From Thermobrachium celere DSM 8682 (GTDB lineage: Bacteria > Bacillota > Clostridia > Clostridiales > Caloramatoraceae): a stretch of DNA of 44,559 nt. Numbering within the stretch: position 1 is the first letter of the stretch; each line of letters begins with the position of its first letter. The notes under the pieces were generated by a model that was not told the DNA's origin, searched no databases, and saw nothing but the letters and a program-made list of their open reading frames with translations. Shown here piece by piece: positions 1 to 44,559 of the stretch. The translations under genes were made by a program, and so were the position numbers. Where the stretch lies: positions 516,113-560,671 of the forward strand of contig NZ_HF952018.1 of assembly GCF_000430995.1 (NCBI RefSeq), given 5' to 3'.

Positions 1-326
1 TGGAGGAAAGACAGCAACATGTGTTGTAACTGTTGCAAATGCAACTACTACCATAAGCAGTTTGAGAATAGAACCATCATCGGTGAGCAAAGCACCAGGT
101 GAGACAGAACAGCTAAAAGTAATAGCAACAATGTCGGATGGAAGTACAAAGGAAGTAACAAGGGAAAGTGGAATAATATATACAACAAATAGTACATCAG
201 TAGCAACAGTAAATGGGAATGGAGAAGTGACAGTATCACCTTCAGCAAGTGTAGGATTTAAAGCAACAATAACAGCAAAGTATGGAGGAAAGACAGCAAC
301 ATGTGTTGTAACTGTTGCAAATGCAA
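1..326 (+). repeat. 282-bp period coding repeat (BIG2 unit)
   Basis: Bases 1-44 and 283-326 are identical over 44 bp at an offset of 282 bp, which is exactly 94 codons. The match marks tandem Ig-like modules kept nearly identical by recombination. More units probably lie left of the window. Confidence 0.9.
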
Positions 327-331
327 ATTAG
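2..331 (+). CDS. BIG2 (bacterial Ig-like group 2) repeat protein, C-terminal fragment
   Basis: The reading frame is open from the left edge (frame starts at base 2) and ends at TAG 329-331, so only the last 109 residues are present. They hold one complete Ig-like group 2 domain and the end of the preceding one. Visible BIG2 hallmarks are an SLRIEP-type first strand, the STSVATVNGNGEVTV turn and a final ATCVVTV strand. Bases 1-44 recur exactly at 283-326, so the repeat unit is 282 bp (94 residues) and recently duplicated. No LPxTG, SLH or other wall anchor is seen at the C-terminus. BIG2 domains are typical of secreted or surface adhesin-like proteins in Clostridia; the specific function and the N-terminal part are unknown. 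Confidence 0.85.
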   Translation, partial: GGKTATCVVTVANATTTISSLRIEPSSVSKAPGETEQLKVIATMSDGSTKEVTRESGIIYTTNSTSVATVNGNGEVTVSPSASVGFKATITAKYGGKTATCVVTVANAN

Positions 332-383
332 AAATTTAATGGGGTTGCACATTTGAATTCTTAAAGTAACCATAATACCTACT

Positions 384-401
384 AGCGCCACCCAGGTGAA
401 A
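384..401 (+). repeat. Dispersed GCCACCCAGGTGAAA motif, copy 1
   Basis: AGCGCCACCCAGGTGAAA lies 52 bp after the stop of the BIG2 fragment. Close relatives occur at 3061-3078 (AGTGTCACATAGGTGAAA) and at both ends, inverted, of the element at 8031-8369. Here and at 3061 it marks the left edge of a duplicated segment carrying a yjfB-like gene. No inverted partner was found nearby, so this may be a fossil element end. Confidence 0.6.
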
Positions 402-480
402 ATAGAAGTGAGGGAAATAATGGAATTAACATAATAAAACTAACTAATCAATTAATCTTATAAAAATCTATACTTAAGGA

Positions 481-506
481 GGCGTTACTATGGACATAGT
501 AACGCC
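481..506. repeat. Perfect inverted repeat over the pseudogene start codon
   Basis: Arms GGCGTTACTATG (481-492) and CATAGTAACGCC (495-506) are perfect reverse complements with a GA spacer. The intact paralogue has CATAGCCGCC in place of the right arm, so the palindrome is new in this copy. A transcript hairpin here would bury the end of the ribosome site and the ATG. Confidence 0.9.
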
Positions 507-640
507 CTATCAATTAACCTTAATCAATTAAGGTAGTACAGAAAACCAGCCTTGCAGTAATGAAACTTGCAATGGACACAGGAAAACAAACAGCTAATGA
601 AACTGTAAAGATGATTCAAGAAAGTATAGATTTTTGTTAA
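490..640 (+). pseudogene. Broken yjfB-like small gene
   Basis: A strong Shine-Dalgarno (AAGGAGG, about 476-482) precedes ATG 490, but the frame stops after 13 codons. Comparison with the intact copy at 3167-3343 shows two lesions. TAAC replaces CC just after ATGGACATAG (+2), and one base is lost near CAATTAAGG (-1). After these, the old frame is recognisable as MKLAMDTGKQTANETVKMIQ, ending at TAA 638-640. The first lesion completes a perfect 26-bp palindrome at 481-506. The product family (YjfB, a short putative motility protein) is recognised from the intact copy. This copy should be non-functional. Confidence 0.85.
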
Positions 641-695
641 TTAATATATATAATTATATTATATAATACATTAAAATTTTAAAGGTGGTGTTTTG

Positions 696-3044
696 GTGAA
701 CAAAAAATATAAATTCTTATCTTCTTTACTATTATCGTTGACGTTATTGTCAAACACAGCATTTGCTGGAACTTACACTATAACAACAAAAGATGATTTA
801 TATAATGCTTTAAAAACAGATGCATTAAATTTAGATACAACAGGTACTTACACATTTAAAGGACTATCTTCATCTACAGTAAATAGTTGGCTAAAAGATG
901 CTGCATATATTATACCAGAGTATGGAAACAGTACAAAGGGTTGGGAAGGCTCATACACAATTAATGGCTCAGATGTAGTATATAATCTTCAGTTTAACAG
1001 ACATCTTACAAAAGAACAATATAATCAAGTAGTAACAAAAGTTAGAGAAGTATTACCAAATATCATAAATGAAAATATGAATACATTAGAAAAAGAAAAA
1101 GCAATACACGATTGGATTATACAAAATGTTGATTATGATTATACTTATAATAGTTATGATGCATATAAAGCATTATTTAGTCAAGAACATAAAACAGTAT
1201 GTAATGGGTATGCTATGTTAGCAGATATAATGTTTAGAGAGGCAGGCATAGATTCAAAGATAGTATTAGGTTATGCATATCAAAATGGTAAAAAAGTTGG
1301 TCATGCATGGAATATGGTAAATTTAGATGGAAATTGGTATCATGTAGATTTAACTTGGGACGATTTACAAAATGGAAATGTTAGATATGACTATTTTAAT
1401 TTAAGAACAGAAGAAATTAAAAAAGACCATATACAAACAAGTATATCACCAGCAACTTCAACAATTCCATTTGACCAATATATAGTAAATGTATATGGCA
1501 GTGATACATCTAAATATTTAGGTTTATATGGAGACCAAATATTAGATAAAGTAGATACTATAGATGATTTAGCGACATATTTAAAGAAAGCATTAGATGA
1601 AAATAAAACGAGTGTTAAATTTGCATATAAAGGAACATTTAGCTCGGCTATTAATACTTTAAAAATATATCTTCCACAATTAACAAGCTATAGATATGCA
1701 CAAACAACAATTCCAAGATTAAATGGCACAGGATACAATGTAGTAATAGTACAAGACATAGTAAAAAGCCAAACAACTCCAAAAAGTTTAACAGCTATGA
1801 AGTTTACAAAAACAACAATAGATGTTAGAAGCGGACAAACATATGATTTAAAACAAATTCTAAACATTTATCCACTTGGGATAGATACCCCTGAATTAAA
1901 TTGGGAAAGCAGCAACACCAAAATACTAACAGTAACAAACGAAGGAATAGTAATTCCAGTAACAACAGGAGTAGCATACGTAAAAGTATCAAGCAAAGCA
2001 AATCCAAAAATAGCAGCGTATATAAAAGTACAAGTTCCAGTAGAAGTACAAAGCGTATCTCTAAAACAAGATAATATTTATATGAATGTAGGTTCATCTA
2101 CTATACCATATGTAATATTTAATCCAACAAATGCTACTTATAGAACATTTACAATGTCATCAAATTATAGTAGCATAGTAGACGTATATAATGGTAAATT
2201 AGTAGCTAAATCAGTAGGACAAGCTACAATAACTATAACATCTACTGATAACCCTTCAGAAACAGCAACATTAACAGTATATGTAGTAAAACCAGTAACA
2301 AGTTTAACTGTAAATAAAACATCAACAATGATAAAAGCAGGAAAGACAGAAGCTATAGAAACTACTGTATTACCAGCAGATGCAACAGATAAGACATTAA
2401 TATGGGAAAGTAGTAATCCTACTGTAGCAGAAGTAAGTCAAGATGGTATAATTACAGCAAAAGCACCAGGCACAGTAAGAATAAAAGTATCAAGTAAAAC
2501 AAATCCAAATGTATATAAAGTGATAAATGTAACAGTTCCAGTGGATTTACAAGGAATATCAACACCATATTCAAATTTTTATGTTAAATTAGGTTCAACT
2601 TATACACCATCTATAACTTATAATCCAACAAATGCAACAATAAAAACAGTAACTTATGAAAGTGACAATCCATCTGTATTATCAATAGTAAATGGTAAGC
2701 CATTAGCAAAGGCTTTAGGCACAGCAAACTTAACAGTTAAAGCAGTAGATGGAGATTATAAAGTTACAATAAAAGTAACTGTTATACAAACACCTGTAAC
2801 ATCAATAGGTTTGAATAAAACAACTATGAATTTAGCAGTAGGAGGTTCAGACACATTAACAGTAACAGTATATCCAACCAATGCTTCAATAAAAGATTAT
2901 TACTTTATTAGTAGTAATGAATCTGTAGCAAAAGTAGATGAAACAGGAAAAGTTACAGCTGTATCAAAAGGAACAGCAGTAATAAAAGTTGTATCAGTGC
3001 AAAATCCTTCAATAACAAAAACTTGTTATGTGTATGTTAAATAA
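696..3044 (+). CDS. Secreted transglutaminase-like protease-fold protein with five BIG2 domains
   Basis: GTG 696 is preferred: GGTGGTG at 684-690 is well spaced from it, while TTG 693 is too close. The product is 782 residues. Residues 1-24 form a signal peptide (KK, then a Leu/Ser-rich hydrophobic core, cleavage after AFA). Residues about 100-250 are a transglutaminase-core domain with the expected Cys-His-Asp triad: C169 (TVCNGYA), H203 (GHAWNMV) and D218 (WYHVDLTWDD). Five Ig-like group 2 domains fill residues ~364-782. No sortase, SLH or choline-binding anchor is visible. Such proteins act outside the cell; whether this one crosslinks, deamidates or cleaves protein or peptidoglycan cannot be told from sequence. 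It is flanked by the duplicated yjfB segments and follows another BIG2 gene, so this is a surface-protein locus. Confidence 0.88.
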   Translation: MNKKYKFLSSLLLSLTLLSNTAFAGTYTITTKDDLYNALKTDALNLDTTGTYTFKGLSSSTVNSWLKDAAYIIPEYGNSTKGWEGSYTINGSDVVYNLQFNRHLTKEQYNQVVTKVREVLPNIINENMNTLEKEKAIHDWIIQNVDYDYTYNSYDAYKALFSQEHKTVCNGYAMLADIMFREAGIDSKIVLGYAYQNGKKVGHAWNMVNLDGNWYHVDLTWDDLQNGNVRYDYFNLRTEEIKKDHIQTSISPATSTIPFDQYIVNVYGSDTSKYLGLYGDQILDKVDTIDDLATYLKKALDENKTSVKFAYKGTFSSAINTLKIYLPQLTSYRYAQTTIPRLNGTGYNVVIVQDIVKSQTTPKSLTAMKFTKTTIDVRSGQTYDLKQILNIYPLGIDTPELNWESSNTKILTVTNEGIVIPVTTGVAYVKVSSKANPKIAAYIKVQVPVEVQSVSLKQDNIYMNVGSSTIPYVIFNPTNATYRTFTMSSNYSSIVDVYNGKLVAKSVGQATITITSTDNPSETATLTVYVVKPVTSLTVNKTSTMIKAGKTEAIETTVLPADATDKTLIWESSNPTVAEVSQDGIITAKAPGTVRIKVSSKTNPNVYKVINVTVPVDLQGISTPYSNFYVKLGSTYTPSITYNPTNATIKTVTYESDNPSVLSIVNGKPLAKALGTANLTVKAVDGDYKVTIKVTVIQTPVTSIGLNKTTMNLAVGGSDTLTVTVYPTNASIKDYYFISSNESVAKVDETGKVTAVSKGTAVIKVVSVQNPSITKTCYVYVK

Positions 3045-3060
3045 TTTTTATTTACCCAAT

Positions 3061-3310
3061 AGTGTCACATAGGTGAAAATGGAATTGCGGAAAATAATGG
3101 AATTAACACAATGATAATCATTAATCAACTAATTTGCTAAAAATCAATACTTAAGGAGGCGTTACTATGGACATAGCCGCCCTATCAATTAATCTTAATC
3201 AAGCAAAGGTAGTACAGGAAACCAGCCTTGCAGTAATGAAACTTGCAATGGACACAGGAAAACAAACAGCCGATGAAACTATAAAGATGATTCAAAAAAG
3301 CATAGACTCA
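3061..3310 (+). repeat. Duplicated segment B (motif + yjfB-like gene)
   Basis: This is the intact counterpart of 384-640. It begins 17 bp after the stop of the transglutaminase/BIG2 gene with a diverged end motif (AGTGTCACATAGGTGAAA) and carries the same spacer, ribosome site and gene. The spacer is clearly less conserved than the gene itself. Confidence 0.75.
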
Positions 3311-3343
3311 AACCTTGGCAAAATATTAGATATAAGCGTGTGA
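3167..3343 (+). CDS. YjfB family putative motility protein
   Basis: This 58-residue product starts MDIAALSINLNQAKVVQETS and ends ILDISV. The pattern MDIAALS..L.QAKV...S..VMK.AMDT is that of the YjfB_motility family, short helical proteins often found near flagellar or sigma-D genes. The Shine-Dalgarno is AAGGAGG (about 3153-3159), 7 bases before ATG. The protein has no signal peptide, membrane segment or cysteine. The role is unproven; the family name rests on association with motility regulons. A second, broken copy lies at 490-640, and a frameshifted small gene starts 5 bases after this stop. Confidence 0.8.
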   Translation: MDIAALSINLNQAKVVQETSLAVMKLAMDTGKQTADETIKMIQKSIDSNLGKILDISV

Positions 3344-3347
3344 TAAA

Positions 3348-3601
3348 ATGGATGAAAAAGAACCCTAAAAGAAGGACTACAATGGGTAAAATACAGAATA
3401 AAGATGCTTGATTTGATAGAAGAAAAACTACACATAATGAGAAGCTTAGTTGAAAGAGTAAAGGATAATGAATTAAATGAAGCAGAAAGAATTGAGATAA
3501 ATAAAAAGATAGAACAACTAAGACTCTTTGTCAAAGCTAAGGGTGGGTATTTGCTTAGAATGCCTGTCCTTTCTTATTTGAGAAAGATTTTAGAAAGATA
3601 G
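3348..3601 (+). pseudogene. Small helical protein gene with a poly-A frameshift
   Basis: ATG 3348 gives MDEKEP and then stops. One extra A in the A5 run 3355-3359 would give MDEKRTLKEGLQWVKYRIKM, joining the long frame that continues (internal ATG 3404) to TAG 3599-3601. The joined product would be about 84 residues, strongly helical and charged (EEKLHIMRSLVERVKDNELN), coiled-coil-like, with no signal or membrane segment. I do not recognise the family beyond small clostridial proteins of similar look. It lies directly behind the yjfB-like gene, possibly as its operon partner. It could be inactive, rescued by slippage in the A tract, or a sequencing error; a shorter protein from ATG 3404 lacks a convincing ribosome site. 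Confidence 0.55.
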
Positions 3602-3629
3602 ATTGGTTTTGAGGGAGTTTATCTAAAAA

Positions 3630-3977
3630 TTTGCGTGGCAAAAATATCAATGGCAGTCAAAATATCTAATATAATTATCAGCACATTTTTGGAATTCCTT
3701 AAGACCACTATTTTGAGCAAGTTTTATCCATTCTTTTAATAAAGCACGAGCTTCTGCAGAAGAAGATGCAGTTTCGGTAATTTTTAATAGTTTTTCTTTT
3801 AATGTATGGGCGATAGCTAATTCGCTAAATCTCTTACCACACGAATTACAACGATACCTACGTTTTTTAATAACAAGAATAGTAGGTTTTAAGAATAAAG
3901 GAAGGTGCTTAATGCGTTGAGTTTATAATAACATATTTAAAATCGAGTAAATTTTTGATAGAACTATTAGTGTGCAC
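3630..3977 (-). pseudogene. ISL3-family transposase remnant, internally deleted
   Basis: On the minus strand a ribosome site GAAAGGAGG precedes GTG at 3977-3975, which gives MHTNSSIKNLLDFKYVIIN, a typical ISL3 N-terminus. The frame is then broken near 3920. About 40 residues are missing before QRIKHLPLFLKPTILVIKKR, followed by RYRCNSCGKRFSELAIAHTL, the second half of the N-terminal zinc finger. A further part, ALLKEWIKLAQNSGLKEFQK, matches the C-terminal half of the family. It ends at a stop (RYFDCH*) near 3650. The DDE catalytic core is absent, so the element cannot move by itself. The family is recognised from motif memory, not from a search. Confidence 0.75.
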
Positions 3978-4046
3978 TTGTTGGATGCCTCCTTTCGGGT
4001 GATATGTTGTTGTATATAATTTATTTTATCAGGCATCTAAACAGGT

Positions 4047-4087
4047 GCATATTTTTTTGTAAAAAAATATGCTGGGGCTACGCCCCA
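4047..4087. repeat. Two adjacent hairpins at the IS remnant end
   Basis: GCATATTTTTTT (4047-4058) pairs perfectly with AAAAAAATATGC (4061-4072). GGGGC (4074-4078) then pairs with GCCCC (4082-4086). Read on either strand, a G/C stem sits next to A/T runs, so the pair could act as a transcription stop protecting or closing the transposase unit. Confidence 0.6.
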
Positions 4088-4182
4088 ACATTTATTATAG
4101 AACCATTTTTTATATCCTTCATCATTTCTTAATGTTTCAATGTGCATGAAATATTAAAATAAATTAAAATATAACAAATTTC

Positions 4183-4211
4183 TTTAAATAATAATTTTCT
4201 TTTGATATAAT
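4183..4211 (+). promoter_or_regulatory. Candidate sigma-A promoter of the PFOR gene
   Basis: TTTAAA (4183-4188), a 17-bp spacer and TATAAT (4206-4211, preceded by TTGA) lie 75 bp before the PFOR start. The -35 is weak and the -10 perfect. A short stem-loop (GCTGT ATAA ACAGC, about 4223-4236) falls early in the leader. Confidence 0.55.
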
Positions 4212-4285
4212 ATATAAAAAGCTGCTGTATAAACAGCGGATTATTGAAAAAAATAATTTCTAGATATTTATAAGGAGGTTATATT

Positions 4286-7200
4286 ATGCCTAGAAGGACA
4301 CAGACAATGGATGGCAATACCGCTGCGGCTTACATATCCTATGCATTTACCGAAGTAGCAGCAATTTATCCAATAACTCCATCATCTAATATGGCAGAGC
4401 TTGTAGATGATTGGTCTGCAAATGGGAAGAAAAATATATTTGGACAGAGAGTAAAGGTTGTTGAAATGCAGTCAGAAGCTGGTGCAGCTGGTGCTGTACA
4501 TGGTTCTTTGCAAGGTGGAGCATTAACAACTACCTATACAGCTTCACAGGGGCTTCTACTTATGATTCCAAACATGTACAAAATAGCAGGAGAGCTTCTG
4601 CCAGGTGTTTTCCATGTAAGTGCTAGAGCAATAGCAGCTCATGCTTTGTCAATTTTTGGAGATCACCAAGACGTCATGGCAACAAGACAAACTGGATTTG
4701 CACTACTAGCTTCAAACAACCCTCAAGAAGTTATAGAACTTGGGGCAGTAGCACACCTTTCAGCAATTAAATCAAGGGTTCCATTCTTGCACTTCTTTGA
4801 TGGATTTAGAACATCACATGAAATAAAAAAGGTTGAACTTTTAGAATATGATGAACTTAAAAAACTTATAGACTACAATGCATTAAATGAATTTAGAAAA
4901 AGAGCTTTAAATCCAGAACATCCAGTTACAAGAGGAACTGCTCAAAATCCAGATATTTACTTCCAAGGAAGAGAGGTTGCAAACAAGTTCTATGATGCAG
5001 TACCTGACATAGTAAATTACTACATGCAGGAGATAAATAAACTTACAGGAAGAAACTATAAGCCTTTTAATTATTATGGTGATCCAAATGCTGAATATAT
5101 TATAGTTGCAATGGGATCAGTATGTGATACAGCAGAAGAGGTAGTAGATTATTTGATGTCAAAAGGACAAAAGGTAGGATTAATTAAAGTTCATCTATAT
5201 AGACCATTCTCATCAAAATATTTCTTTGATGTTCTACCAAAAACAGTAAAGAGAATAGCGGTCTTAGATAGAACAAAGGAACCAGGATCAGCAGGAGAAC
5301 CTCTATATCTTGATGTTGTTAAAATGTTCTATGATTATGAAAATAAGCCTCTTATAATAGGTGGAAGATATGGATTAGGTTCAAAGGATACAACTCCAGC
5401 CCAAATAATAGCTGTATATGAAAACTTAATGAGTCAAAATCCAAAGAACAACTTTACAATTGGAATATTAGACGATGTAACATATACATCACTTGAAGTT
5501 GGAGAAGATATAGAAACAACTCCAAAGGGAACAATAAGCTGTAAATTCTTTGGTCTTGGTTCTGATGGTACTGTAGGTGCAAACAAGCAAGCTATAAAGA
5601 TAATTGGAGAGCATACAGATCTTTATGTACAAGGTTATTTCTCCTACGATAGTAAAAAATCAGGTGGAACAACTGTATCCCATTTAAGATTTGGAAAGGA
5701 ACCAATTAAGGCTCCGTATCTAGTTAACAATGCTGATTACATTGCATGTCACAACAAAGCATTTATATACAACTATGACTTATTAAAGGGATTAAAGAAG
5801 GGTGGAACATTTGTATTAAATTGTCCTTGGGATGTTGCTGAACTTGAAGAAAAACTTCCTGCCAAGATTAAAAGGTATATTGCTCAGAATAATATAAACT
5901 TCTACATAATTGACGCTATTAAGATTGCACATGAAATAGGACTTGGCGGAAGAATAAACATGATTATGCAAGCCGTATTTTTTAAGCTTGCTAATATAAT
6001 TCCAATAGAAGATGCAGTAAAATATCTAAAGCAGTCTATTGAAAAGACATATGGTAAAAAAGGTGCAAATATAGTTGAAATGAACCAAAGAGCTGTAGAC
6101 AAGGGACTTGCAAGTGTTGTAAAAGTAGATGTTCCGCAAAATTGGGCAGATGCTAAGGACCAAGAAGAAATAAGTACAAAGGATGAACCTGAATTTATAA
6201 AGAATATATTAAGACCTATGGCAAAACTAGAGGGAGATAATCTTCCAGTTTCAGCCTTTGTAGGTATGGAGGATGGAACTTATCCAAATGGTACAACAGC
6301 CTACGAAAAGCGAGGTATTGCTGTTTTAATTCCAGAGTGGCAGTTAGATAAATGCATACAGTGTAATCAATGTTCATTTGTTTGTCCGCATGCAGTTATA
6401 AGGCCAATACTTCTTGATGAAGAAGAGGTAAAGAAAGCACCTGAAACCTTTAGGACAAAGCAGGCAACAGGTAAGGGATTTGAGCATTTACAATACAGAA
6501 TCCAAGTAAGTCCATATGATTGTACAGGTTGTGGCAACTGTGCAGATATATGTCCAGCTCCTGGTAAGGCGCTTGTAATGAAGAGTGCAGAAGAACAAAT
6601 AGAAAAAGAGGCAGAAAACTGGGAATTTGCAACTAAAGTAAAGGTTAAAGATAATGTTATGAACAAGTTTACTGTAAAGGGAAGTCAATTTGCACAGCCT
6701 CTATTTGAATTCCACGGTGCATGTCCAGGTTGTGGAGAAACTCCATATATTAAGCTAATTACTCAACTATTTGGAGATAGAATGATTATTGCAAATGCTA
6801 CAGGATGTTCGTCAATATATGGAGGAAGTGCACCATCAACTCCTTATACTAAGAATGCATTAGGAAAGGGACCAGCGTGGGCAAATTCATTATTTGAAGA
6901 TAATGCAGAGTTTGGATTTGGAATTGCAATTGCATATGCACAAATAAGGGATAAGATTGCAGAATTGATGCAAACAGCAATTAAGGAAAACATAGGCGAG
7001 CCATTTAAGAGTGCCTTTGATGAGTGGTTGAAGGTTAAAGACAATGGAGAACTATCAAAGGCTGCAAGTGATAAGGTGCTTAAAGCGTTTAAGGAGGAAA
7101 ACTTTAAAGGAAATGATATATTAGAACAAATATATGAAAGAAAGGATTATTTAGTAAAGCCGTCAATATGGATAATTGGAGGAGATGGATGGGCATATGA

Positions 7201-7810
7201 TATAGGATTTGGAGGATTAGATCATGTAATTGCCCAAGGTATAGATGTAAATATACTAGTGCTTGATACAGAAGTTTACTCAAATACAGGTGGTCAATCA
7301 TCCAAGGCAACACCAACCTCAGCTGTTGCAAAATTTGCAGCTGCAGGAAAGAATATTAGAAAGAAGGACCTTGGAATGATAGCAATGAGCTATGGATATG
7401 TTTATGTAGCTCAAATTGCCCTAGGAGCAAATATGAACCATGCATTAAAGGCTATAACTGAAGCTGAAAATTACAATGGACCATCTTTAATAATTGCATA
7501 TTCACCATGTATTAACCATGGTATAAAGACTGGTATGGGAACAACAATAAATCAAGCAAAGAAGGCAGTTGAAACAGGATATTGGCATCTATATAGATTT
7601 AATCCAGAACTTAAAGATCAGGGCAAGAATCCATTTATACTTGATTCAAAAGAACCAAAGGGATCCTTTAGAGATTTCCTAATGAGTGAAATAAGATATA
7701 CATCATTGATGAATACTTTCCCAGAAAGAGCAGAAGAGCTATTTAAAATGGCAGAAAAGCATGCTAAAGAAAAATTTGAAACCTACAAGCGTCTTGCAGA
7801 AATGCAATAA
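4286..7810 (+). CDS. nifJ: Pyruvate:ferredoxin (flavodoxin) oxidoreductase, single-chain
   Basis: The 1174-residue product has the usual length for single-chain PFOR. It decarboxylates pyruvate to acetyl-CoA and CO2 and reduces ferredoxin, the main entry of glycolytic carbon in fermenting Clostridia. Visible parts in order are the N-terminal pyruvate/TPP domain (MDGNTAAAYISYAF, YPITPSS), a gamma-like domain (FFGLGSDGTVGANKQA, ~res 425), and two [4Fe-4S] ferredoxin motifs (C690-x2-C-x2-C-x3-C700 and C746-x2-C-x2-C-x3-C756). Proximal cluster cysteines C813/C816 (ACPGCGE) follow, then the TPP-Mg site GGDGWAYDIGFGG ... NTGGQ at ~963-1000. The ribosome site is TAAGGAGGTTATATT before ATG. It is monocistronic, with its own promoter and a terminator directly after the stop. 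The name por/pfor is equally used. Confidence 0.97.
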   Translation: MPRRTQTMDGNTAAAYISYAFTEVAAIYPITPSSNMAELVDDWSANGKKNIFGQRVKVVEMQSEAGAAGAVHGSLQGGALTTTYTASQGLLLMIPNMYKIAGELLPGVFHVSARAIAAHALSIFGDHQDVMATRQTGFALLASNNPQEVIELGAVAHLSAIKSRVPFLHFFDGFRTSHEIKKVELLEYDELKKLIDYNALNEFRKRALNPEHPVTRGTAQNPDIYFQGREVANKFYDAVPDIVNYYMQEINKLTGRNYKPFNYYGDPNAEYIIVAMGSVCDTAEEVVDYLMSKGQKVGLIKVHLYRPFSSKYFFDVLPKTVKRIAVLDRTKEPGSAGEPLYLDVVKMFYDYENKPLIIGGRYGLGSKDTTPAQIIAVYENLMSQNPKNNFTIGILDDVTYTSLEVGEDIETTPKGTISCKFFGLGSDGTVGANKQAIKIIGEHTDLYVQGYFSYDSKKSGGTTVSHLRFGKEPIKAPYLVNNADYIACHNKAFIYNYDLLKGLKKGGTFVLNCPWDVAELEEKLPAKIKRYIAQNNINFYIIDAIKIAHEIGLGGRINMIMQAVFFKLANIIPIEDAVKYLKQSIEKTYGKKGANIVEMNQRAVDKGLASVVKVDVPQNWADAKDQEEISTKDEPEFIKNILRPMAKLEGDNLPVSAFVGMEDGTYPNGTTAYEKRGIAVLIPEWQLDKCIQCNQCSFVCPHAVIRPILLDEEEVKKAPETFRTKQATGKGFEHLQYRIQVSPYDCTGCGNCADICPAPGKALVMKSAEEQIEKEAENWEFATKVKVKDNVMNKFTVKGSQFAQPLFEFHGACPGCGETPYIKLITQLFGDRMIIANATGCSSIYGGSAPSTPYTKNALGKGPAWANSLFEDNAEFGFGIAIAYAQIRDKIAELMQTAIKENIGEPFKSAFDEWLKVKDNGELSKAASDKVLKAFKEENFKGNDILEQIYERKDYLVKPSIWIIGGDGWAYDIGFGGLDHVIAQGIDVNILVLDTEVYSNTGGQSSKATPTSAVAKFAAAGKNIRKKDLGMIAMSYGYVYVAQIALGANMNHALKAITEAENYNGPSLIIAYSPCINHGIKTGMGTTINQAKKAVETGYWHLYRFNPELKDQGKNPFILDSKEPKGSFRDFLMSEIRYTSLMNTFPERAEELFKMAEKHAKEKFETYKRLAEMQ

Positions 7811-7848
7811 AAAAGTGGCCCCTTAAATTGGGGTCACTTTTTATTTTC
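7811..7848. terminator. Bidirectional terminator between PFOR and the spore protein gene
   Basis: AAAGTGGCCCC / GGGGTCACTTT stem (one G-T pair) is flanked by A4 on the left and T-rich sequence on the right. It can stop both convergent genes and contains the stop codon of the minus-strand gene (7834-7836). Confidence 0.85.
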
Positions 7849-7980
7849 CTCTACATATTCCTTTGCGTTTTCAACGTCTATTATATCGGGAATAGGTACA
7901 TTAGATTCAGGTTTTGTCTTTTTTATATTTGCCCATGCTGCTGTATCATGCTTTTCTACAGGTTGTCTTTTCTTTACCAT
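7834..7980 (-). CDS. DUF3787 small spore-type protein (CDIF630_02480-like)
   Basis: This 48-residue product begins MVKKRQPVEKHDTAAWANIK and ends EYVEENKK. The KRQPVEKHDTAAWANI block is the signature of the DUF3787 family, short clostridial proteins described as spore-associated. The ribosome site GGAAGGAGG (7987-7995 on the plus strand) lies 7 bases before ATG. It is convergent with PFOR, and its stop lies inside the shared terminator. Expression is probably late in sporulation under a forespore or mother-cell sigma factor, but I could not define that promoter. The gene fits a spore-forming host. The molecular role is unknown. Confidence 0.82.
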   Translation of the reverse strand: MVKKRQPVEKHDTAAWANIKKTKPESNVPIPDIIDVENAKEYVEENKK

Positions 7981-8030
7981 ATCAAAACCTCCTTCCTATA
8001 TATTATGAGCTCATACAGTCTATTTTATAT

Positions 8031-8369
8031 AGTGCCACCCAGGTGAAATGTGAAATTATCCAAAAATTGTAATATAAAATTCAAAAAAAATATAACTAGT
8101 GTAGAAATGTTAATATTAACACTTTATGATGTATGATGTATTATTTGTTTTTCATTATGCATATTATCCTTAAACTTTAGATTAAATAAACATATTGTAA
8201 GTCTCCTACTTAGTGTTAGTATTTGCTAAAGCTAACAGTAAGTGATAAAATCAATGGGGTAGGTTTTGTTTTATTTGTTCACTTCAAAATAATGGATGTA
8301 AAACGAAGAAAGATATTTAAAAACAAATGGGTGAAAATGGGAAATGTCACATTTCACCTGGGTGGCACT
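8031..8369. mobile_element. MITE-like non-coding element with 23-bp terminal inverted repeats
   Basis: AGTGCCACCCAGGTGAAATG then TGA (8031-8053) is repeated exactly in reverse complement at 8347-8369, and similarity continues imperfectly about 8 bp inward. The 293-bp interior has no credible gene. It is AT-rich and has a palindrome TGTTAATATTAACA (8108-8121) and an 11-bp near-perfect stem CTTAGTGTTAG/CTAACAGTAAG (about 8209-8243). No clear target duplication is seen. Its right end lies only 5 bp before the NUDIX gene's ribosome site. The end motif recurs at 384 and 3061. It may be a miniature transposable element mobilised by an IS elsewhere, or a structured repeat of another kind. Confidence 0.65.
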
Positions 8370-8385
8370 TAAGGGAGGAGTGTTT

Positions 8386-8823
8386 ATGAAGTTTCATAGA
8401 GCTGTTGCGGTGTATATTTTGAATTCAAAGAACGAAGTTTTGCTTCTTTATCATAAAAAGCTAAAGACGTATCTTCCACCTGGAGGGCATGTTGAGGATG
8501 GAGAGTTGACACATGAAGCAGCCCAAAGAGAGGCTAAAGAGGAGGCAGGAGTTAAAATAAGGTTTATACATATTAACGATAAACTTGGTGATGATAGGGC
8601 AACTCCGCTGCCAACACCTTTTCTTGTTCAGCTGGAGGATTTAGGAGACCACTATCATGAGGATTTTGTTTATTTAGCAAGGGCAGAGAGTGATGAACTT
8701 GAAAATTGTGAAAACCATGAAGATATAGGTTGGTTTTCAATTGATGAAGCGTTAAATCTTAAGCTTTTTGAAAATGTAAAAAGACAGCTCATACATTTAA
8801 AGAGCATAATAGGAAAGTCTTAA
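8386..8823 (+). CDS. NUDIX hydrolase
   Basis: ATG 8386 is chosen because GGGAGG (8374-8379) lies just ahead. An upstream in-frame start at 8344 would read through the inverted repeat. The product is 145 residues. The Nudix box GGHVEDGELTHEAAQREAKE continues EAGV and fits GX5EX7REUXEEXGU at ~res 35-57, so the enzyme should hydrolyse a nucleoside diphosphate linked to another moiety using Mg2+. The substrate cannot be read from sequence; mRNA decapping, dNTP sanitation or NDP-sugar cleavage are all possible. Its upstream region is entirely the MITE-like element, so its promoter must lie in that element or the gene depends on readthrough. Confidence 0.85.
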   Translation: MKFHRAVAVYILNSKNEVLLLYHKKLKTYLPPGGHVEDGELTHEAAQREAKEEAGVKIRFIHINDKLGDDRATPLPTPFLVQLEDLGDHYHEDFVYLARAESDELENCENHEDIGWFSIDEALNLKLFENVKRQLIHLKSIIGKS

Positions 8824-8865
8824 TTACAAAATGATTTCTAGGTTATTTTAAATAATTAATTTTAG

Positions 8866-8894
8866 TTGCAAACTTAAGGGGCTTGGCATATAAT
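8866..8894 (+). promoter_or_regulatory. Promoter of the metal-efflux operon
   Basis: TTGCAA (8866-8871), 17 bp, TATAAT (8889-8894). The predicted transcription start falls within the ArsR/SmtB operator at 8898-8917, which is the usual layout for metal-relieved repression. Confidence 0.75.
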
Positions 8895-8897
8895 AAT

Positions 8898-8917
8898 ATA
8901 TGAACAATTATTCATAT
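8898..8917 (+). promoter_or_regulatory. ArsR/SmtB-type operator
   Basis: ATATGAACAATTATTCATAT is an inverted repeat matching the SmtB/ZiaR/CadC operator form (TGAACA-NN-T-TTCA). It sits just after the -10 and 20 bp before the regulator start, so bound repressor would block polymerase. Confidence 0.85.
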
Positions 8918-8936
8918 GTTCAAGTGAGGTGAATTT

Positions 8937-9299
8937 ATGGATAAAAGAATAGATACATGTTCCTGCAATATAATACATGATGAAATTGTAAATGAAGTTA
9001 AAAAGAAGATGCCAGAGGAAGAAGTTTTATTTGACTTAGCAGAGTTTTTTAAGGTTTTTGGAGATAGTACAAGAATAAAAATAATGTATGCACTGTTTGA
9101 ACATGAAATGTGTGTATGTGATATAGCAGCTCTTCTAAATATGACTCAATCTGCTGTGTCACATCAATTAAGAGTGCTAAAACAGGCAAGGCTTGTAAAA
9201 TATAGAAAGGAAGGAAAGGTTGTTTATTATTCTCTAAATGACGAACATATAAAAGATATTGTTAAAGAGGGGCTTGAACATATCAATGAAGGGAGATGA
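8937..9299 (+). CDS. ArsR/SmtB family metal-sensing repressor (CadC/ZiaR-like)
   Basis: This 120-residue winged-helix repressor carries the DNA-recognition segment MTQSAVSHQLRVLKQARLVK. The CadC-type alpha3N metal site is visible: N-terminal C8 and C10 plus C59 and C61 (MCVCD). The alpha5 site of SmtB is also present (D102, H104, H115, E118, with exactly SmtB spacing). Having both sites is like ZiaR and CadC and points to Zn(II), Cd(II) or Pb(II), not arsenite. It binds the operator at 8898-8917 and overlaps the downstream ATPase by 4 bases (ATGA), so one transcript is repressed until metal rises. Confidence 0.93.
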   Translation: MDKRIDTCSCNIIHDEIVNEVKKKMPEEEVLFDLAEFFKVFGDSTRIKIMYALFEHEMCVCDIAALLNMTQSAVSHQLRVLKQARLVKYRKEGKVVYYSLNDEHIKDIVKEGLEHINEGR

Positions 9300-11362
9300 G
9301 GGTTTTGAAATATGAATTTTATCTTGAGGGGCTTGGATGTGCTAATTGTGCAGCCAAAATGGAAAAAAAGATAAAGGAACTTGAAGGTGTGAATTTTGCA
9401 AGTATAGATTTTGTTAATAAAAAGTTGGTTATTGAAACTGAAAATGTTGATATAGTTTCCAAAAAGGCAGAGGAGATAATAAAAGGTATAGAATCTCATG
9501 TTAATATGGTAAGTATTAAGGATGAAGTAGAAAAAGAGGATAAAATTGATAAAGGGATTATTATAAAGTATTTGATTGGAGTAGTCTTATTTATATCAAT
9601 GCTTTTTATGAAAAATGGTACTAGTAAATTAATATTTTCATTAACATCGTATGTATTAATCGGTGGGGATATTGTATATAGGGCATTTAAGAATATTTTA
9701 AAGGGACAAGTTTTTGATGAAAATTTTTTAATGACAGTTGCAACATTTGGTGCATTTTTAATTGGAGAGCTACCAGAGGCTATATCAGTTATGCTTTTTT
9801 ATAAAATAGGAGAGACGCTTCAAGATATGGCTGTAGATAAGTCAAGAAAATCAATAAAAAAACTTTTATCTTTAAAGGCTGAATGTGCAAACCTAGTAAA
9901 AGGTGAAGAAATATTAAAGGTAAAACCAGAGGAGTTAAACTTAGATGATATTATTTTAATCAAACCAGGTGAAAGGGTTCCTGTTGATGGAGTTATAATA
10001 GATGGAAGAAGCTCTCTTGATGTAGCTGCACTTACAGGAGAGTCAATACCTTCTTATGTAGAACAGGGAAGTTATATTTTATCTGGAAGTATAAATCTAG
10101 AAGGTGTATTAAAGGTTAGAGTATTAAAAACTTATCAGAATTCAACCGTAAAAAAGATCTTAGATCTTGTGGAAAATGCAGCTTCTAAAAAGGCAAAAAC
10201 TGAAAATTTTATAACTAAATTTGCAAGATATTATACACCAGCAGTTGTTGGGTTAGCCTTTATATTAGCTGTTATTCCGCCTGTTTTAGGCTTTGGAGAT
10301 TTTAAAAGATGGATATACAGAGCATTAGTCTTTTTAGTTGTATCTTGCCCATGTGCCCTAGTTATATCAATTCCACTTAGCTTTTTTGGTGGAATTGGAC
10401 TTGCATCAAAAAGGGGTATATTAATAAAGGGCAGTAGTTTTATAGAGGCTCTTTGTGAAATAAAGGCGGTAGTTTTTGATAAAACTGGTACATTAACATG
10501 GGGAAGATTTGAAGTATCAGAAATTGTTCCACTAAATGGATTTAGTAAAGAAGAAGTTTTGAAATATGCAGCTTTATTAGAAAGTTTTTCAAATCATCCG
10601 ATAGCAGTATCAATTGTAAAGGAGTATAAAGATATAATAGACAAAACAGAAGTAAAAGATTTTAAGGAAATTTCAGGATGTGGAGTTTGGGGTAAGATTT
10701 TTGATAAGGAAGTAGCTGTAGGAAACTCCAAGTTAATGAGACAATTAGGAATAAATTTAGAAGAAAATATTAATTTAACCACTGTCTATGTTGCTGTAAA
10801 TGGAGTTTTAGCAGGGGTTATTAAGGTTACTGATAGCATAAAAAGTTCAGCAAAAGAGGTTATTGATAATTTAAAGAAACAGAATATCAAAACATTTATA
10901 TTAACAGGTGATAATAAAGCATCTGCTTATTATGTAGCAGATAAGCTAGGAATAGATGAGTACTACTTTGAACTTCTTCCTCAAGATAAGGTAGAAAAGT
11001 TTAATGTGATAAAAAATTCACTAGATGGCAAAGTTGCCTTTGTTGGAGATGGAATAAACGATGCACCTGTATTAAAGCTTTCAGATGTTGGAATAGCTAT
11101 GGGGGCTTTAGGGCAGGATGCAGCAATTGAAGCAGCAGATGTTGTAATAACAACTGATGAAATAGAAAAGGTATATGAAGCTATAAAGATTTCAAAATAC
11201 ACAAGAAAAATAGTGGTACAAAATATAATACTTGCCCTATCAATTAAAGTATTAGTATTAATTTTAGCAGCTTTTGGTCTTTCTAACATGTGGGAGGCAG
11301 TGTTTGCAGATGTTGGAGTAGCCTTACTTGCGGTAATAAATTCTAGAAGGATAATAAAATAG
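9296..11362 (+). CDS. cadA: Zn/Cd/Pb-exporting P1B-type ATPase
   Basis: The product is a 688-residue membrane ATPase. Elements in order are one N-terminal HMA metal-binding domain (GLGCANCAAK, C15/C18), the actuator TGES at ~247, the transmembrane CPC motif at ~351-353 (VSCPCALVISIP), the phosphorylation site DKTGTLT (~D395), the nucleotide-binding HP (SNHPIA), the hinge GDGINDAP, and a last helix with ADVGVALLAV. CPC plus that final-helix Asp is the P1B-2 pattern (Zn2+/Cd2+/Pb2+ efflux). It is co-transcribed with the ArsR-type regulator (4-base overlap) and ends in a strong terminator. zntA would be an equivalent name; the exact metal preference is inferred. Confidence 0.92.
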   Translation: MRVLKYEFYLEGLGCANCAAKMEKKIKELEGVNFASIDFVNKKLVIETENVDIVSKKAEEIIKGIESHVNMVSIKDEVEKEDKIDKGIIIKYLIGVVLFISMLFMKNGTSKLIFSLTSYVLIGGDIVYRAFKNILKGQVFDENFLMTVATFGAFLIGELPEAISVMLFYKIGETLQDMAVDKSRKSIKKLLSLKAECANLVKGEEILKVKPEELNLDDIILIKPGERVPVDGVIIDGRSSLDVAALTGESIPSYVEQGSYILSGSINLEGVLKVRVLKTYQNSTVKKILDLVENAASKKAKTENFITKFARYYTPAVVGLAFILAVIPPVLGFGDFKRWIYRALVFLVVSCPCALVISIPLSFFGGIGLASKRGILIKGSSFIEALCEIKAVVFDKTGTLTWGRFEVSEIVPLNGFSKEEVLKYAALLESFSNHPIAVSIVKEYKDIIDKTEVKDFKEISGCGVWGKIFDKEVAVGNSKLMRQLGINLEENINLTTVYVAVNGVLAGVIKVTDSIKSSAKEVIDNLKKQNIKTFILTGDNKASAYYVADKLGIDEYYFELLPQDKVEKFNVIKNSLDGKVAFVGDGINDAPVLKLSDVGIAMGALGQDAAIEAADVVITTDEIEKVYEAIKISKYTRKIVVQNIILALSIKVLVLILAAFGLSNMWEAVFADVGVALLAVINSRRIIK

Positions 11363-11370
11363 TGCATGTA

Positions 11371-11396
11371 AAAAGCTCGCCATTTGGCGAGCTTTT
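11371..11396. terminator. Bidirectional terminator between the ATPase and pepD
   Basis: An 11-bp stem AAAAGCTCGCC / GGCGAGCTTTT with an ATTT loop serves both convergent genes. The pepD stop lies just beyond it. Confidence 0.9.
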
Positions 11397-11397
11397 A

Positions 11398-12858
11398 TTA
11401 CTTAATTTCCTTTAAGACAGCAAGTAGATAATCCCACATTCTCTTTACAGATGAGATGCTTATATGTTCATCTGGTGTATGAACATCATATAGGTTTGGT
11501 CCAAATGAAATCATATCAACATCTTCTCCAAGCTTTTCTTTAAATAGTCCACATTCTACACCCGCATGAATTGCAACTATTTCAGCATCTTTTCCAAACA
11601 TTCTCTTATATACATCCATAAATAGTTGTCTTAGTTTTGAATCTGGGTCATATTGCCATTCTGGATAGTCTGAATCTGCAACAAGTTCAGCACCTAGAAC
11701 TTCAGCAACCTTCTTTGCTTGATTTAATATGTTGTATTTTAAGCTTCTAACTGAGCTTCTTACAGCTGATTGGAATATAACTTCATCTTCTCTTGTTTCA
11801 ACAACTCCAAGGTTTGTAGAACTTTCAACTAGTCCTTCAATTGCCATGCTCATTGTTTGGATACCATTTGGAATTAAAACAAGTGAAGCAATAACCTTTT
11901 TCTTTGTTTCTTCATCAAAGCATCTTTCAACTGCATTTTCAAGTTTAGTTACAAAAACATGCACATTTGCATCTGAACTTCTAAGTTCGTTCTTTAGAGT
12001 CTTATCCCATTCTTCTATTTTATCTTGTAGCTTTTGAACATCGCTTTCATTAATAAGTATAGTTGCGTCGCATTCTCTTGGAATAGCGTTCATCTTAGAA
12101 CCACCATTTATTTCAGCTAGGTCAAAGTTTATAGTATTTAAAAGATCATCAAGAATTCTTCCCATTATCTTGTTGGCGTTTCCTCTGCCTTTGTCTATTT
12201 CCATTCCTGAATGTCCGCCCTTTAATCCTCTTATGCTGATTGTATATGCTACCTTGTTCTTATCAGCACTTACATATGTAGCCTTAACTTTATGAGTTGT
12301 TCTAACACCACCTGCACAGCTAACTAGAAGTTTTCCTTCTTCTTCAGAGTCAATGTTAATAAGCATCTTACCACTTAAGTTCTTTCCATCAAGTGCCATT
12401 GCACCGCCCATACCTGTTTCTTCTTCCACAGTAAGAAGAACTTCAATTGGTGGATGTGGAATATCATTTGAAGCTAATATAGCAAGTGCATATGCCATTG
12501 CAATTCCATTATCAGCACCAAGAGTTGTTCCATTTGCATATATGTAGTCATCAACTATTCTAAGTTCAATAGGATCCTTTTCAAAATCATGTCTTTTATC
12601 CTTATTCTTTTCACAAACCATATCCATATGGCCTTGTATTATTACAGTTGGAGCATTTTCATATCCAGGTGTACCTGGTTTTTTAATTATTACATTTAGA
12701 GCTTTATCTTGAATAACCTCAAGGTTATGCTTTTTTGCAAAGTCTACAAGATAATCACTTATAGCCTTTTCGTTTCCTGATCCTCTAGGAATTCTAGAGA
12801 TTTCTTCAAAATAGTGAAAAACTGATTGTGGTTCAAGATTTCTTAATACTTCTGCCAT
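11398..12858 (-). CDS. pepD: Aminoacyl-histidine dipeptidase (beta-Ala-His/Xaa-His dipeptidase, M20)
   Basis: This 486-residue M20C metallopeptidase is full length for PepD. Metal and catalytic motifs are in order: QGHMDMVCEKN, TTLGADNGIAMAYAL, TVEEETGMGGA, INIDSEEEG, and a C-terminal HISISSVKRMWDYL; the lid region has GLKGGHSGMEI. It cleaves Xaa-His and other unblocked dipeptides in the cytoplasm. GGAGG precedes ATG on the minus strand. It is monocistronic with its own promoter, divergent from the fructose operon. Confidence 0.95.
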   Translation of the reverse strand: MAEVLRNLEPQSVFHYFEEISRIPRGSGNEKAISDYLVDFAKKHNLEVIQDKALNVIIKKPGTPGYENAPTVIIQGHMDMVCEKNKDKRHDFEKDPIELRIVDDYIYANGTTLGADNGIAMAYALAILASNDIPHPPIEVLLTVEEETGMGGAMALDGKNLSGKMLINIDSEEEGKLLVSCAGGVRTTHKVKATYVSADKNKVAYTISIRGLKGGHSGMEIDKGRGNANKIMGRILDDLLNTINFDLAEINGGSKMNAIPRECDATILINESDVQKLQDKIEEWDKTLKNELRSSDANVHVFVTKLENAVERCFDEETKKKVIASLVLIPNGIQTMSMAIEGLVESSTNLGVVETREDEVIFQSAVRSSVRSLKYNILNQAKKVAEVLGAELVADSDYPEWQYDPDSKLRQLFMDVYKRMFGKDAEIVAIHAGVECGLFKEKLGEDVDMISFGPNLYDVHTPDEHISISSVKRMWDYLLAVLKEIK

Positions 12859-12891
12859 TTTTATACCTCCCTATAGGTTTATTACATTATA

Positions 12892-12920
12892 ATTATATGA
12901 AATTAAAAAATATTAATCAA
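12892..12920 (-). promoter_or_regulatory. Promoter of pepD
   Basis: On the minus strand TTGATT (12920-12915), 17 bp, TATAAT (12897-12892), about 35 bp before the pepD ATG. It is divergent from the fructose-operon promoter. Confidence 0.65.
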
Positions 12921-12951
12921 TCTTATTATTTAGAAAAATTCTAATAATATA

Positions 12952-12980
12952 TTGACTTCAAAATTCAGATAATTTATAAT
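12952..12980 (+). promoter_or_regulatory. Promoter of the fructose operon
   Basis: TTGACT (12952-12957), 17-bp spacer, TATAAT (12975-12980). This is close to consensus. The operator-like repeats follow immediately downstream. Confidence 0.85.
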
Positions 12981-12985
12981 AAAAT

Positions 12986-13044
12986 CAAACACAAACAAAC
13001 ACAAATGAACATAAAATATAATAAAAACAAACATAAACAAACAT
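12986..13044 (+). promoter_or_regulatory. Paired operators for the DeoR-type fructose regulator
   Basis: Two 17-bp copies of CAAACAYAAACAAACAY lie at 12986-13002 and 13028-13044, exactly 42 bp apart (four helical turns). Similar ACAAA-rich direct repeats are the usual targets of DeoR/LacR/FruR regulators in Gram-positives. The first overlaps the expected transcription start; the second abuts the ribosome site. Confidence 0.75.
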
Positions 13045-13055
13045 GAGGTGAGTAG

Positions 13056-13316
13056 ATGAAGATTATAGAATACACATTTAAGAACGAAATGGCTCTACAT
13101 GCACGACCAACAACTATTCTCATATCAGAGGCCAATAAATTTAAATCAGATATTATAATAGAAAAAGATAATATGACAATAAATGCCAAAAGCCTTATAA
13201 GTGTTTTAAGCCTTCTTATTGAAAAGGGAGATACAATAAAAATAAAGATTGATGGACCAGATGAAGATAAAGCAGCAGATGCTATAAAAGAAATACTAAA
13301 AAATATTGAAGAATAG
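13056..13316 (+). CDS. HPr-family phosphocarrier protein
   Basis: This 86-residue HPr has the active-site histidine H15 (MALHARPT) and the regulatory serine S46 (NAKSLISVL). It could therefore carry phosphate from enzyme I to IIA and also be a target of HPr kinase for catabolite control. It is the first gene of a fructose PTS operon, 8 bases before the regulator, so it may be a dedicated fructose-induced HPr (functionally like FPr/DTP of enterics, but unfused). It could also be the cell's general ptsH. No enzyme I gene is in this window. Confidence 0.92.
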   Translation: MKIIEYTFKNEMALHARPTTILISEANKFKSDIIIEKDNMTINAKSLISVLSLLIEKGDTIKIKIDGPDEDKAADAIKEILKNIEE

Positions 13317-13324
13317 GTGGTATT

Positions 13325-14077
13325 ATGTTTGCTGAAGAGAGAAAAAGTAAAATTTTAGAAATAATCAAATCGGATAATAGCGTTAGGGTTTCAGAACTTT
13401 CGAAGCTCTTTAATGTATCAGAAGCTACAATAAGGCGTGACTTGATAGAATTAGAACAGGCTGGTTGTATTGTAAGAACCCATGGTGGAGCTGTTTCAAC
13501 AAACAGTACAAATTTTGAGCCATCCTTTAAAGAAAAGCAGGATAAGTTTTTAAAGGAGAAGGAGCAAATAGCTAAAAAAGCTGCTTCACTTATAGAGGAT
13601 GGAGATACTGTAACAATTGATTCAGGTACGACAACACAATTTATTTCAAGATACATTACTGCAAAGGGAGTTACTGTTGTTACAAATTCAGTAAATTTGG
13701 CAGATGAATTATCAGATAGAGAAGATATAGAGGTTATTGTAACAGGTGGAATTTTAAGAACCAAAACTAAGGCAATGGTTGGACCACTTGCAGAAGAAAT
13801 ATTAAAACAGCTTAAAGTAGACAAACTCTTCTTAGGTGCAAACGGAGTATCCATAAAATCAGGAGTTACAACTCCTAATATAGTTGAAGCAAGTACTAAA
13901 AGGGCAATGATAGAGGGAGCAAAGGAAGTATATCTTGTAGTTGATAGTTCTAAATTTGATGAAGTCAATTTTTCTCTCATATGCAATGTTTCAAGAATTG
14001 ATTACATTATAACAGACAAGCTCCCTAAGGATTATGAAAAATATGAACATTTAGGGGTTAAATTTATTCTAGCATAA
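13325..14077 (+). CDS. fruR: DeoR family transcriptional regulator of the fructose operon
   Basis: The 250-residue product has an N-terminal DeoR helix-turn-helix (RKSKILEIIKSDNSVRVSEL ... VSEATIRRDLIELEQAG) and a C-terminal DeoRC sugar-phosphate sensor (EDGDTVTIDSGTTTQF, GANGVSIKSGVTTPN, VVDSSKF). Such regulators repress PTS operons and are relieved by a phosphosugar, here most likely fructose 1-phosphate. It should bind the repeats at 12986-13044. It lies in the operon it controls, between HPr and fruK. Confidence 0.9.
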   Translation: MFAEERKSKILEIIKSDNSVRVSELSKLFNVSEATIRRDLIELEQAGCIVRTHGGAVSTNSTNFEPSFKEKQDKFLKEKEQIAKKAASLIEDGDTVTIDSGTTTQFISRYITAKGVTVVTNSVNLADELSDREDIEVIVTGGILRTKTKAMVGPLAEEILKQLKVDKLFLGANGVSIKSGVTTPNIVEASTKRAMIEGAKEVYLVVDSSKFDEVNFSLICNVSRIDYIITDKLPKDYEKYEHLGVKFILA

Positions 14078-14089
14078 GAAGGTGATAAA

Positions 14090-15013
14090 TTGATTTACAC
14101 GGTAACATTAAATCCAGCAATAGATAAAACAATAGTACTTGATAGTTTAAATTTAGGACATGTAAATAGAAGCTTATTCTCCCGTGATGATATTGGTGGG
14201 AAAGGAATAAATGTTGCAAAAGTAATTAAAAAATTAGGACATAATGTTGTTGCTATGGGGTTTATTGGGAGAGAAAATAGCAATTATGTTTATAAAAAAC
14301 TTTATGAATACGGAATATGTTGTGATTTTATTGAAGTAGATGGAGAAACAAGAACAAATATAAAAATAGTAGAAGAAAGAGAAGGAAGGTTTACAGATAT
14401 AAATCAGTTAGGTTTTGAAACAGATAATTTTGATTTAGAAAACCTAATAAAACGAATAAAAAGCAGAGTTAATTCTAATGATGTTGTAGTTTTATCAGGA
14501 AGTCTACCTAAGGGACTTAATGTTGACACTTATAAGATAATGATAGAAAAACTAAAGGAAATAGGTGTAAAGATAATATTAGATGCAGAAGGTGAAGCTT
14601 TAAGAAAGGGAATAGAGGCAGGACCATTATTAATAAAACCAAATTTAAATGAGTTAAAAACTATTGTAAATTGTGGAGAGAGTTTAGAAGATATTAAAAA
14701 AGCAGTTTCTGTAATAGTAGATAAAGGAATAACAACTGTTGTCTCAATGGGTGAAAAGGGAGCAATTTTATTTAATAAGGACGAATGCTTTTATTCAAAA
14801 CCAATAAAGGTTGATGTAAAAAGTACTGTAGGTGCTGGCGACTCAATGGTTGCAGCATTTGCCATAGGTATACATGATAATTTACCTTTTGAAGAATCAT
14901 TTAGGCTTTCTATTGCTGCATCGACCGCCAAAGTCACTAAAGAAGGTAGCCAAGCACCAGACAGGAATGAAATACTAAAATATCTAGAATTAGTAGAAAT
15001 ACAGAGGAGGTAA
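14090..15013 (+). CDS. fruK: 1-phosphofructokinase
   Basis: The 307-residue PfkB-family kinase starts at TTG 14090 behind AGAAGGTGAT. It begins MIYTVTLNPAIDKT, typical of FruK. Motifs are GGKGINVAKVIKKLG (substrate region), LSGSLPKG, KPNLNEL and the anion-hole/catalytic-base segment TVGAGDSMVAAFAIG. It phosphorylates fructose 1-phosphate, made by the downstream IIBC, to fructose 1,6-bisphosphate. TagC/LacC-type tagatose-6-P kinases are similar, but the fructose PTS context favours FruK. Confidence 0.93.
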   Translation: MIYTVTLNPAIDKTIVLDSLNLGHVNRSLFSRDDIGGKGINVAKVIKKLGHNVVAMGFIGRENSNYVYKKLYEYGICCDFIEVDGETRTNIKIVEEREGRFTDINQLGFETDNFDLENLIKRIKSRVNSNDVVVLSGSLPKGLNVDTYKIMIEKLKEIGVKIILDAEGEALRKGIEAGPLLIKPNLNELKTIVNCGESLEDIKKAVSVIVDKGITTVVSMGEKGAILFNKDECFYSKPIKVDVKSTVGAGDSMVAAFAIGIHDNLPFEESFRLSIAASTAKVTKEGSQAPDRNEILKYLELVEIQRR

Positions 15014-15018
15014 CTAAA

Positions 15019-15465
15019 ATGGAGCTACAAAAAATTTTAACACCAGAGAGAGTAGAATTTAATCTTAAATCAAAATCAAAACTTGAAGTAATAGATGAAT
15101 TGATTGACATTTTATATAGAGACGGAAAGATAAAAGATAAAGAAAGATTTAAAGGGGTGGTGATAAAAAGAGAAGAAGAGTTTACAACTGGAATTGGAAT
15201 GGGTGTTGCTATACCTCATGGAAAGGACGAAAGTGTAGTTGAACCTGCACTAGCTTTTGGTTTATCTAAGGAAGGAATAGAATATGATTCTATGGATGGT
15301 AAGCCAGCACACATATTCTTTTTAATAGCAGTACCTAATAATGCAAATAATGAACATTTAACAATATTAAGTATGCTATCAAGAAGGCTGATGTATGATG
15401 AGGTTAGAAATAGGCTTTTTAATGCCTCAAGTTATGAAGATGTAATAAATGCATTCAAAGAATGA
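15019..15465 (+). CDS. PTS fructose transporter subunit IIA
   Basis: This 148-residue IIA of the fructose/mannitol class (PTS_EIIA_2) has the phosphorylated histidine H67 in GVAIPHGKD. It passes phosphate from HPr to the IIB cysteine. It starts 5 bases after fruK and its stop slightly precedes the ribosome site of the IIBC gene. In many relatives IIA is fused to IIBC; here it is separate. Confidence 0.93.
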   Translation: MELQKILTPERVEFNLKSKSKLEVIDELIDILYRDGKIKDKERFKGVVIKREEEFTTGIGMGVAIPHGKDESVVEPALAFGLSKEGIEYDSMDGKPAHIFFLIAVPNNANNEHLTILSMLSRRLMYDEVRNRLFNASSYEDVINAFKE

Positions 15466-15479
15466 TGGGGGGAAAGTAT

Positions 15480-16835
15480 ATGAAACTTTTAGCAGTGACT
15501 TCATGTCCAACAGGTATTGCCCATACTTATATGGCTGCTGAAGCTTTGAAGATTGCAGCAAAAGAATTAGATGTTGATATTAAAATTGAAACAAGAGGTT
15601 CTGTAGGTGTTGAAAATGAAATAACACCAGAGGATGTTAAAGAAGCACATGCTGTTATTATTGCTGCAGATACAAAAATTGATAAAACAAAATTTAATGG
15701 ACTTCCAATGATTGAGGTATCAGTAAAGGATGCTATTAAAGATGCAAAGGGTTTAATTGAATCAGCAATGAAGCTTGAAAAGAAAAATAATTATGTTGAT
15801 AAGGTATTTGAGGCAAAACAAGAGGAGAAGAAAAAGATAACAGGTGCATATAAACATCTAATGACTGGTGTATCCTTTATGATTCCTTTCGTTGTAGCAG
15901 GTGGTATATTAATTGCTCTATCCTTTGCCTTTGGTATTAAAGCATTTGAACAAAAGGGAACACTTGCGGCAGCACTTATGGACATAGGTGGTGGAGGAGC
16001 ATTTTCACTTATTGTTCCGATACTAGCAGGATATATAGCATATTCAATTGCTGATAGACCTGGTCTTGTTCCTGGTATGATAGGTGGTGTTCTTTCAAGC
16101 AAACTAGGTGCAGGTTTCTTAGGTGGTATTATTGCAGGTTTTGCTGCAGGATATGTAGTTGAATTTTTAAAGAAGACTATAAAATTACCAAAAACTATGG
16201 AAGGTTTAATGCCTGTTTTGGTTTTACCATTGTTATCAACTTTAATTGTTGGTTTGGGAATGATTTATGTAGTTGGTACTCCAGTTGCTTCTATAAATAA
16301 AGCAATGGAGGGATGGCTAAATAGTTTAAGTGGAGGAAGTGCAATAACCCTTGGAATAGTATTAGGACTTATGATGGCATTTGATATGGGTGGTCCGGTA
16401 AATAAAGCTGCATATACGTTTGCTGTAGGTACTATAGCATCAGGACAACCATCAACTGTTATGGCAGCAGTAATGGCAGCAGATATGGTACCACCACTTG
16501 GGGTATTCTTAGCAACAAGAATAGCAAAAAATAAGTTTACTAAAGAAGAAATAGAAGCAGGTAAAGCAGCATTTTTCCTAGGTATATCATTTATTACAGA
16601 GGGTGCAATACCATTTGCTGCAGCAGATCCATTAAGAGTTATACCTTCAATTATGTTGGGTTCAGCTGTAACTGGTGCATTATCAATGGCATTTAAATGT
16701 ACACTTGCTGTACCACATGGAGGAATATTTGTTCTTCCAATACCAAATGCGGTTGGGGGCTTGTTATTATATACAGTTTCAATAATAGTAGGTACAATAG
16801 TATCAGGAGTTATGATTGCAACTTTAAAGAAATAA
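15480..16835 (+). CDS. PTS fructose transporter subunit IIBC
   Basis: ATG 15480 is chosen because GGGGGGAAAG (15467-15476) precedes it and the protein then begins MKLLAVTSCPTGIAHTYMA as in the family. Earlier ATGs at 15462 and 15465 would overlap the IIA stop. The product is 451 residues. The IIB domain is ~1-100 with the phosphocysteine C9. A charged linker follows at ~105-125, then a IIC membrane domain with about 9-10 hydrophobic segments and the conserved AFDMGGPVNKAAYTF and ITEGAIPFAAADPLRVIP. It imports fructose and phosphorylates it to fructose 1-phosphate. Last gene of the operon. Confidence 0.94.
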   Translation: MKLLAVTSCPTGIAHTYMAAEALKIAAKELDVDIKIETRGSVGVENEITPEDVKEAHAVIIAADTKIDKTKFNGLPMIEVSVKDAIKDAKGLIESAMKLEKKNNYVDKVFEAKQEEKKKITGAYKHLMTGVSFMIPFVVAGGILIALSFAFGIKAFEQKGTLAAALMDIGGGGAFSLIVPILAGYIAYSIADRPGLVPGMIGGVLSSKLGAGFLGGIIAGFAAGYVVEFLKKTIKLPKTMEGLMPVLVLPLLSTLIVGLGMIYVVGTPVASINKAMEGWLNSLSGGSAITLGIVLGLMMAFDMGGPVNKAAYTFAVGTIASGQPSTVMAAVMAADMVPPLGVFLATRIAKNKFTKEEIEAGKAAFFLGISFITEGAIPFAAADPLRVIPSIMLGSAVTGALSMAFKCTLAVPHGGIFVLPIPNAVGGLLLYTVSIIVGTIVSGVMIATLKK

Positions 16836-16862
16836 AAAGGGACCACATGGTCCCTTTTTTAT
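16836..16862. terminator. Terminator of the fructose operon
   Basis: AAAAAGGGACCA / TGGTCCCTTTTTT forms a perfect stem with a T run. The last bases are also the stop codon of the convergent DUF1540 gene, so it probably works in both directions. Confidence 0.92.
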
Positions 16863-17014
16863 TTACATTCAAAGCTTCCACAGTCAGTTGCTTCTTTATC
16901 CTTGGCTGGATTATGATGATTTACTATTTGAATTGCATTTAGTGTGCAATAGTTTTCATTTCCAGCATGATGTCTACAATCACGAACAGTACAAGCAATA
17001 TTTCTATTAACCAT
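16859..17014 (-). CDS. DUF1540 domain-containing protein
   Basis: This 51-residue cysteine-rich protein begins MVNRNIACTVRDCRHHAGNE and ends TDCGSFECK. Cysteines C8, C13, C23, C44 and C50 fit the DUF1540 pattern (C.V..C.hh..n.YC.l..I ... TDC.SF), thought to bind a metal. TTAGGAGGG precedes ATG. It is a single gene convergent with the fructose operon. The function is unknown; DUF1540 genes are common in Clostridia and Bacilli, often with several copies per genome. Confidence 0.88.
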   Translation of the reverse strand: MVNRNIACTVRDCRHHAGNENYCTLNAIQIVNHHNPAKDKEATDCGSFECK

Positions 17015-17134
17015 AAGTTTCCCTCCTAAAAATTAAATTTTACACGATTATTTTGCACATTTAAAAAACAAAGTATTCATTAATTAAAGTTTAAAGTCAT
17101 ATTTTATAATTAAGTGATTAATTGGGGGGAGACG

Positions 17135-17833
17135 ATGAAAAGGAGGTATATTGCACTTTTTATAATAATTTTAATGTGTATTGTTGTTGCAGTTGGTGGA
17201 ACACTAATATTTGTAAGAAGCGACAGCGTGTTTAAAAAGGATAAAAATTCAAGTTCAAGGTATTATATTTTTGTTGATGTAACAATTAATAGATTGTATT
17301 TATATAAAGATAATGAACTCATAAAAACATATCCAATAGCATCAGGAAGACCAAATACGCCTTCACCAATTGGGGTGTGGAGGATAATAAGCAAAGACAC
17401 ATGGGGTGAAGGATTTGGCGGAAGATGGATGGGATTTAATGTACCATGGGGTAAATACGGTATACATGGTACTAGTGAGCCATGGTCAATAGGGCATGAT
17501 GAGTCAGAAGGATGCATTAGAATGTTTAACAAAGATGTTAGAGAGCTTTATAAAATAGTTCCAATAGGCACAACAGTTAGAATATATGGTGGTCCATATG
17601 GACCTTTTGGAGAAGGTTTTAGAATTTTAAGACCAGGAGATAGAGGAGCAGATGTATACGAAGTTCAAAGGCTTTTAAAGGAAAAGGGTTATTTTAAAGG
17701 ATATGTAAATGGAATTTATGGTGAGGATATGAAACAAGCTGTTTTTAATTTTCAAAGAAAAAATGGTTTGAGAATAAGTAATGAAATTGGATATAGTTTT
17801 TATGAAAAATTAGGTATAAAACTAATGGATTAA
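17135..17833 (+). CDS. L,D-transpeptidase (YkuD) with C-terminal peptidoglycan-binding domain
   Basis: ATG 17135 follows TTGGGGGGAG; an upstream in-frame ATG at 17114 has no ribosome site. The product is 232 residues. An N-terminal signal anchor (KRRYIALFIIILMCIVVAVG) leads to a YkuD catalytic domain at ~45-155 with the signature HGTSEPWSIGHDESEGCIRM, which contains the catalytic His and Cys. A PG_binding_1 domain (ILRPGDRGADVYEVQRLLKE ... FQRKNGL) fills ~165-230. It acts outside the membrane, making 3-3 crosslinks or attaching material to peptidoglycan. It is transcribed alone; a TATAAT lies at 17105-17110. Confidence 0.93.
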   Translation: MKRRYIALFIIILMCIVVAVGGTLIFVRSDSVFKKDKNSSSRYYIFVDVTINRLYLYKDNELIKTYPIASGRPNTPSPIGVWRIISKDTWGEGFGGRWMGFNVPWGKYGIHGTSEPWSIGHDESEGCIRMFNKDVRELYKIVPIGTTVRIYGGPYGPFGEGFRILRPGDRGADVYEVQRLLKEKGYFKGYVNGIYGEDMKQAVFNFQRKNGLRISNEIGYSFYEKLGIKLMD

Positions 17834-17862
17834 TGGGCATGCTTTTTTATGCATGCCTAAAT
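17834..17862 (+). terminator. Stem-loop after the L,D-transpeptidase gene
   Basis: GGGCATGC-TTTTTTAT-GCATGCCT gives a 7-8 bp stem. The T run is in the loop and the downstream tail is only AT-rich, so it is a weak terminator. Confidence 0.55.
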
Positions 17863-17868
17863 TAATTG

Positions 17869-17896
17869 TTCACATAGGAAAATTTTATATTATAAT
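17869..17896 (+). promoter_or_regulatory. Candidate promoter of the cdaA operon
   Basis: TTCACA (17869-17874), 16 bp, TATAAT (17891-17896), 34 bp before the cdaA ATG. Confidence 0.6.
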
Positions 17897-17929
17897 TAGA
17901 ATATAAATACTTTTAAGGGGTTGGCTGCT

Positions 17930-18772
17930 ATGTTTGATATTAATAGTATGATATCAATCTTAAAACATTTAACAGTTCTTAATGTTATAGACATTACAAT
18001 AGTTGCCTATATTTTTTATAAACTTTTTATACTGATTAGAAAGACAAGAGCTGAACAGCTAGTTAAGGGACTTGTACTTATTCTGCTTGTAATGAAAATA
18101 AGTGAAATATTAGGACTTATAACACTTCATTGGCTTATACAAAATACATTGACTGTTGGTTTAATTGCACTTATCATAATATTTCAACCTGAACTTAGAA
18201 AGGCATTAGAGCATCTTGGAAGAAGTAAGATATTAAATAGGAGATTATTTGATAGTGATGAAGAGGTTGAGAAGGTTGTAAATGAAATTGTAATTGCTGC
18301 AGATAATCTTTCAAAAAATAGAACAGGTGCACTTATTATAATAGAGCAGGATACAGGTTTAAATGATTATGTAGAGAGCGGTACAGTTATAGATGGAATA
18401 GTATCCTCACAACTTCTTGAAAACATTTTTGTAGAAAATACTCCTCTGCACGATGGTGCTGTTATTATAAGAAAGGATAGAATAGTTGCTGCATCATGTG
18501 TTTTGCCTCTTACAGAACAGTTTGTATCAAAGGAGCTTGGAACAAGGCATAGAGCAGCAATTGGTATAACAGAGACATGCGATGCTATAGCAGTTGTTGT
18601 TTCAGAAGAAACAGGAACAATATCTATATCTATAAATGGTAAGCTTGTTAGGGGATATAATGCTGAGAGGTTGAAGAAGGTATTATATGGAATACTGAAA
18701 AAGAACATAGAGATAGATAATACATTTTTTAAGAGGGTGAAAGAATGGCTAACAAAGATAAACAACAAATAA
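17930..18772 (+). CDS. cdaA: Diadenylate cyclase CdaA
   Basis: ATG 17930 follows AAGGGG (17915-17920). The product is 280 residues. Three N-terminal hydrophobic segments (residues ~15-85) precede the DAC (DisA_N) catalytic domain with PLHDGAVIIRKDRI and GTRHRAAIGITE, the DGA and RHR motifs that make cyclic di-AMP from two ATP. It is membrane-bound. The last 28 bases overlap cdaR in another frame, so the two are translated together, as in other Firmicutes where CdaR controls CdaA. Confidence 0.95.
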   Translation: MFDINSMISILKHLTVLNVIDITIVAYIFYKLFILIRKTRAEQLVKGLVLILLVMKISEILGLITLHWLIQNTLTVGLIALIIIFQPELRKALEHLGRSKILNRRLFDSDEEVEKVVNEIVIAADNLSKNRTGALIIIEQDTGLNDYVESGTVIDGIVSSQLLENIFVENTPLHDGAVIIRKDRIVAASCVLPLTEQFVSKELGTRHRAAIGITETCDAIAVVVSEETGTISISINGKLVRGYNAERLKKVLYGILKKNIEIDNTFFKRVKEWLTKINNK

Positions 18773-19950
18773 TGGCAATAGTACTTTCAGTATTTATTGC
18801 CTTTATACTTTGGCTTTATGTGATGGGGGAGAAAAATCCAGTTCAAATAAGAACAATAGAGGATATTCCTGTTACTTTATACAATGTTGAAAATGTAAAA
18901 AATTCAAATCTAGTTATGCTTCCAAATCAAAACTTCACAATTAATTTAACAATAAAAGGTAGAGCCCTTGATGTTTTTAAAGTTACTAAAGAGGACTTTA
19001 AAGTAGAAGCTGACATGAGTGGTTATTTAAAAAGGGGAGATAACAATATACCTGTTGAAATAAAGAAAAAACCTCAAGGGGTGGAAATTGTAACTGATGG
19101 AATATATCCTTATATAAGGGTAAAACTTGATAATCTAGTGGCAAAATCTTATCCTGTAAATATAAATATTACAGGTATACCAAAAGAGGGATATGATACA
19201 TTAGAGCCAGTTGTTAGGCCTTCTGAAATTATTGTAATTGGACCTGAAGAATACATAAACAAGGTAAGCTATGTTGAAGGTCAAGTGGATGTTACAGGAG
19301 CATTTTCAGATATAAGCAATTCAATAATTGTCAAGGCCTACGATAGAGAAAGAAAGCAGGTTTCTAATGTAGAAACTGATCCTAAATATGTAGACGTTTT
19401 AGTCAGCGTAAAGCCTACAAAGGAAGTACCTATAAACGTTATTACAAAAAATACACTTCCTAAGGGTAAGGTTATAAAGTCTATAAATCTATCACAACCT
19501 AAGGTATATATTTTAGGAGATGTAAATGTTATAAATAAAATTAAAGAAATTGAAACAAAACCTATAGATTTGCAACAGATAGGACAAAGCACATCCCTAC
19601 AAGTAGAACTTAATTTGCCTAAGGGAGTATATGTAAAAAGCAAAGATAAAAGTATACAGGTGGATTTAGTTGTAGAAAATATCATACAAAGGGAGATAAA
19701 AATTCCTGTACTTATGAAAAATCAAGTTGATACATATAGCTATACACTTTCACAAAACGAAGTTACATTGACTGTTAGAGGAAGTGAAAGCCAAGTAAAT
19801 GCACTAGATGAAAAACAACTATCCTACGAATTAGATGTTTCACAATATGATGAGGGTGAACATACTGTTCCAATAAAGATAACAAAAATATCAAATATAG
19901 ATGTGATTGATATTAATCCAACAAGTATAAAACTAAGAGTAAACAAATGA
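18745..19950 (+). CDS. cdaR: CdaR (YbbR-domain regulator of CdaA)
   Basis: This 401-residue protein has one N-terminal transmembrane helix (MAIVLSVFIAFILWLYVMG, res ~9-27) and an outward-facing body of about four YbbR repeats. Each repeat carries a VxIxGP/VxVxG-type turn (ITGIPKEGYD, IIVIGPEEYI, VYILGDVNVI, LTVRGSESQV). The family binds and modulates CdaA and so cellular c-di-AMP. ATG 18745 with AAGAGGG (18731-18737) lies inside the end of cdaA. Confidence 0.92.
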   Translation: MANKDKQQIMAIVLSVFIAFILWLYVMGEKNPVQIRTIEDIPVTLYNVENVKNSNLVMLPNQNFTINLTIKGRALDVFKVTKEDFKVEADMSGYLKRGDNNIPVEIKKKPQGVEIVTDGIYPYIRVKLDNLVAKSYPVNINITGIPKEGYDTLEPVVRPSEIIVIGPEEYINKVSYVEGQVDVTGAFSDISNSIIVKAYDRERKQVSNVETDPKYVDVLVSVKPTKEVPINVITKNTLPKGKVIKSINLSQPKVYILGDVNVINKIKEIETKPIDLQQIGQSTSLQVELNLPKGVYVKSKDKSIQVDLVVENIIQREIKIPVLMKNQVDTYSYTLSQNEVTLTVRGSESQVNALDEKQLSYELDVSQYDEGEHTVPIKITKISNIDVIDINPTSIKLRVNK

Positions 19951-19965
19951 TAATGGAGGGTGTAT

Positions 19966-21570
19966 ATGACAGTAAGAGTTAATAATATAAGAATTTCGCT
20001 AGATGACAGCATAGATAAGGTTATGGATATTGCTTGTAAAATGGCTAAGGTACATAAAGATGACATTTGGGATTATAAAATATTAAAGGAATCTATTGAT
20101 GCAAGGCGTAAAAATAAAATTGATTTTGTTTATCAAGTTGAGTTTAAGTGTAATAATGAATCAAAAGTTGTAGCAAGAGCAAACAGTAAAGATGTTTTAC
20201 TTGATCAAACTATGCTTGATGATAATTTTGATTTTGGAAGTCAGAAGTTAGAAAAAAGACCAATAATAGTTGGGACAGGACCGGCAGGGTTATTTGCCGG
20301 TCTTATTTTGGCAAAAAACGGTTACAAACCACTTATATTGGAAAGAGGATCAAGTGTTGAAAAAAGAACCAAAGACATACAAAATTTTTGGAATACAGGA
20401 GAGTTAAATTTAGAGAGTAATGTACAGTTTGGTGAAGGTGGTGCTGGAACATTTTCAGATGGAAAGCTAACCACAAGAATAAAAGATACAAGAATAACAT
20501 ATGTACTTGAGGAGTTTGTAGAGGCTGGTGCACCAAAGGAAATAATGTATTCAGGCAAACCACATATTGGAACTGATATACTACAGACAGTTGTAAAAAA
20601 CATTAGAGAGAAAATTAAGGCACTAGGTGGAGATGTAAAGTTTGATTCAAAGGTTACGGATATTATAGTAAAGGATGGACACATAAAGGGTGTAATTGTT
20701 AATAATGAATATGAAATATATTCAGATGTTGTTGTGTTTGCAATAGGACATAGTGCAAGGGATACCTATGAGATGCTTTTAAAAAGAGGGGTAGAGTTTG
20801 AACAAAAACCATTTGCTATAGGAGTTAGAATTGAACATCTACAGAAGATGATAGATGAAAATCAATATGGCAAATTTGCAAACCATCCAAAGTTAAGAGC
20901 GGCAGACTATAGATTAACTTATACAAGCAAAAACTATGGAAGACCTTGCTATAGTTTTTGTATGTGCCCTGGTGGACTTGTCGTTGCTGCAGCTTCAGAG
21001 GAAAAAAGGCTTGTTACAAATGGAATGAGTGAGTATAGAAGAGATAGAGAAAATGCCAATAGTGCTATAGTTGTTGGAGTAGGACCAAATGACTTTGCAA
21101 GTTCTCATCCACTTGCAGGTATGGAGTTTCAAAGACATTATGAAGAGTTGGCATATAAAGTAGGTGGAGGAGGGTATATTGCACCTGTTCAGCTTGTTGG
21201 AGACTTTTTAAAGGATGAAGTTTCAAAGAAAATAGGAAAGGTAAAACCAAGCTATACAAGAGGATATAACTTTGCAAATTTAAAGGACTGCTTACCAAAT
21301 TATGTTATAAACGTATTAAAAGAGGCTTTAGTTGATTTCGACAGAAAAATTAAAGGATTTGCAAGTTTTGATGCAGTTTTAACAGGAATTGAAACTAGAA
21401 CTTCAGCACCTGTTAGAATTATAAGGACAGAAACCTTCGAATCAAGCACAATTAAGGGGCTTTATCCATCAGGAGAAGGCGCTGGTTATGCTGGAGGAAT
21501 AATGTCTGCAGCAGTTGACGGAATTAAAACAGCAGAGAAAATAATGCAAAAGTATGCACCAATAGAGTGA
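19966..21570 (+). CDS. NAD(P)/FAD-dependent oxidoreductase of unknown substrate
   Basis: ATG 19966 is preferred because GGAGGG (19955-19960) lies 5 bases ahead. The product is 534 residues. An N-terminal ~90-residue domain precedes the Rossmann dinucleotide site IIVGTGPAGLFAGLILA (~res 101-117), with E at the end of the second strand (LILERG). A second FAD-contact segment is FGEGGAGTFSDGKL, and the C-terminal FAD site is LYPSGEGAGYAGGIMSAAVDG. This is a conserved large FAD-dependent family of Firmicutes with no established reaction. It follows cdaR by 15 bases, apparently in the same transcript, a linkage to c-di-AMP and cell-wall genes that is not understood. Confidence 0.88.
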   Translation: MTVRVNNIRISLDDSIDKVMDIACKMAKVHKDDIWDYKILKESIDARRKNKIDFVYQVEFKCNNESKVVARANSKDVLLDQTMLDDNFDFGSQKLEKRPIIVGTGPAGLFAGLILAKNGYKPLILERGSSVEKRTKDIQNFWNTGELNLESNVQFGEGGAGTFSDGKLTTRIKDTRITYVLEEFVEAGAPKEIMYSGKPHIGTDILQTVVKNIREKIKALGGDVKFDSKVTDIIVKDGHIKGVIVNNEYEIYSDVVVFAIGHSARDTYEMLLKRGVEFEQKPFAIGVRIEHLQKMIDENQYGKFANHPKLRAADYRLTYTSKNYGRPCYSFCMCPGGLVVAAASEEKRLVTNGMSEYRRDRENANSAIVVGVGPNDFASSHPLAGMEFQRHYEELAYKVGGGGYIAPVQLVGDFLKDEVSKKIGKVKPSYTRGYNFANLKDCLPNYVINVLKEALVDFDRKIKGFASFDAVLTGIETRTSAPVRIIRTETFESSTIKGLYPSGEGAGYAGGIMSAAVDGIKTAEKIMQKYAPIE

Positions 21571-21712
21571 AATATATTTTGCAAATTATTAAATAAACAT
21601 AATAATTTATAAATATTTTTGTTGCATTTATGTACCATTATACATTAAAATAAGAATAGAGAAAGTTTTTAGAAAATTAAATAACATATTTATTCATAGG
21701 GGTGGAGATTTT

Positions 21713-22795
21713 ATGAGGGGACTAATTCTTGCAATAAATCCAGGGTCAACATCAACAAAAATTGCAGTATTTGAAAAAGACGTGAAGGTTAAACAGACAA
21801 ATATTACTCATGATGCAACAGAACTTGCAAAATATGAAAGGATTGCAGATCAGTTTGAATTTAGAAAACAACAAATTATTACATATTTAAACCAAGAGGG
21901 GATAGACATTAGAGAATTTGACTGCATTGTAGGACGTGGTGGACTATTAAGACCAATGCCATCAGGTACATATAAGGTAACGGAAAAGATGATAGAGGAC
22001 TTAAAAATTGGCTATCAAGGGGAACATGCATCAAATTTAGGGGGAATAATTGCAAAATCAATAGCAGATGAAATAGGAAAAGAGGCCTACATTGTTGACC
22101 CTGTGGCTGTTGATGAGTTTGAAGATATAGCTAGAATCTCAGGTATACCAGAGATACAAAGAAGATCACTTGTGCATGCACTAAATATCAAAGCAGTATC
22201 AAGAAGGGTTGCTAAGCAGCTTGGCAAAAAACTTGAGGATTGCAATTTCATAGTAGCTCATTTAGGTGGGGGGATTTCAGTTGCACCTTTAAAAAGGGGT
22301 AGAATAGTTGATGTAAACAATGCAAATGAAAGTGGTCCATTCTCACCAGAAAGATGTGGGCAGGTACCTGTAGGAGACCTAGTAAAACTTGCTTTTTCAG
22401 GAAAATATACATATAAAGAGCTTAAAAAGAAGATGGTAGGTCAAGCAGGGCTTGTTGGTTATCTTGGTACAAATGATGCTAGAGTTGTAGAAGAGATGAT
22501 TAAAAACGGCGATGAAAAGGCAAAACTAATATTTGAAGCAATGTGCTATCAAATTGGTAAAGAAATAGGTGCGGTTAGTACGGTGTTGTTTGGGGATGTT
22601 GATAGAATAATTTTAACTGGAGGTCTTGCTTATTCAGAAAGACTTGTAAACTATGTAACAGATATGGTTAAGTTTATTGCGGATGTGGTTGTAGTGCCAG
22701 GAGAAGATGAAATGCAGGCACTAGCAGAGGGGGCCTATAGAGTTCTAATTGGAGAAGAAAAGGCTAAAATTTATGAGGAAGAGGTGAAAATATGA
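21713..22795 (+). CDS. buk: Butyrate kinase (first copy)
   Basis: The 360-residue acetate/butyrate-kinase-fold enzyme has the phosphate-binding N-terminus [51 protein letters not shown] and the adenosine site [13 protein letters not shown]. It converts butyryl phosphate (or a branched acyl phosphate) plus ADP to acid plus ATP. GGGGTGGAG precedes ATG. It overlaps ptb by 4 bases and heads a predicted operon to 28086. Preference for straight or branched acyl groups cannot be read; the 2-oxoacid oxidoreductase downstream suggests isobutyrate, isovalerate or 2-methylbutyrate. Confidence 0.95.
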   Translation: MRGLILAINPGSTSTKIAVFEKDVKVKQTNITHDATELAKYERIADQFEFRKQQIITYLNQEGIDIREFDCIVGRGGLLRPMPSGTYKVTEKMIEDLKIGYQGEHASNLGGIIAKSIADEIGKEAYIVDPVAVDEFEDIARISGIPEIQRRSLVHALNIKAVSRRVAKQLGKKLEDCNFIVAHLGGGISVAPLKRGRIVDVNNANESGPFSPERCGQVPVGDLVKLAFSGKYTYKELKKKMVGQAGLVGYLGTNDARVVEEMIKNGDEKAKLIFEAMCYQIGKEIGAVSTVLFGDVDRIILTGGLAYSERLVNYVTDMVKFIADVVVVPGEDEMQALAEGAYRVLIGEEKAKIYEEEVKI

Positions 22796-23694
22796 TTAGA
22801 ACATTTGAAGAAATTTTAAACAAAGTAAAATGTGGTGAGAGAAAGAAGATAGCAGTTGCAGTAGCACAAGATGAACCAGTTTTAGAAGCAGTTAGAGATG
22901 CAAAGGCTATGGGGCTTGCTGATGCTGTATTAGTTGGTGATAGGGAAAAGATCGAAGAGATTGCAAAAACATTAGGAATTAACTTAGATGAATTTGAAGT
23001 GATAGATGAAAAGGATAATGCAAAGGCAGCAATGAAGGCTGTTGAGCTTGTATCAACAAAGAAGGCAGATATGCTTATGAAGGGACTTATAGATACAGCA
23101 ACCTTCTTAAGAGCAGTTCTTGATAAAGAAAAGGGATTAAGAACAGGAAGAGTATTATCACATGTTGCTGTTTTTGAAGTTCCAGCACTTCAAAGAATTC
23201 TACTTGTGACAGATGCTGCTATGAATATAGCACCAGATTTAAATACTAAGAAACAAATACTAGAAAATGCTGTAAAGGTTGCTCATGCTATTGGAATTGA
23301 AGTTCCAAAGGTTGCACCAGTATGTGCAGTTGAAGTAGTAAATCCAGATATGCAGCCAACACTTGATGCAGCAGCACTATCAAAGATGAATGATAGAGGA
23401 CAAATAAAGGGTTGTATTGTTGATGGCCCACTAGCAATAGACAATGCTCTATCAGAAGAGGCAGCAAAACATAAGGGAATAAAGAGCCCAGTTGCAGGTA
23501 ATGCAGATATCATACTTGTTCCAAATATCGAAACAGGAAACGTTATGTATAAGACTTTAACATATACAGCAAATGCGAAAAACGGAGGAATACTTGTTGG
23601 AGCAGCAGCACCAGTAATATTAACTTCAAGAGCTGATAGCAATGAAAGCAAGCTCTATTCAATAGCTCTTGCGTGCCTTGTTGCATGCCTATAA
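22792..23694 (+). CDS. ptb: Phosphate butyryltransferase
   Basis: The 300-residue PTA_PTB family enzyme has [20 protein letters not shown] and the conserved C-terminal block [20 protein letters not shown] followed by [18 protein letters not shown]. It exchanges CoA of butyryl-CoA (or branched acyl-CoA) for phosphate, giving the substrate of the kinases on both sides. ATG overlaps the end of the first buk by 4 bases; the second buk follows after 19 bases with its own strong ribosome site. Confidence 0.95.
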
Positions 23695-23713
23695 TTTAAA
23701 AGGAGGATGTAAC

Positions 23714-24781
23714 ATGAATAGAATGCTAATTATAAATCCAGGTTCTACATCAACTAAAATAGCAGTTTACGATGATTTAAACCCAGTATTTGTAGAGACA
23801 CTAAGACATTCAGCAGAAGAGCTTGCACCTTATGCAACAATATTTGATCAATATGAATTTAGAAAGAATGTTATTATAAAGGCTGTTGAAGATAAGGGAA
23901 TAGATTTAAGTACATTAAATGCAGTAGTTGGACGTGGTGGATTATTAAAACCAATTGAAGGTGGTACATATTCAGTAAATGAAAAGATGCTTGAGGATTT
24001 AAAAATAGGTGTACAAGGGCAACATGCTTCTAATTTAGGTGGAGTAATAGCTTATGAAATAGCAAAGAAGTATAACATACCTTCTTTTATTGTAGACCCT
24101 GTTGTAGTTGATGAAATGCAGGATGTTGCAAGAATATCAGGTATGCCAGAAATTGAGAGAAAGAGCATATTCCACGCATTAAATCAAAAGGCTGTTGCTA
24201 AAAGATATGCAAAAGAAAAGGGAGTAAAATACGAAGACCTAAATCTTATAGTTGCACATATGGGTGGTGGAATTTCAGTAGGTGCTCACAAAAAAGGAAG
24301 AGTTGTTGATGTAAACAACGCACTTGATGGTGAAGGACCTTTCTCACCAGAAAGATCAGGAGGACTTCCAGTAGGAGACCTTGTTAAGATGTGCTTCTCA
24401 GGAAAATACACACAAGATGAAATAAAAAAGAAAATTACAGGCAAAGGTGGACTTGTTGCTTATCTTGGTACAAATGATGGAAGAGAAGTAAAGAAGATGA
24501 TGGATGAAGGTAACAAGGAAGCAGAACTTATATATAAGGCTATGGCATATCAAGTATCAAAGGAAATTGGTAGCTGTGCAGCAGTTTTAAAGGGTGAGGT
24601 AGATGCAATTATACTAACTGGAGGTCTTGCTTACGGAGAAGAATATGTAAGCTGGATAAAAGAAAGAATAAGCTTCATTGCACCTGTTGTTGTGTATCCA
24701 GGTGAAGATGAAATGCTTGCACTTGCTGAAGGTGGACTTAGAGTTTTAAAGGGAGAAGAAACAGCTAAGGAATATAAATAG
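23714..24781 (+). CDS. buk: Butyrate kinase (second copy)
   Basis: ATG 23714 is chosen behind AAAAGGAGG (23698-23706); the frame is open further upstream but that part overlaps ptb. The 355-residue product starts [20 protein letters not shown] and has all family motifs ([49 protein letters not shown]). It is clearly a paralogue of the first copy, with many differences spread over its length, so the duplication is old. Two kinases around one ptb suggests divided substrate range or extra flux to ATP. Confidence 0.95.
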
Positions 24782-24792
24782 GATGTGATTAA

Positions 24793-25473
24793 ATGGAGTC
24801 AAGAATAAGAATATTTACAGGACATTTTGGAAGTGGCAAAACAGAAATCTCTATAAATTATGCTATAAAATTAAGGGATGAAGGGAAAAAGGTATGTATA
24901 GCAGACCTTGATATAGTAAATCCATACTTTTGTACAAGGGATGAAAAGGAATACCTTGAGAGCTTAGGAATAAGAGTTATAGCAACACCAAAAGAGATGG
25001 CAAATGCAGAACTAGGTACAATTCCACTTGAAACATTAGCAGTATTTAACGACAAAAGCTATGATGTAGTTCTTGATGTTGGTGGTGATGACCAAGGGGC
25101 TGTTGCCCTTGGTCAATATAACAGATATTTCAAAATGGAAGACTACGATATGTATTTTGTTATAAATACTACACGTCCCTTTACAAAGGATGTAGAAGGA
25201 ATATTGGAATATATAAGAGATATAGAGGCAGCATCAAGATTAAAGGTTAAATATCTTGTTAATAATTCAAATTTATCCTATGAAACAACAATAGATGATA
25301 TACTAAATGGACAAAAGATTGTTGAGGAAGTTTCAAGAATAACAAATATACCAATAAAATTTACAGCAGTAAGGGAAGACTTGGTTGAAGAAGTAAAGGA
25401 TAAAATACAAAATGAGATTTTCCCAATCAAGATATTTATGCTCCCTCCATGGAGAAAGTATCTTGATGAATAA
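24793..25473 (+). CDS. P-loop ATPase of the SIMIBI (MinD/CobQ-like) type, role unknown
   Basis: This 226-residue soluble protein has Walker A GHFGSGKTE near the N-terminus (res ~9-17), ADLDIVNPYFCTRDEKEYLE (residues ~36-55) and a Walker B-like VVLDVGGDDQGAVALGQY (~res 93-110). A nucleotide-specificity-like VNNSNLSYET follows at ~155. The fold order is that of CobQ/CobB/MinD/ParA ATPases, but the deviant Walker A lysine (KGGxGK) is missing. It lies between the second butyrate kinase and the ferredoxin-like subunit with short spacing (11 and 25 bases), so it belongs to the operon. A cofactor or Fe-S assembly role for the oxidoreductase is possible but unproven. Confidence 0.75.
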   Translation: MESRIRIFTGHFGSGKTEISINYAIKLRDEGKKVCIADLDIVNPYFCTRDEKEYLESLGIRVIATPKEMANAELGTIPLETLAVFNDKSYDVVLDVGGDDQGAVALGQYNRYFKMEDYDMYFVINTTRPFTKDVEGILEYIRDIEAASRLKVKYLVNNSNLSYETTIDDILNGQKIVEEVSRITNIPIKFTAVREDLVEEVKDKIQNEIFPIKIFMLPPWRKYLDE

Positions 25474-25498
25474 ATAATAAATTTTTAGGAGGTAGACT

Positions 25499-25708
25499 AT
25501 GGGAAAGGTAACTTTTAGAGAAGAAAGATGCAAAGGCTGTGGACTTTGTATCGAAGTTTGCCCAGTAAAAATAATTGAATTTGATGAAAAGTTAAACACA
25601 AAGGGTTATCACCCAGCAACTGTAAAGGGTGATAATATGCAAAAATGTATTGCTTGTGCATCATGTGCAAGAATATGTCCTGACGTTGTTATAAAGGTTG
25701 AAAAATAA
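25499..25708 (+). CDS. 2-oxoacid:ferredoxin oxidoreductase delta subunit (2x[4Fe-4S])
   Basis: The 69-residue ferredoxin-like protein has two clusters, CKGCGLCIEVCP (res ~11-22) and CIACASCARICP (~48-59). As the delta subunit it carries electrons from the catalytic core to ferredoxin. The ribosome site is TTAGGAGG. The next three genes are alpha, beta and gamma, so the complex is of the four-subunit VOR/KOR form. Confidence 0.92.
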   Translation: MGKVTFREERCKGCGLCIEVCPVKIIEFDEKLNTKGYHPATVKGDNMQKCIACASCARICPDVVIKVEK

Positions 25709-25731
25709 AGGGATTAAGGAGGTAAGCTTAG

Positions 25732-26802
25732 ATGGCTCAAAAGGTTTTAATGAAGGGAAATGAAGCAATTGGTGAAGCTGCCATTCATGCTGGATGCCAA
25801 TGTTTCTTTGGATATCCAATAACACCACAAACTGAAGTTGCAGCTTACATGTCAAGAAGAATGCCAAAGGTAGGAAGAGTTTTCCTACAAGCAGAAAGTG
25901 AAGTAGCAGCAATAAACATGGTTTATGGTGCTGCAGGTGCAGGAGTTAGAGTAATGACTTCTTCATCAAGCCCAGGTATAAGCTTAAAGGCAGAAGGAAT
26001 TTCATATATAGCAGGTGCAGAACTTCCATGTGTTATTTTAAACATTGTTCGTGGAGGTCCAGGACTTGGAGGTATTCAACCAGCACAATCAGACTATTTC
26101 CAAGCAACTAAGGGTGGAGGACATGGAGACTATAAATTAGTAGTTCTTGCTCCATCATCAGTTCAAGAAATGGTTGACTTTGTTCAAGATGCCTTTGATA
26201 TTGCAGACAAGTACAGAACACCAGTTATGATAATGGGAGACGGTATGCTTGGACAAATGATGGAACCAGTTGAATTTAAGGAAAGACCAAAGAAGGAACT
26301 TCCAGAAAAGACTTGGGCAGCAAATGGACTAAGAGGAAGAGAAAAGCATAATGTAATCAACTCTCTATTCCTAAAGCCAGAAGAACTTGAAGCACACAAC
26401 AACAAACTTCAAGAAAAGTATAGAGAAATTGAAAAGAATGAAGTAAGATACGAACTTTACAATTGTGATGAAGAAATGGACCTTGTTATAGTATCATATG
26501 GTACATTAGCAAGAATATGTAAGAATGCTATTAAGATGTTAAAGAAGGAAGGAATTAATGTTGGTTTAATAAGGCCAATAACTCTATGGCCATATCCAGT
26601 AGAAGCATTTGATAAGGTTGTAGATAAGACTAAACATGGATTTATTTCAGTAGAAATGAGCTGTGGACAAATGGTAGAAGACGTACAACTTGCTGTAAAT
26701 GGTAGAAAGCCAGTTCACTTCTATGGAAGAAGTGGAGGTATGGTTCCAACTCCAGCTGAAATTGCAAACAAGATAAAGGGAATTGTAGGAGGTGCTAAAT
26801 AA
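25732..26802 (+). CDS. vorB: 2-oxoacid:ferredoxin oxidoreductase alpha subunit (VorB-like)
   Basis: This 356-residue alpha subunit has the N-terminal pyrimidine-domain pattern [34 protein letters not shown], and [20 protein letters not shown]. The later part ([16 protein letters not shown]) is the transketolase-C-like region. It forms the TPP active site with the beta subunit. It most resembles subunits annotated as 3-methyl-2-oxobutanoate (branched-chain) enzymes, and ptb-buk linkage supports this, but a 2-oxoglutarate enzyme is the alternative. Its stop overlaps the beta start by one base (TAATG). Confidence 0.88.
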
Positions 26803-27554
26803 TGACAGTAGTATTTGATAGACCAAAGGCACTACTTGATGTGCCAACTCACTATTGTCCAGGATGTACACATGGTGTTATCCATAGATTAGTAGCAGAA
26901 GTAATTGATGAACTTGGAATACTTGATAAAACAATAGGTGTTGCTCCTGTTGGATGTTCAGTTCTTGCATATGATTATTTTGCATGCGACATGTATGAAG
27001 CTGCACACGGTAGAGCACCAGCAGTTGCAACAGGAATTAAAAGAGCAGTTCCGGACAGCGTTGTATTTACATATCAAGGAGATGGAGACCTTGCTGCTAT
27101 AGGTACAGCTGAAATTATTCATGCTGCTGCAAGAGGAGAAAAGATTACAACAATATTCGTTAACAATGCTATATACGGTATGACTGGAGGACAAATGGCA
27201 CCTACTACACTTCCTGGTCAAGTTACTGAAACTTCACCATATGGAAGAGATGTTAAAACAGCAGGATACCCAATTAGAGTTGCAGAAATGATTTCAACAT
27301 TAGATGGTGCTGTTTATGTTGAAAGAGTATCAGTTGACAGCGTTCCAAATATAATTAAAGCTAAGAAGGCAATCAAGAAGGCATTTGAAATACAACTTCA
27401 AGGATTAGGTTTCTCCCTTGTAGAAGTATTATCAATATGCCCAACTAACTGGGGTCTATCACCAAATGAATCAGTTAAGTGGCTAAGAGACAACATGATT
27501 CCATACTATCCACTTGGAGTTAAGAAGGATGCAACTACAGGGGAGGTGAAGTAA
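26802..27554 (+). CDS. 2-oxoacid:ferredoxin oxidoreductase beta subunit (TPP-binding)
   Basis: The 250-residue TPP-binding subunit has the cluster/TPP segment [18 protein letters not shown], then [10 protein letters not shown], the Mg-TPP motif [20 protein letters not shown] ending [20 protein letters not shown], and a C-terminal [12 protein letters not shown]. It supplies the thiamine cofactor site for oxidative decarboxylation of the 2-oxoacid to acyl-CoA. It begins in the last base of alpha and ends one base before gamma. Confidence 0.9.
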
Positions 27555-27555
27555 T

Positions 27556-28086
27556 ATGGCAAATCAAGAAATCATATTTGCAGGATTTGGAGGACAAGGA
27601 ATTCTTTCAATGGGTAAGTTCCTAGCTTATGCTGGACTTGAAGAAAACCTAAATGTTTCATGGTTCCCATCATATGGACCTGAAATGCGTGGAGGTACTT
27701 CAAACTGCTCAGTAATTTTATCAGATGAACCAATAGGATCACCACTTGTTGTTGATGCAACAACAGTAGTTGTAATGAATAGACCATCACTTGACAAGTT
27801 TGAAAGCCATGTTGTTAAGGGTGGATTATTGATAATAGATAGTGACCTTGTAAATAGAGAACCAGAAAGAACAGATATAGAAATTATAAAGATACCAGCT
27901 CAAAGAATAGCTGAAGAAGTTGGTTCAAAGAAGATTGCTAACATGGTTCTACTTGGAGCACTTGTTGAAAAGACAAAGATAGTAAAGATGGAATCACTTC
28001 TAAAGGCTCTAAAGGAACACGGAAAAGAGCAATTCTATGAACTAAATAAGAAGGCCCTTGAAAGAGGAGCTGAGTTTGGAAGATAA
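27556..28086 (+). CDS. 2-oxoacid:ferredoxin oxidoreductase gamma subunit
   Basis: The 176-residue gamma subunit (POR domain) starts MANQEIIFAGFGGQGILSMG, the standard glycine-rich N-terminus. SYGPEMRGGTSNCSVILSD and the C-terminal NMVLLGALVEKT complete the pattern. It is the CoA-binding partner of the alpha/beta core. The ribosome site GGGGAGGTG lies in the end of the beta gene. It is the last gene before a strong terminator. Confidence 0.92.
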   Translation: MANQEIIFAGFGGQGILSMGKFLAYAGLEENLNVSWFPSYGPEMRGGTSNCSVILSDEPIGSPLVVDATTVVVMNRPSLDKFESHVVKGGLLIIDSDLVNREPERTDIEIIKIPAQRIAEEVGSKKIANMVLLGALVEKTKIVKMESLLKALKEHGKEQFYELNKKALERGAEFGR

Positions 28087-28120
28087 TAAAGGAGGCTGCA
28101 GAATGCAGCCTCCTTTAATT
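28087..28120 (+). terminator. Terminator of the buk-ptb-vor operon
   Basis: TAAAGGAGGCTGCA-GAA-TGCAGCCTCCTTTA is a perfect 14-bp stem, followed by ATTT. Confidence 0.93.
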
Positions 28121-28156
28121 TGGTCAAAATTTTGGATATTTATATAATTATTTGGA

Positions 28157-28185
28157 TTGTTCAGAATATTCATTCTTGTTAATAT
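28157..28185 (+). promoter_or_regulatory. Candidate promoter of the ABC transporter operon
   Basis: TTGTTC (28157-28162), 17 bp, TAATAT (28180-28185), 33 bp before the GTG start. This is weaker than consensus, as expected if activation by the nearby response regulator is needed. Confidence 0.5.
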
Positions 28186-28217
28186 TAAATTAAGAAAAAA
28201 TGAAGGGGGAATTGAAG

Positions 28218-29249
28218 GTGAAAAAAATTTTAAGTTTAGCTTTAAGTTCATTGATGATGTTATCTTTGGCATCATGTACAAATTCAAAGACACAAACAAC
28301 AAATAGCACAAATAATGATTCCAAGAAAGTAGTAATTTATTGTCCACATCCAGTAGAATTCATCAATCCTATAGTTGCAGAGTTTGAAAAGAGTACAGGT
28401 ATTACGGCAGAAGTTGTTACAGCAGGAACGGGAGAACTTTTAAAAAGAATTGAAGCAGAAAAGGATAATCCATTAGGAGATGTATTATGGGGTGGTTCAT
28501 TATCAACTGTAAAGCCTAAGATGGATTTATTCCAGGAATATAAGAGTAAAAATGAGGATTCAGTATTAGATGATTGCAAAAATACAGAGGGTATGATTAC
28601 AAGATTTACAATGATTCCAAGTGTTATTATGGTAAATAAGAACTTAATAGGTAATATAAAAATTGAAGGATACAAAGATTTACTAAATCCTGCATTAAAG
28701 GGAAAGATCGCATTTGCTGATCCTTCAAAATCATCTTCATCCTTTGAACATCTTGTAAATATGCTATATGCAATGGGACAAGGTGATCCAAATAAGGGAT
28801 GGGAATATGTTGGACAACTTTGTAAGAACTTAGATGGCAAACTTTTAAGTGGCTCATCAGCAGTATATAAGGGTGTTGCGGATGGTGAATATACTGTAGG
28901 GCTTACATTTGAAGAAGCAGCAGCAAAGTATGTTAAAGATGGTGCTCCTGTTGAAATTATCTACATGAAGGAAGGAGTTATTGCAAAACCTGATACAGTT
29001 CAAATAATTAAAGGAGCAAAGAATTTAGAAAATGCTAAGAAATTTATAGATTTTGTAACTAGTAAAGAAGCTCAAACTTTAATTGCAAATCAGTTATGTA
29101 GACGTTCAGTAAGAAAGGATGTTCCAGCAGCTTCAGGACTTAAGGCACTAAATGAAATGAATCTAATTAAGGACGATGAGGCAACTGTGAATAAGAGCAA
29201 ACAAGAATGGCTAGATAAGTTTAAGGAAATATTTACAAGCAGTAAATAA
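28218..29249 (+). CDS. ABC transporter substrate-binding lipoprotein (AfuA/Fe3+-type fold family)
   Basis: GTG 28218 is preferred, with GGGGGA seven bases ahead. The product is 343 residues. Residues 1-19 are a lipoprotein signal with lipobox LASC (C20), then a Ser/Thr/Asn linker. The body matches the SBP family that includes iron(III) binders, AfuA and PgtC (VVIYCPHPVEFINPIVAEFE, DVLWGGSLST, IAFADPSKSSSSFEH). The tyrosine cluster of true ferric binders is not evident. AfuA and HptA in this family bind sugar phosphates. With a sugar-phosphatase-like HAD and a YesMN-type system adjacent, a phosphorylated sugar or glycerate ligand is my inference; 2-aminoethylphosphonate or metal remain possible. 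Confidence 0.82.
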   Translation: MKKILSLALSSLMMLSLASCTNSKTQTTNSTNNDSKKVVIYCPHPVEFINPIVAEFEKSTGITAEVVTAGTGELLKRIEAEKDNPLGDVLWGGSLSTVKPKMDLFQEYKSKNEDSVLDDCKNTEGMITRFTMIPSVIMVNKNLIGNIKIEGYKDLLNPALKGKIAFADPSKSSSSFEHLVNMLYAMGQGDPNKGWEYVGQLCKNLDGKLLSGSSAVYKGVADGEYTVGLTFEEAAAKYVKDGAPVEIIYMKEGVIAKPDTVQIIKGAKNLENAKKFIDFVTSKEAQTLIANQLCRRSVRKDVPAASGLKALNEMNLIKDDEATVNKSKQEWLDKFKEIFTSSK

Positions 29250-29258
29250 TAAAGATTG

Positions 29259-29284
29259 AGGCCTGCGACGTTTGTTGTAGGCCT
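29259..29284 (+). promoter_or_regulatory. Intercistronic hairpin after the binding-protein gene
   Basis: AGGCCTGCGAC/TTGTAGGCCT forms a stem between the binding-protein stop and the ATPase gene without a T run. Such hairpins commonly stabilise or attenuate the transcript, so the binding protein is made in excess over ATPase and permease. Confidence 0.55.
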
Positions 29285-29306
29285 AATTGTTAAGGGGGGA
29301 ATATAT

Positions 29307-30425
29307 ATGAGCGTAGCTATTATAATTGAAAATGTTGTTAAAAGATATGAAAAAACGACTGTTATACCTAATTTGTCCTTACAAATAAAAAATGGTGAAT
29401 TCTTTACTCTACTTGGTCCATCAGGATGTGGAAAAACAACATTATTAAGGATGATTGCAGGTTTTAATAGCATTGATGGAGGCTGTATAAAATTTGATGA
29501 TAAAGTTATCAATGAAATACCTGCGTATAAAAGAAATATAGGTATGGTATTTCAAAATTATGCAATTTTTCCTCATCTTACAGTAAAAGAAAATGTTGAA
29601 TATGGATTGAAGCTTAGAAAAGTGCCTAAATCTGAAAGTGATAGAAGAGTAGAAGAAATATTAAAAACAGTTAAAATGTATGATTATAAAGACAGGCTTC
29701 CTGATAAATTATCTGGTGGTCAGCAACAGAGAGTTGCTCTTGCACGTGCAATAGTAATACGTCCCAATGTTCTTTTAATGGATGAGCCTCTATCTAATCT
29801 TGATGCAAAGCTTAGAATAGAGATGAGAAGTGTTATAAGGGACATTCAAAAACAAATAGGAATAACAACAGTTTATGTAACGCATGATCAAGAGGAGGCA
29901 CTTGCTATTTCAGATAGAATTGCTGTAATGAAGGATGGGGTTGTTCAACAAGTAGGAACACCATGTCAAATATATAAAAGGCCAACTAATATATTTGTTG
30001 CAACCTTCATAGGAAGTTCAAATTTAATTAAAGCTAAAATAAATATAGAAAATGGTGAAAGATATGTGGTATTTAATAAGGACTATAGAATAAAAATGAA
30101 TAATTTGAGCAGTAATGTAAAAGATGGACAGGATGTTATTGTTTCAATAAGACCAGAGGAACTAAAAATTGCAAATAAGGGACTTAAAGTAAAGATTTTA
30201 AAGGGAACATTTTTTGGTAAGTTTATAAATTATGAATTTACATTAATTGATGATAATGTTTTTGGAGAAAACAAGGTATGTGAATTTGTTCAGGATATAT
30301 CAGACACAAATAAATTTTTAAGAGAAAATGATATTATCTATTTAGAACCAGATTTATCAAGGATAAACGTATTTAATGAAGATGGTAGCATTAATTTGAT
30401 AGAGGATGTGATTTTATATGAATAA
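29307..30425 (+). CDS. ABC transporter ATP-binding protein (AfuC/PotA-like)
   Basis: ATG 29307 follows AAGGGGGGA. The product is 372 residues. Walker A GPSGCGKTTLLR (~res 37-48), Q-loop FQNYAIFPHLTV, signature LSGGQQQRVALARA, Walker B VLLMDEPLSNLD and the switch histidine VTHDQEEAL are all intact. The C-terminal ~130 residues form a TOBE-type regulatory domain (VSIRPEELKI). It powers import through the fused permease; the genes overlap by 8 bases. Confidence 0.93.
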   Translation: MSVAIIIENVVKRYEKTTVIPNLSLQIKNGEFFTLLGPSGCGKTTLLRMIAGFNSIDGGCIKFDDKVINEIPAYKRNIGMVFQNYAIFPHLTVKENVEYGLKLRKVPKSESDRRVEEILKTVKMYDYKDRLPDKLSGGQQQRVALARAIVIRPNVLLMDEPLSNLDAKLRIEMRSVIRDIQKQIGITTVYVTHDQEEALAISDRIAVMKDGVVQQVGTPCQIYKRPTNIFVATFIGSSNLIKAKINIENGERYVVFNKDYRIKMNNLSSNVKDGQDVIVSIRPEELKIANKGLKVKILKGTFFGKFINYEFTLIDDNVFGENKVCEFVQDISDTNKFLRENDIIYLEPDLSRINVFNEDGSINLIEDVILYE

Positions 30426-32070
30426 AAGATTCAAATTTGATTTTTGGACAATAGTTACTTTGACTATTTTAGGCATTTTTTTATTGTTTTTGGTGTATCC
30501 TTTAACTACACTTTTTATTGATGCTTTTAAGGAACCTTTAACTTCTAAATTTACCTTGGCAAACTTTCAAAAGTTCTTTAGTAAAAAATACTATTATCAA
30601 GCATTAATAAACAGTATTGTTTCTGCAACAAGTGTTACACTATTATCAATTATAATCGGACTTCCAATTGCATATTTGATGACAGCATATAAGATAAAGG
30701 GAAAGAGATTGCTTGAAGTTTTAATAATTATATCCATGCTTTCACCACCTTTTATAGGTGCATATTCTTGGGTTTTATTATGTGGTAGAAGCGGGGTTAT
30801 TACTAAATTTTTTAAGCACAATTTCAATTTAAATATTCCTACTATTTATGGATATGTAGGTATATTACTAGTTCTAACTTTAAAATTATATCCCTTTATA
30901 TATTTGTATGTATCTGGTGCATTAAAGAAAATAGATTCATCCTTAATTGAAGCAGCAGAAAGTCTAGGCTCAAAACCATCAAGAAAATTAGCTTTTGTTA
31001 TTATTCCTTTAATTTTACCAACTTTACTTGCAGGAGCTCTTTTAGTTTTTATGAATGCAATAGCAGATTTTGGTACACCCGTTTTAATAGGAGAAGGATA
31101 TAATGTTATGCCAACATTAATCTATTCTGAGTTTATAAGTGAAGTTGGTGGTCAGGCAAACTTTGCTGCTGCAATGGCAACAGTTATGGTATTTTTAACT
31201 TCAATTATGTTTTTAATTCAAAGGTATATAATAAACAAAAAATCTTATGTTATGAGTTCACTTAGGCCAATACAAATAGGTGAGCTAAAGGGAATATCAA
31301 ACTATTTAGCGCATATATTTATATATTTAGTAGTAATATTATCAATAATTCCTCAACTTACAGTAATATATACTTCATTTTTAAATACAAGAGGAGCTAT
31401 GTTTTTACATGAATTCTCTTTAAAGAGTTATAGAACTGTGTTTAGTAGACTAGGTAAATCTATTACTAATACTTATGTGTATGGGTTTATAGCTATAATT
31501 ATAATCATTCTTATTGGAATGCTAACTGCATATATCTCAACTAGAAGAAGAAGTACTTTGACAACAGTTATAGATACAGTAACAATGTTTCCATATATAA
31601 TTCCTGGGTCAGTACTTGGAATTACTCTTCTGCTTGCATTTAATAAAGGATATATCATATTAAGTGGTACAGCTACTATTATGATAATGGCATTTGTTAT
31701 CAGAAGATTACCATATACACTAAGATCTAGTGCAGCAATACTATATCAAATAAGTCCAAGTATTGAAGAGGCGTCTATTAGCCTTGGTTGTTCACCGGTT
31801 AAGACCTTCTTTAAGGTGACTTCAAAGATGATGCTTCCTGGAGTGTTGTCTGGGGCGATTTTAAGCTGGATTACAGTAATAAATGAATTAAGTGCATCGG
31901 TTATACTTTATACATCTAATACAAGAACAATGTCTGTAACTATATATACTGAAGTTGTTAGGGCAAGCTATGGTACAGCAGCCGCACTTTCAACAATATT
32001 AACAGTAACCACAATTATATCATTATTGATATTCTTTAAGCTAACTGGAAGCAAAAATATTAGTATATAG
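30418..32070 (+). CDS. ABC transporter permease, fused double-domain (AfuB/FbpB-like)
   Basis: The 550-residue membrane protein has about 12 hydrophobic helices and two BPD_transp_1 domains in one chain. Each domain has an EAA coupling loop: EAAESLGSKPSRKLAFVIIP (first half) and EEASISLGCSPVKTFFKVTS (second half). The fused arrangement is typical of FbpB/AfuB/ThiP importers. It overlaps the ATPase gene by 8 bases and is followed 15 bases later by a HAD phosphatase. Confidence 0.92.
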   Translation: MNKRFKFDFWTIVTLTILGIFLLFLVYPLTTLFIDAFKEPLTSKFTLANFQKFFSKKYYYQALINSIVSATSVTLLSIIIGLPIAYLMTAYKIKGKRLLEVLIIISMLSPPFIGAYSWVLLCGRSGVITKFFKHNFNLNIPTIYGYVGILLVLTLKLYPFIYLYVSGALKKIDSSLIEAAESLGSKPSRKLAFVIIPLILPTLLAGALLVFMNAIADFGTPVLIGEGYNVMPTLIYSEFISEVGGQANFAAAMATVMVFLTSIMFLIQRYIINKKSYVMSSLRPIQIGELKGISNYLAHIFIYLVVILSIIPQLTVIYTSFLNTRGAMFLHEFSLKSYRTVFSRLGKSITNTYVYGFIAIIIIILIGMLTAYISTRRRSTLTTVIDTVTMFPYIIPGSVLGITLLLAFNKGYIILSGTATIMIMAFVIRRLPYTLRSSAAILYQISPSIEEASISLGCSPVKTFFKVTSKMMLPGVLSGAILSWITVINELSASVILYTSNTRTMSVTIYTEVVRASYGTAAALSTILTVTTIISLLIFFKLTGSKNISI

Positions 32071-32085
32071 TTGGGAGGACAGATA

Positions 32086-32907
32086 ATGAATTTTAATGGC
32101 ATATTAGTTGTTTCAGATTTAGATGGTACACTTATGGATTCAAGTAAAAATATATCAAAGAAAAATATTGATACATTAAGGTATTTTGTTAACAATGGAG
32201 GCCTATTTACTGTTGCAACAGGACGAACAGAATTAAATATAAGACCATTTATTAGAGATTTACCAATAAATTGTCCTGCTATTTTATATAATGGTGCTGC
32301 AATTTATGATTTTAAAAAAGAAAAATTTATAAAGCATGCCTGTTTGGATAATAGTATTTTAGCTCATGCTATAAGAGATGTACTTTATGAATATAATGAG
32401 ATATGTGTTCAGATTTTTACAGTTGGAAAGATGTATATAGTTTCAGGAACAAGATACATTGATCCATATGTTATACACGAAAAACAGCCCTATGAACTTG
32501 CAGATGTGTTAGATATTATAAATGAAAAATGGCTTAAAGTAATTTTAAATGGAAAAAATGATAAGCTTAAAGGTATATTGAAAAAAATTGAAAGTATTAT
32601 TCCAAAAAACAAGTTTAATTGTATGTTTTCTACTGATGAATATCTTGAAATTTTACCATTTGGAGTATCAAAAGGAAGTGCATTGAGGGAACTAATTAAA
32701 TTAATAGGTGTTAATGAAAATAAAGTTGTTGCAATTGGAGATTATTGTAATGATATTGAAATGATAAAGGTAGCATACCTTGGAGTTGCGACTGCAAATG
32801 CTCATAATGATTTAAAAAAAGCAGCAAAATGCATTACTGTAAGCAATGACAATAGTGCTGTTGCTACACTAATAAATGAAGTTATACCAGAATTTATAAG
32901 TGTATAA
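32086..32907 (+). CDS. Cof-type HAD-IIB phosphatase
   Basis: ATG 32086 follows GGGAGG (32073-32078). The product is 273 residues. HAD motif I is DLDGTLMDSSK, motif II ATGR, motif III a conserved Lys (SKGSALREL), and motif IV GDYCNDIEM. The large C2B cap between motifs is that of Cof/YidA enzymes, which dephosphorylate sugar phosphates and related metabolites in the cytoplasm. As the last gene of the importer operon it may release the sugar from an imported phosphorylated substrate, or limit its toxicity; this is inference from context. Confidence 0.9.
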   Translation: MNFNGILVVSDLDGTLMDSSKNISKKNIDTLRYFVNNGGLFTVATGRTELNIRPFIRDLPINCPAILYNGAAIYDFKKEKFIKHACLDNSILAHAIRDVLYEYNEICVQIFTVGKMYIVSGTRYIDPYVIHEKQPYELADVLDIINEKWLKVILNGKNDKLKGILKKIESIIPKNKFNCMFSTDEYLEILPFGVSKGSALRELIKLIGVNENKVVAIGDYCNDIEMIKVAYLGVATANAHNDLKKAAKCITVSNDNSAVATLINEVIPEFISV

Positions 32908-32948
32908 AAAAGGCTGTATAGTAGATTTACCTACTATACAGCTTTTTA
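32907..32948. terminator. Bidirectional terminator between the importer operon and the two-component genes
   Basis: AAGGCTGTATAGTAG-ATTTAC-CTACTATACAGCTTTTT gives a 14-15 bp stem with A and T runs on either side. The response-regulator stop lies inside the stem. Confidence 0.92.
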
Positions 32949-33709
32949 TCTTCCTGTTTTAAAAACTCTGTGGGAGAAATATTTAGATACTTTTTAAATG
33001 TGTTGAAAAAATTTTTATAATCTCCAAAACCAACTAATTCCGATATTTCGTATACTCTGTATTTACCAGATAATAATAGGTCTATTGATTTTTTAATTCT
33101 ATATTGATTTAATATGTCCATAAATGTTTGGGAGGTTATTGATTTAAATTTTCTACTTAGATAGCTTGGGCTTACTCCCAACATTTCGGATATACTTTCA
33201 AGAGAAATTTTTTTACTGTAGTTGTTTTTTATTTCTAATAATGCTTGATTTACATAGTAATTATCTTTGCTATTTATTATGTATGAATCAATATCAATTA
33301 TATTTTGATTATTTGATATTAACTTATTTTTAATCCTATCTTTTATTTCCTGTTTAACATTATTTATGGTTTTAATAAGTTCATCTTCATCAATAGGTTT
33401 TAATATATATTCATATACTTTAAGGCTAATTGCTTGTTTAGCATATTCAAATTCTGAATAACTAGTTAGAATTATACTATAAAAAGAGACATGCTTTAAA
33501 GCTTCTTTTAACATTTCAATTCCATCCATTACAGGCATTTTTATATCTGTAATAACTATATCAGGTTTATGTTCTTTAATTAAATTTAATCCTTCAAGTC
33601 CATTTGATGCTGTTCCTACAACAGTACAATCCAAAGAAAGCCAATCTATAGTAAAAACAAGTCCATTTCGTATAATTTCTTCATCTTCTACTATAACTAT
33701 TTTAAACAT
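32927..33709 (-). CDS. Response regulator, YesN/HptR-like (REC + AraC-type HTH)
   Basis: The 260-residue product has an N-terminal receiver domain with acidic pair ED(9-10)E, phospho-acceptor D55 (VITDIKMPVMDG), the switch Thr/Ser region LTSYSEFEYAKQA and K~105 (YILKPIDEDE). The C-terminal AraC double helix-turn-helix (ISEMLGVSPSYLSRKFKSIT; ISELVGFGDYKNFFNTFKKY) binds DNA. It follows the kinase with one base between, translated from AAGGAGTG in the kinase's 3' end. It probably activates the convergent importer operon, as HptRS does for hexose-phosphate uptake in staphylococci; the cstA side is the alternative target. Confidence 0.92.
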   Translation of the reverse strand: MFKIVIVEDEEIIRNGLVFTIDWLSLDCTVVGTASNGLEGLNLIKEHKPDIVITDIKMPVMDGIEMLKEALKHVSFYSIILTSYSEFEYAKQAISLKVYEYILKPIDEDELIKTINNVKQEIKDRIKNKLISNNQNIIDIDSYIINSKDNYYVNQALLEIKNNYSKKISLESISEMLGVSPSYLSRKFKSITSQTFMDILNQYRIKKSIDLLLSGKYRVYEISELVGFGDYKNFFNTFKKYLNISPTEFLKQEDKKLYSR

Positions 33710-33710
33710 A

Positions 33711-35414
33711 TTAACACTCCTTTTTAAAATTTAAAGGCAATTTTATAAAAACTTCAGTGCCAACATTTTCTTTACTTTTAATTTTAATTCCATATTCATC
33801 TCCATACAAAAGTTGAATTCTTCTGTGTACATTATAAATACCTAAATGATTTGATTTGTTTTGGTTATTTTTTAATATTTCATTTATTTCTTCTAATTTA
33901 CTTTGGTTTATACCTATACCGTTATCTTTTATGGATATATTTAAGTTATTGTTTTTATTTTCTATGCAAATATCAATATTCAGTTTATTATCACCTTTAT
34001 ATCCGTGTTCAACACAGTTTTCTATTATAGGTTGAAATATAAGCTTTGGAACCAAGCAATTAATTAGATGGTTGTCCACTTTTATATCATATTCAAATTT
34101 TTCTTTAAAACGAGTCTTTATTATTTCAAGATAAGATTTAGTGTAATTTAGTTCATCTTCTATACTTACTTCAGAATAATTATTATCAATACTATACCTT
34201 AAAAGCTTTGAAAGGTTTATAATCATTTTTGTTGCATCTTGAGGATTTATTTTGATCATATATTTAATCACCTCAAGTGTATTAAAAAGAAAGTGAGGAT
34301 TAAATTGCGATTCTAGTTGTTTAATTTCAGATATTATACTGTGCTTTGCTTCTTCTTTATTTAATTCAATTAAGTTTTTTATGTCATCTAGCATTTTATT
34401 GTAAGCATCAGATATTATTTTAAATTCAATGTTAGTTTTTATATTAAGTCTTGTATTCAGATCCCCATTTTGAACGTTTTCGAGAGCCTTTAGTATCTTA
34501 TCTAAATCTCTTGTTTTGTTTTTAGATACTTTAGATGATGAATACATTAAAAATGCTATTAAAATAATTATAAATGTAATGAGAAGTATACCTATTATTT
34601 TAAAGATGGTTATCATATTACCTAAAGAATTGATTGTGTATATATTGAATATGCCATTATAACTGTTACTTTTAGTTATAAAGTAATAACATTTAAAATA
34701 TTTTATAAACCCAGCATTATCCTTTATAAAATTTTCTAGCTTACCTTGTCTTGTTATAGGTAATGTACTTGTTGTAAAAAGTACATTTTCATATCTATCA
34801 GTTAATACTGTTATTAATGAATAATCGGAAAGATAGTGCTTAATAAGAGAATCTGCGTATATGTCAAATGTCAAGTATCCAATTACTGTATTATTTTCTT
34901 TTATTTTTGCTCCATATGTTATTGTATTTTCAAGATTAGTTGAATCTAAGTTGCACTCTACTAAATGATCTTCCTTTGAGGTTTCTAAACGAGACAAAAT
35001 TCCAAGATTATACTTATTTTTTTCAGCATATAGAGGTGTTTTATTTGTGTTTGATATAATTATATTTTTATCTTTATCAAATACATAAAAGTATGTTTTT
35101 ACACCTGTTGAATTTATATAGTTATAAAGTAATTGACATGTTTCTACGTCAGTTTGTTTAGATTTTATAGTACTAATTATTGAGCTGTTTTTAGATAGAT
35201 CATTTAATATTGTTTCATAGTTTTTGAAATATTCATTTAATGAATCTTGCAAATGTCTATTTTGATTTTGGTTGTATGAAGATGTATTATGCATAAAAAT
35301 ATAAACTGATATCATGTAAGATGAAAAAGCAAGTATTACAATTGGTATTATTGTGTAAAACATAAAAGTTCTTTTTATATCATATTTAAATGTGTTTTTA
35401 TGTTGCAAATTCAT
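33711..35414 (-). CDS. Sensor histidine kinase, YesM/HptS-like
   Basis: The 567-residue membrane sensor has TM1 at ~17-41, an extracellular Cache-like domain at ~42-265 and TM2 at ~267-291. A HAMP follows at ~295-345, then the His_kinase domain with phospho-acceptor H374 (QFNPHFLFNTLEVIKYMI). A HATPase_c domain has N-box IENCVEHGYKG and G-box IKDNGIGINQ. The 5_TM/YesM class usually senses carbohydrates or their binding proteins. ATG follows GGGGGG; on the minus strand a TATAAT lies at 35433-35428. Confidence 0.92.
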   Translation of the reverse strand: MNLQHKNTFKYDIKRTFMFYTIIPIVILAFSSYMISVYIFMHNTSSYNQNQNRHLQDSLNEYFKNYETILNDLSKNSSIISTIKSKQTDVETCQLLYNYINSTGVKTYFYVFDKDKNIIISNTNKTPLYAEKNKYNLGILSRLETSKEDHLVECNLDSTNLENTITYGAKIKENNTVIGYLTFDIYADSLIKHYLSDYSLITVLTDRYENVLFTTSTLPITRQGKLENFIKDNAGFIKYFKCYYFITKSNSYNGIFNIYTINSLGNMITIFKIIGILLITFIIILIAFLMYSSSKVSKNKTRDLDKILKALENVQNGDLNTRLNIKTNIEFKIISDAYNKMLDDIKNLIELNKEEAKHSIISEIKQLESQFNPHFLFNTLEVIKYMIKINPQDATKMIINLSKLLRYSIDNNYSEVSIEDELNYTKSYLEIIKTRFKEKFEYDIKVDNHLINCLVPKLIFQPIIENCVEHGYKGDNKLNIDICIENKNNNLNISIKDNGIGINQSKLEEINEILKNNQNKSNHLGIYNVHRRIQLLYGDEYGIKIKSKENVGTEVFIKLPLNFKKEC

Positions 35415-35477
35415 CCCCCCATAAATGATTATACCATTAAAAACAAAAATGACATAATGTTTTATTAAATGTTAATT

Positions 35478-35504
35478 TTCAGAAAAAAGAAATAAATTTC
35501 TGAA
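35478..35504. promoter_or_regulatory. Inverted repeat in the divergent kinase/cstA-operon region
   Basis: TTCAGAAA (35478-35485) and TTTCTGAA (35497-35504) are perfect arms 11 bp apart. A further TTCTG-AGAAG follows at about 35518-35528. Lying between two divergent units, it is a candidate regulator site for one or both. Confidence 0.5.
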
Positions 35505-35559
35505 GGAAGTCATAAAGTTCTGTAGAAGATAATATATAAAAAATAAGGAGGGGGTTTTT

Positions 35560-36057
35560 TTGAACAAAAATGAGTATATTAAAATGTTAGCTCAAAAGTT
35601 TGAAAAATATTTTGATATAGAGTTTGATAAAAACATTTTAAACTTAAAATTAGACTTGTTTGCTAAACACTATAGTTTAAATGGTAGAACATTTTTGACA
35701 AAAAAAGATGTAATAGATGAATTTGAAAATTATGAGTATGTATTTTTAAAACACTATAATTATATTGATGTACATGCAATTAATGAATTTATAGATTTTT
35801 TAAAGAAAGTATCCGAAGAAGTTGTTAACCCTACAAAAAATCATATGTCTACATACATAAATGGAGTTGTACTATTTGATTCAATTGATGAAGGGGTAAA
35901 GGATGTAATTAAAAGATTTAAAAATTCCAAGACATTCTTATTTGGGCTTAGGGGATGGTTTGATACAAGACTTTTGGCAGTTGATTTAAATGGACAAGAC
36001 ATTATTTGTAATAGGGAGGGTAAACGGGTTAAAAAGGTGTATCAAATTACACCTTAA
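35560..36057 (+). CDS. Conserved-looking protein of unknown function, upstream of cstA
   Basis: I do not recognise this gene. TTG 35560 is preceded by AAGGAGGGGG (35545-35554), a very strong ribosome site, and the frame has good coding character. The product has 165 residues, soluble and without signal peptide or membrane helix. It is rich in Lys, Asp, Phe and Tyr, with an N-terminal helical part (MNKNEYIKMLAQKFEKYFDI) and a C-terminal part FGLRGWFDTRLLAVDLNGQD. It has a single cysteine (C151) and no known catalytic motif. It is 20 bases before cstA and surely co-transcribed. It is not YbdD, the small partner of CstA in enterics, so it may be a Clostridia-specific partner or regulator. Confidence 0.8.
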   Translation: MNKNEYIKMLAQKFEKYFDIEFDKNILNLKLDLFAKHYSLNGRTFLTKKDVIDEFENYEYVFLKHYNYIDVHAINEFIDFLKKVSEEVVNPTKNHMSTYINGVVLFDSIDEGVKDVIKRFKNSKTFLFGLRGWFDTRLLAVDLNGQDIICNREGKRVKKVYQITP

Positions 36058-36077
36058 AATAAAAAAGGAGGGGTTTT

Positions 36078-37718
36078 ATGAGTTCTTTATGGCTTATCTT
36101 TATTGGCATCATTGTTTTTCTAGTAGCTTACGTTTCGTATGGAGCTTATCTTGCAAAACAGTGGGGAATTGACCCAAAGAGACCTACACCATCCCACACA
36201 AACTTTGACAACGTGGATTATGTTCCAACCAATTCAAAGGTACTTTTAGGTCACCACTTTGCATCAATTGCAGGTGCAGGACCAATTGCAGGACCAATTC
36301 AAGCGTCAATATTTGGATGGCTCCCAGTATTTTTATGGATTGTAATAGGAAGCATTTTCTTTGGTGCAGTTCACGACTTTGGTTCACTTCTTGCATCAAT
36401 AAGACATGGAGGAAAGTCAATCGGAGAAATAATTGAGGTAAACGTAGGTAAAAAGGGTAAAAAGTTGTTTAATACATTTGCTTGGTTAACATTAATTCTT
36501 GTTGTTGCTGCATTTACAGATATAGTTGCATCAGCCTTTGCTTATAATCCTGAGGTTAAGGGATTCCAAGCAGGACCAGCTGCAGGAACTGCTTCAGTTT
36601 TATTTATATTCTTAGCTGTTTTATTTGGCTTTATGGTTTATAGAAAGGGATATAACTTAGCTGTTTCAACAGTTGTAGGTGTAATACTAATTTTCCTTGC
36701 AATATATATTGGATATAAATTCCCATTCATTGCACTTAGTAAAAAAGCATGGTACGTTATATTATTAATTTATATATTCCTTGCATCAACACTTCCAGTA
36801 TGGTTACTACTTCAACCAAGAGATTATCTAAATTCCTTCCTACTATATGCAATGTTAATTGGAGGCTTCCTTGGAATTCTAGTTATGAGACCTACATTAC
36901 AACTTGCAGCATTTAAGGGATTTACTGTAACAACTAAGGCAGGAGCACAATACCTATTCCCAATACTATTTGTTACAGTTGCATGTGGTGCAATTTCTGG
37001 ATTCCACTCACTTGTAAGTTCAGGTACATCTGCAAAGCAAATAGATAAGGAGAGCGATGCACAGCTTGTAGGATATGGTGCAATGCTTATTGAGGGCTTC
37101 CTTGCTATTATTGCATTAATATCAGTTGCATATGTTGCAAAGGCAGAGGGAGCACCAGCAGCAGTTTTTGCTTCAGGTGTTGCAACATTTATGTCTAAAA
37201 TAGGAATACCATTTGAAGTGGGTAAGGTATTTATAACTCTTGCATTTACAGCATTTGCATTAACAAGCCTAGATACAGCAACAAGACTTGGAAGATATAT
37301 TTTCCAAGAATATGTTGAAACAGTATGGGGTAAAGAATCTAAACTTAACAATATGTATGTATCAACTTTAATTACAGTAGTTATTTCAGCATTACTATTG
37401 ATGTATGGTTATCAAAAGATATGGCCAATATTTGGAACAGCAAACCAATTACTTTCAGCTCTAGCACTCTTAGCTGTTACTGCATGGCTTGCTAGAAATA
37501 ATAAGAAGAATATAATGACTATAGTTCCCATGGTATTTATGTTTGCGGTAACACTTACAGCACTTGTTATATTATCACTAAACTTCCTAAAGGCAAAGAA
37601 CTATGTTCTACTTGTAATAGCAATTCTTCTATTTATATTTGCTATAGAGTTAATTGTTGAGACATATAAAGTTTTATCTAGTTCAAAGGCTTCAAAGGGA
37701 ACAGATGTTAAAGCATAA
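36078..37718 (+). CDS. cstA: Carbon starvation protein A family transporter
   Basis: The 546-residue polytopic protein has about 14-16 hydrophobic segments. The CstA signature is intact: NVDYVPTNSKVLLGHHFASI, AGAGPIAGPIQASIFGWLPV, GAVHDFGSLLASIRHGGKSI, and FHSLVSSGTSAKQI. The second domain TSLDTATRLGRYIFQEY ... FGTANQLLSALAL is also present. Members import pyruvate (BtsT, CstA of enterics) or peptides. In a fermenter it could reclaim pyruvate or amino acids; the substrate is inferred from the family. The ribosome site is AAAGGAGGGG. Confidence 0.93.
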   Translation: MSSLWLIFIGIIVFLVAYVSYGAYLAKQWGIDPKRPTPSHTNFDNVDYVPTNSKVLLGHHFASIAGAGPIAGPIQASIFGWLPVFLWIVIGSIFFGAVHDFGSLLASIRHGGKSIGEIIEVNVGKKGKKLFNTFAWLTLILVVAAFTDIVASAFAYNPEVKGFQAGPAAGTASVLFIFLAVLFGFMVYRKGYNLAVSTVVGVILIFLAIYIGYKFPFIALSKKAWYVILLIYIFLASTLPVWLLLQPRDYLNSFLLYAMLIGGFLGILVMRPTLQLAAFKGFTVTTKAGAQYLFPILFVTVACGAISGFHSLVSSGTSAKQIDKESDAQLVGYGAMLIEGFLAIIALISVAYVAKAEGAPAAVFASGVATFMSKIGIPFEVGKVFITLAFTAFALTSLDTATRLGRYIFQEYVETVWGKESKLNNMYVSTLITVVISALLLMYGYQKIWPIFGTANQLLSALALLAVTAWLARNNKKNIMTIVPMVFMFAVTLTALVILSLNFLKAKNYVLLVIAILLFIFAIELIVETYKVLSSSKASKGTDVKA

Positions 37719-37743
37719 GCTTAAATTATAGTAGCTCTGATTT

Positions 37744-37811
37744 AAAAAAGCCCCATGAAGTGATTCTTAGATGGTCTATGAAATAATACCTAAGATATCC
37801 TTCATGGGGCT
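37744..37811 (-). terminator. Long stem-loop with U-tract only in the minus orientation
   Basis: AGCCCCATGAAG (37749-37760) pairs perfectly with CTTCATGGGGCT (37800-37811). An inner stem TCTTAG/CTAAGA is separated by a 4x4 internal loop, and the apical loop is 19 nt. A6 precedes it, so a minus-strand transcript would end in U6, while the plus strand has no T run. It may still slow or process the cstA transcript. Confidence 0.6.
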
Positions 37812-37868
37812 AATCTATATTAGTTATTGTAAAAGTTTTACTTAAGTAGAACTTAATAAATTTCCTCT

Positions 37869-37898
37869 TTAACATTTGATAATTCTATGTTATCATAG
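37869..37898 (+). promoter_or_regulatory. Candidate promoter of glmM with a small palindrome
   Basis: TTAACA (37869-37874), 16 bp, TATCAT (37891-37896). CTATG-TTAT-CATAG overlaps the -10. The glmM start is 40 bp downstream. Confidence 0.5.
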
Positions 37899-37935
37899 AT
37901 TAGGTTGTAATTACATAATGGTTGGGAGGATAATC

Positions 37936-39282
37936 ATGGGAAGAATGTTTGGAACAGATGGAGTAAGAGGTATTGCAAATACAGAACTTACTGCAGAACT
38001 TGCATATAAATTAGGAAGAGCTGGTGCATATGTCTTAACAGAAGGAGCTCATAAGCCTACAATAGTAGTTGGTAAGGATACAAGAATATCAGGTGATATG
38101 CTTGAGAGTGCACTAGTTGCAGGTATTATGTCTGTTGGTGCACACGCTATTTGTGTTGGTGTCGTTCCAACTCCAGCAGTTGCATATTTAACAAGAAAGC
38201 TTGGAGCAGATGCAGGTGTTGTAATTTCAGCATCCCATAATCCAGTTGAGTATAATGGAATAAAGTTCTTTAATAAGGATGGGTATAAGCTACCAGATGA
38301 AGTAGAGGATAGAATAGAAGAGGTTATAAAAAATGGATTAGCAGAAGTCCCATCACCAATAGGTGAAGATTTAGGTGTAAGAGAACATAGAGGGGATGCA
38401 GTTGAACTTTATGCAGAATTTCTAAAAGAAGTTGCAGGAACAAGATTAGATGGTATGAAGATTGCACTTGACTGTGCAGAAGGAGCATCCTACTATATAG
38501 CACCAAAGGTATTTAGAGAGCTTGGAGCAGAAGTACATGTAATCCATAACAATCCTAATGGAAAGAATATAAATAAAAACTGTGGTTCAACACATATGGA
38601 TGAATTAAGAGAATTTACAGTAAAGATGGGTTGTGATTTAGGTCTTGCATTTGATGGAGATGCAGATAGATGCCTTGCTGTTGATGAGAAGGGTAACATT
38701 GTAAATGGTGACTTCATAATGACAATACTTGCAAGTGAAATGAAAAAGCAGGGTAAACTAGATAAGGATACTTTAGTTGTTACTGTAATGAGCAATATGG
38801 GATTAGATATTGCTTGCAAAAAGGAAGGTATAAATACAGTAAAGACTAAGGTTGGAGATAGATATGTTCTAGAAGAGATGATTAAGGGTGGATATAAGAT
38901 AGGTGGAGAGCAATCAGGACATATAATATTCCTTGACCATAACACAACAGGAGATGGATTAATTACAGCACTTAAGGTTGCAATAACCCTTAAAAATAGT
39001 GGTAAGAGGATGTCAGAGCTTGCTTCAATTATGAAGGAGCTTCCACAGGTTTTAGTTAATGCTAAGGTAACAAATGAAAAGAAATATGCATATACTGAAG
39101 ATGAGGTTATTGTTTCAGAAATTCAAAAGGTAGAAAAGGCACTAGAGGGAAGAGGAAGGGTACTAATTAGACCTTCAGGTACAGAACCTCTTGTTAGAGT
39201 AATGCTTGAGGGAGAAAATCAAGAAGAAATAAATGATATGGCAACAAGACTTGCAAAGCTAATTGAAGAAAGAAGTAAATAA
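37936..39282 (+). CDS. glmM: Phosphoglucosamine mutase
   Basis: ATG 37936 follows GGGAGG (37924-37929). The product has 448 residues, full length. The start [15 protein letters not shown], the phosphoserine loop [15 protein letters not shown] (S100), the Mg site [11 protein letters not shown] (~240), the sugar-binding [10 protein letters not shown] and the phosphate-binding [12 protein letters not shown] are all present. It converts glucosamine 6-phosphate to glucosamine 1-phosphate for UDP-GlcNAc and peptidoglycan. It is next to glmS, which makes its substrate. In many Firmicutes glmM directly follows cdaA-cdaR; here that pair lies about 18 kb upstream. Confidence 0.96.
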
Positions 39283-39338
39283 TTTGTTAATTTAATAAAA
39301 TAATATTATACAAGAAGATAAATTTTTGTATAATTAAA

Positions 39339-39367
39339 ATAAACTGCCTCTTTTGAGGCAGTTTTTG
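39339..39367 (+). terminator. Terminator between glmM and glmS
   Basis: AAACTGCCTC-TTTT-GAGGCAGTTTTT is a 10-bp stem with a T5 tail, 57 bases after glmM. A TATAAT (39329-39334) sits just before it. Confidence 0.9.
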
Positions 39368-39430
39368 AAATCTTTAAAGGAGGTGAGGTAAAAGATAGGT
39401 AGGCTGTTAGTTAGAATAACAAAAATAAAA

Positions 39431-39560
39431 GCGCCGGGACTTACCAATGGTAAGTTGACGAGGACAGGGTTTATCGAGTAATCGGCGGATGCCCTGCGGC
39501 TGACCACCGAAAGCGGCCAGACAAAACCTAAAAGCGATTTTAGGGACAAAGGGGCCAGGT
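39431..39560 (+). ncRNA. glmS glucosamine-6-phosphate-activated ribozyme
   Basis: The catalytic core is fully recognisable. It has AGCGCC at the cleavage site (predicted between A39430 and G39431), the P1 hairpin ACTTACC-AAT-GGTAAGT, the core GTTGACGAGG and GGGTTTATCGA. CGGCGGATGCCCTGCGG and a terminal hairpin CCTAAAA-GCGA-TTTTAGG follow, before GGGGCC. On binding glucosamine 6-phosphate it cuts the glmS leader, exposing a 5'-hydroxyl end that is rapidly degraded, so product represses its own synthesis. It ends about 35 bases before the glmS ATG. Confidence 0.97.
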
Positions 39561-39594
39561 CAAAGACAAAATAAATTAGGAAGGAGACATTAAT

Positions 39595-41424
39595 ATGTGT
39601 GGAATAGTAGGATATATTGGTAAAAGACAGGCGGCGCCACTCTTAGTAGAGTGTTTATCAAAGCTTGAATATAGAGGATATGACTCCGCAGGAGTTGCTA
39701 TAATAAATGAAAAGGGTATAAACATCGAAAAGTGCAAGGGTAGACTTAAGAATCTTGAAGAAAAACTAAACCAAAGTCCAATTGAAGGTACTATGGGTAT
39801 TGGACACACAAGATGGGCTACACATGGAGAACCATCAGATGTAAACTCACACCCACATTACAATAAGGACATGACAATAAGCGTAGTTCACAATGGTATA
39901 ATTGAAAACTACCTTGAACTTAGAGAATGGCTTCAAACTTTAGGATATGAATTTAAATCAGAAACAGATACAGAAGTTGTGCCACATCTTATAGACTACT
40001 TCTATGAAGGAGATATAGTAAAGGCTGTAATGAAGGCACTAGATAAAATAGAAGGTTCCTATGCACTAGGAGTTGTATGTAGCCATGAACCTGATAAGAT
40101 GGTGGCAGTTAGAAAGGACAGCCCACTTATAGTAGGTCTTGGAGAGGGAGAAAACTTTATAGCTTCAGATATACCAGCAATACTTGCATATACAAGAGAT
40201 GTTTATCTATTAAATGATAAGGAAATAGTTGTTTTAACTAGAGATAAAGTTGAAATAATGACAAAGGAAGGTCTTCCAGTTCAAAAGGAAGTATTCCATG
40301 TAACTTGGGATGCTGAAGCGGCTGAAAAGGGTGGATATGAACACTTTATGATTAAGGAAATCCACGAACAGCCAAAGGCAATAAGAGATACTCTAACAAG
40401 AAGAATAGTTGCAGATTCAGATGAAATAGTTTTAGATGACATTAAGCTTACAGCAGAAGACCTAAAGAATATAGACAAGATTTACATTGTGGCTTGTGGT
40501 ACAGCATACCATGCAGGATTAGTTGGAAAATATGTTATTGAAAAGCTTGCAAGAATTCCAGTTGAAGTTGATATTGCTTCAGAGTTTAGATATAGAGATC
40601 CAATTATAAACGAAAGAACTTTAATGATGGTAATTTCACAATCAGGTGAAACTGCCGATACTTTAGCAGCATTAAGAGAAGCTAAAAACAGAGGAGCAAG
40701 AGTAATAGCTATAACAAATGTTGTAGGAAGCTCAGTTGCAAGAGAAGCAGACGATATACTATATACTTGGGCAGGACCAGAAATTGCAGTTGCTTCAACT
40801 AAGGCATATGTAACTCAGCTTATTGCAATCTATATAGTTGCACTATACCTTGCAAGATTAAATGGCAAGATGACAGTAGAGGAGTATAGAGTAATAAGAG
40901 ATGAACTATTAAAGCTTCCTGAAAAGGCAGAAGAAGTTCTAAACAGAAAAGAAGAAATCCAAAAGTTTGCTGCAAAGAATTATGGTCATAAGGACATCTT
41001 CTACCTTGGACGTGGACTTGACTTTGCAGTAGCATTAGAAGGAGCACTTAAGATAAAGGAAATATCATATATCCATGCAGAGGCTTATGCTGCAGGTGAA
41101 TTAAAGCACGGACCAATAGCTCTAATTGACAAGGGAGTTCCTGTTATCGCACTTGCAACACAGGAAGATCTATTTGAAAAGATGGTAAGCAATATTAAGG
41201 AAGTAGTAACAAGAGGGGCAAAGGTTTTAGGTGTTGCATTTGATGGACATGAAGATATAGAAAAGGTAGTTGACCAAACTGTTTATATTCCAAAGACACT
41301 ACCACTACTTGCACCAGTTCTATCAGTAATTCCTCTACAACTACTATCATATTACACAGCAGTTGAAAGAGGTTGTGATGTTGATAAGCCAAGAAACCTA
41401 GCAAAATCAGTTACAGTTGAGTAA
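39595..41424 (+). CDS. glmS: Glutamine-fructose-6-phosphate aminotransferase (isomerizing)
   Basis: The 609-residue protein is full length. The N-terminal nucleophile glutaminase begins MCGIVGYIGKRQAAPLLVEC (catalytic C2 after Met removal) with EYRGYDSAGVA, GHTRWATHG and HNGIIENY. Two SIS domains follow (CGTAYHAGLVGKYVIEKLA; SQSGETADTLAALREAK; FYLGRGLDFAVALEGALKIK). The C-terminus DKPRNLAKSVTVE is canonical. It makes glucosamine 6-phosphate from fructose 6-phosphate and glutamine, the first step to UDP-GlcNAc. The ribosome site is AGGAAGGAG. It is under control of the upstream ribozyme. Confidence 0.98.
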   Translation: MCGIVGYIGKRQAAPLLVECLSKLEYRGYDSAGVAIINEKGINIEKCKGRLKNLEEKLNQSPIEGTMGIGHTRWATHGEPSDVNSHPHYNKDMTISVVHNGIIENYLELREWLQTLGYEFKSETDTEVVPHLIDYFYEGDIVKAVMKALDKIEGSYALGVVCSHEPDKMVAVRKDSPLIVGLGEGENFIASDIPAILAYTRDVYLLNDKEIVVLTRDKVEIMTKEGLPVQKEVFHVTWDAEAAEKGGYEHFMIKEIHEQPKAIRDTLTRRIVADSDEIVLDDIKLTAEDLKNIDKIYIVACGTAYHAGLVGKYVIEKLARIPVEVDIASEFRYRDPIINERTLMMVISQSGETADTLAALREAKNRGARVIAITNVVGSSVAREADDILYTWAGPEIAVASTKAYVTQLIAIYIVALYLARLNGKMTVEEYRVIRDELLKLPEKAEEVLNRKEEIQKFAAKNYGHKDIFYLGRGLDFAVALEGALKIKEISYIHAEAYAAGELKHGPIALIDKGVPVIALATQEDLFEKMVSNIKEVVTRGAKVLGVAFDGHEDIEKVVDQTVYIPKTLPLLAPVLSVIPLQLLSYYTAVERGCDVDKPRNLAKSVTVE

Positions 41425-41426
41425 TG

Positions 41427-41468
41427 AAAAACTCACACTTAGATTTATCCTAAGTGTGAGTTTTATTT
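41427..41468 (+). terminator. Terminator of glmS
   Basis: AAAACTCACACTTAG-ATTTATC-CTAAGTGTGAGTTTT is a perfect 15-bp stem, followed by ATTTT. Confidence 0.95.
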
Positions 41469-41572
41469 TAAGAGAAGATTTTGAAATAATCTTTAATTAA
41501 TTAAGGTATAAATTTTAATTTTATAACTATTATGGTAAAATTATCTTTAGTATTAAAAATGGGGGGATAAAT

Positions 41573-41995
41573 ATGAATATAACCTTTTTTGATTTAGGAA
41601 GTATAAGTGATGATGATTTTGATTATGTATTTATATTTGCTCTTTACGATAATAAATGGGTATTTGTACGTGAGAAGGGGAAGGATACATGGGAGATGCC
41701 TGTAGGACATAAGGAGAAGAATGAAAATGTTTATGAGGCAGCAGCTAGAGAACTGTTTGAAGAAACAGGTGCAATAGGTTTTAATCTTGAAGCTATTTGT
41801 GATTATTCAGTTACAATAGAGGATAGAACTACATATGGAAGATTGTTTTATGCAGATATTAAGGAATTAGGAAAACTACCTGAGAGTGAAATAGAAGAAG
41901 TAAAATTATTTACAAAGGCTCCAGATAATTTGACCTATCCTAAGGTGCATAATGTGTTATTTGAAAGATTGATGGAATATTTATCCAAAAGATAG
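41573..41995 (+). CDS. NUDIX hydrolase (second)
   Basis: The 140-residue product has the Nudix box GHKEKNENVYEAAARELFEE then TGA at ~res 46-68, preceded by TWEMPVGH. The rest (YVFIFALYDNKWVFVREKGK) resembles 8-oxo-dGTP/YtkD-like enzymes, but the substrate is not defined. GGGGGG lies just before ATG. It is not a close paralogue of the gene at 8386. A small lipoprotein gene follows after 43 bases. Confidence 0.87.
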   Translation: MNITFFDLGSISDDDFDYVFIFALYDNKWVFVREKGKDTWEMPVGHKEKNENVYEAAARELFEETGAIGFNLEAICDYSVTIEDRTTYGRLFYADIKELGKLPESEIEEVKLFTKAPDNLTYPKVHNVLFERLMEYLSKR

Positions 41996-42038
41996 GCATA
42001 ATATATATTGTTATACTATTTGTTATTTGGAGGTCAAA

Positions 42039-42518
42039 ATGAAGTATATTAAAAGCTATTTTACAACACTTTTTATATTGATTATATTAATCTTCACAGT
42101 AGGCTGCAGAGGGACAGAATATCAAAAATCCATATATTATGATGATAAAAAAATAGCATCTGAGGGGGATAGCTATACATTTTTAGTAAGAAATGGAGTA
42201 GTTGAGGATAATAAGACAAGCATAAAATTTTCAAGCTTCACAGGTATGGAGACAATTTATATTATTGAAGCTGCTAGTAACTCAAAGCTAAAGATAGATT
42301 TTAATTCAAAGGTTTCAAAGGGTAAATTTAAGGTAGTTTTTATAGATACAAATAATAAAATAACTAAAATATTGGAAGGAACTCAAGAGGGAAGTATGGA
42401 ACTAGATTTGCTTAAGGGTAGAAGCAGAATAAAGCTGGTTGGTAAAGATACAGGTGGAGAAGTTAGAATTGTATTATATCCTTCTAATAATATAGAGATA
42501 ATGGAGAAAAACCAATAA
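42039..42518 (+). CDS. Small lipoprotein of unknown function
   Basis: ATG 42039 follows TTTGGAGG (42027-42034). The 159-residue product has a lipoprotein signal: KYIK, a Leu/Ile/Phe-rich core, lipobox FTVGC (C23). The mature part begins RGTEYQKSIYYDDKKIASEG and is mostly beta-rich (IKFSSFTGMETIYIIEA, GRSRIKLVGKDTGGEVRIVL). This suggests a compact beta-sandwich on the outer face of the membrane. I do not recognise a named family. It probably shares a transcript with the NUDIX gene and ends in its own terminator. Confidence 0.8.
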   Translation: MKYIKSYFTTLFILIILIFTVGCRGTEYQKSIYYDDKKIASEGDSYTFLVRNGVVEDNKTSIKFSSFTGMETIYIIEAASNSKLKIDFNSKVSKGKFKVVFIDTNNKITKILEGTQEGSMELDLLKGRSRIKLVGKDTGGEVRIVLYPSNNIEIMEKNQ

Positions 42519-42543
42519 GATGGGCCAAAACCCATCTTTTTTA
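42517..42543 (+). terminator. Terminator after the lipoprotein gene
   Basis: AGATGGG-CCAAAA-CCCATCT with T6 tail. Confidence 0.88.
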
Positions 42544-42566
42544 TATTAATATATAACTAATAGCTG

Positions 42567-42595
42567 TTGACATTGTATAGTAAAAGGTATAATAT
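42567..42595 (+). promoter_or_regulatory. Promoter of the ArsP-like permease gene
   Basis: Perfect TTGACA (42567-42572) with TAATAT at 17 bp (42590-42595), or TATAAT at 15 bp (42588-42593). Confidence 0.65.
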
Positions 42596-42634
42596 AAGTA
42601 TATAATTAAATTCTTAAATAAAGGAGGCATAAAT

Positions 42635-43639
42635 ATGTTTATATTTAGTTGGCTAAATGACCAACTTCTTAAAATGAAGTGGTTGTCTGATTTAGTTAAA
42701 GCATTTGTTGAAAATGTATTAAGATTAAATGTAAATACAAGAGTTGGTGGAAGTATACATTTCTTTATATATGACACAATAAAGATATTTATACTTCTAT
42801 CTGTATTAATATTTCTTATTTCATACATTCAAAGCTATTTCCCACCAGAGAGAACCAAAAAGATACTGGGCAAAATAAAGGGGATAAAGGGAAATATACT
42901 TGGTGCGCTACTTGGAACTGTAACTCCCTTCTGTAGCTGTTCAAGTATTCCAATATTTATTGGTTTTACTTCAGCAGGACTTCCAATAGGGGTAACCTTT
43001 TCATTCCTAATATCATCACCATTGGTTGACCTTGCATCCTTTTTACTGCTAATGTCCTTCTTTGGACTTAAAATTGCTCTTGCATATGTTGTTGTTGGTT
43101 TAATACTTGCTGTAATAGGAGGTACTTTAATAGATAAGCTTGGACTTGAAAAATATGTTGAAGGCTATGTAAAAGAGATTGAGAATGTAGATGTAGAAGT
43201 GCCAGAGATGACAAGAAAAGATAGAATAGATTATGCAAAGGGACAGGTTAGAGACATTATAAAAAGAGTATGGATTTACATCTTAATAGGTGTAGGTATT
43301 GGTGCAACAATACACAACTGGATACCACAAAATGTTATAGAAAATGTTGTGGGAGGTAAAAATCCTTTCTCAGTTGTACTTGCAACAATAGTTGGAATAC
43401 CGATGTATGCAGATATATTTGGAACACTACCAATAGCAGAGGCTCTATTCTTAAAGGGAGTAGGAATTGGTACAATATTATCCTTTATGATGGCAGTAAC
43501 AGCCCTATCACTTCCTTCAATGATAATGCTAAGTAAAGTAGTAAAGCCAAAGCTATTATCAATATTTGTTGCAATAGTTTCAATTGGAATACTAATAATC
43601 GGATATTTATTTAATGCAGTGTCATATTTATTTGTTTAA
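42635..43639 (+). CDS. ArsP/DUF318 family permease
   Basis: The 334-residue membrane protein has about 8 hydrophobic segments. The family signature TPFCSCSSIPIFIGFTSAGL follows the first membrane region (~res 95-114), with SSPLVDLASFLLLM next. The second half repeats the topology (VVGIPMYADIFGTLPIAEAL). A charged cytoplasmic loop lies at ~175-210. Some members (ArsP) export trivalent organoarsenicals; many others are uncharacterised. No ars gene or ArsR-type regulator is adjacent, so the substrate is open. It is transcribed alone from a good promoter. Confidence 0.88.
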   Translation: MFIFSWLNDQLLKMKWLSDLVKAFVENVLRLNVNTRVGGSIHFFIYDTIKIFILLSVLIFLISYIQSYFPPERTKKILGKIKGIKGNILGALLGTVTPFCSCSSIPIFIGFTSAGLPIGVTFSFLISSPLVDLASFLLLMSFFGLKIALAYVVVGLILAVIGGTLIDKLGLEKYVEGYVKEIENVDVEVPEMTRKDRIDYAKGQVRDIIKRVWIYILIGVGIGATIHNWIPQNVIENVVGGKNPFSVVLATIVGIPMYADIFGTLPIAEALFLKGVGIGTILSFMMAVTALSLPSMIMLSKVVKPKLLSIFVAIVSIGILIIGYLFNAVSYLFV

Positions 43640-43642
43640 TAT

Positions 43643-43686
43643 AAATCCCATATGAATTTTAAAGTTCATATGGGATTATTTTTATT
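43643..43686 (+). terminator. Terminator of the ArsP-like permease gene
   Basis: AATCCCATATGAA-TTTTAAAG-TTCATATGGGATT stem (13 bp) followed by ATTTTTATT. Confidence 0.92.
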
Positions 43687-43724
43687 AGTATCAATTTCTA
43701 ATAGAAAAAATAAAATACAATAAT

Positions 43725-43753
43725 TTGAATTTATATCGAATATATATTAAAAT
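43725..43753 (+). promoter_or_regulatory. Candidate promoter of the CapA-family gene
   Basis: TTGAAT (43725-43730), 17 bp, TAAAAT (43748-43753), 31 bp before ATG. Confidence 0.6.
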
Positions 43754-43784
43754 AGTATGGAAATTAGGTGAAGGGAGTGGTGTG

Positions 43785-44559
43785 ATGAAAAAGGTTTTAA
43801 GGACTTTAGTAATTTTTTTAATCACTTTATCTATGACAAGTACAAGCATAGTTAAAGCTGAAGGTGAAACAAGTGTAAGCGATGTAAATACTCAACAATT
43901 AAGCACTCAGGCTCAAAGCAACATAATAGACATTACAATTTCTGCAGCAGGTGACTGTACATTAGGGTATGATGTAAATTTTGGTTATACAAATTCCTTT
44001 AATGATGAATTTTTTAAACAAAATAAAGACTATACATATTTCTTTAAAAATGTAAAGGACATATTCAGTAGAGATGATTTAACTATAGTAAACTTTGAAG
44101 GAACACTTACAAACGAAACAAAAATGGCAAATAAAAAGTTTAGATTTAAGGGGTTGCCTGAGTTTACAAATATTTTAAAGGCTGGTAGCATAGAGGCTGT
44201 TAATCTTGCAAATAACCATACATACGATTATTTAGTTAAGGGATATAAAGACACAATAAACTATTTAGGAAAAAGTGGAATAATATATTTTGGTAGAGAA
44301 CATAGGAGAATAGTTGAAATAAAGGGAATAAAGGTTGGATTGTTAGGATATGAAGGTTGGAGTAATACCAAGGCATTAAGAAACAGAATAAAGAGTGATA
44401 TAAAATACCTAAAATCAAAGGGAGCAAAACTTGTTATAGTTAGCTTCCACTGGGGAGAGGAGAGAAAATATTTTGCCAATGCAACTCAGAAAGGCCTAGC
44501 TAGGTTTACAATAGATTCAGGGGCAGATCTAATACTAGGACATCATCCACATGTAATTC
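43785..44559 (+). CDS. CapA family protein (PGA_cap metallophosphoesterase-fold), 3' truncated by window
   Basis: GAAGGGAG precedes ATG 43785, and the frame stays open to the right edge (258 codons seen). Residues 1-27 are a signal peptide (KKVLRTLVIFLITLSMTSTS, cleavage near VKA). From ~res 48 the PGA_cap domain is clear: ISAAGDCTLGYD, TIVNFEGTLTNET, NLANNHTYDY, VSFHWGEER and LILGHHPHVI at the edge. The His/Asp/Asn pattern is that of metallophosphoesterase-like CapA proteins, some of which take part in poly-gamma-glutamate synthesis or export. No capB/capC is seen, so a role in polyglutamate is not supported here; the protein is probably extracellular or wall-associated. Confidence 0.88.
   Translation, partial: MKKVLRTLVIFLITLSMTSTSIVKAEGETSVSDVNTQQLSTQAQSNIIDITISAAGDCTLGYDVNFGYTNSFNDEFFKQNKDYTYFFKNVKDIFSRDDLTIVNFEGTLTNETKMANKKFRFKGLPEFTNILKAGSIEAVNLANNHTYDYLVKGYKDTINYLGKSGIIYFGREHRRIVEIKGIKVGLLGYEGWSNTKALRNRIKSDIKYLKSKGAKLVIVSFHWGEERKYFANATQKGLARFTIDSGADLILGHHPHVI

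Follow-up and report, generated by a model that had tools for sequence, protein, structure and literature searches.

The window analyzed here comprises 44,559 nucleotides of the Thermobrachium celere DSM 8682 genome, and positions 8031 to 8369 within it make up most of a divergent intergenic region, since the two inverted arms that bound this 339-bp segment adjoin a NUDIX-like gene on one side and a minus-strand ORF on the other. The outermost 23 bp (8031–8053, AGTGCCACCCAGGTGAAATGTGA, and 8347–8369) are exact reverse complements, an exact inverted pair of this length within 400 bp being expected about 3e-6 times by chance under a simple base-composition model of the window, and a repeat search of the window extends the arms to 32 nt (8031–8062 and 8338–8369) at 91% complementarity. 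The left copy reads AGTGCC... on the plus strand and lies upstream of the minus-strand ORF (7834–7980), 50 bp from its start; this ORF is called by our home-made gene caller only. The right copy reads AGTGCC... on the minus strand and, as originally predicted, adjoins the ribosome site of the NUDIX-like gene (8386–8823, plus strand), stopping 3 nt short of the ribosome-site-like GGGAGGAG and 16 nt from the ATG at 8386. The frame of this gene, called NUDIX-like here because the NUDIX name is a label given from sequence alone in the original prediction, also opens at an ATG at 8344, reading through the right arm; the start at 8386 is favored because GGGAGGAG precedes it. Matches to the NUDIX-like gene in four congeners have different upstream DNA.

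The two copies are separated by unique AT-rich DNA (8063–8337) that has no second copy in the same genome or in the four congeners. When positions 8025–8375 were used as a BLAST query, the full segment was matched only at this locus: all 95 other matches in the T. celere genome cover just an end, and the same holds for all others among the matches listed for the five genomes of the genus. The hairpins that had been proposed for the interior were not confirmed, as neither arm taken together with its own 80-nt inner flank folds significantly (z +1.4 and −1.3). No partner arm is detected within 60 nt of either copy (p 0.33 and 0.44). Promoter-like matches between 7800 and 8400 do not clearly exceed those in shuffled sequence (6 against a mean of 3.4, sd 1.6), an Rfam scan of 7500–9000 with E up to 1 matched nothing, the 351-bp segment had no plasmid match, and viral contigs contained no exact occurrence of a 20-mer of the repeat (with one N). 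Elsewhere in the window, a degenerate copy of the repeat core (384–403, plus strand, 3 mismatches) and a more degenerate one recognized by eye (3062–3081, plus strand, AGTGTCACATAGGTGAAAAT) lie in the two segments of a duplication of about 255 bp (376–630 and 3053–3306, 86.7% identity), each of which also carries a short ORF starting MDI... Pieces of the stretch 3521–4115, apparently a decayed insertion sequence, are 84–91% identical to parts of an element at positions 157193–158464 of contig C53 of the same genome, which we take to be ISL3-like from its appearance.

The arms belong to a dispersed family with the consensus AGTGCCACCCARGTGAAATGTGACATTWTCCA (70 copies). The T. celere genome holds 72 matches at up to three mismatches (35 forward and 37 reverse), against none for the reversed pattern in the same search. 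Copies occur singly or as inverted pairs at many spacings, the pairs in this genome lying from 69 bp to more than 2 kb apart, with unrelated genes or insertion sequences between them. In its most complete form the repeat is a 69–70-bp palindrome, for which two predicted RNA folds reach −49.7 kcal/mol (z about −11) and −47.6 kcal/mol (z about −12); a single arm does not fold notably (−1.6 and −1.9 kcal/mol, z −0.4 and −0.5). Since a partner arm is detectable within 60 nt (p≤0.01) for 16 of 68 own copies, and is near complete in four of them, the notion of a hairpin unit fits only a minority of present copies. The distribution along the 1.98-Mb contig C32, which holds 62 places with the repeat, is uneven: copies cluster at 226–245 kb and 570–660 kb, and about 561 kb (659064–1219999) are devoid of the repeat at up to three mismatches.

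The original prediction interpreted the segment 8031–8369 as a single MITE, that is, as a transposase-less transposon moving as a unit by means of its terminal inverted repeats, and proposed that paired inverted ends, a transposase with the same ends and empty sites be sought. Paired inverted copies, a transposase gene with these ends and some sites that lack the repeat in relatives do exist, and the ends belong to a dispersed family. In favor of a MITE are the exact inversion of the 23-bp ends, the AT-rich DNA with no clear gene between them and the membership of these ends in a dispersed family, and the repeat shares with MITEs its shortness, its terminal inverted repeats and the lack of a gene inside. 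It departs from them, however, in the absence of a common interior, the segment between the window copies having no counterpart in the five genomes of the genus, in the variable spacing and unrelated contents of inverted pairs, and in the many copies that have no inverted partner nearby. Furthermore, at loci other than the one in the window, visual inspection of complete 69–70-bp units and of aligned sites with and without the repeat revealed no target-site duplication. A 339-bp MITE is hence not supported, and we regard this reading as very improbable; the most complete unit seen is the 69–70-bp hairpin. Elements that we take to be IS3-like, IS30-like and ISL3-like were also considered as owners of the ends and dropped, as different pairs enclose different element types.

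The family appears to be a trait of the genus, represented here by the T. celere genome (G000), the Clostridiales MAG SKW282 (G001), the Caloramator MAG SKW144 (G002), Caloramator proteoclasticus (G003) and Caloramator sp. mosi_1 (G004). A 20-mer of the repeat is found at up to one mismatch in five of 60 genomes, corresponding to all five of the genus and none of the 55 outside it. Exact matches to the 20-mer in a named collection comprise 59 stretches, 58 labelled Caloramator and one labelled as a "Clostridiales bacterium" MAG (SKW282, L095), which come from C. proteoclasticus, mosi_1, SKW144 and SKW282. Of 225 genomes of the order, 23 contain the broader core GTGCCACCCANGTG, and 19 have at least five copies of it, namely the five of the genus, with 29 copies in SKW144 (96% complete), and 14 in two other genera, where among the matches listed it mostly reads GTGCCACCCACGTG. 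A related repeat is thus dispersed in two further genera.

In four of the five genomes of the genus, the repeat flanks a gene for a Y1/HUH transposase. The Y1_Tnp gene lies between inverted copies in T. celere (638244, minus; 639188, plus), C. proteoclasticus (8292, minus; 9216, plus) and mosi_1 (2581348, minus; 2582281, plus), and in SKW282 its 3' end runs into a copy (2914, minus), with a palindromic pair (3848, plus; 3900, minus) upstream. The flanking inverted repeats measure 36, 29 and 31 bp in T. celere, C. proteoclasticus and SKW282, respectively. Among 12 Y1_Tnp loci that were fetched, 32-bp copies stand on both sides in three (T. celere, C. proteoclasticus and mosi_1), SKW282 scores weakly (10), and the remaining eight, which hold other Y1 genes or fragments, have no 32-bp copy. 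C. proteoclasticus (C74) and SKW282 (C145) each also have a second relative that is more distant. SKW144, with its 29 core copies, has no Y1 match. Stops or frameshifts interrupt the mosi_1 transposase gene. The NUDIX-like frame of the same genome is also broken by stops, and the damage at both loci agrees with the listed completeness of 74%; sequencing error may account for it.

The T. celere transposase is a protein of 289 amino acids in which Pfam recognizes Y1_Tnp. Two proteins were compared with the NCBIfam equivalog model NF047646 (REP_Tyr_transpos), and both exceed its curated cut-off of 80, the T. celere protein by just 1.8 bits (81.8) and that of SKW282 with 83.4. The motifs H62-Y63-H64 (HYH) and Y121-I-H-R-N125-P126 (YIHRNP) are invariant in three aligned proteins and suggest that the enzyme is an HUH/Tyr single-strand nuclease. 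About 165 residues follow the Y1 domain, and Pfam (E≤0.01) calls Y1_Tnp alone in all four proteins analyzed; a sequence search of the PDB returned no convincing relative (best E 0.56). In C. proteoclasticus and SKW282, the C-terminal residues of the transposase (SATQVK...) are themselves read from the repeat.

The association between repeat and transposase extends beyond the genus. Matches to the transposase at E≤1e-20 are present in 73 of the 225 genomes of the order, and in 21 genomes, including mosi_1 with its broken gene, a match reaches 190 bits or more. Such a match is found in 8 of the 19 repeat-bearing genomes and in 13 of the 206 others (Fisher p 6e-5, relatedness being ignored), so that 11 repeat-bearing genomes are without one. 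Of 30 loci that were fetched, 21 (all but L165–L173) entered a survey of flanking sequences, and a flanking inverted repeat with a score of at least 18 was found at 14 of the 17 loci outside the genus, against none of 850 shuffles. Thirteen genomes have a 190-bit transposase match and lack the core GTGCCACCCANGTG, and 12 of them were part of this survey of other flanking repeats; relatives outside the genus mostly have flanking inverted repeats of their own. At several of these loci (L154, L161 and L162 among them), the flanking repeats carry a GGTGCCAGGCAC-like core, which may represent another repeat family dispersed in those genomes. A genome of the same family (G007) has ten transposase matches at E≤1e-20, possibly a multi-copy and more IS-like branch.

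The placement of the repeat relative to genes is close to base-exact. With own copies taken at scores of at least 28 and other-species copies at scores of at least 18, the 5' end of the arm falls between −2 and +4 nt of a stop codon on the same strand in 24 of the 68 own copies and in 22 of the 96 from other species, compared with 83 of 9101 random intergenic positions. Ten further own and nine other-species copies overlap the end of a called gene by 16–27 nt, so that the called genes read into the repeat, and two copies lie 1 and 3 nt behind tRNA-Ser genes. The remaining copies, including the window pair, are placed elsewhere: 24 own and 29 other-species copies have the start of a divergent gene as their nearest neighbor on the outer side, and no gene is called near seven other-species copies. 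These counts use the calls of a home-made gene caller, leave aside three own copies on the small contigs C5 and C12, one own match scoring 6.4 and the loci L031–L036 and L127–L131 (duplicates, or brought in by the NUDIX-like protein), and were evaluated with Fisher and binomial tests that ignore relatedness. Outside the genus, the related repeat lies flush behind stop codons in the one genome tested (G119): of its 50 copies, 17 were read, and in 11 of these the repeat begins no more than 6 nt behind the stop of a long ORF on the same strand, or overlaps this stop by 1 nt, compared with 240 of 47,600 positions of the same stretches. The reversed arm (GGGTGGCAC) has a T-box-like appearance, but this reading was dropped because the commonest orientation places the arm behind genes.

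Such placement raises the alternative that the repeat is a control element of the host, for instance a site to which a protein binds or a conserved element of 3' ends or terminators, that its position around the transposase gene is incidental, and that selection accounts for its spread and constancy. Flush positions behind stop codons and the two tRNA genes are what this would lead one to expect, and terminator-like hairpins, as counted by a simple detector, follow stop-adjacent copies more often (15 of 37) than other gene ends (33 of 193; p 0.003). They are few, however, at own copies away from stop codons (5 of 31; 18 of 461 for random intergenic starts), and the repeat flanks the transposase gene in most of the genus and a related repeat goes with related transposases in other genera.

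The comparison between species bears on both sides of this question. Among loci selected through the repeat itself (L031–L036 and L131 being left out), an orthologous copy is present in another species for many of the own copies, and several stand at the same place with the core intact, as a host element would; core conservation in L037–L095 is partly built in, because these loci were found by an exact 20-mer. In a flank-based test of ten copies, the one comparison whose sites were chosen independently of the repeat, carried out mainly on stretches of C. proteoclasticus and mosi_1 with a database that also held the repeat-picked loci L062, L074 and L083, four have an orthologous copy with at most two core mismatches in one or the other species. 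At the other sites the best matches are mostly background (at least six mismatches), the exceptions being a match with five mismatches and a perfect one, both displaced, near the sites at 572914 and 573025. That the repeat is present at some orthologous sites but missing from others indicates that copies are gained and lost, a variability that counts against a host element, and the low core mismatch of those found indicates that copies, where present, tend to be near intact. By eye, several sites without the repeat in a relative bear a different terminator-like hairpin in its place, as might be expected if the repeat served the host at gene ends. We consider it unlikely that a host element with an incidental transposase is the correct explanation; the host-element and transposase readings are nonetheless compatible with each other.

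Another possibility is that recombination between distant copies, instead of two separate insertions, brought both arms to the window locus. Copies are frequent, and on contig C32 of T. celere a gene segment lies between two copies (1224896 and 1226267) where SKW144 (L055) has a single 50-bp palindrome. At the window locus itself, however, there is no sign of recombination, and relatives of the NUDIX-like gene sit in other surroundings, which obscures the history of the site; we judge this origin of the window pair to be quite unlikely. At the C32 site (1224896–1226298), the two copies flank two called genes, and recombination between copies of the repeat may delete genes.

We therefore consider it probable that the arms in the window are two separate, neighboring copies of a 32-bp Caloramator repeat that belongs with a REP-associated tyrosine transposase (RAYT) of the TIRYT sort, a RAYT whose flanking repeat is an inverted repeat instead of a GTAG hairpin. 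Points that weigh against this reading are the lack of a Y1 match in SKW144, the 11 repeat-bearing genomes without a 190-bit transposase match and the 13 genomes with such a match but without the core, the broken gene of mosi_1, an arm that differs from a canonical REP, the small share of copies with a second arm, the narrow margin over the RAYT cut-off and the lack of a visible target-site duplication at complete units. The transposase has probably spread the repeat; we infer mobilization from evidence that is comparative throughout. In the mechanism we propose, the transposase would recognize the arm and, now or formerly, would have copied or moved small hairpin units, which would have landed at the 3' ends of genes, beside or in place of terminators, with the gene-facing arm being retained while the far arm decays. 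In the window, the two copies face outward in a divergent intergenic region, and each, in reversed orientation, would be part of the 5' leader of its neighboring gene if transcription starts in between.

The placement at gene ends, exact almost to the base, and the constancy of the arm that faces the gene go beyond what this account explains. A broader rule for the Clostridia can be conceived in which the 3' ends of genes (stop codons, tRNA ends and terminators) are the precise sites where RAYT/TIRYT enzymes insert their repeat. Selection would then preserve the gene-facing arm as a 3'-end element made of one arm, also where its hairpin partner has been lost to decay, and another genus, whose repeat and enzyme have diverged, would follow the same rule; we offer this as a possible but rather doubtful generalization. 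The analysis turns an orphan MITE into a repeat of RAYT type that occurs together with its transposase in a thermophilic, culturable genus of Clostridia, and other genera offer a diverged repeat-transposase pair for comparison. The placement behind stop codons makes it testable how such repeats find gene ends. Lastly, the finding carries a warning for annotation, as the last residues of some genes, including those of the transposase itself in two species, are read from the repeat.

Contact with stop codons is not new in itself, because GTAG REPs are known to touch or supply them (PMC3733652) and E. coli REPs are also known to contact them (PMC12306157). A canonical REP is defined by a hairpin of 7–20 bp with the tetranucleotide GT[AG]G at its foot. 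The arm described here has a GTGG near the outer end of its reverse strand, with no hairpin following it within the arm (by eye), and is not a canonical REP, since a single arm is no GTAG-tagged hairpin. The YPAL elements of Yersinia, miniature palindromes described in a 2006 paper, are reportedly also placed closely behind stop codons and overlap terminators; they are not known to be related to the present repeat in sequence or to have a transposase partner. They are also larger, their model spanning 168 positions in a published table (PMC2267715).

Likeness to the REP/RAYT systems (REPtrons) of gammaproteobacteria lies in a transposase gene placed between inverted copies of its repeat (PMC2817692; PMC6006769) and in dispersed extragenic repeats, some of which reach or provide the stop codons of neighboring genes (PMC3733652), and the difference lies in a single arm that has neither a GT[AG]G-tagged hairpin nor a GC-rich self-complementary palindrome. 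The class in which a RAYT-like gene is bracketed by terminal inverted repeats other than REPs is that of the TIRYTs and TIRtrons (PMC3733652). Their description, together with that of TnpAY1 subclass 2.1 (PMC6006769), corresponds to the present system in two respects: a RAYT-related Y1 transposase longer than the IS200 enzymes and bearing the Y...NP signature of class 2 (PMC6006769), and bracketing inverted repeats whose family is at the same time dispersed and moderately abundant. A difference is that the GGGGWSAS motif, reported for a majority but not all of TIRs (PMC3733652), is absent from both strands of the 70-copy consensus, the arm reading ...GGGTGGCACT instead. As to the C-terminal helix-turn-helix or Bac_DnaA_C-like tail reported for subclass 2.1 (PMC6006769), Pfam makes no such call here at E≤0.01. 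The terms "Caloramator," "Clostridi-" and "Firmicutes" do not appear in the main text of PMC3733652. No printed description of the repeat was found by the letters GTGCCACCCA or TGGGTGGCAC among the matches listed, which bear unrelated titles, or under TIRYT/TIRtron, RAYT or Caloramator repeat or transposase in searches that covered mostly papers outside subscription. The system presented here combines a protein that narrowly exceeds the NF047646 cut-off, an HUH pair with a Y...NP motif and inverted flanking copies of a dispersed repeat, all of which characterize RAYTs, with terminal inverted repeats that are not REPs, which is the mark of a TIRYT. Its best match in the published work is the TIRYT/TIRtron class within the wider world of RAYT and REP elements (PMC3733652; PMC6006769; PMC2817692).
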